A stretch of DNA of 51,599 bases from SAR202 cluster bacterium AG-426-M11 (GTDB lineage Bacteria > Chloroflexota > Dehalococcoidia > Lucifugimonadales > UBA826), in contig QCNV01000008.1 of assembly GCA_003213095.1 (NCBI GenBank), positions 1 through 51,599 on the forward strand, read 5' to 3'. The translations under genes were made by a program, and so were the position numbers. The notes beneath the pieces are model-generated. The model was given only the letters and a program-made list of their open reading frames with translations, ran no database searches and was not told the DNA's origin. Positions 1 to 51,599 of the stretch are shown here, one piece after another; the stretch's first letter is position 1; each line of letters starts with the position of its first letter.

Positions 1-1
1 G

Positions 2-1384
2 AGAAGAGCTGGTTTTTCTGCTACACGATCAGAATTAGAAAAATTTCTCGACAAAGGATATGAACAAACTGTTGAGGATTTACTCTCTCCTGGTGACCCA
101 GGAAATATGCCTGATGATTTGATTAGGAGATATCACGTTGAACAATCTGAGTTAAGAGAATTATCAGGTGCTGGAGCATATTGGTTGTATAGAATGATTA
201 CTACTAATAACCCATTAGAGGAAAAATTGACATTGTTTTGGCACGGTCTGTTTGCGACAGGTTATGCAAAATTAAATCAAGCAAGAGCTCTTCTAAACCA
301 AATTGATATGTTTAGGTCTTACGGTTTGGGTAATTTCAAAGATTTGTTAATAAAGCTTTCTCAAGATCCGGCTATGATCATTTGGTTAGACAATAACGAC
401 AATCATAAAGATGCAATTAATGAAAACTATGGAAGAGAATTATTAGAACTTTTTTCTATGGGAATAGGTAATTACACTGAAGATGATGTAAAAGAATGCG
501 CCAGAGCTTTTACTGGCTGGACTCTCAAGAACGCCGAATATATGGCAATGAGAGCCGGCAAGGACTCGATTTGGCCTTATGGCAGAATTGCTTGGCATTA
601 CGAGTATAGAAATGATGATCACGATGAAGGCAAGAAGACATTTTTAGGACATGAAGGCAACTTCAATGGGGAGGATGTTATTCAAATAATTGTTGATCAA
701 CACGCAACTGCAAAATTTGTTGCGACAAGATTGTTCCAGTTTTTTGCTTCAGATGATGTTGATTCAGAATCACACGATCAGGTAATTTCCGAAATGGTGG
801 ATGCTTATTTCGATTCGGGATATGAAATTAAAGCTGTTTTACGAACTTTGTTTAATTCAGATTATTTTAAATCTCAAGAATGCATGTACTCACGAGTAAA
901 AGGGCCTGTTGAATCCGTGGTTGGTACAGCAAGATTAGCTGGAAGTTATCAACAGCCCCATCTTGATGTTGACAAGCTTTGGTTCCAGACTATGTTTATG
1001 GGACAAGGTGTTCTTGCTCCTCCTACAGTTGAAGGATGGCATGAGGGTGTTGAATGGATAGATAGTGGTTCTTTAGTTGAAAGAGTTAATTATGCTGCTA
1101 AAGAATTTGGAGACACTACAAAATCAGGCGTCAGAGATATTATCACCCGTCTTTCACGCACATACTCTGAACAAATTAATGTTCCAGATTTAGTAGACGG
1201 GTGTTTAGACTTAATTGGTCCAATTCAAGTAGGAGACAATACTCGAGATAGTTTGATAGATTTTGTATCTGAGTTTTCTGATAATAACGTCCTAGACATT
1301 AGTTCTTTTGATTCAAAGGGATCAAAATGTGTTGCTCAAACTTTAGGATTGATAGCATCAACTAGAGAATATCAGTTAGCATAA
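2..1384 (+). CDS. DUF1800 family protein, 5' end outside window
   Basis: Listed ORF begins at 107, but the frame is open to base 2 (RRAGFSATRSELEKFLDKGYEQTVEDLLSPGDP...), typical of a DUF1800 N-terminus; later motifs WHGLFAT, NYGRELLELFSMGIGNYTEDDVKECARAFTGW, PPTVEGWHEG. Confidence 0.85.
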   Translation, partial: RRAGFSATRSELEKFLDKGYEQTVEDLLSPGDPGNMPDDLIRRYHVEQSELRELSGAGAYWLYRMITTNNPLEEKLTLFWHGLFATGYAKLNQARALLNQIDMFRSYGLGNFKDLLIKLSQDPAMIIWLDNNDNHKDAINENYGRELLELFSMGIGNYTEDDVKECARAFTGWTLKNAEYMAMRAGKDSIWPYGRIAWHYEYRNDDHDEGKKTFLGHEGNFNGEDVIQIIVDQHATAKFVATRLFQFFASDDVDSESHDQVISEMVDAYFDSGYEIKAVLRTLFNSDYFKSQECMYSRVKGPVESVVGTARLAGSYQQPHLDVDKLWFQTMFMGQGVLAPPTVEGWHEGVEWIDSGSLVERVNYAAKEFGDTTKSGVRDIITRLSRTYSEQINVPDLVDGCLDLIGPIQVGDNTRDSLIDFVSEFSDNNVLDISSFDSKGSKCVAQTLGLIASTREYQLA

Positions 1385-1395
1385 TTGGAGACAAA

Positions 1396-2421
1396 ATGAC
1401 TATTCATAAAGAACTGTCAATTCCATATTTGAAAACTATTGGAATTGTAAATAATGGATTTAATGGAAGAGGTTTTCAAAACCCTCACAGTGTGACTATT
1501 GGCCCTGACCAAAAAATTTTCGTATTGAATAGATGTGATGTTGCTAGACGTAAGGCAATAAGAATTGGGGTCATGAATTATGATGAAGATTATTTGTATG
1601 AATTTGGATACGGGTTTGGTTCTGGAGAAGGTCAATTAGCTTTGGCTGTAGATATGGTATTCGACTCGACACAAAGAATCCATGTGACCGATGAATTTAA
1701 CAATAGAGTGAACGTGTATTCTGAAACTGGCGAATACTTAACTAAATGGGGTGAGTCAGGTTCAGATGAAGGACAATTTGATGGACCCTCTGGAATTACA
1801 ACAAACTCTAAAGGTGAAATGGTTGTTGTTGACCAAAGAAATAACAGAGTTCAAAAATACTCTAATGACGGTCAATTCATTGGCCAGTGGGGTCAGTCGG
1901 GTTCAAGGGAAGGTCAATTTAATCTTCCGTGGGGAGTTTGTGTTGATGGGTTTGATAATATTTATGTGGCTGACTGGAGAAATGATCGTGTTCAGAAATT
2001 TGATGATTCTGGTAATTATTTAATGAGTATCGGTTCATCTACACCACACGATTCAAAACTGCTAAGGCCTTCTTCTGTCGCAGTAGATTCTTTAGGTAAT
2101 GTTTATGTGGCTGATTGGGGAAATGAGCGAGTCCAAGTTTATGATGATAACGGTGTTTTTGTTAATACGTTACGCGGTGAAGCCACTCTTTCTAAATGGG
2201 CTAAGGAATACTTTGAAGCAAATCCAGAAGAAAAAGAGACTCGTGAGATATCTGACTTAACTCCTGATTTACCTGAGCACTTGAATTCACCGTATCATAT
2301 TTCTTCTCAGACTGAATCTTATTTCTGGGGCCCAGTATCTTTATGTATAGATGCCTATGACAAGTTATATGTAGTGGAAACAAATCGCCATAGAGTTCAA
2401 ATTTTTCAGGGAGCCAAATAA
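1396..2421 (+). CDS. NHL-repeat beta-propeller protein
   Basis: Repeated NHL blades (GQFDGPSGITTNSKGEMVVVDQRNNRVQKYSNDG..., FNLPWGVCVDGFDNIYVADWRNDRVQKFDDSG). Confidence 0.85.
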   Translation: MTIHKELSIPYLKTIGIVNNGFNGRGFQNPHSVTIGPDQKIFVLNRCDVARRKAIRIGVMNYDEDYLYEFGYGFGSGEGQLALAVDMVFDSTQRIHVTDEFNNRVNVYSETGEYLTKWGESGSDEGQFDGPSGITTNSKGEMVVVDQRNNRVQKYSNDGQFIGQWGQSGSREGQFNLPWGVCVDGFDNIYVADWRNDRVQKFDDSGNYLMSIGSSTPHDSKLLRPSSVAVDSLGNVYVADWGNERVQVYDDNGVFVNTLRGEATLSKWAKEYFEANPEEKETREISDLTPDLPEHLNSPYHISSQTESYFWGPVSLCIDAYDKLYVVETNRHRVQIFQGAK

Positions 2422-2858
2422 TGCAAGAATACATACCAAGTCCTATTAAATGGGTTGCTGATCAAGTGGAGCTTTATGAAGGTAGTGGTGGCATAGAGGG
2501 TATTACTTTACGTGATACGGGTATGCCTGTAATTATAGTAACTAATATTGGATGGAAGACTGGTGCCATTAGAAAAACACCACTGATGCGAGTTGTTGAT
2601 GGCGAAAATTACATACTAATTGCTTCTCAGGGAGGCAGGCCTAAACATCCTCTTTGGTATCACAATCTCAAAGTGAATCCTAAAGTTGAAATACGAGATG
2701 AAACTAGTGTATTTGACATGATCACAGAGGAGATTCATCAATCTTCAGAAAGAAGTCGGTTATGGGATTTAGCTGTGGCAGCATATCCCCCCTACCAGGA
2801 TTATCAAAATAAAACTGATAGATTAATCCCCTTATTTTTGGCCAAGCCTATCTCTTAA
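2421..2858 (+). CDS. Nitroreductase/deazaflavin (F420)-dependent oxidoreductase family (DUF385/Ddn-like)
   Basis: IVTNIGWKTGAIRKTPLMRVVDGENYILIASQGGRPKHPLWYHNLKVNPKVEI is the family signature. Confidence 0.8.
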   Translation: MQEYIPSPIKWVADQVELYEGSGGIEGITLRDTGMPVIIVTNIGWKTGAIRKTPLMRVVDGENYILIASQGGRPKHPLWYHNLKVNPKVEIRDETSVFDMITEEIHQSSERSRLWDLAVAAYPPYQDYQNKTDRLIPLFLAKPIS

Positions 2859-2934
2859 ATATTTGTTAAATTTTAAAACCTTCACTTGATGCAGAATATT
2901 GATATTCTTCTTTTAAATAAAAAGGAGAGATATT

Positions 2935-3222
2935 ATGTATGGAACAATTTTTGAGATTAAAGTTAAAGAAGGTCAAGAAGAATCATTAATTGAATTAATG
3001 AATGAATCAGATGAAACTCCTGAAGGCATGGTTGCATGGTTTTTGATGAGGCCTGATGATGGATCTGACTTAGTGGGTGTAGCTGTTTTTGAAAGTAAGG
3101 AAGCTCATGTAAAAAACGCCAATGACCCTGCAACAAATGAATCATTTATGAAAATGATGGAGCATTGTGAATCTGAACCCACATGGAAAGATGGAAGTTA
3201 TATTGCAGGTGCAGTAGCTTAA
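2935..3222 (+). CDS. Small protein, probable dimeric alpha-beta barrel (ABM-like)
   Basis: 95 aa ORF with RBS (aaaggagag); short ferredoxin-like pattern MYGTIFEIKVKEGQEESLIELM...GVAVFESKEAH. Confidence 0.55.
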   Translation: MYGTIFEIKVKEGQEESLIELMNESDETPEGMVAWFLMRPDDGSDLVGVAVFESKEAHVKNANDPATNESFMKMMEHCESEPTWKDGSYIAGAVA

Positions 3223-3287
3223 TTAGATGAAATCGCTTGACATGAATGGGTAAAAATTATCAATTTATATAGAATAGTAACTGAGTA

Positions 3288-5738
3288 TTACTTTTCCAGA
3301 ATTTCTAATGAAATCACCTGTTTTTCATACATGGCAGTTATTTCTTCATCAGAGTAGCCCAAGTCTTTTAAAACTTCTTCATTATGTTGACCAAAACAAG
3401 GGCCTGAATTTTGAGGTAAATCTTTTCTTCTTTGCATCCTCCAAGAAGGTCTTGTAGTGAGATGGTATTTTTTTAGTTTATGGAATACTTCAATAAATAA
3501 TTTACGATCTTGAATATGTGGGTCGTTTACTAACAACAAAGGTGAAAATACTGGAGATGCAGGTACTCCTTTAGCTTGAAGAATTTCAGAAATTTCTTCG
3601 GCAGTTCTTTCACTGCACCAATCTTCTAGCTTTTTATCTATCAGTTCAATATTTGATTTTCTTCCTTGGGATGAATTTAGCTCAGGATTGTTAAAATCTG
3701 ATATTTGAACGATTTTTTTAAGTTGTTCCCATTCATTATCGTTTCTACATTCTAAAGCTACCCATCTTTCGTCGATTTCTTCTAATAGATGGCCATCATA
3801 GGAATATATAGGGCGAGGGATTTTATCTGGAATTGTTGCATAAACGTTATGGGGTATAGATGTTGGGTGTTTAAATCCTACTCTGGATTCCATCGGTTGT
3901 TCCAAATACTCAGAAATGACATATTCAGCAATTAGCCCAGTTACTCCATCTCTTTGAGGAATAACTATATAGGTTCCCTCACTAGTTTTTTTTCGATTAA
4001 TCAACCCACAAATTATTGCGGATGCACAAGTTGATCCTGCAATAGGGTCTCCATAAGAAATACCTGACTTATGAGGAGGGCCATTTTCGTATCCTTGAAG
4101 TGCAACAAGTCCTCCCATTTGTTCTATAGTGGGACCGTATCCTATTCTTGAACTGTCTGGGCCAATATGGCCAAATCCGGGCATGGACAAATATATTATA
4201 GAAGGGTTAATTTTTTTGATTTTTTCATAGCCAATTCCGTTACGTTCCGCAACTCCAGAAGACCAGTTTTCTAAAAACACATCAGCCGTTTTTAGCAATC
4301 TTAATAATGCTTCATGCCCTTCAGGAGTTTTGAAATCAATTGTAAGGCTTTTTTTGCCTCGATTATATTCATTGTAGTAAGGAGACAAATTGATTGTTGG
4401 TAAAGCTCCGCCTGAAATTCCTGTTCTTACTGGATCAGGAAATTTTGGACCTTCAATTTTAATTACTTCTGCTCCCATGTCAGCTAAAAATCTCGCTCCA
4501 TATGGGCCAGACCAAACTTGTGTCATGTCTACTACTCTAATGCCTTTGAGAGGAAGATTTAAGGGTTGTTTTTGTTCAGGTACAGAATCAAAAAATAACT
4601 TCCTAGAGCGAATTTCATGGTTATGTTCTCCAATACGGGGTGATGGCAAATAGTTACCTCTGTTTCCGTCAAAAATTATTGGGCCAGATGGTGACGGGTG
4701 AGTCCCAATTTTAGGATTATCGACAAATTTCCAGAAATCTATTGCTTGGTAATGTTCGTTTTGAAGTAATTCTGATGGAGTAGGAATTTTTGCAAAAGGA
4801 GCTCTGAATTGATCTGATTTTTTAAAAATTTCCTCTGAAGGATGTTGTTTTGTATATTCTGGGATTAACTCCATGATTAATTCCGCTGCTTCTTGAGATA
4901 ATGGGGTTGATGAAAACATGTCACTGTTTTTTAATTCGCTCATGTCAATTACATCTAATATAGAGTCTATTTGTCTCCTCATGGCTGCTATCCCAATCCA
5001 TCCGTCAGAAGATTCTTGAACACCCCAATGTCCATTTGCATTATTACCTCTACGTGGAGTGTCTGAATCAAACCATAAGGACATAGGGCCACCCATTTCC
5101 AAGGTCACTGCCTGCACTTCTTGAATTGAAAGATCTATGATATCGCCTACTCCTGAATCTATAGCGGAATAAATGTTGGTTAATAATCCTCCAAAGGCTT
5201 GTATTCCTGATTGTAAATAAGCTTGGTGCCCTACTGGAAGTAATGGTGGCTTGTCTTGATCTCCAGTCATGTGTAATTGACCCCCTGACGCAGAGGAGGT
5301 TAAAGAAGTAGCAATCCAATCTTTTTTCGGTCCAGTTTGGCCGTATGGAGATACTTGTATGACTGAGAGTGAAGGGACATCTTTGATAATAGAGCTTAAA
5401 TTAATTCCTACGTCATTTAAAAATTTTCTAGGATAGCCCTCAATATATCCGTCACTGCTTTTAATTAGATTTTGAATTAATATGATGTCATCTTTGTTAT
5501 TGAAATCTACAGACAATGACTTTTTACCCATTCCTAGATATGCAAATAATATGCTGTCTTCAGGATCATTGCTATTATTTTTCCATGGGGATAAATGTCT
5601 TATGGGGTGACCATTGACTGGTTCTATCGTGATAACTTCAGCACCATATAGGGAAAATAGTTTCCCACAAAAAGCAGATGCTATGTCTGAGGATAGTTCA
5701 ATGATTTTTAATCCATCTAAAATTTGTTGTTGAGTCAT
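3288..5738 (-). CDS. Two-domain CaiB/BaiF CoA-transferase family protein
   Basis: 816 aa; two class III CoA-transferase modules (LKIIELSSDIASAFCGKLFSLYGAEVITIEP and LKGIRVVDMTQVWSGPYGARFLADMGAEVIKIEGP...YNEYNRGKKSLTIDFKTPEG). Confidence 0.9.
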   Translation of the reverse strand: MTQQQILDGLKIIELSSDIASAFCGKLFSLYGAEVITIEPVNGHPIRHLSPWKNNSNDPEDSILFAYLGMGKKSLSVDFNNKDDIILIQNLIKSSDGYIEGYPRKFLNDVGINLSSIIKDVPSLSVIQVSPYGQTGPKKDWIATSLTSSASGGQLHMTGDQDKPPLLPVGHQAYLQSGIQAFGGLLTNIYSAIDSGVGDIIDLSIQEVQAVTLEMGGPMSLWFDSDTPRRGNNANGHWGVQESSDGWIGIAAMRRQIDSILDVIDMSELKNSDMFSSTPLSQEAAELIMELIPEYTKQHPSEEIFKKSDQFRAPFAKIPTPSELLQNEHYQAIDFWKFVDNPKIGTHPSPSGPIIFDGNRGNYLPSPRIGEHNHEIRSRKLFFDSVPEQKQPLNLPLKGIRVVDMTQVWSGPYGARFLADMGAEVIKIEGPKFPDPVRTGISGGALPTINLSPYYNEYNRGKKSLTIDFKTPEGHEALLRLLKTADVFLENWSSGVAERNGIGYEKIKKINPSIIYLSMPGFGHIGPDSSRIGYGPTIEQMGGLVALQGYENGPPHKSGISYGDPIAGSTCASAIICGLINRKKTSEGTYIVIPQRDGVTGLIAEYVISEYLEQPMESRVGFKHPTSIPHNVYATIPDKIPRPIYSYDGHLLEEIDERWVALECRNDNEWEQLKKIVQISDFNNPELNSSQGRKSNIELIDKKLEDWCSERTAEEISEILQAKGVPASPVFSPLLLVNDPHIQDRKLFIEVFHKLKKYHLTTRPSWRMQRRKDLPQNSGPCFGQHNEEVLKDLGYSDEEITAMYEKQVISLEILEK

Positions 5739-5855
5739 TTTTTCTTATTTAATATCGGTTTATTGCGCGATTATAAAGTAAATTGGACAAAATAGATCAA
5801 TTATTTTTAAATTGCTATAATGCCCAAACGCCAGTAATCAAGGAAGAGGTCAAAT

Positions 5856-7454
5856 ATGGTATCTGAAAAAAAATTTGATGTTGTGGTAGTAGGTGCAGGT
5901 TTTGGTGGTATGTATATGTTACACAAATTGTTGGGTTTAGGTTTTAACGCAACTATAGTTGAAGCAGCTTCGGGAGTTGGAGGTACGTGGTGGTGGAATA
6001 GGTATCCGGGGGCTCGTTGTGATGTGGAAAGCTTGGAGTATTCTTATTCATTTTCTGATGATTTACAACAAGAATGGGAATGGTCTCAAAAGTTTTCTGA
6101 AGGACCTGAAATTTTGGAATATGCAAACCATGTTGCTGATCGTTTTGGCCTTAGAGAGCATATTAACTTCAACACGAAAATAAATTCAGTAACTTACGAT
6201 GAATCTAATCATATTTGGACTTTAAAATCTTTGAATGGTGACGTATACAGATCTAACTATTGTGTCATGGCTACTGGCACTTTGTCAGATCCTAACGAAC
6301 CTAAATTTAATGGGTTACATGATTATCAAGGCGATTGGTATCTAACTGGCAAATGGCCTCATGAAGGAGTCGACTTTCATGGGAAAACAGTTGGGATTAT
6401 CGGTACAGGATCTTCCGCTGTTCAGGCTATACCTGTAATTGCAAAAGACGCTAAACATTTGACTGTTTTTCAGAGAACAGCAAACTATTCTATTCCAGCG
6501 AACCAGCAAGTTTTGCCTCCTGAAGAAGTTGCTGAAGTAAAAGCAAACTATTCACAAATTCGACAACAAGCTCGACAAGATCAGGCAGGGATTGGTAGAC
6601 GGGCTCGTGCTGAAGTGAATATTTTTGAAGTTTCTCCTGAAGAAAGGGAAGCAGAATTTCAAAAAAGATGGGATAAAGGGGGAACTGGTTTTACGGCAGC
6701 ATATAAAGATATATTAGAAACTGATGAGGCAAATGCTATAGCTGCAGAATTTGTGAAGCGCCAAATAAAAAATATTGTTAAAGATCCTACAGTAGCAGAA
6801 TTATTGTGCCCAACCAATACTATTGGATGCAAAAGATTATGTGCTGATACCGAATATTTTGAAACATACAATAGAGATAATGTGAACTTAATAGATATCA
6901 ACTCAAACCCTATCGAAGGGTTGTATGAAAAAGGTGTAAAAACTCAAGATCAAAACTTTGAGTTTGATATCGTTATTTTTGCAATAGGGTTTGATGCAAT
7001 GACTGGAGCACTCAAAGCTATGAATATTGTGGGTAAAAACGGAGTTGAGTTAAACAAAAAATGGGAAGAAGGTCCAGTTACTTACTTGGGTCTTTCAGTG
7101 AGTGGATTCCCTAATTTGTTTACAATTACTGGCCCTGGTAGTCCTTCAGTGTTGAGTAATATGATGACTTCAATAGAGCAACATGTAGAATGGATTGCAG
7201 ATTGTATTAGCTATATGCACGAAAATCAAAAAGTGGAGATTGATGCTGATATTCAATCTGAAGAAGATTGGGGTGAACATGTTGAAGATGTTGCCTCTGC
7301 AACTTTAAGGTATGGATGTAACTCTTGGTATGTTGGAGCAAATGTTCCTGGAAAACGCAGGATTTTTATGCCTTATGCCGGAGGCATTCCAAAATATAAT
7401 GAGAAATGTGAAGAAGTTTCTAATAATGGGTATAAGGGGTATACGTTAGTTTAG
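5856..7454 (+). CDS. Flavin-containing monooxygenase (cyclohexanone monooxygenase-like BVMO)
   Basis: VVVVGAGFGGMYMLHKLLGLG Rossmann motif; GVGGTWWWNRYPGARCDVESLEYSYSF; GKTVGIIGTGSSAVQAIP; FxGxxxHxxxWP-like segment near WPHEGVDFHGKTVG. Confidence 0.92.
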   Translation: MVSEKKFDVVVVGAGFGGMYMLHKLLGLGFNATIVEAASGVGGTWWWNRYPGARCDVESLEYSYSFSDDLQQEWEWSQKFSEGPEILEYANHVADRFGLREHINFNTKINSVTYDESNHIWTLKSLNGDVYRSNYCVMATGTLSDPNEPKFNGLHDYQGDWYLTGKWPHEGVDFHGKTVGIIGTGSSAVQAIPVIAKDAKHLTVFQRTANYSIPANQQVLPPEEVAEVKANYSQIRQQARQDQAGIGRRARAEVNIFEVSPEEREAEFQKRWDKGGTGFTAAYKDILETDEANAIAAEFVKRQIKNIVKDPTVAELLCPTNTIGCKRLCADTEYFETYNRDNVNLIDINSNPIEGLYEKGVKTQDQNFEFDIVIFAIGFDAMTGALKAMNIVGKNGVELNKKWEEGPVTYLGLSVSGFPNLFTITGPGSPSVLSNMMTSIEQHVEWIADCISYMHENQKVEIDADIQSEEDWGEHVEDVASATLRYGCNSWYVGANVPGKRRIFMPYAGGIPKYNEKCEEVSNNGYKGYTLV

Positions 7455-8254
7455 GATTCCATTAATGCTCTTTGTTTAGAGTATGCGCAATTTTCACAAG
7501 ATGGATTTGTTTTTGGGAGATCATGTGTAGTCAAGACTTTTAGCATTTCGTCTAGTTTTGAGTCTATCCAAGAAGTATCCCATGTGTATGGAATTAATTT
7601 TTCCTGAAATAACATTTTTCCATAAAATCCTTCAGTTTCTTTTATTCCATTACATACATAAAAGAATGCTGTCGAGGAGACTCTGAAGTTGTTTTTTTGG
7701 AATAAATAAACATAAAAGTCGATTTGCTTTTTGTATCCTTCATGATAGTAGTTTGAAAGGTAATATGAAGGTGTTAGAGGTTGATTATTTGATTGAGATT
7801 TGTAGTCAACTATAATTAATTCTTGATTAGATAAATCAATCCAGACATCATCAACTCCTCCTGTAAGTAGTATGTTGGAGTTTGGTAATTGATATTGGAC
7901 TCCGTGATGTAAAGAGTCTCGCCACTTGTCCATGTCAGGGTGCTTAAACGGGACAATATTAGTCAGTCCGGATTCTTCGAAAATTCTATGAGGTGTTTGG
8001 GTTTCTCGACAAACATCAAATTCTTTTTTTAGTAGATCGTCAGTTAGTGAGTTGAGAGACCATCCTGGCATAGATGGTGATGCTAATCCTTTTACTCTGT
8101 CTAAGTAAAAGCATCTTTGGCAAGTCAGAAAGTCAGAAAATTTTCCCCTACTTAATTTAAAGGGTTTATCAGAATTTGGTGAATATATGTTTCGGGATCG
8201 TTTTCCGGGAGCTTCTACAAATTCTCCTTTACCATTTCTTTTTAAGCTTAGCAA
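7451..8254 (-). CDS. Stand-alone PD-(D/E)XK nuclease-like protein (RecB/Cas4-type fold)
   Basis: GGVDDVWID...IIVDYKSQS (motifs II/III), KQIDFYVYLFQ (motif QxxxY); N-terminal CQRC and C-terminal CENC cysteine pairs. Confidence 0.7.
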   Translation of the reverse strand: MLSLKRNGKGEFVEAPGKRSRNIYSPNSDKPFKLSRGKFSDFLTCQRCFYLDRVKGLASPSMPGWSLNSLTDDLLKKEFDVCRETQTPHRIFEESGLTNIVPFKHPDMDKWRDSLHHGVQYQLPNSNILLTGGVDDVWIDLSNQELIIVDYKSQSNNQPLTPSYYLSNYYHEGYKKQIDFYVYLFQKNNFRVSSTAFFYVCNGIKETEGFYGKMLFQEKLIPYTWDTSWIDSKLDEMLKVLTTHDLPKTNPSCENCAYSKQRALMES

Positions 8255-8496
8255 TAATTTCCTCCTAACTTAAAATTGATCATACATAAAAAAAACTAGT
8301 ATTTTAAGTATAAACAGGCATGGTTTAGGCGCAAATTAGATTACATCTTCTAATTTATATAGTTTGGGTCGCGATGTAAATGAAATTTGCTGATGTGTAT
8401 ATTCGTCATTTTTGTATGAATATATATAATTAATAGTGGTATTCCACTAGGATATACTTAAAGAATTATTCAGATCAATCATAGGTTTTGGTGTGC

Positions 8497-8502
8497 TATA
8501 AT
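8497..8502 (+). promoter_or_regulatory. Extended -10 promoter element (TGcTATAAT) upstream of prs
   Basis: gtgTGCTATAATttc about 35 nt before ATG at 8537. Confidence 0.4.
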
Positions 8503-8536
8503 TTCAAAATCTACCAAATTGATAACGCTTATACGT

Positions 8537-9529
8537 ATGCCAAACTACGAAGATTTAAAGGTATTTACAGGAAATTCTCATCCACAACTTGCAAGGAATA
8601 TTTGCAAGTACTTAGATATTCCTTTGGGGGAATGTGAAGTTTTCAAGTTCAGCAATGATAATACTTTTGTGAAATTCAAAGAAAATATTCGTGAACGAGA
8701 TGTTTTTTTAGTACAAACTTTTTCTGATCCAGTAAATGATCATATTATGGAATTGTTGATAATGATTGATGCTGCTAAGCGTGCCTCTGCCGGTAGGATT
8801 ACAGCAGTAATTCCTCATTACTCTTACGGTAGGAGCGATAAAAAAGATCAGCCTAGAATTCCTATTACTGCTAGATTAGTAGCTAACCTTCTAACAGTAG
8901 CTGGTTCTGATCGTGTTTTGACTGTGGATTTACATGCAGGTCAAATCCAAGGGTTTTTCAATATTCCCGTAGATGAATTGACCGCTGTTCCAATGTTAGC
9001 AGGATATTTTAAAGATAATCATGTAGATATTGAGGTTGCTTCTGCTACTGATGCTGGTGATGTAAAAAGAACAAGAGATACTGGTAGATACTTAAATGTT
9101 CCTATTTCTTTGGTTGAAAAACATCGTATAGGCAATGAAGATAAAGTGGAGTCAATGAGTTTAGTTGGAAATGTAACTAACAAATCTACATTGATAGTTG
9201 ATGATGAAGTGGGAACAGGTGGCACTGTTATAGCAACAGCTGAAGCTTTGACAAGCCATGGTGCTAGAGAAATTTATTGTGCTGCTACCCATGGAGTCAT
9301 GTCCGGTGATGCGAGACAAATATTAGAATCTAGTAGTATCAAAGAAATCGTAGTTACTGACACATTACCTGTGAATAACCTGCAAAGAGATTCAAAAATC
9401 ACAGTTCTGTCTACTGCCCCTATGTTGGGAGAGGCGATTAAAAGAATTCATCATGGACAATCTGTAGGTGCAATGTTTGGTTCCTCACTTAGCGCAACAT
9501 TTGTAGCAACTCACAGAATGAATATCTAA
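8537..9529 (+). CDS. prs: Ribose-phosphate pyrophosphokinase
   Basis: FTGNSHPQLARNICKYLDIPLG, FSDPVNDHIMELLIMIDAAKRASAGRITAVIPHYSYGRSDKKDQPRIPITARLVANLL, PRPP loop LIVDDEVGTGGT. ORF track starts at TTG 8519; ATG 8537 preferred. Confidence 0.95.
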   Translation: MPNYEDLKVFTGNSHPQLARNICKYLDIPLGECEVFKFSNDNTFVKFKENIRERDVFLVQTFSDPVNDHIMELLIMIDAAKRASAGRITAVIPHYSYGRSDKKDQPRIPITARLVANLLTVAGSDRVLTVDLHAGQIQGFFNIPVDELTAVPMLAGYFKDNHVDIEVASATDAGDVKRTRDTGRYLNVPISLVEKHRIGNEDKVESMSLVGNVTNKSTLIVDDEVGTGGTVIATAEALTSHGAREIYCAATHGVMSGDARQILESSSIKEIVVTDTLPVNNLQRDSKITVLSTAPMLGEAIKRIHHGQSVGAMFGSSLSATFVATHRMNI

Positions 9530-9545
9530 GATTCGGAATTTTATT

Positions 9546-12176
9546 ATGGGATTTTTAGATAAAGTAAATTCTTTAATAGGTAACTCCAACGAGAAAGTTA
9601 TAAAAAAGCTTGAAGCGATAGTCAGTGAAATTAATTCACTTGAGAATGAATATCAAAAGTTTTCTCATGATCAAATTAAAGACCAATCATTAAAACTGAA
9701 AAAATCTGTACAATCTGGAATTTCGTTAGATGAAATTTTACCCCAGGCGTTTGCATTGGTTAGAGAAGCTAGTGTTCGGACGCTAGGTCAACGTCATTTT
9801 GATGTTCAATTACTCGGTGGGATAGTTTTACATCAAGGTAAAATATCAGAAATGAGAACAGGTGAAGGTAAAACATTGGTGTCTACCCTTCCTGCATATT
9901 TAAACTCCCTAAGTGGTCAAGGGGTGCATTTAGTAACAGTAAATGATTATTTGGCAAAAAGAGATGCTTTATGGATGGGTCAAATTTATGATTATTTAGG
10001 AGTCTCTGTATCTGCGTTACAACATGATTCAGCAATAGCATATGATCCATCAAGTATAAAAAATCAACATGATGAACCAATCAGAAAGATTAGCAGAGAT
10101 GAAGCATACTTAGCTGATATCACATATGGAACTAATAATGAATTTGGATTTGATTATTTGAGAGACAATATGGTTGATTCACTTAATCAAAGAGTCCAAA
10201 GAAATAGAGCATTTGCTATCGTTGATGAGGTAGATAATATTTTGATTGATGAAGCAAGAACTCCATTGATAATAAGTGGCCCTTCTCAACAAAATCCAAA
10301 CGAATATCTTCAATTTTCTAGAATTGCACCTATGCTGGAGATTGGTACAGATTTTTCTATTGAAGAAAAACATAAATCTATAGCATTTTCAGAAAAAGGG
10401 ATTTCAAAAATTGAAAACATTTTAAAGTTGGATAATCTATATGACCCACAAAATTATTCCAAAGTTCATTTTGTTGAAAATGCAGTCAGAGCTCAATATG
10501 TTTATTCAAAAAATGTGGAGTATGTTGTTAAAAATGGTGAAGTTATCATAGTAGATGAGTTTACTGGTCGATTAATGGAAGGAAGGCGGTATTCAGATGG
10601 ATTGCATCAAGCTATTGAAGCAAAAGAGAAAGTAAATGTTCAAAGAGAGTCTATCACTTACGCCACCATTACCTTGCAAAATTATTTTAGGTTGTATGAA
10701 AAATTGGCAGGTATGACAGGAACTGCAGCTACTGAAGCGGAAGAATTTTGGAAAATATACAAATTAGAAGTTGTATCTATACCCACAAATAATCCTATCA
10801 AAAGATTAGATCATACAGATTTAATCTTTAGAGATGAAGAATCGAAGTACGCAGCTGTGATTAATGAAATTACTGAAAAAATTGCTATAGGTCAACCTGT
10901 CTTAGTTGGTACCACAGATATAGATAAATCTGAAAAAATCAGTCAAATGTTAAAAAAACGAGGTGTCAAACACGAAGTACTTAATGCTAAGCACCATCAG
11001 AGAGAAGCATCAATTGTTGCTGAGGCAGGCAGACCGGGTGCAGTAACAGTTGCAACAAATATGGCTGGTAGGGGAACTGACATAGTTTTAGGAGGTAATC
11101 CTGAAATTAGTGACATTGATTTTGACAAATGGAAATTAGATCATCAAAAAGTATTAGATTTAGGAGGTCTTGCAATTATTGGAACTGAGCGTCACGAAGC
11201 GAGAAGAATTGATAATCAATTGAGAGGACGTGCAGGCCGTCAAGGTGATCCGGGTGAAACAAAATTTTTCTGTGCTCTAGATGATAGCTTAGTTAAACGA
11301 TTTGGCGGTGAAAGAATAGGGTCAATCATGGATTGGGCAGGAATGGAACGCGACGTTCCTATAGAAAACAAAATGATATCAAAGTCTATTGAAAATGCTC
11401 AAGTTAAAGTTGAATCATTTCATTTTGATATGAGAAAACATTTGGTTGATTACGATGATGTAGTAAATAATCATAGGGATATCATCTATCAACAAAGAGA
11501 TAAAGTTTTGTCAGGTACTATATTAAAAGATCAGATATTAAGTCAGGTTACTGAAGAGATTTCCAATGTCATTGACTCAAATATGTACGGAGCTGACCGT
11601 AGTTTATGGAGTGTTGACCAGGTTAAGTTGGGGTTGCAATCTATAGTGCCATTGAATCAAGATTTGTTAGATGACGATAAGATTTTTCAAGTTGATTCAC
11701 ACGAATATAAAAGTCAAGTAATTGATTGGGCAAACATGTTGTACGAAAAAGCTGAAGATACTATGACTTCTGATGTCTGTAGAAAATTAGAGCAAAATTT
11801 AATGTTAAGGGCTATAGATACTAATTGGATACAACATTTAACAAATATGGATAATTTAAGACAAGGTATTGGTTTGCAAGCTGTTGGTCAAAGGGACCCT
11901 TTGGTTATGTACAAAAAACAAGGACATGAATATTTCCAAAATTTACAAGAAAGAATTTCTGATGACGTAATTCATGTGATTTTTAGATCTTTGATAGAGC
12001 AATCTGCTAAAGTTCAAACTTCAGTAATGCAATCTGTGACTTCTGCAAAACAATCATCCGTAAAGATATCTGATTCAAAAATAGGTAGAAATGAAAAATG
12101 TCCATGTGGAAGCGGTAAAAAGTACAAAAAATGCATTTTAGATCCTAATTGTGGGTTAACTTCTAAGCAGAAATAG
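9546..12176 (+). CDS. secA: Preprotein translocase subunit SecA
   Basis: MRTGEGKTLVSTLPAYLN, NNEFGFDYLRDNM, AGRGTDIVLGG, C-terminal SEC-C zinc motif KCPCGSGKKYKKC. Confidence 0.97.
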   Translation: MGFLDKVNSLIGNSNEKVIKKLEAIVSEINSLENEYQKFSHDQIKDQSLKLKKSVQSGISLDEILPQAFALVREASVRTLGQRHFDVQLLGGIVLHQGKISEMRTGEGKTLVSTLPAYLNSLSGQGVHLVTVNDYLAKRDALWMGQIYDYLGVSVSALQHDSAIAYDPSSIKNQHDEPIRKISRDEAYLADITYGTNNEFGFDYLRDNMVDSLNQRVQRNRAFAIVDEVDNILIDEARTPLIISGPSQQNPNEYLQFSRIAPMLEIGTDFSIEEKHKSIAFSEKGISKIENILKLDNLYDPQNYSKVHFVENAVRAQYVYSKNVEYVVKNGEVIIVDEFTGRLMEGRRYSDGLHQAIEAKEKVNVQRESITYATITLQNYFRLYEKLAGMTGTAATEAEEFWKIYKLEVVSIPTNNPIKRLDHTDLIFRDEESKYAAVINEITEKIAIGQPVLVGTTDIDKSEKISQMLKKRGVKHEVLNAKHHQREASIVAEAGRPGAVTVATNMAGRGTDIVLGGNPEISDIDFDKWKLDHQKVLDLGGLAIIGTERHEARRIDNQLRGRAGRQGDPGETKFFCALDDSLVKRFGGERIGSIMDWAGMERDVPIENKMISKSIENAQVKVESFHFDMRKHLVDYDDVVNNHRDIIYQQRDKVLSGTILKDQILSQVTEEISNVIDSNMYGADRSLWSVDQVKLGLQSIVPLNQDLLDDDKIFQVDSHEYKSQVIDWANMLYEKAEDTMTSDVCRKLEQNLMLRAIDTNWIQHLTNMDNLRQGIGLQAVGQRDPLVMYKKQGHEYFQNLQERISDDVIHVIFRSLIEQSAKVQTSVMQSVTSAKQSSVKISDSKIGRNEKCPCGSGKKYKKCILDPNCGLTSKQK

Positions 12177-14830
12177 ATTGCAATATAGCATCAATTCTTT
12201 TGCTTCTTTCTTCAGCATTTTTGAGTCTGTCACGTTCTTTATCGATAATTTCGGGAGGTGCTTTTTCTGTGAAATCTTTGTTGGACAATCTTTTAGATAG
12301 AGAAGTAATGTATTTGCTAATTTCATCCTTTTCTTCATTTAAACGAGAAATTTCATCAGATACATTTAGTGATGTACCTAAATCTACATAAGCAATACCG
12401 TTTTCTATGACTATTGAAATTTTCTGTTGAATATTAATTTGATCTGCAGTTTGAAAAATCGAAAGTTGAGATAATCCAGATAGCTCTTTAATAAATTCTG
12501 ATTGGGCTGCAAAGAAATCATTTCTTGAAGTAGTAATGATTTCACAACTAATTAATTGAGTGGATGGAACCTTAAATTCGGCCCTTAAATTTCTGATGGA
12601 GCGAACTAACTCAAACAATTCACTCATTTTAGATGTTTTGATAGAGCTTGGATCAGTAAATTTAGGATAAGGTGCTTCAATTAAAGCTGATGGCCATTTT
12701 TCGTTTGTATTAAATTTGTTTTTGAAAATACCCCAAATTTCTTCAGTAATGAAAGGTATAAATGGGTGAAGTAATCTTAATGTTTGTTCTAGTGTGTAAG
12801 AAATTGTGTTTAAAGCTTCATAGCTATTGTCTTGGATTTTTAATCTAATTTTGACTAATTCTATGTACCAATCACAGAATTCATTCCAAAAGAAATCATG
12901 AGCAGTAGTTTGAGCTTCACCAAACTGGTGATTTTCCATCAATTGATTGATTTCACTAGTGATTTGATGAAGTCTATCGACAATCCATTTGTCATGAATA
13001 TGGTTTAATTCTTTAGCAATTGGATATATTGGCTTTTGGTTTTCTTTGTCTAGACAAGCTAAAACAAATCGTGCAGCGTTCCATAATTTGTTGTTAAAGT
13101 TACGGCTAGCTTCAAGTTTTTGTTCGTTGATTCTTACATTGTTTCCAGCAGATGTGCCTGTTGTTAATGCAAACCTAACTGAGTCAGCTCCATAAGAGTC
13201 AATTAATTCTAAAGGATCCACTACATTTCCTTTAGTTTTGCTCATTTTCACCCCTTCAGGGTCCAATATTAATCCATGCAGATAAATAGTGTGGAATGGG
13301 ATTTCGCCCATATTTTGGATGCCCATCATAATCATTCTAGCAACCCAAAAAAATAGAATGTCATATCCTGTTTCTAGAACAGAACCAGGATAAAAATAAT
13401 CTAAATCATCAGTTTGATCGGGCCACCCTAACGTTGAATGTGGCCATAATCCAGAACTAAACCAAGTATCTAACACATCGGGATCTTGGATTAATGATTT
13501 TGATGGACATTTTGGGCAGTATGTTGGGTCTTCATATTCAACGATCATGTCATCACAATCATTGCAATACCATACTGGTATTTGATGTCCCCACCATAGT
13601 TGTCTGCTTACAGACCAATCGCGAATATTATCCATCCAATTAAAATAAACATTTGTAAATCGTTCAGGTACTATTTTTATTTTGCCATCTCTTACTGCAT
13701 CTCTGGCTGGTTTAGCTAACTCTTCAATTGATACATACCATTGTTTACTGATTAGAGGTTCAATCAAATCATCGCATCTATCACAATGGCCTACTGAATG
13801 GTCATAATCTTCAGTTTCTATTAGAAGTTCTTGTGATTCTAAGGCTTCTACAACTTTTATTTTACAATCTGATCTATTTAATCCTTTAAAGTCACCAGCG
13901 TGCTCATTCATAATCCCATCTTTTGAAATTACACTAATACTTTGAAGGTTATGACGAAGCCCGATTTCAAAGTCGACAGGATCATGTGCTGGAGTAACTT
14001 TTAATGCTCCAGTTCCAAATTCAATTTCTACAGCGGAATCTCCAATAATTGGAATAGTTTTGTTCATTAATGGCAAAATTACTTCTTTGCCTATTAAATG
14101 ACTAAATCTATCGTCGTTAGGGTTAACAGCAACTGCAGTATCACCCATCATAGTTTCAGGTCGAGTTGTAGCTACTGTCAAAGAATTTGAATTATCAGCC
14201 AATGGGTATTTTATTTTATATATTTGTCCCTTGATATTTTTATATTTCACTTCAAGGTCCGACAGGGCAGTTGAACACCGTGGGCACCAGTTAGTAATTC
14301 GTTCACCTCTATAGATCAAATTGTTTTTGTATAAATCAACAAATGTTTTACGCACTGCCTTTTTAGGGCCCTCATCTAGAGTGAAAGATTTTCTAGTCCA
14401 GTCACATGAAGCTCCTAACCTTCGTATTTGTGTATAAATTCTATCGCCATATTCATGTACCCATTCCCAAATACGACTTTCGAATTGTTCTCTTCCTAGC
14501 TCGTACCTATTAGTTCCTTCTGAAGCTAAAAGGCGTTCTACGACTACTTGAGTAGCTATTCCTGCATGATCTGTTCCTGGTAGATATAACGTGGGGTCTC
14601 CATTCATTCTATGCCATCTAACTATCATATCTTCTAATGCGATTGTTAAAGCATGTCCCATATGTAATTGCCCAGTAACATTAGGGGGGGGGCATGATCA
14701 TTACAAATGGAGTTTTGTTTTTATCAATTGTAGGAGTGAAGTATCCTGTGTTTTCCCAATACTCATAAATTCTAGTTTCAGTAGATTTTGGGTTGTAAGG
14801 TTTTGCGAAAATTGTTTGCCAATCTGTCAT
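12163..14830 (-). pseudogene. valS: Valine-tRNA ligase interrupted by a +1 frameshift at a homopolymer (authentic or sequencing error)
   Basis: Main ORF 12163..14661 lacks its N-terminus. Upstream on the minus strand ATG at 14830 gives MTDWQTIFAKPYNPKSTETRIYEYWENTGYFTPTIDKNKTPFVMIMPPP-stop. Removing one C from the C9 run (14684-14692) restores PPPNVTGQLHMGHALT. KMSKTKGN present. Confidence 0.9.
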
Positions 14831-14848
14831 ATAAATATCCTGAATGTA

Positions 14849-16246
14849 TTATACAGAGTACGTATCAGAATCTTGATGAGAATTTTTATTTAGCTTTTTA
14901 CTTAAATGTAATCCTTCTAAAATGAACTCAAACATTGAAACTTGTATTGATTTTTCTTTTGATTCACCTAATTGCATTAACAATTCAGAAAGTCCAGTGA
15001 TTTGTTCTATGTTTTGGAGATATAGAGATTCAGGTATTTCTGATCCAACTTCAATAGACAATCCATTTTGAAAATGATTAATTAGGCTATCAAATAATTC
15101 TAAATTAAATTTTGAATTAAAGACATTTAAAACAGCCCTTGATATTACATTAGATATAATTGAGTTTTCTTGACCTTCTTCAACTGTTTCCAGCTCTACT
15201 TTACCCATAGTTGAGGGTATTAAAAATTCAAGATCACATATTCTAGGAGATGTATTTGAATTAGTAATTAATGTTCTTCTAAAAGCTTGGCTTATAAGTG
15301 TTTCATAATTAGCGATAGATACCCTTAAACTAACTCCTGAACTTTGATTGATTTCCGGACTTTTTCTAGAAAGATGCGTGATTTCAGCTACGATTTCACG
15401 CATAAATTCAGGAACTAAAACAGAATTTTCAGAATCATCAAATTTTCTGTATTCTTGTTCAATGATGTTTAGTTCTTCTTCAATTGATGAAGGGTAATGG
15501 GTTCTGATCTGTGCTCCGTATCGATCTTTTAAGGGAGTAATGATTCTCCCTCTATTTGTGTAGTCTTCGGGATTTGCTGTAGCTACAATCAGCATGTCCA
15601 AGGGTAATCTGATTTGAAATCCTTTGATCTGAATATCTCTCTCTTGCATCAAATTAAACAAACTTACTTGAATTCTTTCTGTTAAATCAGGTAATTCATT
15701 AATACAAAAAATTCCTCTATTTCCTCGAGGTATCATTCCGTAATGAATTGCTAATTCGTCCGATAAATACCTACCTTCTGCGATTTTAATAGGGTCTATT
15801 TCTCCTATTAGGTCAGATACTGACACATCAGGTGTAGCAAGCTTTTCAGAATATCTTTTTTCTTTGTTTAGCCATTCAATAGGAGTACCATCACCTTTTT
15901 CTTCGATGATTTCCTTAGCATAAGAAGTAATAGGATTAAGTGGATCGTCATTAATTTCTGATCCCTGAACATAGGGTATTTCATCATCAAGTAAATCTAG
16001 TAGATTTCTAATTATTCTTGATTTAGCTTGTCCTCGTTCTCCTAATAAAATGATATCTTGACCGGCTAAAATTGCGTTTTGAATTTGAGGAATGACTGTA
16101 TTTTGAAACCCGATAATATTTGGAAAAACAGTATCGTTTTGAGCTAGTTTTTTTACTAAGTTACTTCGAATTTCAGACTTGATTGATTTACTGATGTATC
16201 CCGAACTTTTAAGTTCGCCCAAAGTTGATGGAAGGTTTTGGTTCAT
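14849..16246 (-). CDS. MoxR/magnesium chelatase I-like AAA+ ATPase
   Basis: LLGERGQAKSRIIRNLL (Walker A-like), RGIFCINELPDLTERIQVSLFNLMQERDIQIKGF, DMLIVATANPEDYTNRGRIITPLKDRYG. Confidence 0.85.
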   Translation of the reverse strand: MNQNLPSTLGELKSSGYISKSIKSEIRSNLVKKLAQNDTVFPNIIGFQNTVIPQIQNAILAGQDIILLGERGQAKSRIIRNLLDLLDDEIPYVQGSEINDDPLNPITSYAKEIIEEKGDGTPIEWLNKEKRYSEKLATPDVSVSDLIGEIDPIKIAEGRYLSDELAIHYGMIPRGNRGIFCINELPDLTERIQVSLFNLMQERDIQIKGFQIRLPLDMLIVATANPEDYTNRGRIITPLKDRYGAQIRTHYPSSIEEELNIIEQEYRKFDDSENSVLVPEFMREIVAEITHLSRKSPEINQSSGVSLRVSIANYETLISQAFRRTLITNSNTSPRICDLEFLIPSTMGKVELETVEEGQENSIISNVISRAVLNVFNSKFNLELFDSLINHFQNGLSIEVGSEIPESLYLQNIEQITGLSELLMQLGESKEKSIQVSMFEFILEGLHLSKKLNKNSHQDSDTYSV

Positions 16247-16255
16247 TTTTGTCTC

Positions 16256-16630
16256 CTAAATCTTTGTTCGAAATATTTCAATTGCTGCATATCCTATTTC
16301 ATCACCAGATAACTTGATATCAGGTTTTTTGATTTTGATTCGAACTGATGAGATTTTAAATGATTCTAATAAAGTTTTGGATATTTCCTCACATAGTGAT
16401 TCTAGTAAATTTTTTGAACTTGTTTGCATTATTTGTTTGATAATTTCGTAAACATTGGAGTAATCAATTGTATGTTTTAAATTATCAGATTTTCCTGCTG
16501 TGGATAAATCTGTATAAAGTTCTAAATCGACTATGAAATTTTGGCCATTCTTTTTTTCATCAGGATAAACTCCATGATACGCAAAAAAATTCATTTCATT
16601 TAGTATTATTCTGTCTGAAGAATGGTTCAA
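16256..16630 (-). CDS. folB: Dihydroneopterin aldolase
   Basis: MNFFAYHGVYPDEKKNGQNFIVDLELYTDL...TIDYSNVYEIIKQIM; probable TTG start. Confidence 0.88.
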   Translation of the reverse strand: MNHSSDRIILNEMNFFAYHGVYPDEKKNGQNFIVDLELYTDLSTAGKSDNLKHTIDYSNVYEIIKQIMQTSSKNLLESLCEEISKTLLESFKISSVRIKIKKPDIKLSGDEIGYAAIEIFRTKI

Positions 16631-16637
16631 TGTAATC

Positions 16638-17510
16638 TTAAATTATTCCCATTTCTTTAGATATGTTTAGTAACGATTCAGCTCTTTTTACTACAGGGAC
16701 GTCTATTACTAAGCCGTCTAAAGATGTTGATCCCCTACCCTGTTTTTTAGCCTCTTCAAAAGTTTTTATTACTTTTTTTGCGTGATCTATTTCTTGTATA
16801 GAAGGAGAGAAGCAATCGTTGATAATATCTATTTGATCCGGATGAATAGCGAATTTGCCTTTAAATCCTATAGATTTTGCAAATAAGCTGTTTTCTTTAA
16901 GAGCATCGGGATCTTTAAATGCAAAAAATGGTGTATCTAATGCGATTACATTAGCTGCTCTTGAAGCTACTGAGAGTTGGTTTCTTGCAAAGAAAATTTC
17001 ATTTTCATTTTCTGTGCGATGTATTCCCATATCGTTAGTGAAATCTTCAGCTCCAAAAGCTGATCCAACTATACGTTTATTTGAGGTTAAAATTTCGTAT
17101 GCATTGATAATAGCTTGAGCAGTTTCCATCCATAAAATTAACTTGATGGAACCTTCTTGAATCTTTTTTTCTTTTTCTGCTTTCGAAATCAAATTAGATA
17201 TTTCTTGAACATCTTTGGATGAGTAAATTTTTCCGATTGCTATAGCAAAAACATTTTGATTAATTACTGCTTGTAAATCTTCTTTTAGTATGCCAGTCTC
17301 TAACGCATTTACTCTAGGAATTAGAAGTTTAGATGTTTGCGAAAGCATATCTAGGTGATTGTGTACAATATTTCTTGCATCGTCTTTGTTGTCCCAAGCG
17401 ACAGAATCTTCTAAATCAGGAATAAATGCATCAGGAAAAACATTTGGAGCTTTATTAAGCATTTTAGGTTGATTACCGGGTATAAATAACAAACTTCTTA
17501 AATATAACAA
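16638..17510 (-). CDS. HpcH/HpaI aldolase / citrate lyase beta (CitE-like) family
   Basis: RSLLFIPGNQPKMLNKA, PDAFIPDLEDSVAWDNKDDAR, GSAFGAEDFTNDMGI, KGKFAIHPDQIDIIN. Confidence 0.88.
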   Translation of the reverse strand: MLYLRSLLFIPGNQPKMLNKAPNVFPDAFIPDLEDSVAWDNKDDARNIVHNHLDMLSQTSKLLIPRVNALETGILKEDLQAVINQNVFAIAIGKIYSSKDVQEISNLISKAEKEKKIQEGSIKLILWMETAQAIINAYEILTSNKRIVGSAFGAEDFTNDMGIHRTENENEIFFARNQLSVASRAANVIALDTPFFAFKDPDALKENSLFAKSIGFKGKFAIHPDQIDIINDCFSPSIQEIDHAKKVIKTFEEAKKQGRGSTSLDGLVIDVPVVKRAESLLNISKEMGII

Positions 17511-17556
17511 ATCATACCTCTATCAATTTTGAACATTTCGGAGTATATCATTAGAA

Positions 17557-18354
17557 TTGATGAAAGTAATTGAATCATTTGGAGGATCTGTGTCAGATAA
17601 ATTAGAGATTTATGGTATCGCATCTTCAAATGAATTTGCTTCTGGCGATAGTATTTCTCAAATGATTTTTGAAAACATGGTTAAATTTTCTGGAATTCAA
17701 AATCATGATTTGTTTGTGATAACTCAAAAAATTGTCTCAAAATCAGAATCTAGAACTATGAATTTGAATAAAATAGAACCTTCATTGATGGCTATTGATC
17801 TAGGTTTAAAAACTTCTAAAGATCCTAGGTTAGTACAGTTGATTTTAGATGAATCTAAAGAAATCATAAGAATTGATGAATTGAGAGGTATTTTAATTAC
17901 TGAAACTAATCAAGGATTTATTTGCGCAAATGCTGGTATTGATTCATCTAATGTACCTGGTGATCCATATGTAACTTTATTGCCTATTGATAGTGATGTC
18001 TCAGCACAAAATATTAGACAAGAATTAATTAAGAAATCAGGAATTGATGATTTAGCAGTAATAATTTCTGATACTTTTGGAAGACCATGGCGTGAAGGAC
18101 ATATGAATTTTGCTATAGGTTCATCGGGGATCAACCCTTTTATAGATTATTCAAATTCTGTTGACTCTGTAGGAAAACTTTTGAAAGTTACAAAAATTGC
18201 AATTGCTGATGAGTTTGCCGCAGCATCTGAATTAGTTACAGGTAAAGTCGATATGGTTCCAGTAGTATTGATCAGGGGTGCTAGATTCCAAAGAAGTGAT
18301 TCAGCTAAAATATCTCACACTCTTAGAGATAAAGAAAATGATCTTTTCAGATAA
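17557..18354 (+). CDS. cofE: Coenzyme F420-0:L-glutamate ligase
   Basis: VITQKIVSKSESR, FICANAGIDSSNVPGD, VIISDTFGRPWREGHMNFAIGSSGINPFIDY. Confidence 0.88.
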   Translation: MMKVIESFGGSVSDKLEIYGIASSNEFASGDSISQMIFENMVKFSGIQNHDLFVITQKIVSKSESRTMNLNKIEPSLMAIDLGLKTSKDPRLVQLILDESKEIIRIDELRGILITETNQGFICANAGIDSSNVPGDPYVTLLPIDSDVSAQNIRQELIKKSGIDDLAVIISDTFGRPWREGHMNFAIGSSGINPFIDYSNSVDSVGKLLKVTKIAIADEFAAASELVTGKVDMVPVVLIRGARFQRSDSAKISHTLRDKENDLFR

Positions 18355-18359
18355 TTATT

Positions 18360-19019
18360 CTAGGGTAATAATTTATAGGCTGAATCCCAAAAATCATATT
18401 CATGGTGACTGCTAGTAATAAAAATGTTTTCAAGATCATTTTTGTATTTCTCTGAAACATTGTTTGCTTCTATATCAATAAAACATTTAATTTGATTTGA
18501 TAATTCTTCGAATTCTTTTGAACTATATAATTCAATCCATTTGGAATATAACGGAGAATTATCTGGTAATCCTTTAGATTTTAAATTTTGACCGATTTCA
18601 GAATATCCCCATGCACATGGAAGAATGGATACAGCTATATCAAGTGCAGATTTTGAGTATGCAACTTTAAGTAAGTGATTTGTATAAGATTGAGTGACTT
18701 TGGATGGAAGTGTTTTTTCTAACTCTTGTTTCGTAATTCCAAAATCACTACAGAAACTAATGTGAAGATCCATTTCAGTATTAATAGTTTCATTCAGTAA
18801 TGAAGAGAAAAATTTTATATCTGAGATTTTTTCTGTTTTTGCTACGCATATGGCTATAACTTTACAAAATTCAATAAGGAATATGTAATCTTGTTTCATG
18901 AAGTACTGAAAGTTGGTTAAAGGTAATTTGCCATCTCCAATTTCTTGAATAAATGGATGAGATTGTTCTTTTTCCCATAATTCATTTACCTGAACTCTAA
19001 GATGTTTAGAAAAACTCAT
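18360..19019 (-). CDS. tenA: TenA family protein (thiaminase II-like)
   Basis: HPFIQEIGDGKLPLTNFQYFMKQDYIFLIEFCKV; ILPCAWGYSEIGQNL; YSSKEFEELSNQIKCFID. Confidence 0.85.
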   Translation of the reverse strand: MSFSKHLRVQVNELWEKEQSHPFIQEIGDGKLPLTNFQYFMKQDYIFLIEFCKVIAICVAKTEKISDIKFFSSLLNETINTEMDLHISFCSDFGITKQELEKTLPSKVTQSYTNHLLKVAYSKSALDIAVSILPCAWGYSEIGQNLKSKGLPDNSPLYSKWIELYSSKEFEELSNQIKCFIDIEANNVSEKYKNDLENIFITSSHHEYDFWDSAYKLLP

Positions 19020-19399
19020 TTGGAAGCCTTAGAAATAGTGATTTTTGTACCTGGGGCAATAGAACGGAAAACTTTTTCATCTCCTGAAATGGATCCAATT
19101 ATATTTACTGGACTTGCAGCTCTTATTTCATCGCCATTACTTGCAGGTGTTTTTCCATAAAAAATACAAAAGGCATTTCCAGGAGGCCAGAAGGCCAAAG
19201 TCCCTGAATCAACTACTTCTGTAGAATTTGAGTCTTCGGGGAAGCTTAAATCTATAGAAAAATAGATTTCATCTCCCCAAGTATTACAATTGGAGGTGAT
19301 TGGAAGTAATTCCCAAATTTGTGAAGAACAAGATGAATTATTTAAAGTACCAGTGACTTCTAACTCTCCTACAGAAATATTTATTTCTAGTGGATCCAT
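19016..19399 (-). CDS. Cyclophilin-like fold protein (TM1367-like)
   Basis: WGDEIYFSIDLSFP...VVDSGTLAFWPPGNAFCIFYGKTPAS; overlaps tenA by 4 nt. Confidence 0.7.
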   Translation of the reverse strand: MDPLEINISVGELEVTGTLNNSSCSSQIWELLPITSNCNTWGDEIYFSIDLSFPEDSNSTEVVDSGTLAFWPPGNAFCIFYGKTPASNGDEIRAASPVNIIGSISGDEKVFRSIAPGTKITISKASK

Positions 19400-19465
19400 A
19401 GCATTTGAACCTTTCTATTATTTTATATACTCTCTATATTATCAATAAAAATTAAAGGAAGTACC

Positions 19466-20515
19466 ATGCCAGTAATTGATCATAAAGAATTGCGAAAAAT
19501 ATCTTCTGAACTTTTGAAAGCTGTAGGGGCTTCAAATGAAGAGTCAGAAATAATTGCAAGGCATTGTATTGACGCAAATTTGGTTGGTCATGATTCACAT
19601 GGAATAATTCAAATTCCTACTTATATAGATCGTGTTGAAAGAGGTCACATCATTCCTGGAGCTGAAATTGATATTTTAAAAGAGTCCCCTACCACTACAG
19701 TAGTTGATGGTAATTGGGGATTTGGGTATGTGGTAGCTGAAAAAACTATGAACAGATTAATAGAAAAAGCTAAAACACATAGTATAGCTGCTGGAACAAT
19801 TCATAGACAAAGTCACATTGGAAGATTAGCAGATTATCCGATTATGGCTGCGAATGAAAATATGATTGGCATTATAACTGCAGATTCTGGTAGATCAGCC
19901 AAAAATGTAGCCCCATTTGGTGGTAGAGAAAAAAGATTAGGTACAAATCCTCTGTCTATAGCGATGCCTAGTAATTTGGATGGTCCGTTTTTTTTGGATA
20001 TGGCTACGAGTGCCGTAGCTGCTGGAAAAATTTCTTTGGCATCTGCAAGAAATGAGTCTATTCCAGAGGGTTGGATTTTAGATAAAAATGGAAATTCTTC
20101 TACCAACCCAAACGATTTGAAAGATGGTGGAGTAATGCTGCCACTTGGAGGGCAAGAAGGCCATAAAGGATACGGATTATCATCAATGATCGAGATTTTT
20201 TCAGGAATATTGCCCGGTCTTGGTTTTGGTCATGATCCATCTGGTAGACATAATGATGGATGTTTTTTAGCGGTATTTAATATTTCAGCATTTAGAGATG
20301 TTAATGAATTTAAGAAAGAAGTTAGCGACTTTGCTATGTATTTAAAAAGTTCAAAAACTGCTACAGGATTTTCCGAAGTATATTACCCTGGAGAAATTGA
20401 ACAAGTTAAAAAAATAAAAAACATTAGTGATGGTATTAATGTAGAAGACAAAACATGGCAACAACTTAAAGATTTAGCAAATCATTATGAAGTTCTATTA
20501 GATTATGATTTTTAA
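19466..20515 (+). CDS. Ldh2/malate-lactate-ureidoglycolate dehydrogenase family
   Basis: [78 protein letters not shown]. Confidence 0.92.
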
Positions 20516-21606
20516 ATAATCCCCGAAATTACATCTCCCATTTTGGTAGTGTTGACTACTGTTCCTCCATCAGATGCAATATCTGCTGTTCTATATCCTT
20601 CAGATAAGGCTGAATCCACGGCTTTTTCTATAGCTTCAGCTTCTTGGTTAAGGCCAAATGAAAGTCTTAACATCATTGCAGTACTCAGTATTGATCCAAT
20701 TGGATTTGCTATTCCTTTTCCTGCAATATCTGGTGCACTACCATGAATGGGTTCATATAGGCTTAATTTAGTGATTTTTGATTTTTTGCCAGGTAATTCT
20801 GCCAAGCTGGCAGAGGGTAACATTCCCATTGAACCTGATAAAACTGAAGCTTCGTCAGTTAGAATATCTCCAAATGTGTTTTCAGAAACTATCACATCAA
20901 AACTTGCAGGATTTCTGATCAGTTGCATCGCTGCATTGTCTACTAGAATGTGTTCTAGTTCTACTTCGGGGTATTCTGAAGATAATTCTACAGCAATTTC
21001 TCTCCACAAACGTGAAGATTCTAAGACATTTTGCTTATCTACTGAAGTAAGTTTTTTGTTTCTGTTTAGAGCTAATTCAAACCCTACTCTTAATATCCTT
21101 TCAATTTCTTTTTCTGTATATTTTAAAGTGTCTACTCCACGCCTGCCTAGGCTAGTGTTCCAACGTTTTTTTGGTTTTCCAAAATATAGTCCTCCTGTTA
21201 ATTCTCTTAGGACCATCATATCGACACCTTTGAGTAAATTAGGTTTGATGGGACTAGAATTAATTAGAGCTGGATAAACTTTTACAGGCCTAAGATTAGC
21301 AAATAATCCCAGCGATTTTCTTACGGCTAAAATGCCGTCTTCAGGTCTTGTGTTTGCTGCAGGATCATCCCACTTTGGTCCACCTACTGCTCCAAGTATT
21401 ATTGCGTCTGAGTTGTTGCAAGTTTCTAATGTTTGATCAGGTAATGCTGTTCCAAATTTGTCAATTGCACAACCTCCAATCATTTCATTTTTTAAATTAA
21501 AATCATGATCAAATTTTACAGAAATAGCATCTAAAACTTTCATAGATTCTGCCACTACTTCAGGCCCAATACCGTCTCCACCTAATATTGCTATGGTTGC
21601 TTGCAT
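20512..21606 (-). CDS. leuB: 3-isopropylmalate dehydrogenase
   Basis: [103 protein letters not shown]. Confidence 0.96.
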
Positions 21607-21618
21607 TTAGTTCTCCTG

Positions 21619-24108
21619 TTAATTAGCTACAATATTTATTAGTTTTCCGGGAACAAAAATAATTTTTCTCACGTTTTGATCCATAATATGTGATTTGATT
21701 TTATCGCTATTTAAAGCAATCTTTTTTGCTTCTTCTTCTCCAATTTGTGATGAAGTAATTATTTTGTCTCTAACCTTCCCGTTAATTTGGATGATAAGAG
21801 TGATTTCATCATCTTCAGATAGATTTTGATCAAATTGAGGCCAAGATTGGTTATGTACACTAAAGTCATTTTGATTTTTAGCCCACAATTCTTCTGCAAG
21901 GTGAGGAACAATTGGTGACATCATTAAATATAAGTTATTGGTTAGGGTGATCCAAACATCAGTAGATACTTTTGATCTAACATTCGATTCAGACAGTGCA
22001 TTGGTGAATTCCATTAAACCTGAAATAGCAGTGTTGTATTTAAAGTTATCTATATCTTCTCCAACTTTTTTAATAGTTTTATGAAGTAATCGGATTAATT
22101 TTTTTTCTATGTCAGGATCTGATTTGTATGAACTGCATTCTTTTGGTAGTTCTGAAACATCCCACACTCTATTAAGCCACCTGGTGGCACCATTAATTCC
22201 TGAATCATTCCATTCTCCCCCTTGTTCCCATGGCCCTATAAACATTAAGTATGTTCTTACTGTATCGGCACCGACTAATGATACATAATCATCAGGAGCT
22301 ATCACGTTACCTCGAGATTTACTCATTTTTGCGCCCTGATAAATGATAGTTCCTTGATTAAATAATCTTAGGAATGGTTCGTCAAAATCTATTAATCCTA
22401 AATCTCTAGTAGCTTTAACAAAAAATCTAGAATATAACAAATGCATTACAGCGTGTTCCACTCCACCGGTATATTGGTGAACTGGATTCCATTGAGATGT
22501 TTGCTGCTTTTCAAATGGACCATCTTCATAATTTGGGCTTGGGAATCTTAGGAAATACCAAGAAGAATCTACGAATGTATCCATTGTGTCTGTTTCTCGG
22601 ATGGCTGCTTTTCCACAGTCAGGACAATCTGTATTGATAAAATCTTGGTTAAGTTTTAGTGGAGATTCTCCAGTTGGTAAAAATTCTGCATCTTCAGGTA
22701 ATAAAACAGGGAGTTGAGATTCTGGAACTGGTACAATTTTTGGATTGTCTTGAGTACCGCATGGGGCGTTGTAGCAATAAACTATAGGTATTGGGGTTCC
22801 CCAGTATCTTTGACGAGAAACGAGCCAGTCTCTAATTCTATAGTTGATTGTTCGTGTGCCCATTGAGTTTTTCTCGATATGGCGAGCTATCTCAACTTTG
22901 GCTTTTGTGTTTTCTAATCCATTGAATTCACTTGAATTTACCTGAATCCCTGGTCCAGTGTAAGCCTCTTTCAGAGGTTCTCCATTCCATTCAGGTGGTG
23001 ATACTACTACTTTGATTTCTAAGTTGTATTTATGTGCAAATTTGAAATCTCTATCGTCATGTGCAGGAACTCCCATTACTATTCCTGTTCCGTATGAATT
23101 GAGAACATAGTCTCCAATTAAAATAGGCACCCTGTCTCCTGTAAGCCTGTTTGTGCAGTAAGTACCTAAAAAAACACCTGTTTTTTCTCTATCTGTAGAT
23201 AAGCGTTCTATATCTGAAGCTTTCCTAGCTTGATCAATGTAATTGTTTACGGATTCTTTTTGGTCAACAGATGTCAGCTGTTCTACTAGAGGGTGTTCTG
23301 GAGCTAACACTACAAATGTCACACCATAAACAGTATCAATTCTAGTTGTGAATGTGGTGAGAGTTTGTATTTCTAGATTGTATTCACTGATGTCGAAATC
23401 GTATTCAACACCTTCACTTTTACCAATCCAATTAGTTTGCATTGTATTAACTCTTTCAGGCCATTCAATTTTTGATTGATCGAGTAATTCTTCTGCATAA
23501 TCAGTGATTTTTAAGAACCATTGATTCATATCTCTTTGAGAAACTAACGCGCTACATCTTTCACATTCTCCATCTAAGACCTGTTCGTTAGCCAAAACAG
23601 TGTTACATTTTGAGCACCAGTTCACCGGAGCAAAATCTCTATAAGCTAATCCGTTTTTGTAAAACTGCAAAAAGAACCATTGATTCCATTTGTAGTATTC
23701 GGGAAGACAAGTAATTATTTCTCTATCCCAATCGTACATTGGGCCAAGAGACTTCAATTGATTTCGCATTCTATTAATATTATCTAAGGTCCATTTGTGT
23801 GGATGTATTCCCCTTTGAATAGCAGCATTTTCAGCGGGTAATCCAAATGCGTCGAACCCCATGGGGTGTAAAACATTAAAGCCTTGTAGTCTTTTAAATC
23901 GTGCATGTATGTCGGCTCCTGTCATGGCATACCAGTGACCTACATGTAAATCTCCTGATGGGTATGGGTACATTGTGAGTTCGTACCATTTAGGTTTGGA
24001 GTTAGAATTATCTGTTTTGTATATTTTAGATTTGAGCCATTCTGATTGCCACTTAGGTTCAATTTCTTTGAATGGGAATCTAGGTTCTATAGTATTTGAC
24101 GCAGGCAT
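21619..24108 (-). CDS. leuS: Leucine-tRNA ligase
   Basis: YPYPSGDLHVGHWYAMTGADIHARFKRLQGFNVLHPMGFDAFGLPAENAAI; GAKMSKSRGN; DTFVDSSWYFLRF. Confidence 0.97.
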   Translation of the reverse strand: MPASNTIEPRFPFKEIEPKWQSEWLKSKIYKTDNSNSKPKWYELTMYPYPSGDLHVGHWYAMTGADIHARFKRLQGFNVLHPMGFDAFGLPAENAAIQRGIHPHKWTLDNINRMRNQLKSLGPMYDWDREIITCLPEYYKWNQWFFLQFYKNGLAYRDFAPVNWCSKCNTVLANEQVLDGECERCSALVSQRDMNQWFLKITDYAEELLDQSKIEWPERVNTMQTNWIGKSEGVEYDFDISEYNLEIQTLTTFTTRIDTVYGVTFVVLAPEHPLVEQLTSVDQKESVNNYIDQARKASDIERLSTDREKTGVFLGTYCTNRLTGDRVPILIGDYVLNSYGTGIVMGVPAHDDRDFKFAHKYNLEIKVVVSPPEWNGEPLKEAYTGPGIQVNSSEFNGLENTKAKVEIARHIEKNSMGTRTINYRIRDWLVSRQRYWGTPIPIVYCYNAPCGTQDNPKIVPVPESQLPVLLPEDAEFLPTGESPLKLNQDFINTDCPDCGKAAIRETDTMDTFVDSSWYFLRFPSPNYEDGPFEKQQTSQWNPVHQYTGGVEHAVMHLLYSRFFVKATRDLGLIDFDEPFLRLFNQGTIIYQGAKMSKSRGNVIAPDDYVSLVGADTVRTYLMFIGPWEQGGEWNDSGINGATRWLNRVWDVSELPKECSSYKSDPDIEKKLIRLLHKTIKKVGEDIDNFKYNTAISGLMEFTNALSESNVRSKVSTDVWITLTNNLYLMMSPIVPHLAEELWAKNQNDFSVHNQSWPQFDQNLSEDDEITLIIQINGKVRDKIITSSQIGEEEAKKIALNSDKIKSHIMDQNVRKIIFVPGKLINIVAN

Positions 24109-24128
24109 TAAAAATTCCTAGAGATATA

Positions 24129-25196
24129 TTACTTGCCAAGAGCATTTACAACTGCGGAGCCTACTTGTTGGGTAGATGCAGTTCCACCGAGGTCAGGAGT
24201 TAACATATCTTTAGATTCAAGCAATTTAGTTACAGCATTTTCTATATCTAATGCTGCATCGTCATTTCCTAAGTGTCTTAGCATCATTGCCCCTGTCAGT
24301 ATTTGAGCCATTGGATTAGCTATTCCTTGACCCATAATGTCTGGGGCACTTCCATGGACAGGCTCAAACATTGATGGGTATCGTTTTTGGGGGTCAAGAT
24401 TAGCGCTAGACGCCAAACCCATACTTCCACTAATGATCGCACCAATGTCAGTCAAAATATCTCCAAACAGATTACTTCCAACAACCACATCGAATATCTC
24501 TGGTTTTCTAATAAAGTCCATTGCTGCAGCATCAATTAGCAAAGATGATGTAGAAATATTTGGGAATTCTGTTGAGACATTTTCGAATGCCCTATCCCAA
24601 ACTATCATCCCGTATCCTTGAGCATTTGACTTGGTAATTGATGTTACGTGTTTCTTTTTATTTCTTTTTTCAGCTAGTTGAAATGCGTATCTGATTACTC
24701 TTTCGCAACCTTTTTTAGTAAATACGCCTGTTTGAATTCCTATTTCTTCGGGGAAATCTAAATATTGAAATCCTCCAACGTTTGCGTACTCTCCTTCAGT
24801 ATTTTCTCTAATCACTACCATATCAATATCATAAGGATTTTTATTAGCTAATGGAGAAGTAATTCCTGGAAATAAAGTACTGGGTCGTTCACAAACATAT
24901 TGGTCAAATCCTCGTCTAATGGGTAATAATAATCCGTTTAGGGTAATGTGATCTTGTATATCTGGATGTCCTACTGCTCCGAGGAATATGGAATCAAATT
25001 GTTTTAATGTGTCTAAACCGTCACTTGGCATCATTTCGCCATGTTTTTTATAGTATTCTGAACTCCAGGGAAGTTCAGTGAATTTGAGGTCAAAATCGTA
25101 ATTTGCAGAAACCGCAGTTAAAACTTTCAACCCTTCTTCAACAACTTCAATTCCTATACCGTCACCTCTTATTACTGCGATATTGTGTGTAGACAT
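24129..25196 (-). CDS. Isocitrate/isopropylmalate dehydrogenase family, tartrate dehydrogenase-like
   Basis: IAVIRGDGIGIEVVEEGLKVL, VVIRENTEGEYANVGGF, MFEPVHGSAPDIMGQGIANPMAQILT. Confidence 0.88.
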   Translation of the reverse strand: MSTHNIAVIRGDGIGIEVVEEGLKVLTAVSANYDFDLKFTELPWSSEYYKKHGEMMPSDGLDTLKQFDSIFLGAVGHPDIQDHITLNGLLLPIRRGFDQYVCERPSTLFPGITSPLANKNPYDIDMVVIRENTEGEYANVGGFQYLDFPEEIGIQTGVFTKKGCERVIRYAFQLAEKRNKKKHVTSITKSNAQGYGMIVWDRAFENVSTEFPNISTSSLLIDAAAMDFIRKPEIFDVVVGSNLFGDILTDIGAIISGSMGLASSANLDPQKRYPSMFEPVHGSAPDIMGQGIANPMAQILTGAMMLRHLGNDDAALDIENAVTKLLESKDMLTPDLGGTASTQQVGSAVVNALGK

Positions 25197-25254
25197 ATTT
25201 ATACCTCTTAATATACCTGTAGTTTTTTTTGCAACCGAATCATACCTGAAAAAA

Positions 25255-25710
25255 TCAAAGTTTAGTAATTTTTTCTATAGCAGATACTCCTATTTTTCTA
25301 ACGTCTGTAGAAATTACAATAGGATAATGAGAATTATTAAGCAATTGGTCACGGTCTATAGCTACCCATTCTTTTGGCAAAACTTGTTGTGGATTGATAG
25401 GTTTGCAGTAATAGATTAAATCTATATGTTGATGAAATCCATCCACCGGATCATCGATATCTTCTATTAAAATGTGTTCAGGAGGAATTAGGGATTTTGG
25501 GTAATCAAAATTGAATTTTTCAGAATCTGATATTAATTCAACTTTAATAGATGTTTCTTCATATACTTCTCGAATGACTGCTTGGTTAGGATCTTCATTC
25601 AGTTCTATATGCCCTCCAGGTGGAAGCCACATTTTTACTTTTGGATGAAAATGTAACAGTATAGAATTGTCTATTACTACATATCCAGTAGCAGTGAAAT
25701 GTCTATCCAT
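25255..25710 (-). CDS. NUDIX hydrolase
   Basis: PPGGHIELNEDPNQAVIREVYEETSI Nudix box. Confidence 0.9.
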   Translation of the reverse strand: MDRHFTATGYVVIDNSILLHFHPKVKMWLPPGGHIELNEDPNQAVIREVYEETSIKVELISDSEKFNFDYPKSLIPPEHILIEDIDDPVDGFHQHIDLIYYCKPINPQQVLPKEWVAIDRDQLLNNSHYPIVISTDVRKIGVSAIEKITKL

Positions 25711-25735
25711 TATTTATTCCTGTTTGTTGTTTACA

Positions 25736-25764
25736 TTGACTTTAATGCCAGTATTAAATATATT
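25736..25764 (+). promoter_or_regulatory. Sigma70-like promoter TTGACT-17 nt-TATATT upstream of thi operon
   Basis: TTGACT 25736-25741, 17-nt spacer, TATATT 25759-25764, immediately before the TPP aptamer. Confidence 0.55.
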
Positions 25765-25770
25765 TTGTTC

Positions 25771-25854
25771 ATGGGGAGCTCAGAGCTGAGAGGGTAAATT
25801 GTACCGACCCAAAACCTGAACTGGATAATGCCAGCGTAGGGATTATTCCCCTAC
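25771..25854 (+). promoter_or_regulatory. TPP riboswitch (THI element) with downstream alternative hairpin
   Basis: ATGGGGAGCTCAGAGCTGAGAGGGTAAATTGTACCGACCCAAAACCTGAACTGGATAATGCCAGCGTAGGGA matches the conserved THI boxes (CTGAGAG, ACCTGA-CTGGATAATGCCAGCGTAGGGA); followed by thiG. Confidence 0.93.
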
Positions 25855-25877
25855 TTTAACAAATTTGAGGATTTATT

Positions 25878-26657
25878 ATGTCAGATTATTTGGAAATTGC
25901 AGGGAAAAAGTTTTCGTCAAGGTTAATGATTGGTACGGGTAGACACCGAACTATGGATGAAATGGTTGCCTCCATTAAATCTTCTGGGACTGAAATTATT
26001 ACTATAGCTATTGGACGATTAAATCTTGATGATCCAAATGAAAAATCTATATTAGATTATTTCGATTGGCAAAAATACACTATTTTACCTAATACTGCTG
26101 GTTGTAAGAATGAAGATGAAGCTGTGTTTGTAGCTAAATTAGCTAGAGAAGTCACTGGGTCAGATTGGATAAAATTAGAGGTTATACCTGACCCTGCTCA
26201 TTTATTACCAGACCCCATTGGAACATATAATGCTGCAAAAACTTTAGTGGGGCTTGGATTTAACGTTTTGCCTTATATTAGTGCAGATCCTGTATTAGCA
26301 AAAAGACTAGAGGAAATTGGTTGTGCAACAGTTATGCCTTTAGGGTCAGGAATTGGTACAGGTCAAGGAATTATTACAATGGAAGAGATTAAAATTATTA
26401 TTGAAAATTCCAATGTTCCTGTTGTTGTTGATGCGGGCTTAGCAGTTCCTTCACATGCTTCTGAAGCATTAGAAGCTGGTGCTGATGCTGTATTAGTTAA
26501 TACAGCTATTGCTCAGGCTCAAGATCCAATATTAATGGGAGAAGCATTTCGAGATGGTGTTGAAGCAGGTCGTAAAGCATTTCTAGCAGGCAGAATCCCA
26601 TTTAAAAATCAAGCAGTTTCTAGTAGCCCTGGTGCAAATGTTTCTGAGAAGTCATGA
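25878..26657 (+). CDS. thiG: Thiazole synthase
   Basis: FSSRLMIGTGRH, ILPNTAGCKNEDEAVFVAKLAREVTGSDWIKLEVIPD, VMPLGSGIGTGQGI, VPVVVDAGLAVPSHASEALEAGADAVLVNTAIAQAQDP. Confidence 0.97.
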   Translation: MSDYLEIAGKKFSSRLMIGTGRHRTMDEMVASIKSSGTEIITIAIGRLNLDDPNEKSILDYFDWQKYTILPNTAGCKNEDEAVFVAKLAREVTGSDWIKLEVIPDPAHLLPDPIGTYNAAKTLVGLGFNVLPYISADPVLAKRLEEIGCATVMPLGSGIGTGQGIITMEEIKIIIENSNVPVVVDAGLAVPSHASEALEAGADAVLVNTAIAQAQDPILMGEAFRDGVEAGRKAFLAGRIPFKNQAVSSSPGANVSEKS

Positions 26658-27274
26658 TTTTTGATACTCCGATTTTATGTTTAGTAACAAATCAACTACG
26701 ATCTGATAATAATCGCACTCTTGAAACCATTGAATCTGTAACTTCGTGTGGTGTTAATATGATTCAAGTTCGTGAAAAATCCATGCCTATAGATTCTTTA
26801 GTTGCTTATGTAAAAAAAATTAATTTTGTTAAAAATGATTCGTTATTGATTGTAAATTCAGATTTCCAAATTAATCAATTTGTTGATATAGATGGTATTC
26901 ATCTATCAGAATCTACTGAACAGCTTGATACTTCTATAAGTTCTCATTTGATTGTTGGACAATCTGTTCATTCAATTGAATCTGCTAGAATTGCGTATTC
27001 AAACAATGTTGATTATATAGTCGCTGGAACTATTTTTAAATCTAAATCCCATCCTGGTGGACCAATTTCAGGAACAAAATTGATAGCTCAAATTAAAAAT
27101 GAATTAGATGTTCCAGTAATTGGAATTGGAGGTATTAATCAATTGAACGTTAAAGACGTGATGAATGCTGGAGCAGATGGAATAGCAGTAATTGGGTCAG
27201 TATTAGAGGCTCAAGATCCCGTTAATGCTACAAAAAGATTAAAAACTATTATGAATGAAAATTTCAGAGGTTGA
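26654..27274 (+). CDS. thiE: Thiamine phosphate synthase
   Basis: MIQVREKSMP, GIHLSEST, GQSVHSIESA, DYIVAGTIFKSKSHPGGPISG, VIGIGGINQLNVKDVMNAGADGIAVIGSV. Confidence 0.93.
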   Translation: MIFDTPILCLVTNQLRSDNNRTLETIESVTSCGVNMIQVREKSMPIDSLVAYVKKINFVKNDSLLIVNSDFQINQFVDIDGIHLSESTEQLDTSISSHLIVGQSVHSIESARIAYSNNVDYIVAGTIFKSKSHPGGPISGTKLIAQIKNELDVPVIGIGGINQLNVKDVMNAGADGIAVIGSVLEAQDPVNATKRLKTIMNENFRG

Positions 27275-27275
27275 A

Positions 27276-27488
27276 ATGGACTTGATGAGTGTTTTTGTGA
27301 ACGGGAAGAAAATAGAATTGGTACCTGGAGTATCGTTGTTAGAATATCTAGAATCTAACGATCTCATGAACCAAACTGCTTTTGCAGTTGCTTTGAATCA
27401 AGAAATCATTCAAAGAGATAATTATGGTTTGAAGATTCTATCAGAAGGTGATCGTGTAGAGATAGTCAAAGCCATTGGTGGTGGTTGA
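27276..27488 (+). CDS. thiS: Sulfur carrier protein ThiS
   Basis: FVNGKKIELVPGVSLLEYLESN...FAVALNQEIIQRDNY...EGDRVEIVKAIGGG; C-terminal GG; start likely ATG 27276 rather than 27255. Confidence 0.9.
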   Translation: MDLMSVFVNGKKIELVPGVSLLEYLESNDLMNQTAFAVALNQEIIQRDNYGLKILSEGDRVEIVKAIGGG

Positions 27489-27509
27489 ATATCTCTACAC
27501 TAGCAGTTT

Positions 27510-28541
27510 TTAAATTTTAACGAGTTTTTGCATGGATCTTAATTCTCTAGGCGGATCCATTTTACTTCCATAATCACTATAGGCTACTTCTGCAACGTAT
27601 ATGTCCCCTTTGGAGTCTACAGCTATACCATGCGGAGAAAAAAATCTACCCTTTTGTTCTCCATAGCTGTCTCTGCCCACTCTGGCTAGAACTTCTCCTT
27701 TCAAATTTAATACTGAAACTCTAGGTCCTAGGTCTGTGCCAGTGTCATTAGACCCAATTCCGCAGAAGTATTCTCCTACATACATTAATTGCTCGCCTGT
27801 TAAGCCATTAAGAGTTAAAGAAGCAGCTCTAGACATATTGATCCATTGAGTTTCAAATTTCCCGTTCGAATCAAACACTTGAATCCTATGGTTTTCTCTG
27901 TCGGCTATATAAACCCATCCGTTGTCGTCTACAACAACATCGTGCACTATATTGAATTGATTTGGGTTGGTTCCTGATTCACCCCATGTGAAGAGTAAAT
28001 TTCCATCCGGCGAATACTTATGAACTACAGCATTAGAATAGCCGTCAGCTACGTAAAACTCTCCAGTTCTTTTATCAATCCCTACTCTAGTAGGTCGGTT
28101 AAATGGCAACCCACTCATTTTGGGAGCATGTTCACCAGGAGTTCCTAAAGTGAACAGTAATTTACCATCTGAAGTAAATTTTCTGACTGTACTGTCCCCG
28201 TTATCTACGCAAAAAATTTCATCGTCAGGTCCGACAGTAATGCCATGAGGGTTTGAAAATACTCCTTCTCCCCAGGTGTCAACAATGTCTCCATCTGAGT
28301 TAAAAACAATCATTGGACTTGTTCCGCGATTAAATACATAAACTCTATCTTTAGAATCTACATCTACAGCAGTTGCTTCTTTATAAACCCAACCGTCAGG
28401 TAGATTACCCCAATTTAAACCTGTAACTTGGTATTTAAAGTTTCCTTCACCTAAAATTACATTTCCCTCTGTATCTTGGTCAGCTGTATGCCCTTCTTCT
28501 TTAATACCAAATTCCCAGTCGTGATTTTTATCTTCGGCCAT
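27510..28541 (-). CDS. NHL-repeat beta-propeller protein
   Basis: FSNPHGITVGPDDEIFCVDNGDSTVRKFTSDGK, FNIVHDVVVDDNGWVYIADRENHRIQVFDSNGK. Confidence 0.85.
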   Translation of the reverse strand: MAEDKNHDWEFGIKEEGHTADQDTEGNVILGEGNFKYQVTGLNWGNLPDGWVYKEATAVDVDSKDRVYVFNRGTSPMIVFNSDGDIVDTWGEGVFSNPHGITVGPDDEIFCVDNGDSTVRKFTSDGKLLFTLGTPGEHAPKMSGLPFNRPTRVGIDKRTGEFYVADGYSNAVVHKYSPDGNLLFTWGESGTNPNQFNIVHDVVVDDNGWVYIADRENHRIQVFDSNGKFETQWINMSRAASLTLNGLTGEQLMYVGEYFCGIGSNDTGTDLGPRVSVLNLKGEVLARVGRDSYGEQKGRFFSPHGIAVDSKGDIYVAEVAYSDYGSKMDPPRELRSMQKLVKI

Positions 28542-28616
28542 TGCATACTCCTAAAATAAGTTTGTGTTGCTATGTTGGTGCGATCTAGATATATTGTCAA
28601 CCTATAGGAGAAATTA

Positions 28617-28805
28617 ATGTCCAATAAAACTGAATTAACTATTGAACTAGAACAAGAACAAATTGATTGGTTAGCTGAAAATGTAGTAGATTTTGCTTTG
28701 CCAGATGAATCAAAGGCTGCAAGAGTACTTTTCGCTTTTGCTATGTCAGAAATTGATTCAGAAGAAATTTTTTCATCTGACAATTCAAAATGTTTATGTG
28801 GTTAG
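28617..28805 (+). CDS. Small acidic protein, unknown function
   Basis: 62 aa; RBS-like taggag upstream; MSNKTELTIELEQEQIDWLAENVVDFALPDESKAARVLFAFAMSEID...CLCG. Confidence 0.5.
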   Translation: MSNKTELTIELEQEQIDWLAENVVDFALPDESKAARVLFAFAMSEIDSEEIFSSDNSKCLCG

Positions 28806-28842
28806 TTAAGAATTATATTTGTTCTAATTTATATATAAATTA

Positions 28843-28871
28843 TTGACTCAAATCTTTCTCTCCAATAAGAT
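28843..28871 (+). promoter_or_regulatory. Putative sigma70 promoter TTGACT-17-TAAGAT
   Basis: Hexamers at 28843-28848 and 28866-28871 upstream of the transketolase-like gene. Confidence 0.35.
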
Positions 28872-28926
28872 TCTTTGATTAGATTTGATGTAATTCAAGT
28901 TTACAAACTCACTCACAGGATTGTAT

Positions 28927-31464
28927 ATGCCAAAAGTAAAATCTATTACTCTTCAACCCCTTCATGATTCAAAAGAAGTTAATTTACCTGATTTCAACCA
29001 AAAATATCTAGAAGATGTTTCATTTATGACAGCGATGACATTGGTCATGATGGGTAATTATTGTCAAACAGGTCATTTTGGAGGTCCACTTGCATATACT
29101 GCATACACGGTAGCATCACATTTAGCTGGTCCTGAATTGGGTGGTATGAAATACGACTATCGTAGGCCTAAGCACCCATATTCAGATAAATTCTTGCTAG
29201 CCGGTGGACACAATGCTCCTGTTACATATGCCCTTTGGATGGTTTTAGGTGAGGCTCTTCACAAACAATATAACCTCACTGGTGATTCAAAGTATTATGC
29301 TGATCCACACCAAACACTTTTGTCTATTGATTGTATAGGTTTTAGGCGATCGAAATCAGGAATGCAGACGATTTTATCTGATAACGGTTTGTCTGATCAT
29401 CCACTAATGAAACAAGCGAAAATAAGAGGGATTCGAGCACTTTCTGGTCATTCTGAAAGTACTGATGTGACAAATGATGTTAACGGAGGTCCATCTGGTA
29501 TTGGTGTTGCTACAGCAGCCGGAAAAGCAGCTTTTTGGGATATTGTTGGAGCTGGTGATTTAGGCCCGAAAATTATCGCTGTTGAAGGTGAATTTGCAAT
29601 GACATCTGGGCATTCCCAAGAAATGAAAACTCAAGCACTTTCTCAACAGGTTGGTAAACGTTTAAGAGTTCTACTTTCTTATAATAACGCTGGTATTGAT
29701 GACAGTCTCGTGGGAGGAGTTATTGATTCTAAATATGATGGTTACAGAATTGAAGATCAATGGGCTTCTTATGGTTGGAATGTTTTTTCGCTAGATGATG
29801 CCAATAATATTGAAGATGTAGTTTCTACATTTAAAGCTATGGAAGATTGGGATCCGAGTGATCGTCGTCCTATGATTTTGGTAGGAAAAACTGTTAAGGG
29901 ATGGTGGCCAGCAGCAGAAAATGGTGAAATACCTGGCTATGGGGAACAAATAACTAGCTATTCTAGTCATCCTTACACATTTTCAATGAATTCAGATTAC
30001 TTTGTTTCTTTAGCCAAGACATTTGAAAAAAAATATGGGGTTAAGTTTTTAGGAATTGACGATGGTCCAGTTTCTGATGAACGTGAAAGATTAATTCAAT
30101 ATAAAACAAATATAGATGTAATTATGTCTGTTTTAGATAAAACTGATTTGGGTAAATGGCTTGCAGATCATTTAGTTACAATCGGGGACCAAGTTTCTGA
30201 TGATTTAAGTTTGAGGATTAATTCTAAAGAAGACCCATTTTTAGATGAAAGATTAGATCCTGAAAATTTACCTATAGAACCTCAAATCGTGTCTATGAGT
30301 AAACATAGTAGTGATGAGAGTAAAGATTTAAATATCAAACTTTTTGAAGAATTTGGTAATAAACGTGGTGGACGTAGAGCAATTTCTGAAATAGTAAAAT
30401 GGATGAACTATGTGACTGATAACCGAATGGTTTTATTAGCTGCAGATTTAGCTGAATCTATTAACGTAGAACAAGGTGCTGTTTGGGGAACTTTTGATCC
30501 GGTAACAAATCCTACTGGAATTCGAATGAAATCAGCTATTCAAGAGGCTGGTAATGTATCTACTGCTGTAGGTTTAGTCAGTCAAACTGCGTCACTTGAT
30601 CCTAGTGTTCACTCCGGTGTTTGGGCTTTAAGCGGGACATACGGTGCTTTTACGCCATTAATGTATCTTCCTGTAAGGGTGTGGAGTCAGCAAAATCAAG
30701 ATAGCCCATTTAGAGTAGGCGTTTTAAATATTTTAGCAGGGCATTCAGGACCTGAAACTGCTGCTGATGCAAGAACTCATTTTGGTATTTTTTCACCTCA
30801 AGTATGGAAATTGTTTCCAAGAGACCAAATTATTAATTTGAACTTTTGGGATTATAACGATGTTGCGCCAGGATATTTTGCGGCAGCTAAGATTGCTGCA
30901 CGTGATCCAAAAGTCGGAGTCATAGTAATAGAGTGTGCTCGTCCTGATTATCCTGTAGTTGATAGAGATAGTTTGGCAGATACTGATATTAGAGCTGCAG
31001 CCAAAGGCTTTTACCTAATTAGAGACTTTGATGATGATAAACCTAAACAAGGATACGTCGTTGTACAAGGTGCTTCAGCTACTAATAATATGATGAGTGT
31101 AATTTCTCAGATAGATGAATCTGGTATAAATGTTCGAATTATTTCTGCAATTTCTGAAGAATTGTTTAGAGCTCAATCAAAATCTTATCAAGATTCAGTT
31201 CTACCTGACTCTGCTAAATTCAATATGATGGTAATTAGTACAGGTACTAAAAGAATGTGGCCTGTTTCGTCAGTAGGGCCATTGACTGAGCAATATTCAT
31301 TAGTCTCTGACTGGAATGATTCGTGGTTATCAGGTGGATCAGAAGAAGAAGTTTTACAAGAAGCAAATTTGGATTCTAAAACGATATTGAATGCCATTAA
31401 AAAATTTGCTGATGATTCTGAAAAACGAAAAGAAATACAATCGAATCTTTTGATGGATAATTAG
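28927..31464 (+). CDS. Transketolase-like thiamine diphosphate enzyme, substrate unknown
   Basis: 845 aa; GHFGGPLAYTAYTVASHL, LSGHSESTDVTNDVNGGPSGIGVATAAGKA, KIIAVEGEFAMTSGHSQEM...YNNAGID; C-terminal transketolase-like domain (VVQGASATNNMMSVISQI). ATG 28927 preferred to TTG 28921. Confidence 0.75.
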   Translation: MPKVKSITLQPLHDSKEVNLPDFNQKYLEDVSFMTAMTLVMMGNYCQTGHFGGPLAYTAYTVASHLAGPELGGMKYDYRRPKHPYSDKFLLAGGHNAPVTYALWMVLGEALHKQYNLTGDSKYYADPHQTLLSIDCIGFRRSKSGMQTILSDNGLSDHPLMKQAKIRGIRALSGHSESTDVTNDVNGGPSGIGVATAAGKAAFWDIVGAGDLGPKIIAVEGEFAMTSGHSQEMKTQALSQQVGKRLRVLLSYNNAGIDDSLVGGVIDSKYDGYRIEDQWASYGWNVFSLDDANNIEDVVSTFKAMEDWDPSDRRPMILVGKTVKGWWPAAENGEIPGYGEQITSYSSHPYTFSMNSDYFVSLAKTFEKKYGVKFLGIDDGPVSDERERLIQYKTNIDVIMSVLDKTDLGKWLADHLVTIGDQVSDDLSLRINSKEDPFLDERLDPENLPIEPQIVSMSKHSSDESKDLNIKLFEEFGNKRGGRRAISEIVKWMNYVTDNRMVLLAADLAESINVEQGAVWGTFDPVTNPTGIRMKSAIQEAGNVSTAVGLVSQTASLDPSVHSGVWALSGTYGAFTPLMYLPVRVWSQQNQDSPFRVGVLNILAGHSGPETAADARTHFGIFSPQVWKLFPRDQIINLNFWDYNDVAPGYFAAAKIAARDPKVGVIVIECARPDYPVVDRDSLADTDIRAAAKGFYLIRDFDDDKPKQGYVVVQGASATNNMMSVISQIDESGINVRIISAISEELFRAQSKSYQDSVLPDSAKFNMMVISTGTKRMWPVSSVGPLTEQYSLVSDWNDSWLSGGSEEEVLQEANLDSKTILNAIKKFADDSEKRKEIQSNLLMDN

Positions 31465-32405
31465 TTTAGTTCCGCAAAAAGAGTTTGGATATAGTCAATG
31501 AAAATAGCATAACCTAAATTGCTTACCGGCCGTCCTTCACTGCTTTGTTCTACCCTGCTTGTATTAATCCCAAGTAATTCTCCTCGAGAATTTACTAACC
31601 CACCCCCACTGTTACCAGGGTTAAGCGCAGCATCAGTTTGAATGATTTGTTGATTTGAAATGATTACTTTTGCAGAAACTATTCCAGATGTAATTGTAAA
31701 ATTTGAACTTAGAGGATAGCCTAATGCGTAGACATTTTCTCCAACTCTCGGATCAGTGATTCCTGATATGTCGAATGCATCATGATCGCTTGGATTGTTG
31801 ACATAAATCAATGCAATATCATTAGTTGGATCATTTTTAATTAATGTTCCAGCCTTAATTGATTCATCAAAAAATTCAATTGACAGATTGTAAAAAGGTT
31901 TAATGATATGACTGTTTGTGATGATTAATTTCGAATAATTGTAGTCACTATTGAGACTTTCAACTATAACTCCACTACCAGAACTGTTTCCAGATTTAAC
32001 TCGTACAATTTTTTTACTAGCTTCATTTAATATATTTGGTACTGTGGGAGTTGGAATTGGAGTAGGAGTAGGTGTAGGAGTTGGTGTGGGGACTGGAGTA
32101 GGAGTAGGAGTAGGAGTAGGAGTAGCAGTAGGAGTAGCAGTAGGTGTTCTCGTTGGGGTTGGAGGTATGGGTGTGATTGTAGGAGTTGAAGTCGGAACAG
32201 GAATTTGAGTTTGAAATTTTTCTAATTGGTAAATTTGTTTTTGCAAGTCTACGATTTGATTTTGAAGACTCATTGAAATTTTATCTTGTTCATGAAGTCG
32301 ATCTTCATTGTTTTTGGCAGTAAAAAATATTTCATCTTGGTTATTTGAACAAGAAATTAAAAATACTAATAATGGAATTGTAAGGAACAGTCTAATGGTT
32401 TTCAT
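31461..32405 (-). CDS. Lipoprotein trypsin-like serine protease (HtrA/S1C-type) with Pro/Thr-rich linker
   Basis: Lipobox LVFLISCSN; (PT)n linker; SGSGVIVES...IITNSHII, NDIALIYV, TDAALNPGNSGGGLVNSRGELLGIN. Confidence 0.88.
   Translation of the reverse strand: MKTIRLFLTIPLLVFLISCSNNQDEIFFTAKNNEDRLHEQDKISMSLQNQIVDLQKQIYQLEKFQTQIPVPTSTPTITPIPPTPTRTPTATPTATPTPTPTPTPVPTPTPTPTPTPIPTPTVPNILNEASKKIVRVKSGNSSGSGVIVESLNSDYNYSKLIITNSHIIKPFYNLSIEFFDESIKAGTLIKNDPTNDIALIYVNNPSDHDAFDISGITDPRVGENVYALGYPLSSNFTITSGIVSAKVIISNQQIIQTDAALNPGNSGGGLVNSRGELLGINTSRVEQSSEGRPVSNLGYAIFIDYIQTLFAELN
32041..32158. repeat. Low-complexity (GGAGTA)n-like microsatellite encoding Thr-Pro linker
   Basis: ggagtaggagtaggtgtaggag...gtaggagtaggagtaggagtagcagtagg. 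Confidence 0.85.
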
Positions 32406-32483
32406 TACGTCTAGTGTTGAATAATCTAACTATTTTCATTATCGTTTAAAATCACAACAATTAATAGGAAGAAATAAATTTAT

Positions 32484-33743
32484 ATGGCCAAAGATACTCA
32501 AATTGGTGGAATGTCTGTTGAAAAGCTAAATTATATTGATAAATTTCTTCAAGAAAATTATTTAGATACCAATAAACTGAATGGATTTGTAACAGGCATA
32601 TTTAGAAAAAGAAAAGTAGTTCATTCATCTGCTTTAGGTTTTATGGATAAAGAATTGAAGAAACCCATGAATCTAGATACTATTTTTCGGATTTATTCGA
32701 TGACAAAACCCATTACATCAGTTGCTTTGATGCAATTATACGAAAAGGGTTTATTTCAATTAGATGATCCAGTTTCCAAATATATAGAAGAGTTTGATAA
32801 TTTAAAAGTTTATGTTTCTGGAGATCAAAAGCATTTTGTTACTCAAGATACTATTAGACGTATGACTATTCATGATCTTTTAACTCATCAAGCTGGTTTT
32901 ACCTATGGTCTAACACGAATCACTGAAGTTGATGCGGCATATCAAGATTTAGGGTTGGTTTTTTCTGATGCCCCAATGCAGGAAAAAATTAAATTATTAA
33001 CCCAGTTGCCCTTAGAATTCCAGCCTGGAAGCCATTGGAATTATTCGGTTGCTACAGATGTTTGTGGTTATCTGATAGAGCTATTGTCTGGTAAGTCATT
33101 AGATCAATATTTTTTAGATCAAATTTTTGATCCTTTAAATATGGTGGATACTTCTTTTCATGTTTCTGACACTAAAATAGATCGCTTAGCCACAAATTAT
33201 GAATTTCAACCATTTGGGCCTCCTATTAGGACTGACAATCCAATTTATGGGAACTTCACTTCCCCTCCACAGTTTCTGTCAGGGGGAGCAGGTTTATTAT
33301 CAACATTCGATGATTATTTACATTTTTGCCAAATGATTCTAAATAAGGGGATATACAAAGGTAATCGAATATTGAGTAGAAAAACTATCGAATTAATGAG
33401 TCAAAATCATTTGATTGATAAGACTGATCCAAATTCTCAATTATTGTGGTCAAATAGTGATTTGCGAGAAAGAGGATTTTCTGGTGGAAGTGATGATAGA
33501 TATTTTTGGAATCAAGGTGGAGTAGGTTTTGGCTTAGGTTTTTCTGTGTTGATTAACCCTGCAACTTCTCAATCATCGGGAAGTGTTGGTGAATTATCAT
33601 GGGGAGGATGGGCTAGTACGACTTTTTGGATTGATCCTATAGAAGATTTAATAGTGATATTTTTGACCCAGTTATTGCCGTCTGATTCATATAATGTACG
33701 TAAAGAGCTTAAATCTTTGGTGTATTCAGCTATAGAAGATTGA
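32484..33743 (+). CDS. Beta-lactamase-fold serine hydrolase
   Basis: IFRIYSMTKPITSVALMQLYEKG (SxxK), HDLLTHQAGFTYG, WNYSVATDVCGYLIELLSGKSLDQY (YxV/YSN-like). Confidence 0.9.
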   Translation: MAKDTQIGGMSVEKLNYIDKFLQENYLDTNKLNGFVTGIFRKRKVVHSSALGFMDKELKKPMNLDTIFRIYSMTKPITSVALMQLYEKGLFQLDDPVSKYIEEFDNLKVYVSGDQKHFVTQDTIRRMTIHDLLTHQAGFTYGLTRITEVDAAYQDLGLVFSDAPMQEKIKLLTQLPLEFQPGSHWNYSVATDVCGYLIELLSGKSLDQYFLDQIFDPLNMVDTSFHVSDTKIDRLATNYEFQPFGPPIRTDNPIYGNFTSPPQFLSGGAGLLSTFDDYLHFCQMILNKGIYKGNRILSRKTIELMSQNHLIDKTDPNSQLLWSNSDLRERGFSGGSDDRYFWNQGGVGFGLGFSVLINPATSQSSGSVGELSWGGWASTTFWIDPIEDLIVIFLTQLLPSDSYNVRKELKSLVYSAIED

Positions 33744-33747
33744 GACA

Positions 33748-33803
33748 TGGTACCCCAAAGGAACTCGCCTCAGAGATTTATGTGTGAATGGGAATGCATC
33801 TAG
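33748..33803 (-). pseudogene. Strongly decayed tRNA-Glu 3' fragment plus flank (distal boundary of array)
   Basis: tggtaccccaaaggaactcgcctcagagatttatgtgtgaatgggaatgcatctag aligns with 35414-35471 at roughly two-thirds identity by eye with a few single-base gaps. Confidence 0.5.
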
Positions 33804-33892
33804 GGTTATTGTCAGTAAACACATACAATTCAGTACAACCTACAAACATTTCCCTACCCTAAAAACATTACGACAAAACCATACATTTATGT
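33799..33892. repeat. Conserved element end region, copy 1
   Basis: tctagggttattgtcagtaaacacatacaattcagtacaacctac...ccctaccctaaaaacattacgacaaaaccatacatttatgt matches 35467-35575. Confidence 0.8.
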
Positions 33893-34005
33893 CAAATAAG
33901 TTTTACTGTTTTGACATGTTTTATTTTTTTTGTGATATTTTAATTCAAGCTGTTAGATGATTTAGCTTAGAGAAGTTTGAAAGTTTTGAATATAATACTA
34001 GAGTC

Positions 34006-35307
34006 TTGATTAAGAAATTTTTTTTAGTAGATAAGTTCTATTTAACTGCTTTTGCAATATTAATACCCACATCTATTAACTTATCCATCACCCAATTTGT
34101 AACCCCACTCTTAAATGCAATTATGGGAAGGACTGATAATCCTGCAATTTCTATAAGTTCATACTCTATAGCTATTTCAGTTCTTTTTTTGATTGCATTA
34201 CCGAATTTACGAATTCAACATTTAACTATTGTCTACTATAAAAATATTAATAAATTAAAAGTTCATTTCTTCGTAATTTTAATTTCAACAATTTGTTTGT
34301 TTTGTTCAGTATTAATAATTTATACACCCGCTTCTAATATTTTTTTAGAAAAAATATTTTTCACTGAAGGTGATCTTAGGAATAATGTTGAAAAATGTCT
34401 TAAATTAGGATTTTATATCCCATTTTTATTGATAATCAAAATGCATCTTTATGCCGTTGCAATAGTTTCGTCAAAATCTTCTTTGATTTGGGCCGGTACA
34501 ATTTTTGGGTTTATCTGTACTTTTCTTTTAGCAATAATATTTTATTTGATTGGGTTTGAGGGGTTTAGACTTGGAATTTCGGCAGTTGCATATTCTCTAG
34601 CATTAGAAACATTAGCGATATTTATGTTAGTAAGAAATGATTTACTTGATTTCAAGCTCAAATTTACTAGGGATATTTTTATGATAGGTGATTTGTTTAA
34701 GTTTTTCACGCCTTTGTTATTTGCTGCTTTTATACCATCTTTTACCATGCCAGCAATTAATGCAGTCTTAACAAGACTTGATAATCCGGAGGTGTCAATT
34801 TCTGCTGTAAATATTGGGATTGGAATATTTGGAGCAGTCTCATTTGCTATATATGGCTGTCAATCGACAATTTTATCTTTGATGTCAAATGGATATCACT
34901 ATTTTAAGATTAGATATTTTTCTTATTTTGTCAGCTTTTTAACTTTATTTTTATGTAGTTTTATAGCATGGATAAATCCTGTAAATCATTTCATTTTTAA
35001 TACCATATTTAATTTAGATGAAGATTTATATAAAAATACTTTGCTTGTTTTTAGGCTTTTATCTTTTTTGCCTCCCTTTTTAGTTATGGAGCAACTATAC
35101 GTAGGGATTATCATGAACTCAAAATCAACAAATCCAATTATTTATATAAATATTTGTAGGTTTTTAGTTTTAATTATTTTTTTGGGCGCGAGTATATTTT
35201 TGTTGCAAAATGGAGCGCTTGTTGGTGGTCTTGCATGGTCTTTAACTTTATTTTTTGAAGCAATTTTTGCTTGGTTGTTTGGCAAAAATATAAAAAAACC
35301 TGATTAA
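34006..35307 (+). CDS. Polytopic membrane protein, MATE/MOP-exporter-like
   Basis: 433 aa, very hydrophobic, TTG start; two pseudo-repeats NAIMGRTDNPAISISS / NAVLTRLDNPEVSISA typical of duplicated flippase-fold transporters. Confidence 0.6.
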   Translation: MIKKFFLVDKFYLTAFAILIPTSINLSITQFVTPLLNAIMGRTDNPAISISSYSIAISVLFLIALPNLRIQHLTIVYYKNINKLKVHFFVILISTICLFCSVLIIYTPASNIFLEKIFFTEGDLRNNVEKCLKLGFYIPFLLIIKMHLYAVAIVSSKSSLIWAGTIFGFICTFLLAIIFYLIGFEGFRLGISAVAYSLALETLAIFMLVRNDLLDFKLKFTRDIFMIGDLFKFFTPLLFAAFIPSFTMPAINAVLTRLDNPEVSISAVNIGIGIFGAVSFAIYGCQSTILSLMSNGYHYFKIRYFSYFVSFLTLFLCSFIAWINPVNHFIFNTIFNLDEDLYKNTLLVFRLLSFLPPFLVMEQLYVGIIMNSKSTNPIIYINICRFLVLIIFLGASIFLLQNGALVGGLAWSLTLFFEAIFAWLFGKNIKKPD

Positions 35308-35363
35308 ACTACATACAATTATGTGAAATAAGTTTTACCATTTTTTTACCAGTTTTAAGGATG

Positions 35364-35463
35364 TTGAGTGTCCGTCAAAACTACGGCAAACCACTAATTC
35401 GTAGCTAAATTAGTGGTGACCCCAGCAGGATTCGAACCCGCGATTTCCGGCGTGAAAGGGCAG
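35364..35463. repeat. 100-bp direct repeat containing tRNA-Glu 3' half, copy 1
   Basis: Aligns without gaps to 37061-37160 with three mismatches seen. Confidence 0.95.
35414..35463 (-). pseudogene. Truncated tRNA-Glu (3' ~50 nt incl. CCA, T-arm, anticodon loop)
   Basis: tggtgaccccagcaggattcgaacccgcgatttccggcgtgaaagggcag; homology to the intact tRNA stops within the anticodon stem. Confidence 0.92.
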
Positions 35464-35466
35464 AAA

Positions 35467-35575
35467 TCTAGTGTTTTTTGTCAGTAAATACGTGCAATTA
35501 CGTACAACCTACGGACACTTCTAGGCACAAATCCCCTACCCTAAAACCATTACGACAAATTACATACAATTATGT
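35467..35575. repeat. Conserved element end region, copy 2
   Basis: tctagtgttttttgtcagtaaatacgtgcaattacgtacaacctac...ccctaccctaaaaccattacgacaaattacatacaattatgt. Confidence 0.8.
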
Positions 35576-35615
35576 TCGATTATTTTTGCCGTGTTTTTGC
35601 CGTGTTTATTGTTTT

Positions 35616-36983
35616 TTAATCTAACCAAGATTTTACTCCACCATGCCAAGAGCAAGTTCCCCTTCGATTAATACTATAACTATACGTACCATCTTTACAT
35701 ATAGCAGTAGGACTAGAAGGTGGAATCATAATATTAAAGGTAGGTGTTGGAATAGGTAAAAATTTACAGTTACTCCATAATCCTACACCTGATTGTTTTG
35801 CTTCTTGTTGAGCAATTAAATAATCATGTTTACGAGAAAAATCAGATTCAACATAAACTCTTGCCAATCCTCGATGAATTAATTCTAATCCAAAATCTTC
35901 ACCATTATTTTTGATATATCCCAATAATCTTCCATAATATCCCCTAGTTTCGTTTTCTGAATCTAAACTAAGAGATACTGTTTTATAGATTAAATTATCT
36001 ATAGCAAAATCATTTGCTGTTTCAGCAATTTGATCTAAACACGCTGCACTAGCTTGATTATAAAATTTCCTAACATTCTCTTCGTTGCCAGAAATTTCTG
36101 GAGTGTCAACTCCTAATAATCTAATAGTTTCAGTTGATTGATCTGGAAACATTATTTTCATAGTGTCTCCATCTATTACTTTAGAAATAGTCACATTTTT
36201 TTGATTTCTAAAATCTAAATCAAGATTAATTATAGGTTTAGTGGTTGGAGTGTATATCCAAGTATTTTTTGAATATAAGGGCTCTTTAGTGTTATCTGAA
36301 AGTAAAGCAAATTTAATTTCTGTACCGTTAAAGTGTCCATCGGTACCATTTATAAAATTGTTAGAATCTATTTTTACTTCAAAATTATGAAATTCGTTTT
36401 TCCAGTCAACTTCTGTTGTACTTACTGCACTTTTAGAATTTCCAATATAGGCATAAATTTGTTTGTCACATCCCTTTACGCATTTCATACCAGGGCCAGC
36501 GTTTTCTAATGTTTCATAAGACTGATCTATAAATATTTTTCCAGAAAAAACTAGAGGACCTATCACATCATAAATTACCGGTTGGTAAGCAACAGGTGTA
36601 AATGTAGGGATAGGAGTAAATGTAGTGATAGGAGTTGGGGTGGGAGTGAGTAAAGTATTCAAAATACTATTAATATCTACTTTGGAAATTGGTGTAGGTG
36701 TAGGTGTAGGTGTAGGTGTAGGTGTTATGGTTGAAGCGATTATTATAGTCAAAGATTCGTTGATTGAAGCCCTGCGAGTTGCCTTTGCCTTCATAGAAGC
36801 AGTGCTAGTTGCCTTCATAGATGCAGTGAAAGTTGCCAAGTCATTGTCTTTGGTTGCGTTATACAAATTTTTTATTGTTTGATCTGACAGTTGATCAAAC
36901 GCATTTGTACTCGTAGTCGAATTATTACAACCAATGATTACAAAAAGAAATGTAATTAATAAAATTCTTTTAAACTTCTCCAT
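35616..36983 (-). CDS. Lipoprotein with Pro/Thr linker, thermonuclease (SNase-like) domain and C-terminal DUF3761-like domain
   Basis: Lipobox FVIIGCNN; KVIDGDTMKIMFPDQSTETIRLLGVDTPEI, YYGRLLGYI, LIHRGLARVYVESDFSRKHDYLIAQQEAKQSGVGLWS; CKDGTYSYSINRRGTCSWHGGVKSWL. Confidence 0.88.
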   Translation of the reverse strand: MEKFKRILLITFLFVIIGCNNSTTSTNAFDQLSDQTIKNLYNATKDNDLATFTASMKATSTASMKAKATRRASINESLTIIIASTITPTPTPTPTPTPISKVDINSILNTLLTPTPTPITTFTPIPTFTPVAYQPVIYDVIGPLVFSGKIFIDQSYETLENAGPGMKCVKGCDKQIYAYIGNSKSAVSTTEVDWKNEFHNFEVKIDSNNFINGTDGHFNGTEIKFALLSDNTKEPLYSKNTWIYTPTTKPIINLDLDFRNQKNVTISKVIDGDTMKIMFPDQSTETIRLLGVDTPEISGNEENVRKFYNQASAACLDQIAETANDFAIDNLIYKTVSLSLDSENETRGYYGRLLGYIKNNGEDFGLELIHRGLARVYVESDFSRKHDYLIAQQEAKQSGVGLWSNCKFLPIPTPTFNIMIPPSSPTAICKDGTYSYSINRRGTCSWHGGVKSWLD

Positions 36984-37060
36984 TAGTGAATTGTAATAAA
37001 AATCGAATTGATATGAATAGTTGTAAAAATTTTGCCGTGTTTTTGCCGTGTTTTTTAAAA

Positions 37061-37160
37061 TTGAGTGTCCGTCAAAACTACGTCAAACCACTAATTCGTA
37101 GCTAAATTAGTGGTGACCCCAGCGGGATTCGAACCCGCGATTTCCGGCGTGAAAGGCCAG
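37061..37160. repeat. 100-bp direct repeat containing tRNA-Glu 3' half, copy 2
   Basis: Pairs with 35364-35463. Confidence 0.95.
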
Positions 37161-37187
37161 CGTCCTGGACCGCTAGACGATGGGGCC
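37111..37187 (-). tRNA. tRNA-Glu (anticodon TTC), CCA encoded
   Basis: GGCCCCATCGTCTAGCGGTCCAGGACGCTGGCCTTTCACGCCGGAAATCGCGGGTTCGAATCCCGCTGGGGTCACCA folds to a cloverleaf; anticodon loop CTTTCAC. Confidence 0.97.
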
Positions 37188-37247
37188 ACTGATTATATAT
37201 TTTAAATTGAGAAGCATTTATGTTCAACGATCAAAATGCCAATAATT

Positions 37248-38279
37248 CTATGGATATAAAGATAATTGAGTTAATCCAGTAGTTTCAGGAATGCCTGACA
37301 TGATATTCATATTGTGAATTGCTTGACCTGCTGCACCTTTGACTAAGTTGTCTAAACAACTAATGACTATTAATCTATTAGTTCTTAAATCTACAGTGGG
37401 ATAAATGATGCAATCGTTATTGCCCAATGTATGTTTAGTCATAGGGGGTTGGTCGACAACATGGGTAAATTTTTCGTTTTCATAAAAACTTTTGTAAATT
37501 TCAGTAATTTTTGATTTAGGATCGTCATTATTTTCAATAAAATCAGAAGATAAAGGTGCATAACATGTTGCTAAAATTCCACGAGTCATCGGGATCAAGT
37601 GAGGTATAAAAGTTAAATTACAGGCTTGATCACTAATATTGTCGAGTTCTTGAGCGATTTCAGGCATATGCCTATGTCCGTCTACACCATAAGCAGAAAG
37701 ATTTTCATTGACTTCTGAAAAATGAGTTTTTAAAGACAAGGTTCTTCCGGCACCAGAGACCCCAGATTTTGCATCAATTATGATATCTGAGGTGATCGCT
37801 TGATGTTTTAAAGCAGGTGCTAAAGCAAGTATCGAAGCTGTTGGATAACACCCTGGATTAGCCACAAGAGAAGTGTTTTTAATCTCTTCTTTATGTAGTT
37901 CAGGTAGTCCGTAAGCTGATGTTTTTAAAAGATCTGGACTTGGGTGGTCTACTTGATACCATTCTTTATATGTTTGTAAGTCCTTTAATCTAAAATCTGC
38001 ACTGATATCCACCGCTTTGATTCCTGAGTCTACAATAGTTGTTAATGCTTCTGCGCTAGCTGCATGAGGAAGTCCTGAGAATACAAAGTCTACTTCTGTT
38101 TCAATCTCTGGTGTTATTTCTAGATTTATTTTAAATAAATGAGGGAAAACTTCAGATAATTTTTTACCTGCACCACTTCTTCCAGTCACAGAGACTAGTT
38201 CGATTTCTGGGTGATCGTAAGCTATTCTTGCAACTTCAGCTCCTGCATATCCAGTTACATTAATAATGCCAATTTTCAT
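37248..38279 (-). CDS. argC: N-acetyl-gamma-glutamyl-phosphate reductase
   Basis: IINVTGYAGAEVARI, FSGLPHAASAEAL, VANPGCYPTASILALAPAL, GHRHMPEI. Confidence 0.95.
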   Translation of the reverse strand: MKIGIINVTGYAGAEVARIAYDHPEIELVSVTGRSGAGKKLSEVFPHLFKINLEITPEIETEVDFVFSGLPHAASAEALTTIVDSGIKAVDISADFRLKDLQTYKEWYQVDHPSPDLLKTSAYGLPELHKEEIKNTSLVANPGCYPTASILALAPALKHQAITSDIIIDAKSGVSGAGRTLSLKTHFSEVNENLSAYGVDGHRHMPEIAQELDNISDQACNLTFIPHLIPMTRGILATCYAPLSSDFIENNDDPKSKITEIYKSFYENEKFTHVVDQPPMTKHTLGNNDCIIYPTVDLRTNRLIVISCLDNLVKGAAGQAIHNMNIMSGIPETTGLTQLSLYP

Positions 38280-38340
38280 GAAATATCCTTTTAATTAAGG
38301 AATTATACAGTAACAATCTTTTTATTTATATTGGAATTAT

Positions 38341-38994
38341 TTACGCTTTTTTTGCTACGAAAGCTTTTTTGCGTAGAGGGTAACAAGTTTTACAGATCTC
38401 ACATTTTGTTCCATCACATCCTCGGGCTGTACAGTATGATCTGCCGTAGTATATGAATTGTAAGTGTAATTGGTTCCATTTTTCCTTAGGAAACAGTCTT
38501 TTGAGATCAGATTCCGTTTGAACAACATTTTTGCCATTAGTTAACCCCCATCTTTGAGCTAAACGATGAATATGTGTGTCTACAGGAAATGCGGGATGTC
38601 CAAATCCTTGAGACATGACTACACTTGCAGTTTTATGACCTACACCCGGTAATTTTTCTAAAGAACCAAAGTTTGAAGGAACATTACTATCATAATTTTT
38701 AACTAAAATTTTTGATAACTGTGAAATATTTTTTGCTTTTGTATTCGATAATCCACAAGGCTTAATAATCGATTGGATTTTTGAAATGGGAATATTCATC
38801 ATTTGTTCTGGAGTATTTCCTAGTTTAAACAAATGAGGTGTTACTTTATTGACTCTTTCATCAGTACATTGAGCGCTTAATAAAACAGCTATTAATAATT
38901 CAAACTTGTTAGAATGATTCAAAGGTATAGGAGTATTGGGGTAAATTTCATTAAGCCTATTTAGTATAAATTTAGCACGTTCTTTTTTTAACAT
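38341..38994 (-). CDS. nth: Endonuclease III
   Basis: FELLIAVLLSAQCTDERVNKVTP, LPGVGHKTASVVMSQGFGHPAFPVDTHIHRLAQRWGL, FeS cysteines CTARGCDGTKCEICKTC. Confidence 0.95.
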   Translation of the reverse strand: MLKKERAKFILNRLNEIYPNTPIPLNHSNKFELLIAVLLSAQCTDERVNKVTPHLFKLGNTPEQMMNIPISKIQSIIKPCGLSNTKAKNISQLSKILVKNYDSNVPSNFGSLEKLPGVGHKTASVVMSQGFGHPAFPVDTHIHRLAQRWGLTNGKNVVQTESDLKRLFPKEKWNQLHLQFIYYGRSYCTARGCDGTKCEICKTCYPLRKKAFVAKKA

Positions 38995-39006
38995 TTGAAT
39001 AACTAT

Positions 39007-39525
39007 TTATAGGTCTTGAAGTTTTTTTGCCATTTCATAATCAGAGTATGCTTCTTGTTTTTTACCTATCGCCCAAAATGCCATACCTCTGTTTGAAAAT
39101 GCATACCAAAATTTGCTATCTAATTCTATTGCTTGATTAAAATTATCAATTGCTTCAAGCATTTCTCCCATATCACTTAATGCCATCCCTCGATTATTAA
39201 AAGCATCTCTGTAGTCAGAATTAATTTTTATTGCTTGATCGAATTGCTCAATTGCTTTTTCTGGATTGCCTATACTTCTAAAACAAATACCTAAATTGTT
39301 TAAAGCAGTAGGATGATCAGGTTCATTTTGGAGAATGTGCTCGTAATCTGCAATAGCCTCTACATACTTACCCGAATCTAAGTAAGCGTTTGCTCGTTGA
39401 AATACTGCCTTGAAGTCAGTGTGGTTTTTAAGAATTTCAGTATCTAATGCACTTATGAGATCTTTTAAGTGGTCTTTATCACTTTTAGAACTTAGGTCAG
39501 GGTCTCCTTGCCAATTGTATGTCAA
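39007..39525 (-). CDS. TPR-repeat protein
   Basis: ADYEHILQNEPDHPTALNNLGICFRSIGNPEKAIEQFDQAIKINSDYRDAFNNRG... Confidence 0.88.
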   Translation of the reverse strand: MTYNWQGDPDLSSKSDKDHLKDLISALDTEILKNHTDFKAVFQRANAYLDSGKYVEAIADYEHILQNEPDHPTALNNLGICFRSIGNPEKAIEQFDQAIKINSDYRDAFNNRGMALSDMGEMLEAIDNFNQAIELDSKFWYAFSNRGMAFWAIGKKQEAYSDYEMAKKLQDL

Positions 39526-40151
39526 TTTTTTTCCTTTTTTTTAATTGCTTCACCTGAAATATTTGGAATTGTAAATGGAATTCCAACATTTAAGTTGAAA
39601 TAATTATATTTTATGTTTGTGAATTCAGAGTTTTTAATGACATCTAAAGTATTTCTTCTTAAATGACATCCTGTTGTAGCAAATTTCCAAAATGGATCTA
39701 AAAGTAGTTGAAATATTTTTCCAGATTTTGATTTGGCTTTAATGTGCTCATAAAAATATAATTTTCCCCCAGGTTTTAATATTCTGTGAGCTTCACTAAT
39801 CACTTTTTCCACATCATCTACCATACATAAGACTAAAGTGCATAAAACGCTATCAACGGAATTACTCTTCAGAGGTATATTCTCACCATGATTAGGTAAT
39901 ACATCAATGGGCTTTTTAATATTATGAATTCTTTTGGATAAGATTGAACGCATATATGGGTCAGGTTCTATAAAAGTGATTTTTTCAGCTTTATCAAAAA
40001 ATAAAAGATTTGCCCCAGTTCCACCGCCTATTTCAACTACATGACCTTCACATTTTGATGTTGTTTGATTACGATAGGGTATAACATAAGGTTCAACGAT
40101 CGAATTGAGAACGTCGTACCAATTTGCAAAAAACCATTTTGAAAGATTCAT
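39522..40151 (-). CDS. Class I SAM-dependent methyltransferase
   Basis: VVEIGGGTGANLLFFDKAEKITFIEPDP...VDSVLCTLVLCMVDDVEKVISEAHRILKPGGKLYFYEH. Confidence 0.9.
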   Translation of the reverse strand: MNLSKWFFANWYDVLNSIVEPYVIPYRNQTTSKCEGHVVEIGGGTGANLLFFDKAEKITFIEPDPYMRSILSKRIHNIKKPIDVLPNHGENIPLKSNSVDSVLCTLVLCMVDDVEKVISEAHRILKPGGKLYFYEHIKAKSKSGKIFQLLLDPFWKFATTGCHLRRNTLDVIKNSEFTNIKYNYFNLNVGIPFTIPNISGEAIKKKEKN

Positions 40152-40158
40152 AGTGAAA

Positions 40159-40614
40159 ATGATGATTTATTTAGATTATTTTAAGACCGGTAGTACATTA
40201 ATTATTAAAGATCAATTCGTGTATTTCAATATCACTTCAAAAATATTTAATTCTAATGGTGTAGCACCATTGAGTTCTATTAAGTCATTGAAGCAAGAAA
40301 ATTCATTATTACCAAAATCATTGATGATGACTATAGCTTGGTTGATTTCAGCTGTGATTGTGGGTTTGATTTTCAATTCTTTAGTTGACGATTGGATGTT
40401 AAAAATTATTGGACTGACGATATTAGCATTAATGTGTGTTTATTTAATTTATGATCAATTTACAAATCAGATACCTAATGTGTTGAAGTTATCAATAGGT
40501 ACAGAGATTGTAACTTTTGAATTGAAAGAACATATGCCTGCAGAAGTTTTTAATCAATTGAAATCAGATATTTTCCCTGCCTCTATACCTTCGAGAAAAT
40601 ACTGGACTGATTAG
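40159..40614 (+). CDS. Small membrane protein, unknown function
   Basis: About 151 aa from ATG 40159; two adjacent hydrophobic helices; ORF track start at 40105 overlaps the divergent methyltransferase. Confidence 0.5.
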   Translation: MMIYLDYFKTGSTLIIKDQFVYFNITSKIFNSNGVAPLSSIKSLKQENSLLPKSLMMTIAWLISAVIVGLIFNSLVDDWMLKIIGLTILALMCVYLIYDQFTNQIPNVLKLSIGTEIVTFELKEHMPAEVFNQLKSDIFPASIPSRKYWTD

Positions 40615-41639
40615 TCTAGTTTTAAATTAGGAATTACGTCCATATCAAACACATTAGATGTGCCATTAGCCTGAATTCTGTAATAAGCAGCGCTAGCAAT
40701 CATGGCACCATTGTCTGTACACAAATAAGGTTTTGGAACGATTACTGGTACACTAAGTGTTTGAGACATTTTCTCTCTTAATCTCGAATTGGCTGCAACA
40801 CCACCCCCCAACAATACGCCTTTGGCAGCTATATTTTTGAGTGCTCTTGAGACATTTCTTATCATTGTGTCAACAATAGCTTCTTGAAAAGCAAATGCAT
40901 ATTCAGTAACAGTGTTTTTATTTGGGTAATTAGAATTAGAATGAGGATAGATCTGTTCTTTTATAGCTCTATTCACAACTGCTGTTTTTAATCCACTGAA
41001 ACTGAAATCTAATGAATTTTTAATTTCAGGACGTGGGAATGGCTTGATAGTTCCCTCAGCATTTTGTGCTTCTCTTTGAATTTCTGGGCCTCCGGGAAAA
41101 CCTAACCTTAACACTCTCGCTGTTTTATCAAATGCTTCTCCTGCTGCGTCATCACGAGTTTTCCCAATAATTTCATAGGATAGATGATCTTTCATCAATA
41201 CCATTTCTGTATGGCCACCTGATGCAATCAGACAAATTAATGGAAATCCAACTTCTTTATCCGGGTTTTTATTGTCTAACCAACCCGAATATATATGCCC
41301 TTCCAAATGATTAATTGGAATCACAGGTTTGTCCCAAGCCATGGCTAATCCTTTAGCAGCGTTTACACCCACTAAAAGAGAACCAGCTAATCCAGGACCA
41401 TTAGTGACCGCTATAGAATCAATTTCGTTGTGCTTAAGTCCAGATTCGTTTAGTGCTTCTTGGATTGAAGGAATTATTGTAAGAAAATGCTCTCTTGAAG
41501 CTATTTCGGGAATGATTCCACCATATTTTTCATGCATATGGACTTGAGATGCGATAATGTTTGACTTAATAGTTTGGCCATCTTTTACAATGGATATTGC
41601 AGTGTCGTCACATGATGTTTCTATACCTAATATATTCAT
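40611..41639 (-). CDS. tsaD: tRNA N6-adenosine threonylcarbamoyltransferase
   Basis: ILGIETSCDDTAISIV, NHLEGHIYSGWL, IASGGHTEMVLM, GKTRDDAAGEAFDKTARVLRLGFPGGPEI, LLGGGVAANSRLRE. Confidence 0.97.
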   Translation of the reverse strand: MNILGIETSCDDTAISIVKDGQTIKSNIIASQVHMHEKYGGIIPEIASREHFLTIIPSIQEALNESGLKHNEIDSIAVTNGPGLAGSLLVGVNAAKGLAMAWDKPVIPINHLEGHIYSGWLDNKNPDKEVGFPLICLIASGGHTEMVLMKDHLSYEIIGKTRDDAAGEAFDKTARVLRLGFPGGPEIQREAQNAEGTIKPFPRPEIKNSLDFSFSGLKTAVVNRAIKEQIYPHSNSNYPNKNTVTEYAFAFQEAIVDTMIRNVSRALKNIAAKGVLLGGGVAANSRLREKMSQTLSVPVIVPKPYLCTDNGAMIASAAYYRIQANGTSNVFDMDVIPNLKLD

Positions 41640-42307
41640 AAAATAATCGAGTCTTTAAGGGTTTTTATAGATGTTTCAATGTCATTCATTTCATTATATA
41701 TAGCACTGCCGGCTACTACTATGTCAGCTCCTGCGGTGAAAACATTTGAGATGGTATTTGAGTTTATTCCTCCATCAACTTGGATTTTGGTTGATAGATT
41801 CAATTGATCGATAAGTGATTTAGCTGACTCTATTTTATTTATAGAAGATGGTATGAATTTTTGCCCACCATATCCAGGGTTGACTGACATTATTAAAAGT
41901 TGGTTGATTTCTGCCAAGTAATTTTGAACACTTGTTAGTGAAGTATTGGGATTAATTGCTACGGATGATTCAACATTAAGTGATGTTAGTTTGTTTATAG
42001 TATTGTCAAAGTCTGGTGTTGATTCGTAGTGGATTGTAATAGAATCAGCGCCAGCATCAATTAATTCGTCAAAATACCTTTCGGGATCAATCACCATCAT
42101 ATGTATATCTATTGGGAGTTTTGTAATTTTTCTAATATGAGAAATTATGATTGGGCCAAAAGTGATAGGTGGTACAAACTGTCCATCCATCACATCAATA
42201 TGAAAACCGTCAACTCCATATTCTTCAGCTGTAGATATCTGTTTATCTAGTTTCCCTAGATCTGCTGTCAAAATAGATGGATAAATTCTAAATCTATTGT
42301 TATTCAT
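41636..42307 (-). CDS. rpe: Ribulose-phosphate 3-epimerase
   Basis: YPSILTADLGKLDKQI, FHIDVMDGQFVPPITFGP, MSVNPGYGGQKFIPSS, VDGGINSNTISNVFTAGADIVVAGSAIY. Confidence 0.96.
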   Translation of the reverse strand: MNNNRFRIYPSILTADLGKLDKQISTAEEYGVDGFHIDVMDGQFVPPITFGPIIISHIRKITKLPIDIHMMVIDPERYFDELIDAGADSITIHYESTPDFDNTINKLTSLNVESSVAINPNTSLTSVQNYLAEINQLLIMSVNPGYGGQKFIPSSINKIESAKSLIDQLNLSTKIQVDGGINSNTISNVFTAGADIVVAGSAIYNEMNDIETSIKTLKDSIIL

Positions 42308-43673
42308 TCAATTTCTTTCTTGCAATTTTGATTTGAGATAATACGTTTTGGGTAGCTGTTCCGCCAAAACTTATTCTTGATTCAACTGAAGTTCTGATAT
42401 TAATTTGTAATACATCTTCTTCAAATAATGGAGAGAAAGATTTGTAATCATCTACTGAAAATTTTGATATAGGTTTGCTAATGGCTAAAGAATGATCTGA
42501 AATAGAACTAGCTATAGAATAAGACTCTCTAAAATCTAGTCCTTTATTAACAAGATAGTCAGCAATATCTGTTGCTAAGGATAAGCTTTCCATTGCAGCA
42601 GATGTAAAGTTTTCAGCTTTTAAATGGATTCCCTTAATCATTTTGTTGAAAATTTTTAAGACGGAAACTACAGTATCGTAAGAGTCAAACAATCCTGTTT
42701 TATCTTCTTGTAAATCACGGTTATATGAAAGAGGCAAACCTTTTAGAATGGTGAACAAAGATATTAAGTTTCCGATCACTCTTCCAGATTTTCCTCTTGA
42801 TATCTCTGCAAAATCTGGATTTCTTTTTTGTGGCATGATACTACTTCCAGTTGTGAACTCATCAGACAATTGAATGAAATTAAATTCTGATGAAGACCAA
42901 AGAATTAATTCTTCAGAAAATCTGGAAATATGGGTAATGAATACTGATGAAGCAAATAAAAATGACAGAATAAAATCTCTATCTGAAACTGTGTCTATAC
43001 TATTAGCGGTAAGTCTAGAAAAATTTAGTTTTTGTGCTACATATTCTCTGTCAATTGGGTGTGGAGTTCCTGCCAATGCCGCACTCCCGAGTGGCATTAT
43101 GTCAGCTTCTACAAACGCATTGTTAAATTTTTCCACATCTCTAGAAAACATTTCGTAATAGGCTAGTAAATGATGGGCAAGTAATACTGGCTGAGCTCTT
43201 TGCATGTGTGTGTACCCAGGCATAATAATATTTGAAGAGTTTTCAGCTAAATCAACAATAGTCTTTTGCAATTTTTTTATTAAATTATTAATTTCTATGC
43301 ATGCATCTTTAACAAACATTCTTGTGTCGAGAGATATTTGATCATTTCTCGATCTTGCAGTGTGTAGTTTTCCAGCAACAGTTCCTATTTTTTCATGAAG
43401 ACGACTTTCTATATTCATATGAATATCTTCAAGAGTAGGATCCCAGGGAAATGAATCAGATTTGATTTCAAGTAGTATTTGATCAAGGCCTTTTATAATG
43501 ATTGATTTTTCTTCTGAAGTAATAATGTTTTGATTCGAAAGCATTTCAGTGTGGACTTTACTACCTCTTATATCGTATTCATACAAGCGTACGTCTAAAT
43601 CTAATGAAACAGTAAAATCACCAACTTCATCAGATAATCTTTTTATGAATTTTTTCGAATTGTTTTCAGTCAT
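42300..43673 (-). CDS. argH: Argininosuccinate lyase
   Basis: DIHMNIESRLHEKIGTVAGKLHTARSRNDQISLDTRMFVKD, PGYTHMQRAQPVLLAHHLLAY, TGSSIMPQKRNPDFAEISRGKSGRVIGNL. Confidence 0.96.
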   Translation of the reverse strand: MTENNSKKFIKRLSDEVGDFTVSLDLDVRLYEYDIRGSKVHTEMLSNQNIITSEEKSIIIKGLDQILLEIKSDSFPWDPTLEDIHMNIESRLHEKIGTVAGKLHTARSRNDQISLDTRMFVKDACIEINNLIKKLQKTIVDLAENSSNIIMPGYTHMQRAQPVLLAHHLLAYYEMFSRDVEKFNNAFVEADIMPLGSAALAGTPHPIDREYVAQKLNFSRLTANSIDTVSDRDFILSFLFASSVFITHISRFSEELILWSSSEFNFIQLSDEFTTGSSIMPQKRNPDFAEISRGKSGRVIGNLISLFTILKGLPLSYNRDLQEDKTGLFDSYDTVVSVLKIFNKMIKGIHLKAENFTSAAMESLSLATDIADYLVNKGLDFRESYSIASSISDHSLAISKPISKFSVDDYKSFSPLFEEDVLQINIRTSVESRISFGGTATQNVLSQIKIARKKLNE

Positions 43674-43745
43674 TTTTATATATTATGTTTTATTATGAGA
43701 CAGTATTTACATATTTTAACTTAGTTATTTAATCTACAAATTTAA

Positions 43746-46505
43746 ATGGTTCAATTCAATAATAATTTAAACCAAATTAACGAAGAAATATTTTGCGTAA
43801 TTGATTTGGAAACTACTGGTACTGATCCACTGACTGATAGGATCATTGAGATAGCTGTAATAGTTTTTAAGGGTGATCAGGTACTTAATTCATTTGATTC
43901 ATTGATCAAATCAGACACATATATCCCTCCATTAATTACAGATTTAACTGGAATTTCAAATAATGATTTAGAAAATGCTCCAGAATTTGATGAGATTTCT
44001 CGAGTTTTAATTGAAACTATTAAAGACATTCCTATTATTGGTCACAATGTTGATTTTGATTTGAGTTTTCTACGTAATTATGGAATGACATTTGAAAATA
44101 TAATTTTTGATACTTTAGATTTGAGTTATGTGTTTTTTCCTAGTTCTCCCAGTTATTCTTTACAATCATTAAAAAAAGAATTTCATTTTCCTGTTAAAAA
44201 TAGTCATAGAGCACTTTCTGATTGTGAATCAACAATGCATTTGTTTAATGAAATTGTTAAAGATGCTAAATCCTTACCCTCATCGGTAATTGGTAGACTT
44301 TCTCAGGTAGCGAATACTAGTAACTGGATTGATTCGGCATTTTTTCAATATATTTTAATTAATTCTATTGAGAATCAAAATTCAAATTTTGATTCTCAAT
44401 CGCCCGAAAATGATTTACATGACAAAGAGATGTTCTTACAAATAGATGAGATTTTTTCAAAGGATGGAAAATTATCTGAATCCTTATCAGGTTTTGAATA
44501 TAGAGAAGAACAAAACCAAATGGCTTTAAGTGTACAAAATGCACTAGAAAATAAAACACAATTGATAATTGAAGCTGGTACAGGAGTAGGCAAATCCTTA
44601 GCTTACCTGATACCAGCCATCAATTATTCAATAAAAACTAATGAAAAAATTGTGATTTCTACTAATACGATAGGACTACAAGAGCAATTAATTGATAAGG
44701 ACTTGCCTCTTGTAATGAAAATTTTGGGTCTTAATTCACATGCTGAAGATACTTTCGCTTTATTAAAAGGGCGAGCAAATTACTTATGTTTACAAAAATT
44801 GTATTCACAACTTTCATTACAAAATTTAGATACAAATACAGGGGTTTTGATTTCTAAAATAATTGTTTGGCTACATTCATCTACTTCAGGGGATCTAAAT
44901 GAAATGAATATAAGTAGATCGGATCATCAAGCTATTTTAAATAAATTTAATGCAGAAAAAACACTCAGATGCACAGGTTTTGAAGGGCAATGTTTTTTGA
45001 GACAAGCTAGAAATAAGGCTAATGAATCAAATGCAATAATAGTAAATCATTCTCTGTTGATGTCAGATTTGATTTCTGAAGGATCAATTCTTCCGCCTTA
45101 TGAAAATCTAATTATTGATGAGGCTCATCATATTGAAGATCAGGCTTCCCAAGCTTTTTCGTTTTCAGTTAGTAGATTTATTGTCACAGATTTTCTAAGC
45201 GATTTTGTAGGTTCTGACAATATTTATGATCGATTGAGAAGTATTTTAATAAGAGATTCTAGTAATGATACTCTTGCCGAATTCGAGACTTTAGATGATC
45301 AAACTCAAAACATTATTAAGCGATTACAAGATGATTTTTCACTATTGTTTTCTATAGGGTTTCAATCTAAGCAATTAGAAAATACAAAATTCAAGTCAGA
45401 TAAAATTCGGGTTTCTCAAAATCATCAAATTAACAATTGGGATCAATTAGTTGATGTGACTGACAATTTAATAGTTTTATTGGAAGAATTTTTAATTATT
45501 TTAAATCAGCTAATTAAAACTTTGGAAAGAAAAATCAATTTGATTGGAATCACAGAGTATTTAGGAATAGTTGAATCTGTTTACTCTAATGCTAAATCTT
45601 TAATTAGCCATTTAGTAGAATTTTTCTCAGAGAATAAAGAAAATTTTGTTTATTGGATTTACTCAGATTCTTATAGAGAAACGTCTAGCTTTAATGCTGC
45701 ACCGTTTGTTGTTGGGGATATTTTATATAAAGAGTTATTTTCTCAAAAAGAATCTGTTGTTCTTACCAGTGCAACTTTGACGTCTGACGAAAAATTTGAA
45801 CACATAAATTTTAGAACCGGATTTCATCCACATGAATCAATAGTACTGGGTTCTCCATTTGATTATAAAACTTCAGTGCGATTAATAATCCCTAATGATG
45901 TACCTGATCCACGAAACGAAAATTACTTTCAATATGTATCTGAGTCGATAAAAATTATCTGTGCTAACGCTCCTGGAGGAGTATTAGTCTTGTTCACTTC
46001 TTATTCTGCACTTAATTCGGTATATGAATTTATCAAAAAAGATAAAAACATTAATAAAACTATATTAGCTCAAGGTGTTCATGGTTCTACTCGGAATTTA
46101 CTTCAAAGGATTAATAATGATAATGAGTCATTGATTTTAGGTACCAATTCATTTTGGGAAGGTGTTGATTTAAAAGGCGCAGCTTTAAATTCTCTAATTA
46201 TTACTCGACTACCATTTGAAGTTCCGTCAGATCCCATATATCAGGCGAGATTTGAAAACTATGATAATGGCTTTAATGACTTTGCAGTACCTAATGCAAT
46301 AATTAAATTTAGACAAGGTTTTGGCCGACTTATCAGATCTAAAGATGATAAAGGTATCTCGGTGATTTTAGATAGTAGAATAGTCAAATCTTCATACGGG
46401 AAAAGGTTTATAAAATCTTTACCTGATATTCCTTTATCTCGAAACTCTATTAATGAAATGGGTAATATAATTAGTCACTGGTTTAATGATGATATTGAAA
46501 AGTAA
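43746..46505 (+). CDS. dinG: DnaQ-like exonuclease fused to DinG-type superfamily 2 helicase
   Basis: N-terminal FCVIDLETTGTDPLTDRIIEIA / GHNVDFDLSFLR exonuclease; EAGTGVGKSLAYLIPAI; LIIDEAHHIEDQ; FWEGVDLKGAALNSLIITRLPF; FRQGFGRLIRSKDDKG. Confidence 0.92.
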   Translation: MVQFNNNLNQINEEIFCVIDLETTGTDPLTDRIIEIAVIVFKGDQVLNSFDSLIKSDTYIPPLITDLTGISNNDLENAPEFDEISRVLIETIKDIPIIGHNVDFDLSFLRNYGMTFENIIFDTLDLSYVFFPSSPSYSLQSLKKEFHFPVKNSHRALSDCESTMHLFNEIVKDAKSLPSSVIGRLSQVANTSNWIDSAFFQYILINSIENQNSNFDSQSPENDLHDKEMFLQIDEIFSKDGKLSESLSGFEYREEQNQMALSVQNALENKTQLIIEAGTGVGKSLAYLIPAINYSIKTNEKIVISTNTIGLQEQLIDKDLPLVMKILGLNSHAEDTFALLKGRANYLCLQKLYSQLSLQNLDTNTGVLISKIIVWLHSSTSGDLNEMNISRSDHQAILNKFNAEKTLRCTGFEGQCFLRQARNKANESNAIIVNHSLLMSDLISEGSILPPYENLIIDEAHHIEDQASQAFSFSVSRFIVTDFLSDFVGSDNIYDRLRSILIRDSSNDTLAEFETLDDQTQNIIKRLQDDFSLLFSIGFQSKQLENTKFKSDKIRVSQNHQINNWDQLVDVTDNLIVLLEEFLIILNQLIKTLERKINLIGITEYLGIVESVYSNAKSLISHLVEFFSENKENFVYWIYSDSYRETSSFNAAPFVVGDILYKELFSQKESVVLTSATLTSDEKFEHINFRTGFHPHESIVLGSPFDYKTSVRLIIPNDVPDPRNENYFQYVSESIKIICANAPGGVLVLFTSYSALNSVYEFIKKDKNINKTILAQGVHGSTRNLLQRINNDNESLILGTNSFWEGVDLKGAALNSLIITRLPFEVPSDPIYQARFENYDNGFNDFAVPNAIIKFRQGFGRLIRSKDDKGISVILDSRIVKSSYGKRFIKSLPDIPLSRNSINEMGNIISHWFNDDIEK
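44367..44400. repeat. Perfect 34-bp inverted repeat (16-bp arms, 2-nt spacer) inside dinG-like CDS
   Basis: ATTGAGAATCAAAATT-CA-AATTTTGATTCTCAAT. Confidence 0.97.
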
Positions 46506-47343
46506 ATCCAAATATGATTTGGAATCTACGCTTTATAGTGGTCAATCTTTTTTATGGAACCCGATTTTGAGTGATAACTTGCAAGCTCATGAAATAGTTT
46601 TAGGTGGTACTCGATTTCTAGTCCAACAGTTGTCAGATAAAATAGATGCCATTTATCCATTAAATATTACTCAAAATCAATCATTGATTTTACAGAACCA
46701 TTTAAGGGTTGATGATGATCTTGGTTGTATTTATCAATCAATAGAGTCAGATAAATATTTACTATCTTCATTTAAAAAGTTTGAGGGATTACATCTATTA
46801 CGACAAGACCCTTGGGAATGTCTTGTGACATTTATTTGTTCAAGTAATAACAATATGAAACGAATTAAATTAATGCTAAACAAATTAATTAATTCATTTG
46901 ATAATACACATACAGATTCTTTGGGAGAATACAAAACTTTTCCAACACCTGATCAAATTATAGAAGCTGGTGAAGAACATTTAAGATCTTTAGGTTTTGG
47001 TTATAGGGCTAAATACATTTTTGAAACTTCTAGAATAATTCTTTATGAGAATATAGATTTGCTCAAATTAAGATCTCAAAATTATGATGATAATTTAGAA
47101 CAATTGACAATGTTTCCAGGAGTGGGAGATAAAGTTGCTAATTGTGTAATGTTATTTTCTTTAGATAATTTGAATGCCTTTCCAGTAGATGTTTGGATTA
47201 ATAGAGTTTTAAGAGAAATTTACTTGAATGATAGTAAGAATAAAATTGCAGATTCGAGATTAAGAAGTCATTTCCAGTCATATTTTGGAGAATATTCTGG
47301 ATATATCAATCACTATTTATTTCATTCAAGAAGAAATGATTGA
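46486..47343 (+). CDS. HhH-GPD DNA glycosylase, OGG1-like 8-oxoguanine glycosylase
   Basis: LYSGQSFLWNP, LLRQDPWECLVTFICSSNNNMKRI, LRSLGFGYRAKYI, LTMFPGVGDKVANCVMLFSLDNLNAFPVDVWINRVL. Confidence 0.88.
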   Translation: MMILKSKSKYDLESTLYSGQSFLWNPILSDNLQAHEIVLGGTRFLVQQLSDKIDAIYPLNITQNQSLILQNHLRVDDDLGCIYQSIESDKYLLSSFKKFEGLHLLRQDPWECLVTFICSSNNNMKRIKLMLNKLINSFDNTHTDSLGEYKTFPTPDQIIEAGEEHLRSLGFGYRAKYIFETSRIILYENIDLLKLRSQNYDDNLEQLTMFPGVGDKVANCVMLFSLDNLNAFPVDVWINRVLREIYLNDSKNKIADSRLRSHFQSYFGEYSGYINHYLFHSRRND

Positions 47344-47346
47344 AAA

Positions 47347-48438
47347 TCATCTGATGAAGTCATTTTGATTATTGACTGTATCTGTAATTATTTTTCTTAC
47401 AGGATAATTTATGTCAATATTCTCTCTGTCAAATCTTTCATGGATTTTTTTAATTAGTTCACTTTTTAGAGAGAAAGTTGATAATCTATCTATAGCCTGA
47501 ATATACACAAAAAAATCAATATTAGAATCTCCAAAATTAGAAAAACCAAAAAATGGAGGAACATGTTTGATTGATAATGGTGAATCATTAATTAAAGAGG
47601 TTGCTTCTTCTAATACGAATCTTTCAACATTTTTAAGGTTTGATTCATAGCTTACTCCGCATTCTACTAAGACATTCATTGCAGGGGTTGGGCTATAATA
47701 ATTTGTGACAACACTGTCGGCCATTTTAGAATTAGGAATGATAACTAAGTTGTTGTAAATACTCCTGATTTTGGTACTTCTCCACCCTACTGATTCAACA
47801 TATCCTGAATTGCCATCATCCAGTTCAATAAAATCACCGGGGCGCAATCCTCCATCAGTTACCACGAAGGTACCAGCGAAAAAATTACTAAGTGTTGGTT
47901 GTACTGCTAGTGCTACTGCTAATCCACCAATTCCTAACCCTGCTAAAATTGGACTAACTGATACGCCTAAGTTATCTACTGAAACTAGAAAACCTATCGA
48001 ATAAATTGCTAAAGGTAGAATTCGCCTAATTATTGGAAGTAAATTGTCGTCTAGTTTTGTGGCTGTTTTTTTGGAAATATTGACTACATACCAATATATA
48101 GATCTATCTCCTACCCTGGCTAATAAAGTTGTAACAAATATTATTAGCCCTACTTGCCAAATATTCTCAGCAAATACTTCTGTGCCATTTAAGGGACTTA
48201 TTAATTTATCCTCAGAACGGATTAAAACTAGATAACTTGAATAAACAGATGTCAATAAAATTACAAAAATTAGAGGCAGTCTACATTCACGGACTATTAC
48301 AGTGATTAAACTGTTATCAGCCTGTTTTTTTATTATTGTCCGAATTATAAATAACAATAATAGAGCTATGAATACAGCCAACCCGATGATTATTGCTATA
48401 GTAATTGTGGCTCTGAGTAAAGATTCAGAAATTATCAT
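47347..48438 (-). CDS. MscS-family mechanosensitive channel
   Basis: SPILAGLGIGGLAVALAVQPTLSNFFAGTFVVTDGGLRPGDFIELDDGNSGYVESVGWRSTKIRSIYNNLVIIPNSKM. Confidence 0.92.
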   Translation of the reverse strand: MIISESLLRATITIAIIIGLAVFIALLLLFIIRTIIKKQADNSLITVIVRECRLPLIFVILLTSVYSSYLVLIRSEDKLISPLNGTEVFAENIWQVGLIIFVTTLLARVGDRSIYWYVVNISKKTATKLDDNLLPIIRRILPLAIYSIGFLVSVDNLGVSVSPILAGLGIGGLAVALAVQPTLSNFFAGTFVVTDGGLRPGDFIELDDGNSGYVESVGWRSTKIRSIYNNLVIIPNSKMADSVVTNYYSPTPAMNVLVECGVSYESNLKNVERFVLEEATSLINDSPLSIKHVPPFFGFSNFGDSNIDFFVYIQAIDRLSTFSLKSELIKKIHERFDRENIDINYPVRKIITDTVNNQNDFIR

Positions 48439-48565
48439 ATAAAAACCTGTAGAGGTATTATATATCTATTGGAAAGGAATTTATAAAAATGTGGAATAAT
48501 TTCCTTGACCTTATGTAGTATCAATTTCATAATTTGATCCTGTAATTTATTCATTAGAGAAAAAT

Positions 48566-49615
48566 ATGGACTTTCAAAAAGATTCTTATGGAGACGAGCT
48601 TAGATTAAAAGCAATTGAAAAATTTGATTTGATTTCTGATCTCGAACAATTAGAGCAATTTAAAACTGAACTATTAGGAAGAAAAGGTTCTATAACAGAA
48701 TTGATAAAAAATATTTCTACTCTTCCGTCTGATGAAAAAAAAGATGCTGGCAAGAACGCTAATTTAATTAAAATATTTTTTCAAGAATTAATTCAAGAAA
48801 AGTTTGAAGAGTACAAATCTAATGATATCGACTCGCACCAATCAATAGATTTGAGTCTTCCGGGCCGTCGAAGATTTAGAGGGTCATTTCATCCAACCAC
48901 AGTAGTCTTAAGAGAAATCTCTAAAGTATTTACTGAAATGGGATTTGATTCAGCAGAGGGTCCTGAAGTAGAGCTAGATGAATATAATTTTCAGAAATTA
49001 AACATACCATTAGATCATCCTGCTAGAGACATGTGGAATACACTTTGGGTAGATACAACCAACGATTCTAGCCTTAAACCATTATTGATGAGAACCCATA
49101 CTTCACCAATGCAAATAAGATTGATGGAAAAACAAACCCCTCCAATTAGAATAATTGTTCCCGGTAAAACTTATAGATATGAAGCAACTGATGCAACACA
49201 TGAATGGCAGTTTTGTCAGGTAGAAGGATTAGTGGTTGATAAAGGTATTACTTTTGCACATTTAAAATCTACTTTAGAAGAATTTGCGCAAAAGATGTTT
49301 GGGCACAAGCGAAAAGCTAGATTTAGATGTGATTTTTTCCCTTTTGTTGAACCGGGAGCAGAAGTTTCTATCGATTGTTTTAAATGTGATGGGGCTGATG
49401 GATGCAATGTTTGTGGGTACTCTGGGTGGATAGAAATTATGGGTGCAGGAATGGTACACCCTGAAGTATTAAAAGGTGTTGGATACGATCCTGAGATTTA
49501 CTCGGGGTTTGCTTTTGGAATGGGCGCTGAACGTATTTCAATGTTGAAGAACGGTATAGATGATGTCAGATTATTTTACTCGAATGATTTAAGGTTTTTA
49601 AAACAATTTTCTTAG
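48566..49615 (+). CDS. pheS: Phenylalanine-tRNA ligase alpha subunit
   Basis: LLGRKGSITELIKNI, GSFHPTTVVLREISKVFTEMGFDSAEGPEVE, LRTHTSPMQIRLM-like LMRTHTSPMQIRLME, GFAFGMGAERISMLKNGIDDVRLFYSNDLRFLKQF. Confidence 0.96.
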   Translation: MDFQKDSYGDELRLKAIEKFDLISDLEQLEQFKTELLGRKGSITELIKNISTLPSDEKKDAGKNANLIKIFFQELIQEKFEEYKSNDIDSHQSIDLSLPGRRRFRGSFHPTTVVLREISKVFTEMGFDSAEGPEVELDEYNFQKLNIPLDHPARDMWNTLWVDTTNDSSLKPLLMRTHTSPMQIRLMEKQTPPIRIIVPGKTYRYEATDATHEWQFCQVEGLVVDKGITFAHLKSTLEEFAQKMFGHKRKARFRCDFFPFVEPGAEVSIDCFKCDGADGCNVCGYSGWIEIMGAGMVHPEVLKGVGYDPEIYSGFAFGMGAERISMLKNGIDDVRLFYSNDLRFLKQFS

Positions 49616-49622
49616 GATTGAT

Positions 49623-51599
49623 ATGAAAATTCCCGTATCTTGGTTAGAAAAATATATTAAATTAGATGGTTTAGATATTAATCAATTGGCTCATTTGATG
49701 ACTATGGCTGGCACTGAAGTGTCTTCTGTAGAACATATTGGAGAATCTTGGGATTCTGAACATTTAGTGGTAGGTGAAATTATTGATATCAAACCTCATC
49801 CCGATGCAGATAAGCTAAGATTACCCACTATTAAAATTTCTGAATCAGAAAATCATACTGTAGTATGTGGAGCTCCAAATTTATATGTCTCTCAAAAAAT
49901 TGTTTTTGCAAAAGAAGGGGCAATACTTTTTAACCCAAGATCAAATAATCATGAAGTTTTGAAATCTGCGAAAATTCGAGGAATTGAATCTTCTGGAATG
50001 GTTTGTTCATCTTTAGAATTAGGTTTAGGTGAAGACCATTCTGGGATTTTAGAATTAAACTCAGATATTCCCATTGGCACTCCTGTCAAAGATTTTTTAT
50101 CTGATATTGTGATAGAAACTGAACTCACTCCAAACAGGCCAGATTGTCTTTCAATAATTGGAACTGCCCATGAAATTGCAGCAATAACAAATCAAGATGT
50201 TTCCTACCCTCAAACAACCTTTACTACATCAAATAAAAAAATCGAAGATTTTATTGATATTGAAATATTGGATTCAGATCTATGTCCTAGATATATGGGA
50301 ACTGTAATCCAGAATGTCCACATACAAGAATCTCCTGATTGGTTAAAAGATGCATTGATTAAAACTGGTCATAGGCCAATAAATAATGTTGTAGATATAA
50401 CCAATTATGTAATGTTGGAATTTGGTCAGCCATTACATGCTTTTGATTACAATAAAATTCCAAATAAAAAAATTATAGTTCGCCAATCAAATGATGGTGA
50501 AAAAATTGACACATTGGATGGAGAAACTCGAACATTGGAATCGCCTATGTTGGTGATAGCGGATGATGCTAAGCCCATAGCTTTGGCGGGTGTTATGGGG
50601 GGATCAAATACTGAAATAGATTCTCTTACTACTGATGTATTTCTTGAAGCAGCCAATTTTAATGCTTCAAATACAAGATTCACCAGAAATGCATTAAATA
50701 TAAGTACTGAAGCTTCTTATAGATTTGAAAGATATCTTCGTCCGGAGTTAGCTGAATTAGCTTTTGAGAGAGCAATTTGTTTGATTCAAGAAATTGCTGG
50801 AGGAATTCCAGTAGAAAGCCACATAGACATATATAAAAAGTCTGATAATAATTTAGATGTTCATTTTAAATTATTAAATCTTAATAAATTACTGGGAACT
50901 GAATTCTCTTTATCTGAAGTGTCTAAAATATTCAAATCATTAGGATGCTCAATTGAATCTGAATCTTTCGATTCAATACTTGTAACTCCACCAATTTGGA
51001 GATCTGACATCAAAATCGAATCTGATTTGATTGAGGAATTTGCTAGGATTTATGGCTATGATAATTTGCCGACAGCAAAAATAGATGCAATCATTCCTGA
51101 TCGTGAGGATAGTGCTTATATCAATTTTCGTGAAAACATGAGAGATAGTTTGGTATATTCAGGGTTAAATGAGACTATATCTTATGCTGTAGTTAATTTG
51201 GAAAAATTATCTAAAACTACAGATGCTTCTTCTGAAACGTTTGTAAAAGTCAAAAATCCAATGGATTCTACTAGAGATATTTTGAGACCAAATTTGAGAG
51301 TAAATATTTTAGATACTCTTTCAAACAATCGTAGATTAAATCAATCCGACCCTATTCAAATATTCGAAATTGGTAGAGTGTTTGGGGAGTTCAAAAATTT
51401 TTCGTCACAAATCATGCCTGATGAAAAAGACCACTTAATAGCTGTTTTATCAGGAAAAAGAAATAAAGATAATTTGTGGGAAAAAACGACCGAGTCAGTA
51501 GATTTTTATGATGCCAAAGGGGTACTGGAAACCTTATTTGAATCTACACAAGTTTCATTTCAGCTTTCTGAGTGTGATGATATTTTTTTCTCAAAAGGT
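49623..51599 (+). CDS. pheT: Phenylalanine-tRNA ligase beta subunit, 3' end outside window
   Basis: Not in ORF track because it runs off the end; from ATG 49623 MKIPVSWLEKYIKLDGLDINQLAHLMTMAGTEVSSVEHIGES..., ELTPNRPDCLSIIGTAHEIAA, ITNYVMLEFGQPLHAFD, ALAGVMGGSNTEID. Confidence 0.95.
   Translation, partial: MKIPVSWLEKYIKLDGLDINQLAHLMTMAGTEVSSVEHIGESWDSEHLVVGEIIDIKPHPDADKLRLPTIKISESENHTVVCGAPNLYVSQKIVFAKEGAILFNPRSNNHEVLKSAKIRGIESSGMVCSSLELGLGEDHSGILELNSDIPIGTPVKDFLSDIVIETELTPNRPDCLSIIGTAHEIAAITNQDVSYPQTTFTTSNKKIEDFIDIEILDSDLCPRYMGTVIQNVHIQESPDWLKDALIKTGHRPINNVVDITNYVMLEFGQPLHAFDYNKIPNKKIIVRQSNDGEKIDTLDGETRTLESPMLVIADDAKPIALAGVMGGSNTEIDSLTTDVFLEAANFNASNTRFTRNALNISTEASYRFERYLRPELAELAFERAICLIQEIAGGIPVESHIDIYKKSDNNLDVHFKLLNLNKLLGTEFSLSEVSKIFKSLGCSIESESFDSILVTPPIWRSDIKIESDLIEEFARIYGYDNLPTAKIDAIIPDREDSAYINFRENMRDSLVYSGLNETISYAVVNLEKLSKTTDASSETFVKVKNPMDSTRDILRPNLRVNILDTLSNNRRLNQSDPIQIFEIGRVFGEFKNFSSQIMPDEKDHLIAVLSGKRNKDNLWEKTTESVDFYDAKGVLETLFESTQVSFQLSECDDIFFSKG

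Follow-up and report, generated by a model that had tools for sequence, protein, structure and literature searches.

Introduction

Cargo-only islands flanked by att sites are an already known category, namely the cis-mobilizable elements (CIMEs), which keep attL and attR, have lost the genes for integration and transfer, and accrete in tandem at the 3' end of tRNA genes (PMC5704250). The genus Dehalococcoides offers a precedent of stacking at a single RNA gene: among its 31 ssrA islands, 15 are without an integration module and have been proposed as CIMEs that move through accretion (PMC3146451). Larger islands, the tycheposons, are described as measuring 4-200 kb and carrying a tyrosine recombinase (PMC10872708, PMC11389934), and the described phage satellites include PICI, PICMI and VEIME (PMC10803314, PMC11389934). 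Recombination sites that lack an enzyme and are moved by that of a relative are known from MITEs and CALIN cassettes (PMC11389934).

SAR202 bacteria are Chloroflexota of the class Dehalococcoidia, to which Dehalococcoides belongs as well, and the organism studied here is marine. No paper dedicated to integrative elements of SAR202 was found in the open-access literature searched. Here we describe two small units stacked at a tRNA-Glu gene of a SAR202 genome. As inferred from sequence, we consider it likely (probability roughly 0.75) that each unit is a non-autonomous integrative element, composed of an attP and one cargo gene and moved by the integrases of satellites.

Architecture of the tRNA-Glu locus

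The window, i.e. the whole stretch of 51,599 nucleotides that was analysed (contig QCNV01000008.1), is part of the genome of SAR202 cluster bacterium AG-426-M11 (GCA_003213095.1; 50 contigs, 1.16 Mb, estimated completeness 78%); the genome data used in this work are draft assemblies. At the tRNA-Glu(UUC) locus of the window there are two stacked units of 1697 and 1668 bp, counted from anticodon loop to anticodon loop (Table 1). Read along the minus strand, unit 1 comprises the tRNA-Glu, a hairpin, a left core, arm repeats, a gene for an SNase-domain protein, arm repeats again and a right core. Unit 2 follows with a copy of the tRNA 3' half, the hairpin, a left core, another pair of arm repeats, a membrane-protein gene and a right end, beyond which a decayed tRNA-Glu 3' half forms the outermost part of the stack. 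The 3' half of the intact tRNA-Glu is now supplied by unit 1. A gene of the serine-hydrolase (beta-lactamase) family flanks the stack.

The tRNA 3' half and the hairpin end belong to a 134-nt repeat with 87% ungapped identity between its copies; the tRNA and end part of it reaches 97% over 100 nt (E=4e-43), and the arrangement of repeats at the locus is far above chance. The original prediction had claimed this layout with its coordinates, and both held, all parts being present in the order it gave. Its claim that the window lacks a recombinase held as well: there is no tyrosine recombinase on the window contig, and, cargos apart, the 28 ORFs of the window that were scanned contain no recombinase domain and look ordinary and chromosomal. 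Across the whole genome, recombinase matches were confined to a XerC-like gene on contig C10 and a C-terminal remnant on contig C12.

Table 1. Features of the stacked units at tRNA-Glu(UUC), in window coordinates and minus-strand order; the Lys unit and the viral contig L161 are described in the text.
Feature	Position	Strand	Remarks
Intact tRNA-Glu(UUC), integration target	37111..37187	-	ARAGORN; Rfam tRNA 63 bits
Hairpin CCACTAATTTAGCTACGAATTAGTGG, begins in tRNA CCA, element-borne	37088..37113	-	-10.7 kcal/mol, z -4.9
Unit 1 left-end core GTAGTTTTGACGGACACTCAA	37061..37081	-	common to unit 2, Lys unit and L161 attP
Unit 1 left arm repeats, ACACGGCAAAA x2	37030..37051	-	59 nt past tRNA
Cargo 1: SNase-domain lipoprotein, 455 aa	35616..36983	-	Pfam SNase 1.6e-17, DUF3761 1.3e-10
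Unit 1 right arm repeats	35584..35605	-	identical to left pair
Unit 1 right-end core	35472..35573 (approx.)	-	end R to about 35605
tRNA-Glu 3'-half copy between units	35414..35459	-	1 base in 46 differs from intact tRNA
Hairpin, second copy	35391..35416	-	same as first hairpin
Unit 2 left-end core	35364..35384	-	
Unit 2 left arm repeats CTGGTAAAAAAATGGTAAAACTTATTT	35326..35352	-	L161 arm class, 19/20 to L161 (right pair)
Cargo 2: multi-helix membrane protein, 433 aa, MATE-like (weak)	34006..35307	+	
Unit 2 right arm repeats	33894..33918	-	decayed L161 class
Unit 2 right-end core, partly decayed	33805..33890	-	end R to 33918
Decayed original tRNA-Glu 3' half, outer boundary	33748..33791	-	aligns to intact tRNA at empty site

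Each unit carries one gene, and this gene encodes neither a recombinase nor a mobilization protein. The best SAR202 relatives of the SNase lipoprotein share about 40% identity with it, mostly across the SNase domain, and no relative was found in the viral contigs searched. The membrane-protein gene of unit 2 is oriented convergently to the tRNA, as is the integrase gene of the viral contig described below. That it is MATE-like, as originally proposed, held only in part: merely its homologs reach Pfam MatE (best E=0.009, below the cut-off), and a PDB profile search gave no match. Two genomes of a different SAR202 family have a gene 56-60% identical to it, embedded there in a conserved chromosomal neighbourhood, and the other members of its own family gave no match. 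Such a distribution, foreign to its own family and with a chromosomal homolog in another, is consistent with the capture of a host gene.

The two units differ in their state of preservation. In unit 1 the cores of attL and attR are near-identical and both arms are intact, while unit 2 has an intact attL and a decayed attR. Judging by these sequences, unit 1 looks intact and unit 2 is, at least in part, a relic: with its outer att site and right arm decayed, it could not leave alone.

Empty site and recurrence of the unit ends

The sister genome G002, which we take to be SAR202 cluster bacterium ALOHA_A2.5_119 (JAKUTY010000013) of the same genus, has an empty site: there, window position 37109 is joined to 33743 at a clean junction with 3.37 kb missing, and the 3' end of tRNA-Glu directly adjoins the end of the serine-hydrolase gene. 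The locus thus shows what integration into a tRNA gene normally leaves behind, a new 3' half supplied by the element and the old one displaced. The empty site has no hairpin, which assigns the hairpin to the element and rules out its interpretation as a native tRNA terminator.

The same ends recur with other cargos. On contig C12 of the window genome, the same kind of hairpin and end follows tRNA-Lys(CUU). Two cargo genes come next, one for a lipoprotein of 149 aa and one for a membrane protein of 114 aa, and then a right end that matches that of unit 1 at 97% over 106 nt; a copy of the tRNA-Lys 3' half closes the unit. The syntenic tRNA-Lys locus of G002 likewise has a tRNA-Lys copy and a right end belonging to this family (85% to that of unit 1), and its cargo gene, cut by the contig end, differs from those of the window genome. 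Sister contigs end in or beside this locus, so that an empty tRNA-Lys site was not demonstrable there. Altogether, the unit ends were found in only two of the 250 genomes of the order, the window genome (G000) and G002. Two further neighbourhoods of tRNA genes were set aside: in another genus, the 1.3 kb separating tRNA-Glu from the following gene hold a DEAD-box helicase gene and no element, and a TPR lipoprotein gene adjoining tRNA-Glu in genome G004 lacks these ends.

The insertion site in the tRNA, its empty state, the alternative cargos and the recurrence of the ends are thus shown. The original prediction had called for an empty tRNA-Glu site, for other cargos between the same ends and for an integrase bordered by them; the check for the first was run and answered by G002, the second was found at tRNA-Lys in two genomes and the third on a viral contig (see below). 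What would have refuted it, a fixed arrangement in relatives with neither empty sites nor recurrence, did not occur.

The right-end core exists in two subtypes. Subtype A is that of unit 1 (the SNase unit at tRNA-Glu) and of the Lys unit of the window genome, whereas subtype B is that of the viral contig, directed at tRNA-Glu, and of the Lys unit of G002. Every one of the four combinations of subtype and target tRNA therefore exists, which indicates either that target core and ends were recombined or that retargeting took place repeatedly.

A candidate helper integrase on a viral contig

The pattern of the right end matched the IMG/VR contig IMGVR_UViG_3300030090_005687 (8416 bp, hereafter L161), the only viral contig carrying this attP. 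Positions 6720-7019 of L161 hold an intact attP, consisting of a repeat pair, the right end, the tRNA-Glu 3' half, the hairpin (with one end mismatch), the left end and the same repeat pair. This attP matches the ends of both units, the right-end core of unit 1 being 88% identical to it. Beside it lies the gene of a tyrosine integrase (432 aa; PF00589 2.3e-20; phrog_1 1.5e-50) and on its other side an excisionase-like gene (phrog_1840 7.4e-8); the contig also encodes a terminase small subunit. The linkage of attP and integrase is shown. The distant relatives of the integrase include many from Streptococcus satellite phages, and the gene set (integrase, excisionase-like gene, terS) is satellite-like as far as the gene content of 8.4 kb can tell. 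L161 has no terminal repeat, its circularity is not demonstrated, it could be a fragment with capsid or large-terminase genes lying beyond it, and not every ORF on it was scanned.

The homology of the SNase and Lys units to L161 ends on one side at the integrase stop codon (TTTTTACAACTA) and on the other within the final codons of the excisionase-like gene (GATTAAAAAACAATAA), the latter limit being weaker in the Lys unit. With these limits, the SNase and Lys units are close to an attP plus cargo. Unit 2, the MATE unit, deviates on its left, where a right-end-type stretch follows its repeats.

DNA patterns of the Lys attP and of the attP at tRNA-Trp, another hotspot of the window genome, gave no match in viral contigs. 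A pattern match in Flavobacteriales was taken as chance and not examined. No intact integrase of the tRNA type was found in three genomes of the genus (78, 94 and 97% complete), which have only XerC/XerD-like genes and remnants. These genes were rejected as sources of the cognate enzyme, the XerC-like one lying beside topA and the XerD-like one beside uvrC, i.e. in chromosomal context.

Putative arm-type sites

Near each end, the elements carry two tandem 11-bp repeats, about one helical turn apart. These repeats inside both ends had been missed by the original prediction. Integrases of the lambda type have arm-type sites, and the spacing is as expected for them. The repeat pairs look like integrase arm-type sites, although this, and binding in particular, is inferred from sequence without binding data. 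We use the pairs ACACGGCAAAA, TGTGTCCAAAA and AGTAGGCAAAA as labels of arm classes.

The matching of the arm repeats is itself shown. In each of three elements (L161, SNase unit, Lys unit) the left pair agrees with the right one at 20/20 positions, whereas only 12-14 of 20 positions are common between these elements. The assignment of unit 2 to the arm class of L161, and of unit 1 to a different one, suggests two or more helper integrases.

L161-like integrases are encoded in six SAR202 genomes. Five of the loci examined lie beside tRNAs, and three of these five, at tRNA-Leu, tRNA-Glu(ctc) and tRNA-Leu(caa) of other SAR202 genomes, have repeats of period 11 located 62-64 nt past the tRNA. In the window genome, such repeats occur 57 nt past the tRNA at the Lys locus and 60 nt past it at the Trp locus. 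They were absent at the remaining ~54 tRNAs examined; the background rate is 2 clusters in 138 kb. The scan demanded all four bases in each repeat and thereby passed over the SNase unit, whose distance of 59 nt comes from a separate measurement.

Comparison with described elements

Of the systems introduced above, CIMEs are the closest. The units meet the retention of att sites (both in unit 1, attL only in unit 2) and the absence of integration and transfer genes, and their tandem stack is consistent with mobilization alongside an adjacent element after accretion. They differ in holding one gene within 1.7 kb and in having ends that are nearly precisely an attP. Moreover, their likely helper is of the phage-satellite type instead of being an ICE, the arm repeats suggesting more than one helper integrase. 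Descent by decay from an ICE or IME, as expected of a CIME, may still apply to the units; the related element found is satellite-like (terS) and neither of the two. The Dehalococcoides islands, many of which have several genes, target the tmRNA gene and depend on the Ccr-type recombinase DsiB; our units, in contrast, target tRNA-Glu and tRNA-Lys and are linked to a tyrosine integrase.

With tycheposons the units share marine streamlined genomes, tRNA borders (here Glu and Lys), tyrosine recombinase chemistry and variable cargo, but they measure 1.7 kb and have no tyrosine recombinase of their own. The likeness to phage satellites rests on L161, with its integrase, excisionase-like protein and small terminase subunit; the cargo units lack all three and do not meet the criterion of packaging or hijacking. 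The units are therefore neither tycheposons nor phage satellites themselves. They follow the same logic as MITEs and CALIN cassettes, yet their ends are neither transposase ends nor attC sites (no attC model was run), being instead a tRNA-specific attP.

Overall, the suggestion that the units could be an undescribed family has to be toned down, given the known CIME category and the Dehalococcoides precedent. The novelty lies in units of a single gene, built as attP plus cargo and labelled by arm class, in their SAR202 host and in the identification of a candidate helper integrase.

Proposed scenario

If the units are non-autonomous elements, a tyrosine integrase of the L161 kind would recombine attP with the anticodon arm of tRNA-Glu, the 7-nt anticodon loop being the probable overlap, the stem providing the probable core sites and the 11-bp repeat pairs serving as arm-type sites. 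The element's own tRNA 3' half would complete the tRNA, and the old half would be pushed to the far end. Unit 2 may have inserted first, its outer site decaying afterwards; unit 1, with its other arm class, may have followed later, probably by means of another integrase, and its sites are still near-identical. The successive integrations originally read from the stack are supported overall.

Having no integrase of their own, the units would depend on one acting in trans, or would be carried along in cis once a satellite has integrated next to them and both are excised together (accretion); transfer to other cells may take place in the particles of a helper phage. The trans or cis mechanism, the packaging, any current activity and the relative age of the units are all inferred, and neither excision nor a circle nor transfer has been demonstrated.

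It is tempting to go further and to suppose a MITE-like population of one- or two-gene attP cassettes living off phage-satellite integrases in SAR202, in which cargo, arm repeats and tRNA core are exchangeable, a change of the 11-bp repeats switches the helper, and any gene may enter various tRNAs. We offer this joint claim only tentatively, as the evidence falls a little short of favouring it.

Alternative explanations

According to the strongest rival, which we nevertheless consider unlikely, the units are dead remnants left by full satellite insertions that were deleted down to one accessory gene between att sites and are no longer moved. In its favour are the lack of an integrase in the genomes of the genus, the decayed state of unit 2 at its outer tRNA copy and its right arm, and the integrase remnants that the window genome has at its tRNA-Trp hotspot. 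Against it, the deletions would need to stop at the integrase stop codon and at the excisionase C-terminus in two units, only a single base separates the tRNA copy at the boundary of unit 1 from the intact tRNA, and the sister genomes hold different cargos at the same tRNA-Lys site. The alternatives posed by the original prediction, movement in trans or relics, are not mutually exclusive, as unit 2 illustrates.

A tandem duplication or an assembly error around the tRNA, with both genes ordinary and chromosomal, might be suspected in a draft genome whose repeats are spaced by 1.7 kb, which can defeat short-read assembly, but it is all but excluded, for it leaves unexplained the clean empty site of the sister genome, the recurrence of the ends around other genes at an unrelated tRNA and the attP next to an integrase on a viral contig, besides cargo 2 being foreign to its family.

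Implications for SAR202

Members of SAR202 are abundant in the dark ocean and largely uncultured, and the routes by which they gain genes are mostly unknown. If our reading of the units as non-autonomous integrative elements is true, they represent mobile genes of a very small kind, without a previous record in this group and close to the lower size limit of an integrative element. The arm repeats would act as a label tying a cargo unit to its helper integrase, and pairs of helper and hitcher would become predictable and searchable in viromes. In practice, a tRNA followed after ~60 nt by an 11-bp tandem repeat would be a simple finder of integrase-less islands, which integrase-based finders would likely miss. 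A few hundred bases of attachment site would then suffice for a single host gene to be moved by another's integrase.

The tRNA-Trp hotspot and other genes of the genome

In the window's genome, a tRNA-Trp hotspot was observed at L018:5266-8930 (contig C12) and on L116 (contig C44, which starts with a tRNA-Trp 3'-half copy). Its hairpin, CCAGTCATTTAGCTACGAAATCGACTGG, is related to that of the tRNA-Glu units, and 11-bp repeats are found at +60. The cargos were of the lipoprotein and TPR types, accompanied by integrase remnants representing the C-terminal part. Contig C12 also encodes a protein of 443 aa (L018:1281-2612) in which the serine-recombinase 'Recombinase' domain and a zinc-ribbon domain were recognised, but which had no Pfam match to a catalytic resolvase domain. 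A TPP riboswitch (window:25762-25859; Rfam, 59 bits) precedes thiG and a gene for thiamine-monophosphate synthase.

Neighbours of the units and related loci

The tRNA-Glu stack has a paralog of a beta-lactamase-family serine hydrolase on its outer side, and so does the tRNA-Lys unit, an element with the same ends and another cargo.

Serine-hydrolase paralogs beside the tRNA-linked units
Feature	Coordinates	Position
Paralog, tRNA-Glu stack	window:32484-33743	adjacent to stack
Paralog, tRNA-Lys unit	L011:3174-4415	one gene further out

In G004, a genome of another genus, a TPR lipoprotein reading frame (contig C8, L138:5054-5890) lies directly 3' of tRNA-Glu, its listed start overlapping the tRNA; the ends of the tRNA-Glu/tRNA-Lys units are absent there.

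Marine phages AG-345-O18 and AG-345-P14 showed 76-80% identity to L161:3275-3418 of the satellite-like IMG/VR contig L161, and a short reading frame with MEQTIDIYEFLTCDELDQV includes this phage-like stretch.

The left end of the MATE unit

At its left end (window:35306-35352), the MATE unit carries a right-end-type stretch, AACTTATTT.ACATAATTGTATGTA, beside the arm repeats. This stretch might have been left behind when ends were exchanged in the course of cargo capture.
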